Virus record (IMG/VR): IMGVR_UViG_3300036845_000315 | Location: 1 to 26,635 of that record | Strand: one strand, 5' to 3' | DNA length: 26,635 bases | DNA from: a virus | Part shown: piece by piece, positions 1 to 26,635 of the stretch | How positions within the stretch are numbered: the first letter of the stretch is position 1 | How the letters are laid out: each line of letters starts with the position of its first letter | Program-made: the position numbers and the translations under genes | The notes under the pieces: generated by a model | Database searches by the model: none | What the model was told of the DNA's origin: nothing | The model's input: only the letters and a program-made list of their open reading frames with translations

Positions 1-38
1 CTCATAGCCTTTTTGTTAGGCCTTATTTGACCAGGCAT
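1..38 (-). CDS. Start of next late gene (partial, runs off left edge)
   Basis: An ATG at 38-36 on the minus strand is preceded by an AAGGAG Shine-Dalgarno with a 6-base spacer, the same initiation context used by several other structural genes here. Only twelve codons are visible (MPGQIRPNKKAM). The Shine-Dalgarno overlaps the stop codon of the gene at 48-413, so the two are translationally linked. By position after portal in P22-like gene order this would be a scaffold, coat or head-assembly gene, but the visible residues do not identify it. Confidence 0.6.
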   Translation of the reverse strand, partial: MPGQIRPNKKAM

Positions 39-47
39 ACTATCTCC

Positions 48-413
48 TTAGTATTTCTTAGGCTTCATTTCGCGGCCAAGATCATTGTAATCTTCATGCA
101 TTTGCTTTTCAGCGCCATAGAATAGGTCATCTACATAGCCCATATTGTAGTTCATTGCTTTAGGCCAGTATTGATCAATAACATGACGTGGAAGTAAAGC
201 TGGAGCTGACATATCTTCTCTGATCATGCCGCCATCGCGTGCCATCATTCTGCGGCTTTCTTTGTAGCCTACATAAGACTCACGTTTCTCTAAACCGCTT
301 ACGGTGTTAGGAACTGGATCGCTATTATCCATACGACGCTTCATAGATTCGCGGTGCATTCCTTCGCTTTCGTGACGTCGGTCACTTCTGCTTTGGTGGT
401 ATCTTTTTGCCAT
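48..413 (-). CDS. Small head-operon protein downstream of portal
   Basis: This 121-residue basic protein starts MAKRYHQSRSD and ends in KPKKY. I chose the ATG at 413 because an AAAGGAG site lies six bases upstream; the longer reading frame to 527 would overlap the portal gene by 65 bases and has no ribosome site. The N-terminal third is rich in Arg, His and Ser; the C-terminal half is mixed and includes a Tyr/Asp/Glu-rich segment. No known domain is recognised. Its place directly after portal and before the next head gene suggests a head-assembly or minor virion role, which is inference. Confidence is high that it is a gene, low for role. Confidence 0.8.
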   Translation of the reverse strand: MAKRYHQSRSDRRHESEGMHRESMKRRMDNSDPVPNTVSGLEKRESYVGYKESRRMMARDGGMIREDMSAPALLPRHVIDQYWPKAMNYNMGYVDDLFYGAEKQMHEDYNDLGREMKPKKY

Positions 414-462
414 GACTGGCTCCTTTGTTAGAAAATGCGCTGTTACACGCAAGGGTTCGCCT

Positions 463-2499
463 CTATCTAACCAATGCAGACCCACTCTGATTGGGTTGAG
501 GATTTCTTTGTTCAACAGAAGATTCAACTTCCATCATTTTATGCAGCGATACTATCCTATGAAGTTGATCAATGTCTATATTTTGAATCTCCTTTATTGC
601 CTTAGCAAAGTTAAGAAGAGCCATCTGATCATCTTTAATAGCTGCTGCTCTACGTTCTTCAGCAAGCGCCTTATTTTCATCGATACGACTGAATCGTTCG
701 GCTCCCAATCCTTGGTCAGCAATAGAGCGTGCTTGAGCCAATTGTGTACGTGCTTGTTGCTCTTGAATAGTAGCTTGTAACTGCATCTGTTGAATTTGTT
801 GAGCCTGTTGCTGTTGCTGTTCCATCTGCTGAATAATCTTATCTTTGTTCTGTATAGTAGCAGCATCAATGAGGGATGCATCTGGAATTGGCACGCCCAT
901 CTCTCTGAGTTGTATAAGCTGAGCAAACTGCATCTGCTTTTGAGACTCTGTGTTAAATCCAAGCTCTACCATGCAGTGATACTTACCAAATGCCTTATTA
1001 TAGAATAATGGTGCTGGTTCTTCACCCTCGAGTAGATTCTTTATCTTTCCCGGTGTGTAGTTATTCTGCATCATCTTCATGATCAATTCGCCAAGCAAGT
1101 TTTGAGAATAGTCTAGACGATCAAAAAGAGGCTGTAGCGTTGTTAATCCTGCTCCCTGGCGTAATGCGCTGAGAATTCCTGCTTTATCGTCTAGAGCCGA
1201 TCCCATTAGCTCCTCGTTAACTCCTGAAACAAGGTTCATCTCTTTTGAGAAGGTATCCTGTAGTTGAAAGAAATATTGGGGAATATTAGGCGGCGTTATC
1301 TGCATAATATCAGTCATTGCCGCTTCTTCCTTGAGTGGAATAATGCGGCCCTGACCTGTCTGGAAGAGGTGTTTAACATCAACAGGGGCGTTTTCCTTAA
1401 AGATCCAGCCGCTATTGACCACCGATTCTGCTGCGTCCGCGCTCAAAATGATCCGGCGATTCATTAAAATTTGGGGGTCCCGAAGTGACCGACAGATGCC
1501 TTGTATGCGCGAATAAAAGTATGGCATCATCGGGTTGTAATAACCCAAAACTGGTACAAATGGAAAACAATCTAGATTTGCTGGCTGAGGACCGTCATAG
1601 AAGACCTTATCTTGAATCATTATGGCAAGACGTACCGTAGGAACTTGCTGTTCCATAAGTTTTATTTCAGGATAATGAGCCAAAAAGGTATCAACATCAA
1701 CATCTGATTGATTGGTTAATTCCCATGTTTCTCCCGTCTTCTTATCAACCAATAATCTCTGTTTTCTATAATCCCGATAGTAATATTCATCGTATGCTAA
1801 TCTGTTTTGTTGTGTCTGACCATAACTTTCTGGCATGTACTGGAAACGGCCGTCTCTTCCAGTTCCTGTAGGATTGCCTGGCAATTGCATAATCTCATCA
1901 TAGCGATCGGGCATAAGATCTGCTGCGGCGCTATGTGATAGATATGAGCGCCTCCAAACAAAGGCACAATCTGAAAGATCTGGCTTTCTAAAGTATGGGT
2001 CTATAAAGAAGCTATTATAGGAACAGTTATCAACTTTGATATCGCCTGAAACAGGATCATTTCTATAGTCTATATAGGCATGCAATAGATTCATGCCTGT
2101 TATACAAGCACCTTGGTGAAACGCTTCTGATAGGGTTTCGTAGATGCCTTCACGCTTATAGATATTGAGTAAACCTTTGGTTAACTGATCAGCAGTCTTT
2201 TGATCACCATTCTCAAGAGGTATAACGATGGTGGACTTTCTATTGCGGCGTTGGTAACCAGACACCATGTTACATAAAGGACGTGTTCTATTAAAGTACC
2301 AAGAACCTCTATTATTATTTGGTAGAGTTTGGTTCAACTCTGCCATTAAAGCAGTATCACCAGCCTCAAGACGAGTATCGAGCGTGGCTTCGGTCCAAAA
2401 GACCTGCCAAATGGCCTGATTAGCGGTATAGTCTGAATCTATCTTCTTTTTTATAGCTCCATAACTATCTTGTAAGTATTCAGGTTGCCTCATTAACAT
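463..2499 (-). CDS. Portal protein (P22-like)
   Basis: At 678 residues this is close in size to the P22 portal (about 725). It forms the dodecameric channel at the capsid vertex through which DNA enters and leaves, and binds the terminase. The N-terminal part (around residues 70-100) has the Asn/Gly-x-x-x-Arg-Arg-Asn-Arg-Lys motif followed by a hydrophobic 'IVIPLE' strand, typical of P22-type portals; the middle has the extended wing/stem sequence. The C-terminus from about residue 565 is very Gln-rich and predicted helical, matching the crown/barrel region of such portals. The ATG at 2499 follows a GAGGAG with an eight-base spacer. It lies downstream of the terminase large subunit with two small genes in between, which fits the packaging module. 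Confidence 0.9.
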   Translation of the reverse strand: MLMRQPEYLQDSYGAIKKKIDSDYTANQAIWQVFWTEATLDTRLEAGDTALMAELNQTLPNNNRGSWYFNRTRPLCNMVSGYQRRNRKSTIVIPLENGDQKTADQLTKGLLNIYKREGIYETLSEAFHQGACITGMNLLHAYIDYRNDPVSGDIKVDNCSYNSFFIDPYFRKPDLSDCAFVWRRSYLSHSAAADLMPDRYDEIMQLPGNPTGTGRDGRFQYMPESYGQTQQNRLAYDEYYYRDYRKQRLLVDKKTGETWELTNQSDVDVDTFLAHYPEIKLMEQQVPTVRLAIMIQDKVFYDGPQPANLDCFPFVPVLGYYNPMMPYFYSRIQGICRSLRDPQILMNRRIILSADAAESVVNSGWIFKENAPVDVKHLFQTGQGRIIPLKEEAAMTDIMQITPPNIPQYFFQLQDTFSKEMNLVSGVNEELMGSALDDKAGILSALRQGAGLTTLQPLFDRLDYSQNLLGELIMKMMQNNYTPGKIKNLLEGEEPAPLFYNKAFGKYHCMVELGFNTESQKQMQFAQLIQLREMGVPIPDASLIDAATIQNKDKIIQQMEQQQQQAQQIQQMQLQATIQEQQARTQLAQARSIADQGLGAERFSRIDENKALAEERRAAAIKDDQMALLNFAKAIKEIQNIDIDQLHRIVSLHKMMEVESSVEQRNPQPNQSGSALVR

Positions 2500-2568
2500 G
2501 TTTATTTCTCCTCAAAGAACTACAAAGATTCTAGTGAGCAGAACATAACATGATTTGCGGGCTGTATT

Positions 2569-2928
2569 CTATAGGTAGTAGTCCTTAATGAAGAATGAGT
2601 CCATGGCGTCCTTAAAGCAGGCAAAGCAGAATGTCTCATCGCGGGCATTGAACTCTACCGTACACTCATGAGTTTTTCTATTAAATCTCAGGAATATTGA
2701 ACAGTCTTCATTGAGTGCTTTGAACTCAATAATGTCACCAAGTTCTAGGTCGTCAAACGTATATACAGCGTCTTTGGCTGCCCACATTGAGAGTATGAGA
2801 GAAGTTTGAATAAAGGCTTCGTCATGGAACATGCGTTCTGGTATATCATCATAAGAAAATATTATACGTTGTGACTCAGATTTTAGCGTGATTGGTATCA
2901 TCAATAGGGCTAGCAGTAGACGTCTCAT
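2569..2928 (-). CDS. Hypothetical protein with N-terminal signal-like segment
   Basis: 119 residues. The N-terminus (MRRLLLALLMIPITL) is a short basic stretch followed by about twelve hydrophobic residues, which reads as a signal peptide or single membrane anchor. The rest is soluble with several Phe, Cys and acidic residues (for example FCFACFKDAMDSFF near the C-terminus). Five bases separate it from the upstream gene stop at 2934, and an AGAGG lies upstream of the ATG. I recognise no family. An exported protein between terminase and portal is unusual for a packaging operon; it might act in the envelope (for example exclusion or lysis), but nothing in the sequence proves that. Confidence 0.7.
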   Translation of the reverse strand: MRRLLLALLMIPITLKSESQRIIFSYDDIPERMFHDEAFIQTSLILSMWAAKDAVYTFDDLELGDIIEFKALNEDCSIFLRFNRKTHECTVEFNARDETFCFACFKDAMDSFFIKDYYL

Positions 2929-2933
2929 TAGAT

Positions 2934-3257
2934 CTAATCCTCTGGCAAATGCTGTGTAGGATTTATTTCTTTTCTAAACTCTTTAACGTTCATCATTTCA
3001 GTTAAGTATTTTATCTTGGTTTCTCGATTGGCAAATCCATAAAAGAAACATAGATCTAAAGTAATCTGATGCAAGCTCATCTTTTCCCAATCAGATAAAC
3101 AATTTCCTACATCATAAGAGTAACGATTATAAAGTTTTTCAGCAGAATTAAACTCATCCATGCGGTCTTCATCGAATTCAGCAACTATTAAATCATTTAT
3201 CTTTCCCTGCTTATCAATATTAAACAGGATTCTCATGTTTTTCTTGTCGATCATCAT
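2934..3257 (-). CDS. Hypothetical protein between terminase and portal
   Basis: 107 residues, soluble, mixed charge (starts MMIDKKNMRILFNID). The ATG at 3257 overlaps the terminase large subunit stop as ATGA, and an AGGA lies five bases upstream inside the terminase coding end, so it is translated with the terminase. There are two consecutive ATG codons and the first fits the ribosome site better. The central region (YNRYSYDVGNCLSDWEKMSL) looks helical. No family is recognised. Its co-translation with terminase suggests a packaging or head-linked role, which is inference. Confidence 0.75.
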   Translation of the reverse strand: MMIDKKNMRILFNIDKQGKINDLIVAEFDEDRMDEFNSAEKLYNRYSYDVGNCLSDWEKMSLHQITLDLCFFYGFANRETKIKYLTEMMNVKEFRKEINPTQHLPED

Positions 3258-4630
3258 CTTATCCTGTCATATCTCGGGTCATCCCTAAAAAACCGCGGAA
3301 GATCCGCTTGATTGCTGCCATATAATGCCTGTGCTTTCGCTCTATCAAATTCCTCAGGACCTCTACCCTTCTTTGTCTTATGTATTGCCATGCAAAGATA
3401 CCGTAAAGCATCAGCATAATGATTAGCCCATGACTTTACTGGCTTTGGAAGATACATTTGCTTTTGTTCATCCCACTCTTTTCTATAGTTTTCCAGAGCA
3501 TTGATCAAAGATCTACATTTCTCTGCATCTATCCAGAACTTATTAAAGTGCGTCCAAACATTTTCAATGCCATCAATGACACCAACTTGATCAACAAGGG
3601 TAAAATTAAGATCCAATTGACGCGCCTTCTCATAGCGAGTAACTGCTCCCCCTCCCCACTCTCTAACTTTAATATCATGTGGAGCAAAATGCTTACCATA
3701 GACATATGGTTTAGACTTTATTTGGTTAACATAATAATCTAAACCCAAGTTATTATTAGACAAACAGTCTATAATGCGTATCACAGAGCCATCACCAACG
3801 ACATTAAAGAAGATTATTGAGGTGGCGTCATTTACTCCGATATCCCAGGCCGTATGTACCAATAATCCAGGCTCCCAAGGCACATGGCCTATCTGTCCTC
3901 GTAGTTTTATTGCATCAAGATGAGCACCATACCAGCTTCCAGAAATACCCCTATCCCAGGAACACTCAAACTCCTGAAGATATAAGCCCTGATCCATCTG
4001 ATCACGTTCTTGCATAAGAACTTCATGCGGGATATGTTGAATCTCAGATGCTTTATGCACAAACACTTTCCATTCAGGTAACTCTTGGACAGTCTTCCAC
4101 ATTTGCCACATATGATTCTTGCCACGCGGTGTACCAACAATTGCACACCAGCTTGAAGGATTTGCAGCTAAAATAGGTCTTAGGAAGGAAAAAATATCTG
4201 GCGGCATTAGAGCGTATTCTGACAGGATAACGGCTGTAGGATTTGTGCCTACCAAAGAGCTATCATACGTGTCACCCCCGATAATTTGCAAAATGCTAGA
4301 ATTACGGAAAATGACCTTCATTTCTGCTTGATTTATACTCTTAACGAGCATATGCGGTAAATAGTCTAAAAACTTAGTTCCGTCTATCGCTATTGCATCA
4401 AAAATGGCCTTACGACCCTGTCCATAGGTTGGAAGCACATAAAACACAAGGCACGTCTTTTTAATACATTGGCGTATGGCTAGGTTCCAAAAAAGGATAT
4501 CTTTGCCTGCTCGTCGTGAAGCTACATAAAGAATACGTTTAGACAGTCCTTGCTCAACCGTATCCCATATCTCTTCCTGATACCAACGCAAAGAAAACTT
4601 ATCCAGTTCTACTTGAACCTCTACATTCAC
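3254..4630 (-). CDS. Terminase large subunit
   Basis: 458 residues. This is the motor that translocates DNA into the procapsid and cuts concatemers. The ATPase part shows a Walker A variant ASRRAGKD at 37-44, a Walker B VILSEYA at 134-140 with Glu138 as catalytic acid, and a coupling motif VGTPRGK at 165-171. The RNase H-like nuclease part shows AWDIGVNDA at 261-269 (Asp263), RIIDCL at 285-290 (Asp288) and HYADALRY at 404-411 (Asp407), three acidic residues expected to bind metal. The start is GTG at 4630, overlapping the stop of the upstream gene as GTGA. Length and motif order are complete, so the enzyme is probably functional. It sits four small genes after the terminase-small-like pair. 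Confidence 0.95.
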   Translation of the reverse strand: MNVEVQVELDKFSLRWYQEEIWDTVEQGLSKRILYVASRRAGKDILFWNLAIRQCIKKTCLVFYVLPTYGQGRKAIFDAIAIDGTKFLDYLPHMLVKSINQAEMKVIFRNSSILQIIGGDTYDSSLVGTNPTAVILSEYALMPPDIFSFLRPILAANPSSWCAIVGTPRGKNHMWQMWKTVQELPEWKVFVHKASEIQHIPHEVLMQERDQMDQGLYLQEFECSWDRGISGSWYGAHLDAIKLRGQIGHVPWEPGLLVHTAWDIGVNDATSIIFFNVVGDGSVIRIIDCLSNNNLGLDYYVNQIKSKPYVYGKHFAPHDIKVREWGGGAVTRYEKARQLDLNFTLVDQVGVIDGIENVWTHFNKFWIDAEKCRSLINALENYRKEWDEQKQMYLPKPVKSWANHYADALRYLCMAIHKTKKGRGPEEFDRAKAQALYGSNQADLPRFFRDDPRYDRIR

Positions 4631-4863
4631 CTCAGATCTTCTCCATAAAACCTATGTTTTTCTTTGAGTTGAGCACCCATCCACTCAGCAGTAAACTGCA
4701 TCTTGTGAAGACGAATCATATAGCAACCACTCTTTAGGAAGAGATTATAGGGAGTTATTTTGAAGTGCTTTTTCAAGAGTACAATCCAACATTCCGTAAG
4801 AAAGTACCACCACTTGTTATAAAAACATTTCAATTCTAACCAGTATTGGTTATTCCTCATCAT
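4627..4863 (-). CDS. Small aromatic-rich protein upstream of terminase large subunit
   Basis: About 78 residues starting MMRNNQYWLEL. A TTG twelve bases upstream could extend it, but the ATG pair at 4863/4860 is more likely. No strong Shine-Dalgarno is present; the start lies inside the end of the upstream gene (stop at 4850), so translation is probably coupled. Trp, Tyr, Phe and Cys are frequent (YNKWWYFLTECWIVLL), giving a hydrophobic central helix that could be membrane-associated or buried. Its stop overlaps the terminase GTG. No family is recognised. Confidence 0.6.
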   Translation of the reverse strand: MMRNNQYWLELKCFYNKWWYFLTECWIVLLKKHFKITPYNLFLKSGCYMIRLHKMQFTAEWMGAQLKEKHRFYGEDLR

Positions 4864-5008
4864 CAGGCTCGGCAACAGTCATTTCTACACGATAGTTACT
4901 GTCGTAGTAACGAAAGTCTATTCTACCATCCCTGCTCCAGCCTGTATCCTTGAGCATTGCATCAAGTTCGCCAACCTTAGCTAGGATATCTTCAATACTT
5001 ATTTTCAT
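4850..5008 (-). CDS. Small acidic protein
   Basis: 52 residues (starts MKISIEDIL, ends DDEE). I place the start at 5008 because AAGGAG lies nine bases upstream; longer starts at 5044 or 5110 have no ribosome site and would overlap the coiled-coil gene. An N-terminal helix (IEDILAKVGELDAML) is followed by a probable beta segment (GRIDFRYYDSNYRVEMTV) and an acidic tail. No family is recognised. Confidence 0.65.
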   Translation of the reverse strand: MKISIEDILAKVGELDAMLKDTGWSRDGRIDFRYYDSNYRVEMTVAEPDDEE

Positions 5009-5030
5009 CTGGTCTGTCTCCTTCAGCGAT

Positions 5031-5651
5031 TCAGTTGTCCCCATTTTGTCTACGACTGGATTTATTCTTGCGCTTAGACTTAGTCTTGGGGTAACTATGA
5101 GTTTCTTCAACTATCCAGCCAGCCTTCTTAGCAGCTTTGTTCATCTCGTCACGTAGTTCCTGCGTAAACTCAACAGGCTGTGGCTCCTCTGGTTCCTGTT
5201 CAACTGTATACTTCTCTTCGATTTCTTTTTTAAGCTTGTAGTAACCCTCATCCTTTAAGGGCCTATCCATCTTGATAACGATCTCTTTATTAGGCTTAGT
5301 GAGATCTATGAATGTTGATCGTTCCCCATCGGTGTAATCAGTGTGAGTTACTTCCCCTGTGTGTGGCTTCCTATCTGCAATAACAATAGGAGCATTCTGC
5401 TCACGGGCAGCATATTCACGCTTAAGATCTTTAATCTCTTCATCCTTGCGACTAATGATCTGGTTGAGATTATGATTCTCTGCGGCCATTGTCTCAAAGG
5501 CGCAATTCTTACCAAGCAGCTCTTGCTCAAGATGCTGTAACTGAATATATAAAGCTTTATTCTGCGTATGAAGATTAGCGCAACGAAACTCTAAGTCGGT
5601 GATCTTACTTTTACAATTACCGTAATGGAATAACATTAGACTCCCTATCAT
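5031..5651 (-). CDS. Coiled-coil protein between terminase subunits
   Basis: About 206 residues from the ATG at 5651, chosen because AGGGAG lies six bases upstream; a longer frame to 5681 overlaps the upstream gene by 65 bases. A short hydrophobic N-terminus (MIGSLMLFHYGNC) is followed by a long heptad-like region to about residue 85 (many Leu, Gln, Glu, Lys), then a charged linker with Pro/Glu repeats and a very basic C-terminus (KTKSKRKNKSSRRQ). The N-terminal anchor plus coiled coil is reminiscent of spanin-type or tail-chaperone proteins, but no diagnostic motif is seen, so function is open. Confidence 0.7.
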   Translation of the reverse strand: MIGSLMLFHYGNCKSKITDLEFRCANLHTQNKALYIQLQHLEQELLGKNCAFETMAAENHNLNQIISRKDEEIKDLKREYAAREQNAPIVIADRKPHTGEVTHTDYTDGERSTFIDLTKPNKEIVIKMDRPLKDEGYYKLKKEIEEKYTVEQEPEEPQPVEFTQELRDEMNKAAKKAGWIVEETHSYPKTKSKRKNKSSRRQNGDN

Positions 5652-5901
5652 CACTATCTCCCTGAGGATATCTTTTGACAACTTTACTTCTGTGTAGCTC
5701 TCTATTGCGTCTCATAAGTACAAGTTTGACCCTAAAGTAGGCATCAAATACGCTAGGACACTCTTTAACAAATCGCTTAAAGGTGCCTGGTCGTATCATA
5801 AACTCATGAAAGAATTGTTCCATCTTCAATGATGTAGACTTCTTAGCCCAGGTCTCTAGGTGCCGAGCAATAGCCTTAGCATCCCAATCAGGATAACTCA
5901 T
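5617..5901 (-). CDS. Terminase-small-like HTH protein, short paralog
   Basis: 94 residues. Residues about 16-73 align without gaps to residues 50-107 of the neighbouring 169-residue protein, sharing the Trp-Ala-x-Lys-x-x-x-Ser-Leu, Phe-x-x-Glu-Phe-x-Ile-Arg, Pro and Val-Lys-Leu positions (about sixteen identities by eye). This is the helix-turn-helix plus following helix found in small terminase DNA-binding proteins. It lacks the long N-terminal arm and the C-terminal tail of its neighbour. Its ATG overlaps the neighbour's stop as ATGA. It may be a second DNA-binding subunit or a decayed duplicate. Confidence 0.75.
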   Translation of the reverse strand: MSYPDWDAKAIARHLETWAKKSTSLKMEQFFHEFMIRPGTFKRFVKECPSVFDAYFRVKLVLMRRNRELHRSKVVKRYPQGDSDDRESNVIPLR

Positions 5902-6407
5902 AGCTCTATCTCGGACTTACCAATAAGCTCTTCCTTGCTTACTACTCTAGGCTTACCATTATTGACGATGAACGTGGTGCTTTGCTTCTCCTCGTCCTTC
6001 TTCATGTCAGAATGATATTTGTTGATCTCAAGCCATTCTGGATCGTATCGGTGTATATCCTTAAAGACGACATCTTTATCATACTTACGGGTAAGGGCGC
6101 CCTTACGTCTACGTGATCCTATTATGAGCTTCACATAATCAAAGCATTTTCTAAAGTCAGGATATCTATCTGCCCACTCATAAAGAGTTTGTCTACGAAT
6201 CTTGAACTCCAATGCGAAATCCATTATTTCTAATGAGTCTTCTTTCTCTGCCCATTGAAGCATGGTATAACAGACCCGCTCTCTCCAATCGTCTTTGTCA
6301 GGAAACATCATAAAAGCATCATTTTTAATGAATTCTTGCCATGTCCGATTTGTTGTTAATGGCTTTACTTCTGATGTATGGTTTGATTTTTCTTGCTTCT
6401 TTGCCAT
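5898..6407 (-). CDS. Terminase small subunit-like protein
   Basis: 169 residues. The central region (about 48-110) has the pattern W-A-E-K-x-x-S-L...F-x-I-R-x-x-T-L-Y-E-W...P-D-F...K-L-I-I-G-x-R-R-x-x-G, which is characteristic of small terminase subunits whose helix-turn-helix recognises the packaging site. A polar N-terminal arm and a charged C-terminal tail flank it. It begins one base after the RusA stop with GAGGTAGAG upstream, and is followed by its own short paralog. Its position ahead of the large subunit supports a packaging role. The alternative is a general phage DNA-binding protein. Confidence 0.75.
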   Translation of the reverse strand: MAKKQEKSNHTSEVKPLTTNRTWQEFIKNDAFMMFPDKDDWRERVCYTMLQWAEKEDSLEIMDFALEFKIRRQTLYEWADRYPDFRKCFDYVKLIIGSRRRKGALTRKYDKDVVFKDIHRYDPEWLEINKYHSDMKKDEEKQSTTFIVNNGKPRVVSKEELIGKSEIEL

Positions 6408-6408
6408 G

Positions 6409-6795
6409 CTACTCTACCTCTGTTATGACAAGTTCTGTTCTTGGGTGCTTATCATACACCTTTTTCAATGACATAGAACAGATAATACGATCATCGATAA
6501 TGAGCACATCTTTAATAGCATCAAGAAGAAACTTACAGAGATTATCAAGGTCTACTGGCCCTACATGATAGATAGACTTTAGATTATTCAATTTACTGCG
6601 GGGAATATTCATATAAAATGCTATGTCTAAATGAATAGCTTTATCGAAGAGTGGTTCTTCACCATGTTGATTGATTAAACAGAGCCCAAAGGCAAGCTTA
6701 TCTCGTGCTTGAGCATCAAAATACCTGGAACCATTTCGTCCCGCTCTTTGCCAGGATATAGGCTTCAGATCTATACAGTATGATTTGCTTCTCAC
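6409..6795 (-). CDS. rusA: RusA-family Holliday junction resolvase
   Basis: 128 residues, the usual length for RusA. It cuts four-way DNA junctions, here probably resolving recombination or replication branches before packaging. Visible hallmarks are the N-terminal KPISWQR strand at 11-17, the VDLDNLCKFLLDAI motif at 81-94 (Asp82, Asp84, Lys88) and the IIDDRII segment at 99-105 (Asp101 or Asp102), plus a conserved Lys near 111. These match the metal-binding acidic residues of RusA. The start is GTG at 6795 with AAGGAG six bases upstream. It works in a genome that also has two annealing proteins. Confidence 0.93.
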   Translation of the reverse strand: MRSKSYCIDLKPISWQRAGRNGSRYFDAQARDKLAFGLCLINQHGEEPLFDKAIHLDIAFYMNIPRSKLNNLKSIYHVGPVDLDNLCKFLLDAIKDVLIIDDRIICSMSLKKVYDKHPRTELVITEVE

Positions 6796-6807
6796 TACGT
6801 ACTCCTT

Positions 6808-7380
6808 TTAGTCTAGCACCTCATCCCAACCTGCACTTTCATCTACAGGTTCACCAGCAAAGTTATCCCATACCTTTTCATCATTGTCTATGCTGGTGTG
6901 CAGAGCCTCTACCTCTACCTTTTCTACTACTTGGGTTAGAATATCTTCTTGATTGAATCCATGCTGTTTGTAGTCTTGTATGCCATGCCGCGCAAAAAAG
7001 CTGGTTAAAAGCACAAACTCCTCCTTCTTTTCTTCAGGGGAACAGAGGCTTATATACCAAATAGGTCTAAATCCAGGACAACTTTTCTTGAGATAGTCAT
7101 AGAACTTAAATAGAAACATGAAACATAGTCGCAAAGTGTCAGAATGTTCCAATTGTATGTATTCTTCGAGTGCCATAAGTTTTGTATCGAAAGGAAAAGC
7201 CCACCTATTATCCGAAATCTTTCCTTGCATGTCTTTAAGAGTCACTCCGCAATGTGAAGCAGGCAAAAGGTCCAACAGGCATACAATAGCTAAAGACTTA
7301 TTCCAACAATTCACATAGTCCTCAGGTAGTTGTAAACGAAAATCTAACAATGCTTCACTTAGTGGTGTTTTTAGGGTCAT
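6808..7380 (-). CDS. Hypothetical protein downstream of replication-like protein
   Basis: 190 residues. The ATG at 7380 lies inside the end of the upstream gene (26-base overlap) and has no clear Shine-Dalgarno, so it is probably made by coupled translation. The first two thirds are hydrophobic/aromatic and predicted helical (LRLCFMFLFKFYDYL); the C-terminal 60 residues are strongly acidic (Asp/Glu-rich with WDNFAGEP). No family is recognised. By analogy with paired replication genes in other phages it might be a partner (for example a loader) of the upstream winged-helix protein, but this rests on position alone. Confidence 0.7.
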   Translation of the reverse strand: MTLKTPLSEALLDFRLQLPEDYVNCWNKSLAIVCLLDLLPASHCGVTLKDMQGKISDNRWAFPFDTKLMALEEYIQLEHSDTLRLCFMFLFKFYDYLKKSCPGFRPIWYISLCSPEEKKEEFVLLTSFFARHGIQDYKQHGFNQEDILTQVVEKVEVEALHTSIDNDEKVWDNFAGEPVDESAGWDEVLD

Positions 7381-8311
7381 CTGCTTTGTCCATGTAAGGT
7401 TGTATCTCTTTCATAAATCCTGCTTGTAGTATACGCATAAAATCATTAGGAGACTCTTGTTTGTTAGCCTTATCGAGGAATTGTACGCGCTCAATAAACG
7501 CTTGCTCCTCACTAAACGCTTTGCGGTTTTCATTGGTCATCGCCTTCCCCTTTAAGGGAATTGCTATAGGCTTGCGAGCCACAATAAACGCTGGATTGTC
7601 AGGCATCCCATGCTCAACAGCCAAACGTCTCATCAAAGACAAGTTTGGCTCTGTATTATTCTTCTTACACCATTGTTCGCAAAGACTACAAAACCACCTG
7701 AATGGGTCATCTTTAGGAACTTTGCTTGCCCTAAGAGCACTATTAGCATGCTCAATAGCTTCGTTTGGATAACCACTCAGCCTAATTTGGCCCCACTTTG
7801 ATAAACTGAGCAACTCAGTCGCCGCTAAAATACCTTTGGCCTCTATCGGTGTGCCCATTGCTACTCTCCTCGCGCGCGCACATGTTAGTAACTCTCTCTT
7901 AAGGGGGGGATTATATACATAATCTTCTTTTAATAGGGTGAAGCTACTGGAAGACAGGGAAAGGAGAAGCCCTATAGACAATAACCGCCTCCTAAAAATA
8001 CCCGTATGAACTTTATAGGCATTAACCAGATAGTTGAGCCATAAGTTTCCATACATAGTAATACTGTAATGATTGATATCGTTAAAATATCCAGGCCTGC
8101 GGGTCTTAGTTATAAGCCCTAAATCCTGAAGCTTATTAGTAACTGTAGTAACCGTTCTTGGGGTTACTTGCAAAACAGTTGCTAACATCTGTCTCGTTAT
8201 CACCGAATGCAAGTTGTGCTTAATATAGAGAAATGCTTTGTTTTCCGTATTAGTTAGATTGGGAAAAGCTTGCAATGTGTCTGAAGTTTGGTAACATTTA
8301 CTTATTAACAT
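7355..8311 (-). CDS. Winged-helix protein, probable replication initiator or regulator
   Basis: 318 residues. Residues about 23-85 form a winged helix-turn-helix (ITRQMLATVLQVTPRTVTTV as helix-turn-helix, then LGLITKTRR and a wing). A hydrophobic stretch lies at about 108-125. The C-terminal part has a Trp/Cys-containing segment (DDPFRWFCSLCEQWCKK) and a basic/polar tail. The ATG at 8311 has GGGAG five bases upstream, but this is inside a potential hairpin. A second strong GAGGAG precedes Met152 (7858), which could give a 167-residue product. DNA binding is well supported; replication initiation is inferred from domain layout and position upstream of RusA. Confidence 0.7.
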   Translation of the reverse strand: MLISKCYQTSDTLQAFPNLTNTENKAFLYIKHNLHSVITRQMLATVLQVTPRTVTTVTNKLQDLGLITKTRRPGYFNDINHYSITMYGNLWLNYLVNAYKVHTGIFRRRLLSIGLLLSLSSSSFTLLKEDYVYNPPLKRELLTCARARRVAMGTPIEAKGILAATELLSLSKWGQIRLSGYPNEAIEHANSALRASKVPKDDPFRWFCSLCEQWCKKNNTEPNLSLMRRLAVEHGMPDNPAFIVARKPIAIPLKGKAMTNENRKAFSEEQAFIERVQFLDKANKQESPNDFMRILQAGFMKEIQPYMDKADDPKNTTK

Positions 8312-8553
8312 AAATGCTCCCTTTTTGGAGCGATCATTGATTTGATTGTTTTTTTAAGGTTCAACATTTTTGTTCTTTTTGATTTAGTAGCAGCGGCAGT
8401 CACCTGGTAAGTAATAGCGCTTCTATTAATGAAATTTATAATAGATGGATAGTAAAGCAGATCGAGAAATTATTCAAGATCTTAGCGGTAACAGAAAGCA
8501 ACAAAAGTTTAAGGGGTGTCCACCCGTCAGGTGTGATGCTCCTTTCTTTTTTT
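8312..8553. other. 242-base gap upstream of winged-helix gene, possible control/origin region
   Basis: Holds no convincing gene. A weak leftward promoter is possible (TTGAAT at 8477-8472, 17 bases, TACTAT at 8454-8449). TAATAG/CTATTA form a perfect dyad at 8412-8428 and TAATAG recurs at 8439-8444. A T-rich stretch lies at about 8341-8382. The ribosome site of the winged-helix gene is paired by GCTCC (8331-8327) with GGAGC (8320-8316). These features suit an autoregulated initiator, or an origin. Confidence 0.4.
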
Positions 8554-8898
8554 CTATGACTCAGGCTCATGAGATTCTTTATCCATATTTTTTAGTTGGT
8601 TTACTATTGTATGGAGAGAGGCTTGGCATGTTTCCATATACCCATCCTTTAAAATCTCTTTATAGATAGATTCTATTCCCTGCGTAACATCAAGAAACAT
8701 ACATAAAGCCGCACAGTGATCAAGTACATCTACCGGGCTAGCATGAACCATGCTTTTACCATGGCTTAACTCTTTAATCTCTGATTCTTTCAAGCGCTCA
8801 TAAGTATCACTCACATCTTTAAGAGAATCATCAACTAAACCGCCTAATCCAATAAGAACTTTTCTAATACGCTCTTTCTTCTCGTCAAGATTCATCAT
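8554..8898 (-). CDS. Hypothetical helical protein
   Basis: 114 residues starting MMNLDEKKERI. The start at 8898 overlaps the upstream stop as ATGA. Composition suggests a mainly helical soluble protein (VLIGLGGLVDDSLKDVSDTYERLKE) with two Cys near the middle (DHCAALCMF) and a Glu/Ser-rich C-terminus. No family is recognised. It is the last gene before a 242-base gap, so it ends one translational block of the early operon. Confidence 0.7.
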   Translation of the reverse strand: MMNLDEKKERIRKVLIGLGGLVDDSLKDVSDTYERLKESEIKELSHGKSMVHASPVDVLDHCAALCMFLDVTQGIESIYKEILKDGYMETCQASLHTIVNQLKNMDKESHEPES

Positions 8899-9119
8899 GA
8901 TTTTTTGTCCCAATTATGCCGATGCCATATGTCATAGAATGCTCTAGCGCCTTGATTAACTGCAAATTCTAAATCAGATTCGAATACATAGCTTGGAATA
9001 TTGACTGGATAGAATCCATCTACGCATTCAATTTTTTGCTGAGAACAACCACCTTTAATACAGCTTTCATAAGGATGACATGACGTACTAACGCAATTTT
9101 CTTGGCCGCAACACTTCAT
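8895..9119 (-). CDS. Small cysteine-rich protein
   Basis: 74 residues. Seven Cys lie in the first 32 residues (positions 3, 4, 9, 14, 20, 25, 32), together with one His, then a Cys-free C-terminal half (FYDIWHRHNWDKK). The spacing does not match a classical CxxC pair but could bind zinc or form disulfides. AAGG lies upstream of the ATG at 9119. Its stop overlaps the next start as ATGA. No family is recognised; small Cys-rich early proteins in phages are often host-interacting, which is inference only. Confidence 0.7.
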   Translation of the reverse strand: MKCCGQENCVSTSCHPYESCIKGGCSQQKIECVDGFYPVNIPSYVFESDLEFAVNQGARAFYDIWHRHNWDKKS

Positions 9120-9128
9120 AATTTAACC

Positions 9129-9542
9129 TTATTCTACTTCAGCCCATCCTGAAACATTAGCCCAATTTATCTTAAAAGAACGTTGATTTAGAAATTTCAG
9201 CACATTGTATTTTGTCATACCTATTTTCTTAAGATATTTAGTATGTTCTTCAGTCGTATGAGTACAGCAGGTTATATAAAATTCTTCAAAAATAAGACTA
9301 TTAATGCCTATTCTGTCTAGAGTTCCATTCCAGCTTCTTACCTTAACAAGAGCCCTAAAGTATGCACTGAACTTTATACTATTTCTATAAGGTTCATAAT
9401 CTTCAGGATCCTCAGGAACGTTTAATTCGTGCCCCTCAAATTTATATTTACTCTTTAAAAAAACTTCGATATCACCCTTTACGAGAATATTATTTTTTTC
9501 TGTTCCCGGTAGGCGCTCTTTAGGATCTATCCATTCAATCAT
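9129..9542 (-). CDS. Hypothetical protein, faintly DUF551-like at the N-terminus
   Basis: 137 residues. The start MIEWIDPKERLPGTEKNNILV resembles the 'W-I-x-x-x-E-R-L-P' opening of DUF551-type phage proteins, which are of unknown function, and the C-terminus ends in NVSGWAEVE, again similar in style. The middle is different and contains FEEFYITCCTHTTEEH. The ATG at 9542 overlaps the upstream stop as ATGA. I treat the family link as tentative. Confidence 0.65.
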   Translation of the reverse strand: MIEWIDPKERLPGTEKNNILVKGDIEVFLKSKYKFEGHELNVPEDPEDYEPYRNSIKFSAYFRALVKVRSWNGTLDRIGINSLIFEEFYITCCTHTTEEHTKYLKKIGMTKYNVLKFLNQRSFKINWANVSGWAEVE

Positions 9543-9907
9543 GCTTCAATCTCTTCTTTCTTACCGCTGCATGTTTGTATATGATCGAAAAACTGCTTCA
9601 AATACTGAATAGCTGTCCCTAAAGTTTTTTTATTTTGAATGCTATGCTCGCCAAGTTTAATAAGCTGATTAAGGCCCTCCATTAAAGGCATAGAGACATT
9701 GGAGTACTCTTTAAGCTCTTCTAGAAATACCTTTTTAGTAACACCATTCGTTGCCTCTAATCGTTCACCCATCTCACTACGGTATGATTCCTCGTTCTTG
9801 AGTAATGCAGTTAGGGCACTATTGAGCTGTTCAATACTGTTATTAAAATCATCAACCAGCTTAGTCATCTTCTTATCGAGTGCTACTTTAGACTTCTTAG
9901 TTATCAT
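9539..9907 (-). CDS. Hypothetical coiled-coil protein
   Basis: 122 residues, almost entirely helical by composition with heptad-like Leu/Val/Ile spacing (KLVDDFNNSIEQLNSALTALL) and a Lys/Glu-rich C-terminus. An AAGGAA lies about nine bases upstream of the ATG at 9907. It follows the ERF gene by six bases and its stop overlaps the next gene, so it is in the recombination block. No family is recognised. Confidence 0.7.
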   Translation of the reverse strand: MITKKSKVALDKKMTKLVDDFNNSIEQLNSALTALLKNEESYRSEMGERLEATNGVTKKVFLEELKEYSNVSMPLMEGLNQLIKLGEHSIQNKKTLGTAIQYLKQFFDHIQTCSGKKEEIEA

Positions 9908-9913
9908 ATAGTC

Positions 9914-10528
9914 TTATTCCTTGTTGTTAGCTATATAGTTCATGACAGCTTCAAACTTAGACGCTTTAAGATCAGCCAGAGAAGTAGCCTTGTTATAACC
10001 GAGAACATTCTTAAATATTAAAGCACCATTCTTGGCTGACTTTATTTGAGTCTGTATAGCTATGACCTGTTCAGGAGATATGCTCTTTTCATCTATGTAG
10101 GTACGCTCAGCCTCACCATCATCATCTTCAGTGGCAATAGCACATAAAGATAGCAACGCATACTTCTTCATGTAGGTATTAGCACCACCCTTAGCTTGAT
10201 TGCCAGGCTTCTCGCTCTCAAGCATTCTCATATCTTCTATGAACTGGCCCGTAGGTGCGTGAATCAATCGTGTATAGAGATATTCAACGCCTTCTGTAGG
10301 TCTTGCAAAATGCCATATAATAATATTGTTCTTTCCTAAAGCGGTCTCAACAGCACGGTATATATCCTCTATCTTGGCATACTTACCAAACTGCTGATTC
10401 TTACCGCTCTTGCCAGTAAGATCAAACTCCTGCTTAGCCAACAAGAATGCAGCAGCCAGGGCTCTTATATCTTCAGACATTGAGTTAGATAGGGAGGGGG
10501 AATTAATCTTGTTTATTTCTTGTTCCAT
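9914..10528 (-). CDS. erf: ERF-family single-strand annealing protein (leftward operon)
   Basis: 204 residues. ERF proteins bind single-stranded DNA ends and promote annealing in phage recombination and genome circularisation (P22 Erf is the type). Visible family pattern: a helical start (ALAAAFLLAKQEF), then QQFGKYAKIEDIYRAVETAL at 45-64, the strand-rich middle, and the signature GGANTYMKKYALLSLCAIATEDDDGE at about 114-139, corresponding to the family's G-x-x-x-T-Y-x-x-x-Y-A-L-x-x-L-x-x-I-x-x-x-D-D-D. The C-terminal 65 residues are helical. It overlaps the upstream coiled-coil gene by 26 bases. A second, different ERF protein is encoded at 12660-13343. Confidence 0.88.
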   Translation of the reverse strand: MEQEINKINSPSLSNSMSEDIRALAAAFLLAKQEFDLTGKSGKNQQFGKYAKIEDIYRAVETALGKNNIIIWHFARPTEGVEYLYTRLIHAPTGQFIEDMRMLESEKPGNQAKGGANTYMKKYALLSLCAIATEDDDGEAERTYIDEKSISPEQVIAIQTQIKSAKNGALIFKNVLGYNKATSLADLKASKFEAVMNYIANNKE

Positions 10529-10817
10529 AGTCTTTCTCTTCTGGTTGTAATCCTAATTTTCTCAGTAAAACATTCTTCTCAGCGTGAAGCGCCCGAACCG
10601 TAAATTCCAGCGTCTCTATACGCTTTATATACTTACTTTCTATACTGGATTCCGTCTGCCACTTCTCAAGAGCCTCGTTACTAAAATGATCAGCGGTCTT
10701 TATAGCCTTTTGAAGCTCTTCCTGCATCTCGTCATTCTTCTTTATCTGCTTCTTAAGCGTGTAAGCAAGGTGCCTATTGCTCGCACTCAGCTCTTTTATT
10801 GTTTTCGAAAACTCCAC
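10503..10817 (-). CDS. Hypothetical coiled-coil protein upstream of ERF
   Basis: 104 residues, rich in Lys, Glu, Gln and Leu, with long uninterrupted helices (KKQIKKNDEMQEELQKAI). It starts at GTG 10817, overlapping the previous stop as TAGTG, with AGGA upstream. It overlaps the ERF start by 26 bases, suggesting coupled translation and perhaps partnership with the annealing protein. No family is recognised. Confidence 0.7.
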   Translation of the reverse strand: MEFSKTIKELSASNRHLAYTLKKQIKKNDEMQEELQKAIKTADHFSNEALEKWQTESSIESKYIKRIETLEFTVRALHAEKNVLLRKLGLQPEEKDYGTRNKQD

Positions 10818-11089
10818 TAGGATCCTTTAGATTTCTTTTCTTCCCTTAAATCGAACCATAACGTTCGCATAGCCTTGTAGGTTTGGTATTCTATATCGGA
10901 TGGATTCCATGATTCATGTGACTCCAGATTCATACATTCATTCATGGATAGAACGCATATAGTTTGCAATAGATAGTCAATTCTTTCTTGATCTGTCCCC
11001 AAAGAATCACAGTGTCCCATCACGAATTTCATCTGCCGCTCAAGATGTGGGTGAATAGGTTTGTCATTAAATTCCTCAAAATTGGTCAT
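10817..11089 (-). CDS. Hypothetical early protein
   Basis: 90 residues, soluble, with His/Cys/Trp scattered (HPHLERQMKFVMGHCDS, ESWNPSDIEYQTYKAM). AAGGAAA is present eight bases upstream of the ATG at 11089. Probably all-helical. No family is recognised. Confidence 0.7.
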   Translation of the reverse strand: MTNFEEFNDKPIHPHLERQMKFVMGHCDSLGTDQERIDYLLQTICVLSMNECMNLESHESWNPSDIEYQTYKAMRTLWFDLREEKKSKGS

Positions 11090-11103
11090 TTAATTTTTCC
11101 TTA

Positions 11104-11409
11104 TTAATCCAGTAACGCCATATAATCTTTAGGCCAATTAGCTCTAAATATATCCCGAGCCATGTGAAACTTATCTAATAGATCTTCACTAGGGTCAAAA
11201 CCATCATTGGCTTGTTGTTGAAGAATAATCTCAAACCCTTTAATAACATCATAAAGAGCTACGGCCTCAGGACATAAAAGTCTTTTATCTTTAGAGAAGG
11301 GATTAGTTACCTCTATAAATCTATCAGGGAATGATAATTGCTTCATAAACTCTAATTGCTTAGGAGTTAGCTCGAGGCTAAACTGAGTCCTTCTTCGGTG
11401 AATATCCAT
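11104..11409 (-). CDS. Hypothetical early protein, second gene of leftward operon
   Basis: 101 residues with a basic N-terminus (MDIHRRRTQF) and a helical body (ALYDVIKGFEIILQQQANDG). An AAGGA lies six bases upstream of the ATG at 11409. It follows the Cro-like regulator by 26 bases in the same operon. No family is recognised. Confidence 0.7.
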   Translation of the reverse strand: MDIHRRRTQFSLELTPKQLEFMKQLSFPDRFIEVTNPFSKDKRLLCPEAVALYDVIKGFEIILQQQANDGFDPSEDLLDKFHMARDIFRANWPKDYMALLD

Positions 11410-11435
11410 AGTCGATCCTTATGGTTGAGTGATTA

Positions 11436-11630
11436 TTATTTTGTAGATTCCCATTTCTCTACATATGATTTTATTTTCCGTGCTGTCTTTAAAGAATAAG
11501 CACAGGGAGCCTTCTCGAGACGAGTCAGTGTGTTATAAGCAATATCCATCTCACGAACCAAATCGATACGCGATATAAGCTTCTGCTTTCTGATCTCCTC
11601 TGCTCTCTTTAAATAATCTATTACATCCAT
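11436..11630 (-). CDS. Small XRE/Cro-like helix-turn-helix regulator
   Basis: 64 residues. Residues about 18-60 follow the XRE pattern: helix 2 (SRIDLVREMDIAYNTLTRLE) with recognition helix at YNTLTRLEK, then a closing helix (LKTARKIKSYVEK). At this length it is a lone DNA-binding domain, like Cro, with no dimerisation or protease-sensitive domain. It is the first gene of the leftward operon and lies next to two divergent promoters with inverted repeats, so it probably represses one or both of them. AGAGGT precedes the ATG at 11630. Confidence 0.75.
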   Translation of the reverse strand: MDVIDYLKRAEEIRKQKLISRIDLVREMDIAYNTLTRLEKAPCAYSLKTARKIKSYVEKWESTK

Positions 11631-11660
11631 AATCTTTACCTCTTATCTTTAAAACAGTAC

Positions 11661-11683
11661 ATCAATACCAACAGTATATTGAT
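11661..11683. promoter_or_regulatory. Candidate operator over the leftward promoter
   Basis: Inverted repeat ATCAATA (11661-11667) and TATTGAT (11677-11683) with a nine-base spacer. It covers the -10 box and start region of the leftward promoter, as a repressor site would. Perfect seven-base arms are seen directly; regulatory use is inference. Confidence 0.5.
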
Positions 11684-11700
11684 AACGAGTTGAATGTAAA
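11673..11700 (-). promoter_or_regulatory. Leftward promoter of the early/packaging operon
   Basis: On the minus strand TTTACA (11700-11695, five of six to consensus) is followed after 16 bases by TATACT (11678-11673, five of six). Transcription would begin near 11666 and reach the Cro-like gene start at 11630. Confidence 0.65.
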
Positions 11701-11702
11701 GC

Positions 11703-11715
11703 ACATTGACAATGT
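11703..11715. promoter_or_regulatory. Candidate operator over the rightward -35 box
   Basis: Thirteen-base perfect dyad ACATTG-A-CAATGT centred at 11709. It contains the rightward TTGACA and lies a few bases from the leftward -35, so one bound dimer could affect both promoters. Confidence 0.45.
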
Positions 11716-11733
11716 CGTTACGTTTATTATAAT
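11706..11733 (+). promoter_or_regulatory. Strong rightward promoter
   Basis: Perfect TTGACA (11706-11711) and perfect TATAAT (11728-11733) separated by 16 bases. The start would be near 11740, about 42 bases before the ATG at 11782. This is the best promoter in the window. Confidence 0.8.
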
Positions 11734-11781
11734 AGAGCTTATAGAGTAGAGATAGACCAATAAGCATAAAGGAAATAGAAA

Positions 11782-12084
11782 ATGGACTTATTACAGAAGC
11801 TTACTAATGAATTGGATGCAGAGATTAACCGCGTATATACAGAATATATAGAGCTCCACAAAGAGCTCGATCAACACCGAGGCAAACCATTAGGGGATAC
11901 CAACCTAGAAGAAGTAAACCGATTACTAAAAGAGATACAGGAAAGGTTTGCAAGCCTCTATCCTGCTTACCATTTCATTGCTGCACGGAACCAATATGTA
12001 AATAATGCGGTCAACTCCTATAATGAGTTTATAGAGACCATAAAGAAAGCAGGAGCTCAACAGCTTGAAGAAGCCAAATCGTAA
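11782..12084 (+). CDS. Hypothetical coiled-coil protein, first gene of rightward operon
   Basis: 100 residues, almost all helical (LTNELDAEINRVYTEYIEL, LEEVNRLLKEIQERF), likely an oligomer. AAAGGAA lies seven to eight bases before the ATG. It is the first gene after the consensus promoter, so probably well expressed and early. No family is recognised. Confidence 0.75.
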   Translation: MDLLQKLTNELDAEINRVYTEYIELHKELDQHRGKPLGDTNLEEVNRLLKEIQERFASLYPAYHFIAARNQYVNNAVNSYNEFIETIKKAGAQQLEEAKS

Positions 12085-12093
12085 GGAACATTG

Positions 12094-12636
12094 ATGACTC
12101 GTGCAGAGCGAATAGTGCAGCTGCTTACAGTTACACCTGAAGTTGAAGCCTTTGGACATATGGTTGATCAAATGGAAGCGAACAGAAGGAAACTTTATCA
12201 AGTTGCAAAACACACCAAACTAACTGAAATGGTTGTTTATTGGTTAGAAACATTCGACAACAAAGAAACACGCTATAGCTACCATCTGATAACCAAGAAA
12301 CTATTCGATGATAAGTGGCTTGAATATGATATGACCGTTGAAGATCTGCAACTAACACGACCCTTGGGAACACAAGATTGGGTTCTGGAGAAGCTAGAAA
12401 AAATTCCTAAAATATCTGACCAAGAAAAGACACATCGGCAGGATATATATATATCATTTACCAAGTATCTACACGCAATGACCGGTGGATGGTTTCATAG
12501 AGCATACAGATGCTCATGCAAATTCAAAGATGAACCTACGTTAGGAGATTATTATAAAAATGAATCAGAACAAAACAACGTGTGGCAAAGCGTCACGAGA
12601 CCAGGTTCAGTGCGTGAAGTTTTGTCACGACCTTAA
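12094..12636 (+). CDS. Hypothetical protein, faint resemblance to tyrosine recombinase core-binding domain
   Basis: 180 residues from the ATG at 12094 (AAGGAA five bases upstream; a TTG at 12091 is too close to the site). Residues about 35-135 have the helical pattern of an integrase N-terminal core-binding domain: VVYWLETFDNKETRYSYHLI, a long helix, then RQDIYISFTKYLHAM. The catalytic Arg...His-x-x-Arg...Tyr half is absent here and in the next reading frames. It may be a stand-alone DNA-binding protein, an eroded integrase, or unrelated. Six conserved-looking aromatic residues near WFHRAYRCSC are also seen. The family link is weak. Confidence 0.6.
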   Translation: MTRAERIVQLLTVTPEVEAFGHMVDQMEANRRKLYQVAKHTKLTEMVVYWLETFDNKETRYSYHLITKKLFDDKWLEYDMTVEDLQLTRPLGTQDWVLEKLEKIPKISDQEKTHRQDIYISFTKYLHAMTGGWFHRAYRCSCKFKDEPTLGDYYKNESEQNNVWQSVTRPGSVREVLSRP

Positions 12637-12659
12637 TTAAGAAATAAAAGGAGTAGTAA

Positions 12660-13343
12660 GTGGAAGCATGCAACCTAAAAACATATAGGTCTGAAGAGAT
12701 AGATAAGATAATGGGTGCGCTCTCAAAATCTCAGGGTACTTACAAACCACTGGTGGCGAACCAAGATGCCCCAGGAGGAAAGTTTGCTAACCTTCAGGCA
12801 ATCCTGCTAGCCGTGAGAGAATCGTTGGCCTCAAATGGAATTGGCTTCTTCCAATTCATAGAACTACAAGATGAAGGGTCAGGAGCTGCCCTATTGAAGA
12901 CAACGCTTGGGCATGAATCAGGACAGTATATAACCTCATGTGCTAGGGTAGTTGCAGGTAAGACCGATAGATCGACTGGCAATATCTATGAGATCCACAA
13001 GCGTCTTCATGCGTTGATGCTTTTGGGTATAGCCCCTTCGGATAATGACCCTATTGCCTTTGATGACAATGGAGACGTGTTGGCGGAACAGTATGTTATA
13101 AGTCAGTTGCGCAAACCCGATTCCCCAGAAAGAGTAGAGATAGATAGATCTGAAGTTATCAATAAGACCCAGTACCAGGAGCTTCTGATAGAGCTTGAGG
13201 GTTACAAAGAGATTGCTAAAGACATTATGGATGCCCATGGTATAACTACGTTGGCCGATCTACCGGCTGATGAGTACCATAGAGCTCAAGCTAGAATACG
13301 CCGCATAAAGAAGAATGACGAAGAATACAGAAAGAACCGATAG
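12660..13343 (+). CDS. erf: ERF-family single-strand annealing protein (rightward operon)
   Basis: 227 residues from GTG at 12660 with AAAGGAG six bases upstream. ERF hallmarks: KIMGALSKSQGTYKPL (16-31), GGKFANLQAILLAVRESLASNGIGF (about 39-63), LGHESGQYITSCARVV (83-98) and the signature region TGNIYEIHKRLHALMLLGIAPSDNDP (about 106-131), which corresponds to the family's G-x-x-x-T-Y-x-x-R-x-A-L-x-x-L-L-G-I with acidic residues after it. The C-terminus is charged and helical. It is clearly different from the 204-residue ERF in the leftward operon, so this phage has two annealing proteins under opposing promoters. Confidence 0.82.
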   Translation: MEACNLKTYRSEEIDKIMGALSKSQGTYKPLVANQDAPGGKFANLQAILLAVRESLASNGIGFFQFIELQDEGSGAALLKTTLGHESGQYITSCARVVAGKTDRSTGNIYEIHKRLHALMLLGIAPSDNDPIAFDDNGDVLAEQYVISQLRKPDSPERVEIDRSEVINKTQYQELLIELEGYKEIAKDIMDAHGITTLADLPADEYHRAQARIRRIKKNDEEYRKNR

Positions 13344-13364
13344 ATTATGAGGAGTGCTACGCAT

Positions 13365-13586
13365 ATGTCCAAGAAGAAAGCAGTTAAACAATCTAACTTG
13401 GTCAAACGGCCTAGTACTATAGTTCGACGTAGTGCTCCTCATGAATATGATCATGCACCACAAGGCACACAATGTATCGTTGATAATAAAGAGCTGTACA
13501 TTCAGACCTGCGCAGACGAAAATAGTCCTTGTTGGGTATTACAAGGTCCTTACGATCCAACGCCATTGGCGCAAGAGGAGAAATAA
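13365..13586 (+). CDS. Small basic protein
   Basis: 73 residues from the ATG at 13365 (MSKKKAVKQSN), which has GAGGAG ten bases upstream; the ATG at 13347 has none and that site lies inside it. The N-terminus is basic, the C-terminus has two Cys and Pro-rich segments (CWVLQGPYDPTPL). The stop TAA overlaps the next ATG as TAATG. No family is recognised. Confidence 0.65.
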   Translation: MSKKKAVKQSNLVKRPSTIVRRSAPHEYDHAPQGTQCIVDNKELYIQTCADENSPCWVLQGPYDPTPLAQEEK

Positions 13587-14047
13587 TGGAATCGAATGTA
13601 TCTATAGAACAGATAGAATTGCTCAAAAAAGCAATGAGCACTCATCCACAACTGGTCAAAGATTCTTTGGAATTGTTCAATATAGTTGAACCCCAGAATC
13701 TTACGGTTAAGCAATTTACCGTTATTATGGAACGTGTACGCAAGATGAAATTGTGGGGTTCATCTATGAAGATAGTATTAGTGTGCCTATTAACATCACC
13801 TCTATGTCTAGCATCAGACAAATCAGACAGATTACCTGATGCTAATCATGATAATGTTACTAACAATATAAATATTACCAATCAATTATCACCAGCTCCT
13901 TCACCGCGTAGGCATAGAATATCTCATCCAAGTCCTAAGCATCCCAAAGTTATAGCTGCTCATGAAGAAGTTAAAAGAAGACAGGAAGAGGATGACTTTA
14001 TAACCTGTTGTTGCTTCTTTAAGATGAAAAAACTCCCTATACACTAA
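13586..14047 (+). CDS. Two-part protein with internal membrane/signal segment
   Basis: 153 residues. Residues 1-54 are soluble and helical (SIEQIELLKKAMSTHPQL). Residues 61-76 (MKIVLVCLLTSPLCLA) are a signal-like hydrophobic segment with basic residues before it, followed by a Pro/His/Arg/Ser-rich region (SPAPSPRRHRISHPSPKHP) and a Cys-triplet near the end (ITCCCFFKMKK). The ATG at 13586 has GAGGAG upstream. The organisation suggests either a type II membrane protein with an external tail or a fused pair in which Met61 (13766) can also start. It could be an envelope or lysis-accessory protein; no family is recognised. Confidence 0.65.
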   Translation: MESNVSIEQIELLKKAMSTHPQLVKDSLELFNIVEPQNLTVKQFTVIMERVRKMKLWGSSMKIVLVCLLTSPLCLASDKSDRLPDANHDNVTNNINITNQLSPAPSPRRHRISHPSPKHPKVIAAHEEVKRRQEEDDFITCCCFFKMKKLPIH

Positions 14048-14079
14048 AAACCCATCCCCTCAGGCTGAAAACTGAGAGG
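14046..14079 (-). terminator. Rho-independent terminator of the late operon
   Basis: On the minus strand CCTCTCAG (14079-14072), an eight-base loop and CTGAGGGG (14063-14056) pair over eight positions with one G-U, followed after five bases by TTTTT. It lies just beyond the last late gene (14105). Read from the plus strand one pair becomes C-A and no T-run follows, so it mainly stops leftward transcription. Confidence 0.65.
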
Positions 14080-14104
14080 ACAGGAAAAAGAGAGTATATG
14101 AAGC

Positions 14105-14206
14105 CTATTTATTAACCGGTGCCGATGGCCCGGAAAAGATGTTATATCCCATAAAAACAATAATAGCTAATGCCACGCCTATGAGAACCATTAAGTACAT
14201 TTCCAT
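14105..14206 (-). CDS. 33-residue membrane protein
   Basis: Short gene starting MEMYLMVLIGVALAIIVFMG and ending APVNK. It has a ribosome site AAAGGAA five bases upstream of the ATG at 14206. The first 20 residues form one transmembrane helix, and the remaining ones are polar. It is the last gene of the late operon, directly before the terminator. Small single-helix proteins at such positions include holin-like and fibre-accessory proteins; no motif decides. Confidence 0.65.
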   Translation of the reverse strand: MEMYLMVLIGVALAIIVFMGYNIFSGPSAPVNK

Positions 14207-14237
14207 ACGTTTCCTTTGATTTATAGGGTTAACTATT

Positions 14238-16205
14238 TCAAGCTACTCTGTATCCTCCCACAGTTCCAGTATTTATAGATAGATTTTTAGATGTTCCATT
14301 GGACTGGACAGTAAAATTAATCACTGTAGTTGCTACTACTTGAATAACACACGAACCACCAACATTAATATCACCGGAATTATTTGCATAACCAGCGCAA
14401 GAGTTCTTTGTCGGCCCTTTAGAAAAGTTAAACCCTACGCCACCTGCTAGACCTACAGAGAAATCTATACCATCAGTTGCTGAAACACCCACGGTGAAAT
14501 CAGTATACATATAGAAATAATATAGACCGGTAACGGGAACTGTATAAGAAGCTCCGGTACCTAATCCATCTCCAGGAAAGAAGTTGCCACCTACGTTAGT
14601 TATAACGGTAGCAGCAGCCGTTGCACCTAATGAAGCTACGGTGCCATCACCAGTAATATTAGTTTCTGCGTTCCAGGTAGCAGTAAAACTAGAGGTTGGT
14701 GAATAGCTAATGGTAACAGTATTTCCTGAAGCTACTGTAGAAACTGCGCCGATTCCCACGACATTAACAACGCCAGAACCATTAGCCGTAGCCGATCCCG
14801 TATTGCCATCATAGGTAGTAGGGTTAATAACGGTAATATTACCAACATCAATGCGATAACCACCAAAGTAAGTAACTATAGGATTAGCTGGCGCAGCAGC
14901 CCCGGCAACATTAACTGTCTTAGATCCTGAGCCCCCACCAATAGATATCTGCACATAACAAGTATCGCCTGCTGTCATCTCAATCGTTATAGAATTCTGC
15001 AAGTGAAGAATGCTGCTTCCATTCTTATCTCCAGTAGCTGTTTGCAAATCTCCATGATAGAGAAAAGAAGTAGTGACAAAGTTAATAGCGGTAAATACCT
15101 GGTCAGATATGTTGCCTGTCTGAACATAAGATTCAAAATGGTACGTTCCGTCTGAGGGAGCGGTAAACATACCGGTTCCGCTATTATAATTAGTTGATAC
15201 ATCGAATAGTTTCGTATCAAATATGACCGTATAGAAAGTGCCATCACCGGTAACATTAGAGGTAGTTGCCGATTGATAAGCAGCAAATGCTACTTGAGGA
15301 ACTGGTGTTGTGCCACCCGTACCTAACTGACCCGAAGGATTAATCACTACCGGTATTGGGCTGCCCGTAGGAGTTACCCCATAAATACCAGCCATAAAAG
15401 CAGTATTCTGTTGACCCGCACCCGAACCTTGGGTTCCTATACGTATAACATTAGATTCACCAGTCGTTCCGAGGTTAGCAATACATATGTTATTCGATTC
15501 AGAACTGGTGTATTGGGAGCCGGATAGGTATCCTAACGCAAGATTTTCTGAACCGCTCACTAATGAAACTAACGATCCATTGCCTATTCCCACGCACTCC
15601 GAAGAGCTGGTCATAGCGGCACCGCTCGAGGTTCCTGCCAGTACGTTCCTACTACCGGTGGTCATTGCCTGACCGCTAGCATCTGCTAAACATAGATTTT
15701 GAACCCCACTCGTTAATGCCGGAAGAACCCCTATACCTAGACCCACGCTATGGGTGCCGCTTATAGCTAAATTACCTGAAGCTGCACCGATAATAGTGTT
15801 GTTTGAGGTCAGATTTGAAACGTTAAGAAGCACTGTATTGCCTGAACCCGTGAACTCAACAGTAGATCCACAATTCAATGCAGAATTACCTGCAATAATA
15901 TTGAGCACATCAGCTGCCGGAACCGCAACTCCTGAGTCTGTTTGATAGGTATCTGCTACAGTTCCTACTGCGAGCTTCTCCCATTGAGCCAATGCGCCCC
16001 TTGAGGTCATATTGCCTTCAAGGCCAACTAATACCCAGACTCTATCTATACCAGCAGCACTAAAATCTAGCCAGAAATCACCTTCCGATACATTCTGCGT
16101 ATCATACTGCGTTGGTGGCCTATCATTAAAAGTAACATTTGGTGGTTGATTAGCATTAGTACCGGTATATGCGGTTCCCTGCTTACCACCTAATCTATTG
16201 CTCAT
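14238..16205 (-). CDS. Fibre protein with head-type repeats and two C1q-like domains
   Basis: 655 residues. Order: an N-terminal module (RPPTQYDTQNV...DFWLDF, 29-80) also found in the fibre-like protein at 18195; a 'EFTGSGNTVLLNV' segment; then Gly/Ser/Asn-rich repeats (about 135-276) of the YadA/trimeric-autotransporter head type (N-x-x-I-G-x-x-x-G); then C1q-like domain A at about 306-452 (VTGDGTFYTVIFD, FTAPSDGTYHFESY, YFGGYRID) and C1q-like domain B at about 507-655 (ITGDGTV, YTVPVTGLYYFYMY, GGYRV). C1q folds trimerise and bind ligands. This suits a receptor-binding virion fibre. AAAGGAG precedes the ATG. Confidence 0.75.
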   Translation of the reverse strand: MSNRLGGKQGTAYTGTNANQPPNVTFNDRPPTQYDTQNVSEGDFWLDFSAAGIDRVWVLVGLEGNMTSRGALAQWEKLAVGTVADTYQTDSGVAVPAADVLNIIAGNSALNCGSTVEFTGSGNTVLLNVSNLTSNNTIIGAASGNLAISGTHSVGLGIGVLPALTSGVQNLCLADASGQAMTTGSRNVLAGTSSGAAMTSSSECVGIGNGSLVSLVSGSENLALGYLSGSQYTSSESNNICIANLGTTGESNVIRIGTQGSGAGQQNTAFMAGIYGVTPTGSPIPVVINPSGQLGTGGTTPVPQVAFAAYQSATTSNVTGDGTFYTVIFDTKLFDVSTNYNSGTGMFTAPSDGTYHFESYVQTGNISDQVFTAINFVTTSFLYHGDLQTATGDKNGSSILHLQNSITIEMTAGDTCYVQISIGGGSGSKTVNVAGAAAPANPIVTYFGGYRIDVGNITVINPTTYDGNTGSATANGSGVVNVVGIGAVSTVASGNTVTISYSPTSSFTATWNAETNITGDGTVASLGATAAATVITNVGGNFFPGDGLGTGASYTVPVTGLYYFYMYTDFTVGVSATDGIDFSVGLAGGVGFNFSKGPTKNSCAGYANNSGDINVGGSCVIQVVATTVINFTVQSNGTSKNLSINTGTVGGYRVA

Positions 16206-16214
16206 AACTCTCCT

Positions 16215-17405
16215 TTAACAAACGAGATATCCAGAAAATTGACTAAAGTACTGGCCTGCATCTAAGCCAAGAACGCCAACCGTTTTAGTTCCACCAGTAA
16301 CTTGAATGTTCATAAATATGGTCGTTCCGGATGTGAGATGTATAGTTGCACTTCCAGACATGCTCGCTAAACCACTAAAAGCATTGAGAGAAAATGGGTT
16401 GACTATCTCAAAGGTGTAATTACTTGCTAATCCTTGTAAACAAAAATTGGCTGATATATGAGCTGCACCTACACCATTTAAAGTTATGGTACTTTCAAAG
16501 TGGTATACACCAGTCACGGGAGCCGTAAATACGCCGGTTCCGGTGTTATAGCTACTCGACTGATTGAAGAAGGTAGTATCAAATACTATAGGAACATACT
16601 GAGTACCGTCACCGGTAACGTTAGCTACAGAAGTATTAAGATAGGCACCAAATGCAGGCTGTACTGAATTGGTAGTTACTCCTATACTACTTACATTAAA
16701 ACCACCATTAACTTCAAAGCTGCCACTTCCTGAATCAAGCGTAACATTACCACCGCTAATGGTGCCCAGCTCGCTAGAAGAATCGATAATAACTACAGAT
16801 GACGAACCGCCTGTTGTGGATAAATCAATACCCGCTATGAAACATCTGTTTTGTTGTAGATCGCCCGAACCATCTGTACCTATGCGGATAGTGTTTGTTT
16901 CAGAAGCAACTCCCGAACTAGAAATCAGGATATTATTAGCCTCGCCACCGGTCCAATTATTTGCTGCATGTGTACCAATCGCTATATTGTTTTGGGCTGG
17001 AGCTCCTGTAGACATGCATTGATAACCTATAGCGATACACCCTGAGGTATCCTCAAATCCAAATGCGCAAAGAGCTCCTATAGCTACGTTTTCGCTACCA
17101 ATAAACCCTGCGGTATTTCCGCTTGCGGCACCATAACCAAGCGCAACATTGTCATTACCACCGCCTCCTGCAAATTGTCCTGACAGTTTTCCTATAAATG
17201 TATTATTAAGATTATTGGTCACATTAAGTTGTACAGTATCGCCTGAACCGGTAAACTCAACGCTTTCACCACATTGAAAAGCAGCTACATCAGCTATAAT
17301 ATTAATGACACCTGCTACTGGCGTCGCGGTTCCTGCATCGGTCACAAAGGTATTAGCCCCTCCGCCACCACCACCGCCAGTATTTAATGTTCCTGCTTGG
17401 CTCAT
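16215..17405 (-). CDS. Fibre protein with head-type repeats and one C1q-like domain
   Basis: 396 residues. After a poly-Gly stretch (residues 10-16) the sequence is homologous to the neighbour's residues 84-276 (TATPVAGVINIIADV, ESVEFTGSGDTVQLNV, repeats at 69-195), then a C1q-like domain at about 250-395 (VTGDGTQYVPIVFD, FTAPVTGVYHFEST, FSGYL). It lacks the N-terminal anchor module of the 655-residue protein and the second C1q domain. It is likely an accessory or alternative fibre unit assembled with the neighbour. AAGGAGG precedes the ATG. Confidence 0.75.
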   Translation of the reverse strand: MSQAGTLNTGGGGGGGANTFVTDAGTATPVAGVINIIADVAAFQCGESVEFTGSGDTVQLNVTNNLNNTFIGKLSGQFAGGGGNDNVALGYGAASGNTAGFIGSENVAIGALCAFGFEDTSGCIAIGYQCMSTGAPAQNNIAIGTHAANNWTGGEANNILISSSGVASETNTIRIGTDGSGDLQQNRCFIAGIDLSTTGGSSSVVIIDSSSELGTISGGNVTLDSGSGSFEVNGGFNVSSIGVTTNSVQPAFGAYLNTSVANVTGDGTQYVPIVFDTTFFNQSSSYNTGTGVFTAPVTGVYHFESTITLNGVGAAHISANFCLQGLASNYTFEIVNPFSLNAFSGLASMSGSATIHLTSGTTIFMNIQVTGGTKTVGVLGLDAGQYFSQFSGYLVC

Positions 17406-17414
17406 CGTTCCTCC

Positions 17415-17768
17415 TTAAACCTGTGAAGCGTAGATAACGGTGACATACACATGACCTAAAGAAGGATTAGAAGACTCCGACTTTACATAAACACGAGTTC
17501 CTTGAGGCTGTTCAAGAAGTCCTGCCTTCTCTCCTTTGTTAGAGTTGTAATCGAACAACTTGAATCCGTTTGATGCCACAACGGTATTATCATCGGTTCC
17601 ATTAAATGAAATTAATACATTCTCATCAGTAAAATTATCTATAGATATAAGCCTTATCGGATTGGCGAATGGGGCACCAACGCCAGTATAGGTTCCAGAA
17701 ATACTTCCAAAAGCAATACTACGTAACGGCTCAAACCGAACCAGTATTGAACTTGCTAAATTACTCAT
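17415..17768 (-). CDS. Small virion-type beta protein, paralog 1
   Basis: 117 residues. Composition and strand pattern (PIRLISIDNFTDENVLISFN, RVYVKSESS, HVYVTVIYA) match the neighbouring 108-residue protein, including the 'SGTY...PFAN/PF', 'D-D-N-x-V' and 'GTxVYVK' positions. It has a strong AAGGAGAG before the ATG. It is probably a decoration, collar or fibre-attachment unit; no family is recognised. Confidence 0.72.
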   Translation of the reverse strand: MSNLASSILVRFEPLRSIAFGSISGTYTGVGAPFANPIRLISIDNFTDENVLISFNGTDDNTVVASNGFKLFDYNSNKGEKAGLLEQPQGTRVYVKSESSNPSLGHVYVTVIYASQV

Positions 17769-17777
17769 ACTCTCTCC

Positions 17778-18104
17778 TTAGACATAGTAACCAGTTAAAT
17801 AAACATTCCCGGTCCCCGAGGTTCCTTTTACATAAACAATGGTCCCTTTAGAGAACAAAGCTTTACGGGCATTTGGTTGTGAGTTTGTTTGCGAAGGCAA
17901 ATCGAAGTCAGCACCTGATCTAACTACATCATTATCATTAACGCCATCATAGCTAATCGTTATCTGCATATTACTATTATTAACAATGCGAACAAAGAAT
18001 GGAGCGTGCGGAAATCCTGAAGAATTTATAGCGGCATAGGTTCCGCTAATGGCTGATGAGGCAATTGAACTAAGCGCAAATGCTTTTACGGTATCTTGTG
18101 CCAT
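17778..18104 (-). CDS. Small virion-type beta protein, paralog 2
   Basis: 108 residues. Shared features with the next gene: SISGTY, Pro-Phe/His-Ala-Pro-Phe, NxQITISYDGxNDNDVV and KGTIVYVKG, so the two are tandem duplicates. The ATG at 18104 has AAAGGAA upstream. Probably a beta-sandwich virion protein. An inverted repeat lies upstream at 18137-18165. Confidence 0.72.
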   Translation of the reverse strand: MAQDTVKAFALSSIASSAISGTYAAINSSGFPHAPFFVRIVNNSNMQITISYDGVNDNDVVRSGADFDLPSQTNSQPNARKALFSKGTIVYVKGTSGTGNVYLTGYYV

Positions 18105-18136
18105 CTACTTCCTTTAAATATTTTGAACCCAGCATA

Positions 18137-18165
18137 TCTCTCTAATCATTTAAAGACCAGAGAGA
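18137..18165. repeat. Seven-base inverted repeat in a late intergenic gap
   Basis: TCTCTCT (18137-18143) and AGAGAGA (18159-18165) with a 15-base spacer, in the 90-base gap between two minus-strand genes. No T-run follows on either strand, so it is not a standard terminator; it may be an RNA-processing or stability hairpin. Confidence 0.45.
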
Positions 18166-18194
18166 CACACATGGGAGTAGTAATGAAGCCTAAT

Positions 18195-19094
18195 TTACGA
18201 TATCAATTGGCCAAGCCATTTAAGACCATCAAACCACAGCGTGATTGATTGATAGTTAGTAGAGAGAACTGCCGTCGCTGCGCTAGCACCACCAGAGGTA
18301 ATGTTGTTACCGTTACCATCAATAGTGATGTTATTAGCTGCTGCATGACCAAAGGCATCAAAAATCACGTAAGTTTTTCCTGTTGAAGGAGCTGCTGGCA
18401 ACGTGACCGTAAATGCTCCAGAGGCAGAGTTAATAGATAATTGATAGTCGCCAGATTGAACCGCATACGGAGTAGTTGCTTGTGTTGAGCTAGGATAGAC
18501 AATATTTCCAGCTAAACGCATAGCAAGACCACCCTGGATTAGGGTCGCAGCTCCGGCGTTTAGGCTTCCTACGTGAACCGTATTGGCAGCATTATCAGTA
18601 CCAATGAATACGGTATTACCATTACCATCAAGCGTGAATCCAGAAGCTCCTGCATCAACATTTATCGCGCCACCTGCGCCATTAATTTCTAGGCTTCCTG
18701 CACCTGGAGCAATAGAAAGTAGACCTGCTGCACCAACCAAGGCAAAGCCACCGGCACCACCATTAATGGTAATTACACCACTATTAGTTGCATTACCGAT
18801 ATTTACGGCACCATTGCCAACAGTAGAAAGATTAGTAGGACCAGGATTAACAGTTAGAGAAGAGAATACTCCGCCCCCACCACCAGATTCAAGCAAGTTC
18901 CATGTATTTACACCACCACTATTATCAACCAAGATATAGGCCGACTGTGCTGGTTTAAAAATCCAAATAACTCCAAGCTCTGCACTGTCAGCGGTAGTAG
19001 GTGCGCGTTGTTGAACGAGGGGCTCTTGCTGTAATCCCGCTTGAGGGTTGGGATAGCCGTACAATGTATTGCGTCTTGAAACTTGTGTAGGCAT
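18195..19094 (-). CDS. Fibre-like structural protein
   Basis: 299 residues from the ATG at 19094 (GGAGATACT upstream); the frame to 19130 is only an extension without a ribosome site. The N-terminus (RAPTTADSAELGVIWIF, VDNSGGVNTWNLLE) matches the attachment module of the 655-residue fibre protein. Then a poly-Gly run and Gly/Asn/Ala-rich beta-repeats (INGGAGGFALVGAAGLL), and a C-terminal domain with YQLSINSASGAFTVTLPAAP and a Trp-containing end (ITLWFDGLKWLGQL), typical of phage fibre tips. It is likely a virion fibre or spike component. Confidence 0.72.
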   Translation of the reverse strand: MPTQVSRRNTLYGYPNPQAGLQQEPLVQQRAPTTADSAELGVIWIFKPAQSAYILVDNSGGVNTWNLLESGGGGGVFSSLTVNPGPTNLSTVGNGAVNIGNATNSGVITINGGAGGFALVGAAGLLSIAPGAGSLEINGAGGAINVDAGASGFTLDGNGNTVFIGTDNAANTVHVGSLNAGAATLIQGGLAMRLAGNIVYPSSTQATTPYAVQSGDYQLSINSASGAFTVTLPAAPSTGKTYVIFDAFGHAAANNITIDGNGNNITSGGASAATAVLSTNYQSITLWFDGLKWLGQLIS

Positions 19095-19133
19095 AGTATC
19101 TCCTAAAATTAGAAAAAGATCTTTGCGCAAACA

Positions 19134-19200
19134 CTAACAACAAGAGTTAGCTGTATGCAATACCCATTGACAAGTGGCGCTACTTTGTTAGCATTAGTTA
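19134..19200. promoter_or_regulatory. Promoter of the antisense cassette and GTTAG repeats
   Basis: On the plus strand TTGACA (19167-19172) is followed after 16 bases by TAGCAT (19189-19194), a weaker -10. GTTAG-type half-sites lie around it: CTAAC at 19134-19138, GTTAG at 19146-19150 and 19187-19191, and AGTTA at 19196-19200. These would suit a ribbon-helix-helix repressor controlling its own gene. Confidence 0.45.
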
Positions 19201-19216
19201 TAGACAAGGAGGAAAT

Positions 19217-19411
19217 ATGGAGAAGAAAAGGCGTAAGCAAATGGCTTTTGATATAAGTCCTGAAGTTCACCAAACGGTAAAGATATTGGCAGCACGCAGG
19301 AATATATCGATAAATTTATGGATGGCGAGAGCTATTCAAGAGAGAATAGATAGAGAGACTAAATATGATAACAACTTCAAGTCTTCCTCCTATGACGTGC
19401 ATAAATTGTAA
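19217..19411 (+). CDS. Ribbon-helix-helix regulator
   Basis: 64 residues. A basic N-terminus is followed by a beta-ribbon (KQMAFDISPEV) and two helices (HQTVKILAARRN, SINLWMARAIQERIDRET), the Arc/MetJ-type fold that binds DNA as a dimer via the ribbon. AAGGAGG precedes the ATG. It opens a plus-strand cassette within the otherwise minus-strand late region, has its own promoter, and probably represses it or neighbouring late genes. Confidence 0.75.
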   Translation: MEKKRRKQMAFDISPEVHQTVKILAARRNISINLWMARAIQERIDRETKYDNNFKSSSYDVHKL

Positions 19412-19544
19412 AAAGGACTTTCATCCTTATGGAAACTTATTTCTTGCACCGAAAAAAGGAGAAGTGGCTCCAGATACATGGTGGTTTTGCCAAAATTGTA
19501 TAGAAACATTAAGCGAAAAGGAAAGAGATGAGTTTTTTCTCTGA
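19365..19544 (+). CDS. Small zinc-ribbon-like protein
   Basis: 59 residues, overlapping the regulator gene by 47 bases in a different frame. Two CxxC pairs (TCINCKKDF at 11-19 and FCQNCIETL at 41-49) separated by 26 residues indicate a zinc ribbon/knuckle. The ATG at 19365 has GAGAG upstream; a later ATG is possible. Function may be regulatory or host-directed; no family is recognised. Confidence 0.6.
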   Translation: MITTSSLPPMTCINCKKDFHPYGNLFLAPKKGEVAPDTWWFCQNCIETLSEKERDEFFL

Positions 19545-19638
19545 CTGGTTAGATTCAATAATAATCTACGATACCTTCTTTGAAGACGAAGAAGAGCAAG
19601 ACGAGACTATTTATCTAGATACGTATAACGACCATTAA
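19528..19638 (+). CDS. Acidic 36-residue protein
   Basis: Starts MSFFSDWLDSIIIYDTFF and continues with DEEEQDE. AAGGAAAG lies six bases upstream of the ATG at 19528, inside the preceding gene. The last 32 bases overlap the 3' end of the antisense ejection gene. Small acidic proteins of phages often mimic DNA or bind host proteins, but nothing here proves that. Confidence 0.5.
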   Translation: MSFFSDWLDSIIIYDTFFEDEEEQDETIYLDTYNDH

Positions 19639-20920
19639 TTTCAGTAGAATGTTTTTGGTATTCTTTTTCTATTTTATCTAAGTCACGACCTAGATTAGAC
19701 ACATTCCCTGCTAATGATTTCTTAACTACATCTTTATAGGCTTTGAATGCTATAGGGCTATTTCTCATAAGTTTTATAGCTCGAGCACCAGATTGGATTC
19801 CTAAAATAGACCCAACACCAGCTGCTACCTGACCTGGATAATTCTGAACAATCTGTCCTGAGTGAAATGCCGATCCTTTAAACAAAGATCCTAGAATAGG
19901 ACTTTCTAACTTTTTCTTTAGATAGGGATATTTACTTAAGAAGCTACTGACCTCATCAATATCTCGAAGGCCGGCAGTAAGCTCTTCTCCAGCACTATAA
20001 GGGTTCCAGAACTTATTATTAGTCTTACCATATCGAGCTATCCCCTCTTTGAGGTGATCTCTGGCAGTTTCTATTACTTTACGTGCGTCTTTTCCTAATT
20101 TTCTACCATTAAGACGAAGAAATTCGTTCCATGAGCGTTTCATATCAACGACTTCTTTAACGTTAGCCAATCCACTTCTACCTGCTATATTCCTAAAAGC
20201 ATTCAATCGATCAAGTGCATCAGCTTTATTTACAATATCACTACGAGAAATAGCTTTAATAGCATAGTCTATTGATTTCTTTTCGGGAGAAAAGTTGAAC
20301 TTTTTACCAAGAGGAATATTAGAGAAGGCATCATTGTATGATTTATTTTGAAGTTTCTCCATAGACCCACGCGTTCCTGCGGTTCCTGCTAATAACATGG
20401 TACCAAGCTTAGCACCTGCACCCACAAGAGGTGACCCTGTAATTAACTCTCCTGCTAGTTTAGCCGTATTTCCAGCTCCAGATATTGCTAAAGATTTAGC
20501 TGCCTGCTTTCCAACTCCCTTAAGCCCTAACGAACCTGAAAGACCTGTTAAGAATAGAGGTGCTGCATCAGAAACTACTTCATCAGCAAAAGACTCTAAG
20601 TCTCCTTGCGGCTCTAAATATTCACCCGTTAATGGCTTCGTTACTGACTCTTTTATCTGTTCAGAAGTAGGTAGAGGGATATTAACTAAAGAAGGTTGAG
20701 CATTCAATTCTTCTACGCTCGGCGTACGACCTCCGGTAGCATAGTTGAGTGCATTAACACCAGCTCCTATAATATTACCAGGAAGCCCAACGATGGACTC
20801 AGCGGCACGAGCTCCAGACCTTGCAAGTCCACGCCCTATCTTTCCAGGCAATGATTCTCCTGATTGATCCTGGTTCGTGTTTTGCTCGTTTTCAGGCATA
20901 TCTAAATACGTATAGCGCAT
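19607..20920 (-). CDS. Candidate ejection (internal virion) protein 3
   Basis: 437 residues. The first half is Gly/Ala/Ser/Leu-rich and hydrophobic in blocks (about 34-60, 115-190), suited to membrane insertion; the second half is charged and helical (VVDMKRSWNEFLRL, KLIKLM). Position after two similar proteins and before fibres matches the P22 ejection protein group (gp7/gp20/gp16), which leave the virion with DNA and form a channel. Both termini carry RYTYLD: residues 2-7 and residues 431-436. AGGA lies six bases upstream of the ATG at 20920. Confidence 0.55.
   Translation of the reverse strand: MRYTYLDMPENEQNTNQDQSGESLPGKIGRGLARSGARAAESIVGLPGNIIGAGVNALNYATGGRTPSVEELNAQPSLVNIPLPTSEQIKESVTKPLTGEYLEPQGDLESFADEVVSDAAPLFLTGLSGSLGLKGVGKQAAKSLAISGAGNTAKLAGELITGSPLVGAGAKLGTMLLAGTAGTRGSMEKLQNKSYNDAFSNIPLGKKFNFSPEKKSIDYAIKAISRSDIVNKADALDRLNAFRNIAGRSGLANVKEVVDMKRSWNEFLRLNGRKLGKDARKVIETARDHLKEGIARYGKTNNKFWNPYSAGEELTAGLRDIDEVSSFLSKYPYLKKKLESPILGSLFKGSAFHSGQIVQNYPGQVAAGVGSILGIQSGARAIKLMRNSPIAFKAYKDVVKKSLAGNVSNLGRDLDKIEKEYQKHSTEINGRYTYLDK
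19646..19668 (+). terminator. Weak possible terminator of the antisense cassette
   Basis: AGAAT (19646-19650) and ATTCT (19660-19664) can form a five-base AT-rich stem followed by TTTTT (19664-19668) and more T. It lies inside the antisense end of the ejection gene. The stem is weak. Confidence 0.25.
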
Positions 20921-20928
20921 AATAGTTC

Positions 20929-22128
20929 CTATACTTCAATTATTTTGCCAGTAACATTATCTAATACACGACCTTTATATCCTTTAGGGCGTAATTCGTT
21001 GCCTCGTTTTGCAGTATCAAGACCAGTAATAATATCCATAGCCTCATTTTCAAGTCGCTCCCTAATTGGCTTCATTCTTTCGCGAGCTTGGCCTTCAATA
21101 TTACCAGGTACTTTACCTTTATTTTCATTTATAATCCTGTCACGGAGTTCGTATTCTTCAATATTAGCTTGGTCGGCTAAGGAATTTAGCTTCGATATGC
21201 CAATGATACCCTCTGGCGTATTCCATAAAGAAGGGAGCGAGCGTTGAAATACTCTTTCTAGATAGTTAGTTACTCGTGTTCCAGGACCGAAAGCTGATTG
21301 AGCATTCTGAGCTAGTCTACCAATCAACTTATTAGCAAGCTGAGAAGAATAATTGAGTCCAAAATCTTCTAAGCCTAATTTAGAGAGAAGTTGATAAGTT
21401 GTTCCACTTCTCAGATTACCTTTTCTAGCTAGATTCTCTAAAAGTTTATAGTCGCGAATGTTATCTTCGGATGCTTGTACTTGCTTATGATAAGGCGCTA
21501 AGTAGTCGCGAACATCCTTATTGCCTTTTAACTCATGCGCTTCTTTTTGAATATTAAGCTTTTCTTGCTCTATACGAGCATGAGGAGACGTAAATGCTTC
21601 TCCAAGTAGTCGAGATTTCTCCGCTTCAAAATTAGAAGGTTGTGCGTTAGATTGCGCTTGGAAATTACCTTGTCCTTGTTGTCCTGGCTGTTCAGCCTGT
21701 TGTTGACCTTGTTGACCTAAAAGACCAATAAGAGCCTCTGGAGAAATCTGAGATTGAGATAGGGCTTGTCTCATTAAGGGATTAACATTCTGATTCGTAA
21801 GAAAATCAGCAGCGTTGAAATTAGGTTGTTGTTGCTGAAGAGCTTGCATTCCTCCTTCAGGTTGCTGTTGAGTAGATTGAGCCTGTTGTTGGTCAATTAA
21901 TTGACCTAGCTCTCTCAACGCTATTGGGTTCTGAAGTAGAACTTTTTGTATTTCTGGTGGCGAATTAGTTATAAGACTGGTAGCTGAAGGTCCAAAGAAT
22001 TTAGAATAACTTTCTCTAGCATGCTGCTGCTTAACATGTTCTAATTTGCTTTGCGCTAATTGCTGAAGCCCAGTACCTAAAGCTGCACCCAGTCTTCCAC
22101 CAGCGCTTGAATCTGCTATTACTTGCAT
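20929..22128 (-). CDS. Candidate ejection (internal virion) protein 2
   Basis: 399 residues. The first 200 are very Gln-rich (blocks of QQQ between 75 and 165), preceded by a Gly/Ala stretch (SSAGGRLGAALGTGLQQL). The rest is charged helical (about 190-399, e.g. YHKQVQASEDNIRDYKLLEN). Such low-complexity, Gln-rich, helical proteins in this gene position are typical of P22-like DNA-ejection proteins, though no family domain is recognised directly. TAAGGAGATACT precedes the ATG at 22128. Confidence 0.6.
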   Translation of the reverse strand: MQVIADSSAGGRLGAALGTGLQQLAQSKLEHVKQQHARESYSKFFGPSATSLITNSPPEIQKVLLQNPIALRELGQLIDQQQAQSTQQQPEGGMQALQQQQPNFNAADFLTNQNVNPLMRQALSQSQISPEALIGLLGQQGQQQAEQPGQQGQGNFQAQSNAQPSNFEAEKSRLLGEAFTSPHARIEQEKLNIQKEAHELKGNKDVRDYLAPYHKQVQASEDNIRDYKLLENLARKGNLRSGTTYQLLSKLGLEDFGLNYSSQLANKLIGRLAQNAQSAFGPGTRVTNYLERVFQRSLPSLWNTPEGIIGISKLNSLADQANIEEYELRDRIINENKGKVPGNIEGQARERMKPIRERLENEAMDIITGLDTAKRGNELRPKGYKGRVLDNVTGKIIEV

Positions 22129-22137
22129 AGTATCTCC

Positions 22138-22764
22138 TTAGCGAGGTTGTATGTTTCTTAAGGCATTATTAAGCATATAGGACTGATAAAGTGATGGAGC
22201 CGCCTGAATAGCACCATTGAATAAATTCTCTCCAAAACCAGGCTGACTTTGCTGATAGAAGTTCTGGAAAGATGGACTCAATCCTAAAGAAAGTTGCTGT
22301 AATGCATTCTGCTGATTTTGTTGGCCATATTGATTTCTAAGTAGAGCCAACGTATCACCTAGTCCTCTGCCTGCTTGCCCTAATTGCGTAGCAAAAGCTC
22401 CAGAAGATAGTGCGTTATTACCTAACGATGCAAAGCGCTCTGCTATGGATGGTACTATATTTTGGTTGAATTGGTTTTGAGCATAGTTAGAGATATCTTC
22501 GAATCCAGCATATGGGTTCTGTAGATTTTGCTGTCCTTGTCCTAGAAGCATAGATAGAATTTGTTGTTGTTGAGGATTTAACGTTTGTGCTTGTTTTACG
22601 CCACCCTTTTCACCACCACTAAATAGGCCGCCTATACCACCTGCTACACCACCAAGAGCGCCACCGATAGCGGTACCTATACCGGGAGCAATCATACTAC
22701 CAATTGCCGCTCCGGTTCCTGCTCCGCCAAGGGTTCCTTGCAATCCTGATAACCAATTTGCCAT
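22138..22764 (-). CDS. Candidate ejection protein 1, glycine-zipper type
   Basis: 208 residues from the ATG at 22764 (GGGAG site upstream; the ATG at 22776 has none). Residues about 10-45 hold a glycine-zipper: repeated G-x-x-x-G and GG pairs (GAGTGAAIGSMIAPGIGTAI). This motif packs helices in membranes. The remainder is Gln/Asn/Ser-rich. It precedes the other two candidate ejection proteins, so the three probably form the ejection channel. Confidence 0.65.
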   Translation of the reverse strand: MANWLSGLQGTLGGAGTGAAIGSMIAPGIGTAIGGALGGVAGGIGGLFSGGEKGGVKQAQTLNPQQQQILSMLLGQGQQNLQNPYAGFEDISNYAQNQFNQNIVPSIAERFASLGNNALSSGAFATQLGQAGRGLGDTLALLRNQYGQQNQQNALQQLSLGLSPSFQNFYQQSQPGFGENLFNGAIQAAPSLYQSYMLNNALRNIQPR

Positions 22765-22776
22765 CGCCTCTCCCAT

Positions 22777-23304
22777 TTAAAATTTTACATACTCTAAGGT
22801 AACTTGAGAGTCGGTAAATGTTACTCCCGAGTTATTATTTATTAATACCTGCGTAGCGCTTGTTGTAACCTCTATATTATTACCCGAAGCTCCAGCAAAA
22901 GTTATAGGATACCCTACTAGCGTGCTCGTATTGGTTGCTGCTCCTGAGATAAACATCCACTTAAAGGTATTGGTCACCGTTATACCATGGTTTATAGCTG
23001 TTACGCCAGCACCTAATGCGCCGGTATTTATAGTCTTCTGGAATCCGGGGCGTAGCTGTAGAGGATCTGTAGAGTTAGGATTGAAATAAAGTTTACCATT
23101 AACGAATTCTTCATTGATATAGTAACCGGTAGCCTTGGTATTTAATGCCAGAACAATACTATTAATTGTCTGATAGAGACGCACCAGTAATTCTTTAAAC
23201 TCAGCGCTATTTACATTTACCTCATGTAGGCGAGCAACATCTAAAATAAACGTAGTGGGAATAAACGATCCCGTATTGATCTGTTGCTCAAGATTGTATG
23301 CCAT
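22777..23304 (-). CDS. Virion structural protein, short
   Basis: 175 residues. An N-terminal helical part (LDVARLHEVNVNSAEFKELL) is followed by a beta-rich C-terminal domain (INTGALGAGVTAINHGITV...FTDSQVTLEYV), a pattern seen in small adaptor or fibre-tip proteins of short-tailed phages. AAGGAG lies upstream of the ATG. It sits between tail-hub-like and ejection genes. No function is assigned firmly. Confidence 0.7.
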   Translation of the reverse strand: MAYNLEQQINTGSFIPTTFILDVARLHEVNVNSAEFKELLVRLYQTINSIVLALNTKATGYYINEEFVNGKLYFNPNSTDPLQLRPGFQKTINTGALGAGVTAINHGITVTNTFKWMFISGAATNTSTLVGYPITFAGASGNNIEVTTSATQVLINNNSGVTFTDSQVTLEYVKF

Positions 23305-23313
23305 CGTTTCTCC

Positions 23314-25551
23314 TTATTGGAACCTGTAACTTGTAGGTTGGGCATAGATACATATTGCATGCAAAGCAAAATCTGACTCCCATACTGCTACACTTCTCAT
23401 TTGAGCATCATTAAGGATCAATTGTAACTGTATAACTTCGCCATCAGCCTGGAAATAGACCGGGTGCCATAAACGAACTGCAGTTTCTTCTAGTGGTATA
23501 GGAGCCAGAGCACCATTGGCTGCGGTATAAGGAAAAGTATCCAGTGTTCCTGTGCCTAGAAGAACACCGTTACCAGCACTATCTTGAAGAATTGGAACGG
23601 TAGTAGTAGATACATAGAAATCAACCTGTATCTGTCCTTTGGCGGTACTATCTACCATGAAATCAACTTTGTTAATTGCAGCATTTCTGCCCTGTTTGGC
23701 ATAGAAGTTGTACTCTTTGGTGCTTATAGATATCTGACTTACACGAGCTACCAAACCCCCGCCTTTATAAGTACCTGTAACTATATCGAGAGGATTCGTA
23801 GGATCTATAGGCCCTATAACAACGTTATCCGGATCTGACATAGACTGCGATATGACTTGGTAAATTCTTCCATTGAAAACCTGAGATCCATCAGACCATA
23901 CAATACCCGTAATATAGATGTAATCTTCTTCGCGTAAGTTATTTTGGATTATGGTCAATGTTGTCGTATAGGCAGGACCCGATGTCTGAGCGATATTAGT
24001 TATCTGTAGCACAGGCGCGTTAGTAGGATCATCAGAATCGCAGATAAAAGTATAACCCTGCTGATTCCCTCCAATTACCTGCCTAAAGAGAGATTGGACT
24101 GCGCCACTATCCCATGATGATGACTCATCATTATCATCCCAGGTAACGGTAGTAGAGTCCCAAGTAGTTCCGGTGGTTGGCTGGAAATAACCAAAGGCGG
24201 TAATTGAATCGTCATTGAATGCCCAAGTTCCTGTTTTATAGTTAAGAACTAGAACCCTACGGGGATAGGGAAAGACTGAAGAGGCGTCTGTGTCAGGAAA
24301 TGTCCAGTAAACCATCTCTACAAAGAAATCACGAATACCATACACACGTTCAATACCGCTATCAGCATTATGAACCTGAAATACTTCGTTTGGTATCTTA
24401 TCGTCTACCCGCTCGACATTCGATCCATTACAGGCATGAATGCCGACATTGCCCACTCCAATACAGACTTTATCGAAAGGAACTATAGAGAATGTAGACT
24501 CTGCACCAAGTTCAGTATTGATCTGTTGCCACGTAAATGGATAAGCCTGGTTTCCCGTATAGACGAACTCCCATGTAGATCTCTCAAAATATACAATGAG
24601 ACGGTCTTTAACGAACTCTACTGTCACAATCTGTTCGGTGGTTGCTGCATCTATAAAGTTACCTTTATTGGGTAGATCTTGCCGCCATGCCATAGAGTCT
24701 AAGGGATCTCCAACCTGTGCATAACGAGCCCTATTAGGATAGTTAGTACCCGGCAATGACATAGCCGGACCTTCCCATGTATTGAAGGCTACTAATCTAC
24801 TTTTAAAAACGACTAATATTCGTGCACTATTTAAAAAATTGGGAGTGGCATCAATTTGGGGATTAAAGTTCTGCCATAAACCTCCAAAGAAATAGCGCAT
24901 GAAGTTAGGTTCATTGGGATTGAAATTGGTAACATAAAATACTAGATCTGATGCATTGGTTCCTGACCAGTTAGTAGCCCAGAAAAATTGTGAATCCGAG
25001 CCAAACCATTCTGCTGCACCGGGAACACCGGCACCCGCTAATCTATCCCATCCAGTGTTATAGGTATAGGCATACTTAGTATCGAATCCTATTATAGATT
25101 CATCTTCTAAGGTGCTTTGTTCATAGGTTAATAAACCCATTACTGGTAGTGACGGGTACCAATAAACGGTTGATGCTATTGCTGAGAAAGTGACCTGATT
25201 AGCTGCGGTTAACTGTGCTGTAACTGAAGAGGTACTCAGTAGGTTTTGCGGAAGGCCTGTAATGCTCACTACGGTAAAAACGTCAGCATTAATAGAGAAC
25301 TGTTGACCTACTACTATATTTTCTGGCGTCGTAACAACAAGGCCAGCAGGAGTAAGAGACATACGAAATCTAGATAATAATGGATCATCGCCCATCCAAC
25401 GTGAACCAAACCGTTTTCTTACACGTCCTCTAAAGACATACGCATTATTAAGTTCTGAGAATGCCTCGTCAGGAATGAGCCAAGGTTTATAGTTATTCTG
25501 TAAACCACTTTTCTCATCATAGGGCGCTATCAAAAAACGATCTGTTGCCAT
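23314..25551 (-). CDS. Large tail-hub-like / DNA-stabilisation protein
   Basis: 745 residues, beta-rich throughout. The N-terminus (FSELNNAYVFRGRVRKRFG, then GDDPLLSRF) is of the kind that opens P22 gp10-like or T7 gp12-like tail-tube proteins; the middle includes Trp-rich strands (AWRQDLPNKGNF, RSTWEFVYTGN). It is the largest of the late proteins, and lies just before the ejection group as gp10 does in P22. No single diagnostic motif is known to me, so the role is supported mostly by size and position. AGGAG precedes the ATG. Confidence 0.6.
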   Translation of the reverse strand: MATDRFLIAPYDEKSGLQNNYKPWLIPDEAFSELNNAYVFRGRVRKRFGSRWMGDDPLLSRFRMSLTPAGLVVTTPENIVVGQQFSINADVFTVVSITGLPQNLLSTSSVTAQLTAANQVTFSAIASTVYWYPSLPVMGLLTYEQSTLEDESIIGFDTKYAYTYNTGWDRLAGAGVPGAAEWFGSDSQFFWATNWSGTNASDLVFYVTNFNPNEPNFMRYFFGGLWQNFNPQIDATPNFLNSARILVVFKSRLVAFNTWEGPAMSLPGTNYPNRARYAQVGDPLDSMAWRQDLPNKGNFIDAATTEQIVTVEFVKDRLIVYFERSTWEFVYTGNQAYPFTWQQINTELGAESTFSIVPFDKVCIGVGNVGIHACNGSNVERVDDKIPNEVFQVHNADSGIERVYGIRDFFVEMVYWTFPDTDASSVFPYPRRVLVLNYKTGTWAFNDDSITAFGYFQPTTGTTWDSTTVTWDDNDESSSWDSGAVQSLFRQVIGGNQQGYTFICDSDDPTNAPVLQITNIAQTSGPAYTTTLTIIQNNLREEDYIYITGIVWSDGSQVFNGRIYQVISQSMSDPDNVVIGPIDPTNPLDIVTGTYKGGGLVARVSQISISTKEYNFYAKQGRNAAINKVDFMVDSTAKGQIQVDFYVSTTTVPILQDSAGNGVLLGTGTLDTFPYTAANGALAPIPLEETAVRLWHPVYFQADGEVIQLQLILNDAQMRSVAVWESDFALHAICIYAQPTSYRFQ

Positions 25552-25558
25552 GGTACTC

Positions 25559-26161
25559 CTAAAGCCCTATAACCATCCAAGAGAATTGAATTGTTCCACT
25601 ATTAGATGCAGTTGATGCTATAACCGTGAACTGTGTCTGCGCATATGACTGAACACAAACAAAATTGGTTATAGGAGCAGGTCCACCAGCGAGTCGAGTA
25701 AGTTGTGGAGCAGTCCAGAAAGTTGTAAATCCAGGGAAATTTGTGCCTACCAGTGCGGTTGCATAAACAACATTCTGCTGTACTACAGGTGAAGCCATGC
25801 TTCCAGTTCCCCATGCTATCTTGAGCCCTGAAGGCAAGTAGGTCCAGCCGTTAGTAGCTCCGGTTCCTATTGTCTTATAGCCGGTTATGGGAAATGCTGC
25901 TGCAGTTCCACGAGCCATCCATATATCGTTAATAGATGTTGGAGAGGCGCTTTGATTGAATAGGCCTATCTCTCCCGCTAAGAACGAAGGAGCACTACTT
26001 TGGGAAGGGAAGGTAACCATATCGTGCTTACCTTGACCCGTTAGGTTGAAATCTACATGATCCTGAGCAAAAGCTGTATCAATCACCGAGAAATTCTGAT
26101 TAATCGGTACGCGGGTTACCCCTAATGTTTGTCCCGTTAAAGGAATATTATTTAATGCCAT
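25559..26161 (-). CDS. Fibre/adaptor protein, gp53-like C-terminus
   Basis: 200 residues. The N-terminus (QTLGVTRVPINQNFSVIDTAF, then GQGKHDMVTFP) is a recurring virion-attachment segment in podophage fibre proteins; the C-terminal domain (LPSGLKIAWGTGSM, FTTFW, IQFSWMVIGL) resembles the gp53-type tail fibre C-terminal fold. TAAGGAGATAGT precedes the ATG. Likely a short fibre that joins the tail-hub-like protein encoded just after it. Confidence 0.7.
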   Translation of the reverse strand: MALNNIPLTGQTLGVTRVPINQNFSVIDTAFAQDHVDFNLTGQGKHDMVTFPSQSSAPSFLAGEIGLFNQSASPTSINDIWMARGTAAAFPITGYKTIGTGATNGWTYLPSGLKIAWGTGSMASPVVQQNVVYATALVGTNFPGFTTFWTAPQLTRLAGGPAPITNFVCVQSYAQTQFTVIASTASNSGTIQFSWMVIGL

Positions 26162-26177
26162 ACTATCTCCTTAATTT

Positions 26178-26582
26178 TTATATATGCTTCCAGATCCTTC
26201 TATGAATTATACTACTCACGGCTCCAGAAGTAATACCAAACTTTTCACACAAACTAGCATTAGAGAATCCTTGTTCCCACAACCTTCTTATCTTAAGTAC
26301 ATCCAAGGGAGACAATTTGCTACTTTGACGACCCTTATCCACCATATCCATGGTATTTTCTACATGCGTTCCAGCCCATAAGTGTTCAGGATTAACACAT
26401 GAAGGAATATCGCATAAATGACATATGAACATTCCTTCGGCAATCTTACCTTTAAATATCTCATAAGAAGCACGCGATGCTATTAACCATTTCTTCCCTT
26501 GCATAGAGAACTTCCCATAACCATTCCTTTTTTTAGCGCCAATCCATATCCAGCATGTATCAGACGTTTTCACATAGGCCAT
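26178..26582 (-). CDS. HNH endonuclease with C-terminal HTH (5' end unresolved)
   Basis: 134 residues from the ATG at 26582. An N-terminal CWIWIGAKKRNGYGKF segment (10-25) and the HNH core (ICHLCDIPSCVNPEHLWAGTHVEN, 53-76; His55, Asn64, His67, Asn76) are typical of homing-type endonucleases, with a C-terminal HTH-like part (VLKIRRLWEQGFSNASLCEKFGITSGAVSSII) for DNA specificity. No in-frame stop occurs between 26582 and the right edge, and family members usually have residues before the Cys-Trp, so the true start may lie outside. No strong Shine-Dalgarno is seen at 26582. Confidence 0.8.
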   Translation of the reverse strand: MAYVKTSDTCWIWIGAKKRNGYGKFSMQGKKWLIASRASYEIFKGKIAEGMFICHLCDIPSCVNPEHLWAGTHVENTMDMVDKGRQSSKLSPLDVLKIRRLWEQGFSNASLCEKFGITSGAVSSIIHRRIWKHI

Positions 26583-26635
26583 AAACCTACAAATATCTGA
26601 GCAGAAGGCATGGGCATACTTTTTATAGCATGAAT

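Follow-up and report, generated by a model that had tools for sequence, protein, structure and literature searches.

The window, i.e. the whole stretch of DNA analysed here, is an entire IMG/VR virus record of 26,635 bases. Two gene sets are read away from each other from a short region located between a leftward gene for a small helix-turn-helix (HTH) protein and a rightward gene, R1. The features of this region and of the two flanking operons are the following:

9914-10528 (-): erf1, coding for an ERF-type annealing protein, left operon
10503-11409 (-): three small genes of low conservation that follow the HTH gene in the left operon
11436-11630 (-): gene for a 64-residue protein of predicted Cro/C1-type HTH fold, first gene of the leftward operon, with a good ribosome site (AAGAGGT) 7 bases before the ATG
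11661-11683: dyad ATCAATA-N9-TATTGAT over the left -10 box; not conserved in relatives
11673-11700 (-): leftward promoter; TTTACA 11700-11695, 16 bases, TATACT 11678-11673; 10/12 consensus matches
11683-11720: pair TAACGA (11683-11688) / TCGTTA (11715-11720), centred on 11701.5; not conserved
11701-11705: gap of 5 bases separating both -35 boxes; centre distance +11
11703-11715: 13-base dyad ACATTG-A-CAATGT over the right -35 box
11706-11733 (+): rightward promoter; TTGACA 11706-11711, 16 bases, TATAAT 11728-11733; 12/12 consensus matches
11737-11765: fourth dyad GCTTAT-N17-ATAAGC, in the right leader; absent from the earlier note
11782-12084 (+): R1, coding for a conserved 100-residue protein, first gene of the rightward operon, with a good ribosome site (AAGGA) 8 bases before the ATG
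12091-12636 (+): gene for a 181-residue protein, right operon, after R1
12660-13343 (+): erf2, coding for a second ERF-type annealing protein, right operon

Both promoters are near-consensus for sigma-70 and point apart, with 16-base spacers that fall within the range of 16 to 18 bases taken for a divergent pair. Transcription would start at about 11740 (+) and 11666 (-). An earlier note, made from the letters of this DNA, had described the two promoters with five bases between their -35 boxes, the 13-base dyad, the dyad with seven-base arms, the TAACGA/TCGTTA pair and the 64-codon leftward ORF, and each of these is found where that note placed it. The rightward promoter is the only site of the window matching the consensus at 12/12 positions, and the pair at 11673-11733 is the only divergent pair of matching quality. 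Block-shuffled DNA of this kind yields such pairs, at a total score of at least 20, about 2.2 times per 100 kb. Promoter-like sites overall are not in excess (41 in 15 kb vs 42.1 in shuffles), and the significance of the pair comes from the comparison with relatives. A search of 11300-12200 against Rfam gave no match.

Relatives were sought with the terminase because the HTH protein alone yielded none: 15 pattern matches were obtained with none confirmed, and a protein search returned seven weak records (best E 0.3). The terminase-based search gave 34 related loci, and more were added via R1, the HTH alignment and the second ERF protein; L031, which has a stop within the matched stretch, was left out of the terminase alignment. 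From these we extracted 19 control regions including that of the window, each sitting between homologues of the HTH gene and of R1. L110 is identical to L006 and was counted once, leaving 18 different sequences.

A divergent sigma-70 pair is present in 17 of these 18 regions (window counted), the miss being L046, which is without a recognisable right promoter and was retained in the count. Among the 17 paired regions the right spacer is of 16 bases in 16 (17 in L136) and the left one in 15 (17 in L023 and L029); for the left promoter of L118 the 16-base spacer is the second-best reading. When ten relative loci were scanned for sites with at least 11/12 matches, the right promoter was listed with the top or tied-top score in eight; L003 has no site that reaches 11/12, and the only site listed for L016 belongs to the same pair, being its HTH-ward promoter. 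A good pair was not seen near the HTH/R1 genes of L156, L168 and L169, nor near R1 of L153, L025 and L177. The two nearest relatives sharing the layout of the window, L006 and L108, allow a comparison position by position: in ungapped columns no change is seen at 22 of the 24 hexamer positions, compared with 29 of the 90 others (Fisher P = 1e-7). It is the promoters that selection has preserved. The HTH gene is moreover the left neighbour in 13/13 aligned members (window counted), and the compact divergent control region beside a Cro/C1-type HTH gene proposed in the earlier note holds in the comparison.

The position of one promoter relative to the other varies among relatives. The -35 boxes are back-to-back with the 5-base gap in the window, L003, L006/L110, L108, L014 and L028, with a gap of three in L136, and with wider gaps in L019, L030, L043 and L029. 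They are interleaved as TTGACA-N5-TGTCAA or near in L034, L011, L007, L118 and L016, and as TTGACATGTCAA in L023. The distances between -35 centres found among relatives are -11, -6, 9, 10, 11, 12, 22, 24, 32 and 33 (+24 is found again in L164, and a weak +9 in L165). Rows that are sisters in the ERF tree are far apart in distance (L034 at -11 and L030 at +24; L016 at -11 and L029 at +32), the forks pairing them having moderate support. Thus a fixed promoter geometry is not conserved, even between tree sisters.

As a post-hoc lead, most of the shifts in spacing are close to an integral number of helical turns (-11, +11, +22, +33). Taking a period of 10.5, the ten distance values give R = 0.61 (P = 0.012 vs uniform distances, 0.013 vs distances of background pairs), with the reservations that the idea came from the same data, that the values 9 and 10 come from weaker pairs, that -6 and 24 fit poorly and that background pairs by themselves give R = 0.22-0.25. 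The promoters could have drifted, and even passed through each other, mostly in steps of one turn that keep the -35 boxes on the same face, one factor sensing both and constraining helical phase but not sequence. We regard this as quite unlikely. If true, a single regulator dimer, shared polymerase contacts or a looped complex would be the candidates for the phase constraint.

The structure model of the HTH protein is a compact all-helical HTH domain of four helices (mean pLDDT 87.7). Against Pfam the protein matches HTH_26 (Cro/C1) at E 0.0068 and 17.1 bits, below the cut-off of 22; in the family, eight of 13 members reach E <= 0.01, and one record exceeds the cut-off. By sequence, the solved structures closest to the family profile are HipB and CylR2 (E 0.002-0.03) and not a phage Cro. 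The best Foldseek matches of the model are CylR2, C.Esp1396I and SinR (E ~0.3), and VIA-align returns the MuB N-terminal domain, HNF-1, Aca11 and others at middling scores (Z 6.6-7.5). The term "Cro-like" used in the earlier note describes the protein fairly, but does not amount to proven membership.

The dyads stand on weaker ground than the promoters and, as a set, exceed chance only just. Four dyads (arms of at least 6, gap of at most 30) lie in the region vs a mean of 1.55 in dinucleotide shuffles, where four or more occur with P = 0.068. A dyad like the 13-base one is present in 13.5% of shuffles, one like the seven-base-arm dyad in 14.7%, and both in 5.2%. When the hexamers are fixed and the exact overlaps with them required, a post-hoc test, the values fall to P = 0.010 and 0.026, and to 0.0002 for both. 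Seven of the 13 bases of the 13-base dyad come free from a -35 box followed by an A (TTG-A-CAA). Eight of the 19 regions, two of which are identical, are richer in dyads than their shuffles at P <= 0.05, so that symmetric sequence may be a general trait of these control regions, with dyad-richness arising partly from interleaved -35 boxes and leader repeats.

The earlier note had suggested comparing the dyads in related phages. None of those of the window keeps its sequence; what recurs, in about half of the relatives, is dyad-richness. In the same register the positions that pair in the window (seven-base-arm dyad, 13-base dyad and TAACGA/TCGTTA pair) still pair at 2/7, 2/6 and 2/6 in L006, at 2/7, 6/6 and 3/6 in L108, and at 0 to 3 positions in L003, L028 and L014. 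Outside the hexamers, 4 of the 31 arm positions (counted per dyad) are invariant in the window, L006 and L108. These results bear on the possibility that the three dyads are phage-specific operators which co-evolve with the HTH protein and for this reason are not conserved in sequence. L108 does have a different perfect palindrome exactly in the place of the 13-base dyad, and the frequency of dyad-rich regions and the improbable overlaps in the window point the same way. But no palindrome was found at that place in the four other regions of the same register (L006, L003, L028, L014), although the HTH proteins of L006 and L108 are 80% identical. A Cro-type dimer moreover needs like sites, whereas the three dyads differ in arm, gap and orientation (7-base arms, gap of 9, ATTGA outward; 6-base arms, gap of 1, ATTG inward; 6-base arms, gap of 26) and are therefore unlike one operator set. 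We find such co-evolving operators unlikely. Being of unlike geometry and not conserved, the three dyads are unlikely to be all bound by one regulator, and they are at most candidate operators.

The same note had read the region as a decision switch and had remarked that no CI-like partner is visible in the window. This absence by itself says little, because the window has 26.6 kb vs 38-40 kb in related records, i.e. it is shorter by about a third than the longest relatives. The relatives make the absence stronger, with a tyrosine integrase in 0/14 related records, a serine recombinase in 0/16, an S24-type repressor in 0/16 and an HTH_3 protein over the cut-off in 0/14. HTH_26 is matched in seven of 16 records, by the known HTH gene in six and by other ORFs in one. 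The two other weak HTH_3 matches examined are in ORFs which look to us like HNH homing endonucleases, a reading of our own and not a family match. No close relatives were detected in bacterial genome contigs with the terminase, the terminase-alignment search of bacterial genomes returning 57 distant terminases (30-39% identity, mostly Pseudomonas), and the DNA has no similarity to 50,697 phage records. In a true lysis-lysogeny switch the HTH protein would play the part of Cro, with an integrase and a CI-like partner that are either encoded outside the window or too divergent to be recognised. The partial window leaves room for this, and PMC7498355 attributes to lambdoid phages a similar arrangement, with back-to-back promoters that share operators in a common control region. 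Yet without an integrase, a serine recombinase or an S24 repressor in 14-16 related records, and without a close prophage in bacterial contigs, a decision switch is unsupported and we judge it very unlikely; as the related records are not shown to be complete, the absence of these genes is short of proof.

The left operon bears on another possible role for the regulator. In the 34 loci that were searched, two of the three small genes at 10503-11409 have no relative and one has a single relative, and several related loci carry erf1 all but next to the HTH gene; on these grounds 10503-11409 is likely a site of accessory-gene exchange. The HTH protein might be an autorepressor of the Aca kind, limiting only the early burst of the left promoter, with the promoter-proximal small genes as variable anti-defence or accessory genes. 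Its model aligns with Aca11 (Z 6.9, rmsd 2.4, 59 aligned) and with the N-terminal domain of AcrIIA15 (Z 6.8, rmsd 2.2, 58 aligned). However, small HTH domains in general often give Z values below 8, unrelated domains reach scores just as high, and PADLOC gave no match for the small left genes, whose anti-defence role is putative. We hold this restricted role to be unlikely.

Several observations concern the operons themselves. Each contains a different ERF-type single-strand annealing protein, and both proteins are kept in many relatives. R1 ranks with the better conserved genes of this region (12 long matches, 54-84% identity) and has no believable family match; comparison with solved structures proposed repeat and coiled-coil proteins, which we did not believe, no single stretch being significant. 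In nine of 12 relatives an extra gene of about 90-97 residues (longer in L029) lies between the right promoter and R1, e.g. at 5540-5818 in L023, 1948-2220 in L003 and 1141-1434 in L034; it is absent from the window, L006 and L108. In many relatives an inverted repeat, CGTGACANNNTGTCACG(ACC), at times in tandem, and its sister form GTCGACANNNTGTCGAC recur upstream of right-operon genes, often directly before the ribosome site (L034 1428-1471, L011 327-370, L014 5511-5525, L108 3514-3555, L122 3578-3592, L025 3986-4000 and others). The window has one degenerate copy at 12613-12632, before erf2 (two mismatches, none expected). Such a repeat might act in DNA as an operator, or in RNA as a hairpin.

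Comparison with known systems places the region nearest to the lambdoid layout. At lambda OR, divergent sigma-70 promoters are likewise combined with a small HTH protein, Cro, encoded first in one operon. The region resembles the lambdoid immunity region in its back-to-back divergent sigma-70 promoters and in the small HTH protein that opens one operon. It differs in that a CI-like partner and an integrase were not found in the relatives searched, in having no set of like operator sites and in carrying an ERF-type gene in each operon. With the P2/186 promoter pair and its Cox/Apl regulators it has in common a compact region, opposed promoters and a small regulator. In P2-like phages, however, the promoters are face-to-face (PMC7498355, which also gives a spacing of 10-11 bases for the Apl sites of P2/186) and 40-60 bases apart, whereas here they are back-to-back or interleaved, and the regulator is a predicted Cro/C1-type HTH protein. 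Bacterial bidirectional promoters also initiate divergently from one short stretch, but according to PMC10268837 they use one near-symmetric -10 element for both directions, with starts usually 18 bases apart on opposite strands; in the present region the two directions have separate -35 and -10 boxes. The region is closer to the lambdoid arrangement, but without detected lysogeny genes. In the literature searched we found no description of this region.

We favour, as moderately probable, the reading of an early promoter hub with the HTH protein as its putative brake, in a phage group that apparently has no integrase. Counting against this reading are the shifting promoter geometry, the missing right promoter of L046, the other loci in which no good pair was seen, and the sub-cut-off Pfam match of the HTH protein, whose family is closest to HipB and CylR2. 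The promoter pair would probably be the main early start point of this uncharacterised group. On entry, host sigma-70 RNA polymerase would use the two strong divergent promoters and open both operons, at once or in competition, as the conserved promoters suggest. The leftward promoter would drive the long left operon beginning with the HTH gene, and the rightward one the short right operon beginning with R1 and including the second ERF gene. With -35 boxes five bases apart two polymerases would hardly fit together, and the promoters therefore probably compete. As the first product of the left promoter, the HTH protein would most likely bind the region and lower one or both promoters as infection proceeds. 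Cro turns promoters down in this manner during lytic growth; for the protein of the window we infer binding and repression from its predicted fold and its position. Taken as a whole, the observation of the earlier note is partly confirmed and its interpretation partly supported.

These results correct a reading that is tempting: when AT-rich promoter DNA beside a Cro-like gene contains dyads, this does not amount to a decision switch. While the promoter sequence stays constant, the promoter geometry changes fast and hints at helical phasing, which is directly testable. For an uncharacterised phage group the region provides a well-supported early promoter locus, which may be used for transcription mapping and for an operator search.

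Follow-up and report, generated by a model that had tools for sequence, protein, structure and literature searches.

An antisense ribbon-helix-helix cassette with exchangeable cargo at a fixed site in the late operon of an uncultivated short-tailed phage family

Anatomy of the antisense cassette

The DNA analysed here, hereafter the window, is a viral stretch of 26,635 nucleotides (IMG/VR record IMGVR_UViG_3300036845_000315, positions 1 to 26,635). Between two leftward late genes, the ORF list and the sequence contain three ORFs on the plus strand, lying antisense inside the late operon (Table 1). An earlier note, made from the sequence alone, had described this unit as a ribbon-helix-helix (RHH) regulator, a zinc-ribbon-like protein with two CxxC motifs, and an acidic protein of 36 residues in overlapping reading frames, and all three ORFs were found as described. 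The CxxC ORF shares 47 nt with the RHH gene, and the acidic ORF shares 17 nt with the CxxC ORF and overlaps the 3′ end of the convergent late gene by 32 nt. The Shine-Dalgarno (SD) pattern of the acidic ORF recurs in many of the genes that follow the regulator in relatives, here termed cargo. In the late genes further to the right, the 212-aa product gave a weak tape-measure-like match.

Table 1. Positions of the cassette features and flanking genes in the window
Feature	Position	Strand	Basis
Tail-fibre-like gene (MPTQVSRRNTLYGYPNPQAGLQQEP...), left flank, with SD AGGAG	18195-19094	-	
Conserved promoter block: CAAT (19158-19161), -35 TTGACA (19167-19172), -10 TAGCAT (19189-19194), extended TG	19158-19194	+	de novo motif, PSSM, simple scan
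Putative RHH operator CTACTTTGTTAG, imperfect CTA-N6-TAG palindrome	19180-19191	.	symmetry at this offset
SD AAGGAGG (perfect) of the RHH gene	19206-19212	+	sequence
RHH regulator, 64 aa, Arc/CopG/HicB-type	19217-19411	+	Pfam, PHROGs, AF2 model, pS/pN
Cargo 1, 59-aa CxxC...CxxC (zinc-ribbon-like) protein, start codon uncertain	19365-19544	+	
SD AAGGA of the acidic ORF, 5-nt spacer to ATG	19518-19522	+	sequence
Cargo 2, 36-aa acidic protein, net charge -12, without membrane segment	19528-19638	+	
Late gene, 437 aa, right flank, convergent with the cassette; putatively ejection-protein-like	19607-20920	-	position
Next late genes, 399 aa and 212 aa, presumed ejection proteins	20929-22776	-	

The identity of the first product as an RHH protein is solid. 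Its core was recognized by Pfam HicB (PF05534) at 22.1 bits against a curated cut-off of 21, by the Arc-like PHROGs phrog_3180 and phrog_582, and likewise by Pfam PSK/ParD-type RHH profiles. A structure modelled with AF2 from 25 relatives reached a pLDDT of 92-98 over the core, and its top PDB fold matches were RHH proteins (the CopASO antitoxin, which ranked first, the Arc-operator complex, CopG, and MatP). No Foldseek E-value fell below 0.06, which is weak but expected given how short the protein is. HicB and the Arc-like regulators share the RHH fold and the length of the window protein; however, the match to HicB is limited to the RHH part, and no HicA toxin is present here. Compared with the gene of the relative L009, pS was 0.84 and pN was 0.07, and the differences within the core fell at 20 third, 6 first, and 3 second codon positions. 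By these sequence comparisons, the RHH gene is real, constrained, and under strong purifying selection. RHH queries retrieved 27 loci from IMG/VR and, among 84,980 species genomes, a single match on a 3.5-kb contig in a Methylococcaceae MAG, and no close relative was detected in the named phages and plasmids searched. In the collections searched, close RHH relatives are confined to this phage family and the one MAG contig.

The CxxC and acidic ORFs are both likely genuine genes, judged from their sequence features. In shuffled sequence, an ORF as long as that of the acidic protein (36 aa or more) and likewise preceded by an SD arose in 8 of 3,000 trials (~0.003), and two CxxC motifs occurred in 3 of 357 control ORFs (<1%). 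The CxxC ORF lacks a good SD, and its start codon is uncertain. The reading frame of the RHH gene is conserved among relatives; for the CxxC product, no relatives were found in IMG/VR and the other family records. When the CxxC protein was modelled with AF2 from its sequence alone, confidence was low (pLDDT 64). Neither cargo protein of the window has a known relative or a membrane segment.

Promoter and putative operator

The unit has a promoter of its own, as the earlier note had proposed. A sigma70-like sequence with an extended -10 (TTGACA-16-TAGCAT, 19167-19194) matched the consensus at 10 of 12 positions in a simple scan, and the corresponding motif was found de novo, without supervision, in 27 upstream regions. 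It takes the form CAAT-spacer-TTGAC-spacer-CTA-N3-TGTTA(G/A), with a CTA-N6-TAG palindrome across the spacer and the -10. When the window was scanned with the PSSM, the cassette promoter was the best site (21.5 bits; runner-up, 10.3). The cassette site was also clearly the top of each type A genome scanned (G001, G002, G003, G005, G008, G009, and the window), and it ranked first as well in the genome G007, in which the RHH gene is HNH-fused. No clear motif site was seen in G004 and G006, and the motif scored poorly with RHH genes of greater divergence (L028 and L033) and with type B. With one strong site per type A genome, the regulator looks local, and the same observation contradicts a global role for the RHH protein. 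The promoter points rightward, antisense to the late genes, so transcription from it would oppose that of the late operon, in line with the original description.

The palindrome was perfect (CTAACATGTTAG or CTATCATGATAG) in L013, L017, L023, and L025. Symmetry at the operator offset averaged 3.84 of 6 pairs versus ~1.6 elsewhere, and the copy in the window is weakly symmetric (3 of 6 pairs). Covariation between the palindrome halves was not significant in a shuffle test (p ~0.1), and the TGTTA of the motif is also expected from an extended -10 alone. A conserved motif with a palindrome over the -10, best in each type A genome, suggests autorepression of the RHH promoter. In the divergent RHH type (type B: L037, L039, and G012), RKRLAID replaces RxQMAFD in the DNA-contacting strand, and the promoters carry a different palindrome, TGTGTACACA. 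This correlated change of strand and palindrome, seen in only three related cases, supports direct binding.

Two further elements were noted upstream. An additional inverted repeat, CTAAC-N7-GTTAG, precedes the -35 at 19133-19152 of the window and is possibly a second operator. A second conserved block (~AATTACATTTC-N5-AAGAAACAA) separates the fibre start from the RHH promoter in L015, L021, L024, L026, and L036; it could be a leftward promoter of the fibre operon that shares the operator.

The site and its cargo in related phages

To avoid bias from RHH queries, a separate structural gene (22780-23304) was taken as bait. It retrieved 28 contigs, and an antisense RHH gene was present at the site in all 22 that reach it (~17 distinct phages). 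A recognizable fibre start was also seen in 20 of these 22; it was not visible by motif in L059, and in L048/G012 the site was read from the opposite end of a circular record. No empty site lacking the RHH gene was seen among the 22 spanning contigs. Therefore, the RHH gene is a core gene of the family and not an occasional insertion. The earlier interpretation of the unit as an inserted moron is not supported by this comparison, in which the cargo alone varied. With respect to the promoter and terminator of its own that define a moron, the promoter is present; a search for a terminator in the window cassette found none, and the folding of the cassette 3′ end showed nothing unusual. By sequence comparison, the slot is fixed in an uncultivated short-tailed phage family, and the cargo alone is exchangeable. 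The cultured phages ZP6 and KLEP18-1, which are kin by terminase or portal, have no annotated antisense gene before their fibre or spike genes.

The portal and terminase are podovirus-like, and further genes encode an Erf-like annealing protein and a RusA-like resolvase. The 38-kb record of the relative G012 carries a terminal repeat and was read as circular. Lysogeny control, which had been offered as one possible function, is unlikely: no tyrosine integrase was found in 13 records, and no prophage was found in the 84,980 species genomes, where the short MAG contig was the only match. Several other genes of these phages were recorded in passing. In the window, two fibre-like proteins (16215-17405 and 14238-16205, both on the minus strand) carry C1q-like domains (PF00386; E 5e-13 and 2e-9), and the annealing-protein-like gene at 9914-10528 (-) matches Erf-like PHROGs and resembles, by eye only, 12660-13343 (+) on the opposite strand. 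A secreted Peptidase_A4 (G1 glutamic acid protease), an unusual phage gene, occurs in L066:15347-16186 (-) and L083:12102-12980 (-), with E-values of 2e-25 and 9e-28, and G012 encodes a TauD-like dioxygenase and a PhzF-like protein (L083:10174-11229 (-) and L083:9168-10118 (+)).

Exchange of cargo behind a constant regulator was seen directly. Homology between the window and L009 spans 18840-19371, covering the fibre start, the promoter, and the RHH gene, and ends inside the end of the RHH gene. L009 and L011 are 83% identical in nucleotide sequence as far as the RHH gene extends, and beyond it nothing is shared until inside the next gene; their RHH cores are identical in protein, and their cargo is unrelated. 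The typical cargo consists of one or two small membrane proteins, mostly of 40-80 aa with one or two membrane segments, encoded last in the operon. A membrane segment was predicted in at least one ORF of 24 of the 26 other distinct cassettes, with 2 borderline, and in none of the window ORFs; the hydropathy test used for this was also passed by 26% of antisense control ORFs. Because hydrophobic control ORFs are this common, the SD-led cargo and the conserved families are the stronger evidence of coding. SD-led ORFs made up 2 of 256 antisense controls (0.8%), and pN was below pS in all 14 pairs of cargo genes tested. The cargo evolves faster than the regulator, with pN/pS of ~0.25-0.8 versus 0-0.4 for RHH.

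The conserved cargo families include a nine-member two-helix family and three smaller ones. A one-helix family with the pattern CxxxCxxWxC is common to phages with either RHH type, and a CxxC family occurs in L023, L032, and L035, of which the L023 protein is acidic (net charge -13). These three CxxC proteins resemble the ClpX zinc-binding domain by eye; a Pfam search of them for this domain gave no match. No match to SieA or another functional family was obtained for the membrane cargo proteins of relatives that were tested. HNH genes are also associated with the slot. One lies downstream of the RHH gene in L015, and an HNH_3 endonuclease domain is fused in frame to the RHH N-terminus in two lineages, L022 (3764-4291) and L055 (reverse strand)/L056, with the fusions standing behind the same RHH promoter block. 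In L009 and L020, HNH genes adjoin the fibre gene.

Comparison with known systems and proposed role

The arrangement was compared with the immI/sieA region of phage P22 (mnt, orf59a, sieA; arc, ant; NC_002371), which lies inside the late operon between the DNA-ejection genes 7, 20, and 16 and the tailspike gene 9. There, a leftward unit antisense to the late genes begins with the RHH protein Mnt, continues with a 59-aa ORF, and ends with the inner-membrane protein SieA, converging on gene 16. The window cassette likewise lies antisense between ejection-like and fibre genes, the ejection identity resting on position and the weak tape-measure match, and the order of RHH, small ORF, and membrane protein, as well as the site, is alike in P22 and in the cassettes of relatives. 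The immI/sieA region is variable among P22-like phages (PMC8022706), and SieA blocks DNA injection (PMC10883804). The two systems also differ. P22 is temperate and has an integrase; its sieA has its own promoter, arc-ant is oriented the other way, and Mnt is larger than the window RHH protein. Membrane cargo here is mostly 40-80 aa versus ~162 aa for SieA, and the window cassette contains no SieA-type membrane protein. A search of the window gap for an antirepressor (ant-like) ORF found none. Alignment of the RHH profile with Mnt and Arc by hhalign was not significant (probability ~6%), with Arc nevertheless among the top PDB fold matches. The cassette resembles P22 immI, and the acr-aca operons discussed below, in logic and not by demonstrated membership in either family.

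With moderate confidence, we interpret the unit as a cassette for superinfection exclusion or counter-defence that represses itself, is probably expressed early, occupies a fixed slot, and carries exchangeable cargo. Such a role would fit the anatomy, as judged from position and analogy. In this scheme, the host polymerase would read the cassette rightward, against the late operon, from the conserved sigma70-like promoter. An RHH dimer would most likely bind the palindrome that spans the spacer and -10 and thereby repress its own promoter, restricting expression to a limited pulse early in infection. The cargo would most likely act on the newly infected cell. It typically comprises one or two small inner-membrane proteins, in some phages accompanied by a small CxxC or HNH protein; the window cargo pairs a zinc-ribbon-like protein with an acidic one. 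Membrane versions would most likely serve superinfection exclusion, and soluble versions would most likely inhibit the host or its defences.

Other explanations account for parts of the data. The cassette could be a counter-defence operon of the acr-aca type, with the RHH protein as a functional Aca equivalent and cargo that directly inhibits CRISPR, restriction, or another host defence; the acidic protein could then be a nucleic-acid mimic, for which its strong negative charge and that of the L023 protein speak. In the acr-aca operons described (PMC9410906), a small autoregulator is combined with small cargo that varies, and the strong promoter contains an inverted repeat. A constant small DNA-binding regulator with variable small cargo recurs here, together with a palindrome across spacer and -10 to which the regulator is predicted to bind. 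By contrast, the Aca families described there are HTH proteins (PMC9410906), whereas the regulator here is an RHH protein and the first gene, the cargo is mostly membrane protein, no known Acr is present, and PADLOC gave no match to a defence-related protein. Membrane proteins are, to our knowledge, unusual among known Acrs. We consider this explanation rather unlikely. It is also unlikely, somewhat more so, that the RHH gene alone matters, perhaps as a regulator of the divergent tail-fibre operon, and that most of the ORFs behind it in the window are spurious. The RHH gene and the fibre 5′ region do form one conserved block, and the window CxxC ORF lacks both relatives and a good SD; however, the cargo genes of relatives are coding by pN/pS and SD, and the acidic ORF and the paired CxxC motifs of the window are both rare by chance.

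The order of an RHH gene followed by an overlapping second gene is also usual for toxin-antitoxin modules, in which the small membrane or zinc protein would be a toxin serving addiction or abortive infection, and the HicB and PSK/ParD-type matches and the CopASO antitoxin as the top fold point the same way. HicAB itself is ruled out, since neither neighbour matched HicA, and no other known toxin was matched, neighbours included. Moreover, a toxin family would be expected to accompany its antitoxin, whereas the identical RHH cores of L009 and L011 carry unrelated cargo, and there is no sign of a lysogen needing maintenance; we regard this explanation as very unlikely. Control of lysis, with the small membrane proteins as holins or antiholins under the RHH-controlled promoter, would suit their size, their one or two membrane segments, and their last position in the operon, and no recognizable holin or endolysin was found among ten accessory proteins scanned from two relatives. 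Against it stand transcription opposing the late operon, the rapid turnover of cargo families, and the window cargo without membrane segments, and we give it hardly any weight.

The interpretation as an exclusion or counter-defence cassette can be extended, tentatively. The RHH protein might represent a class of autoregulator that is new and not of the HTH type, and it would mark a fixed cargo slot throughout an uncultivated, probably lytic family. The several unrelated families of small membrane proteins, together with the CxxC and the acidic proteins, would then form an unknown exclusion or counter-defence set for which RHH could be used as bait. If the proposed role is correct, the immI/sieA arrangement of P22 recurs, without detectable homology at the locus, in a phage family that combines a constant RHH switch with rapidly exchanged cargo. 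An antisense RHH gene with the promoter motif would then provide a simple genomic rule for locating short exclusion or counter-defence genes missed by annotation pipelines. The site is promising for finding new phage exclusion or counter-defence proteins and offers testable candidates.
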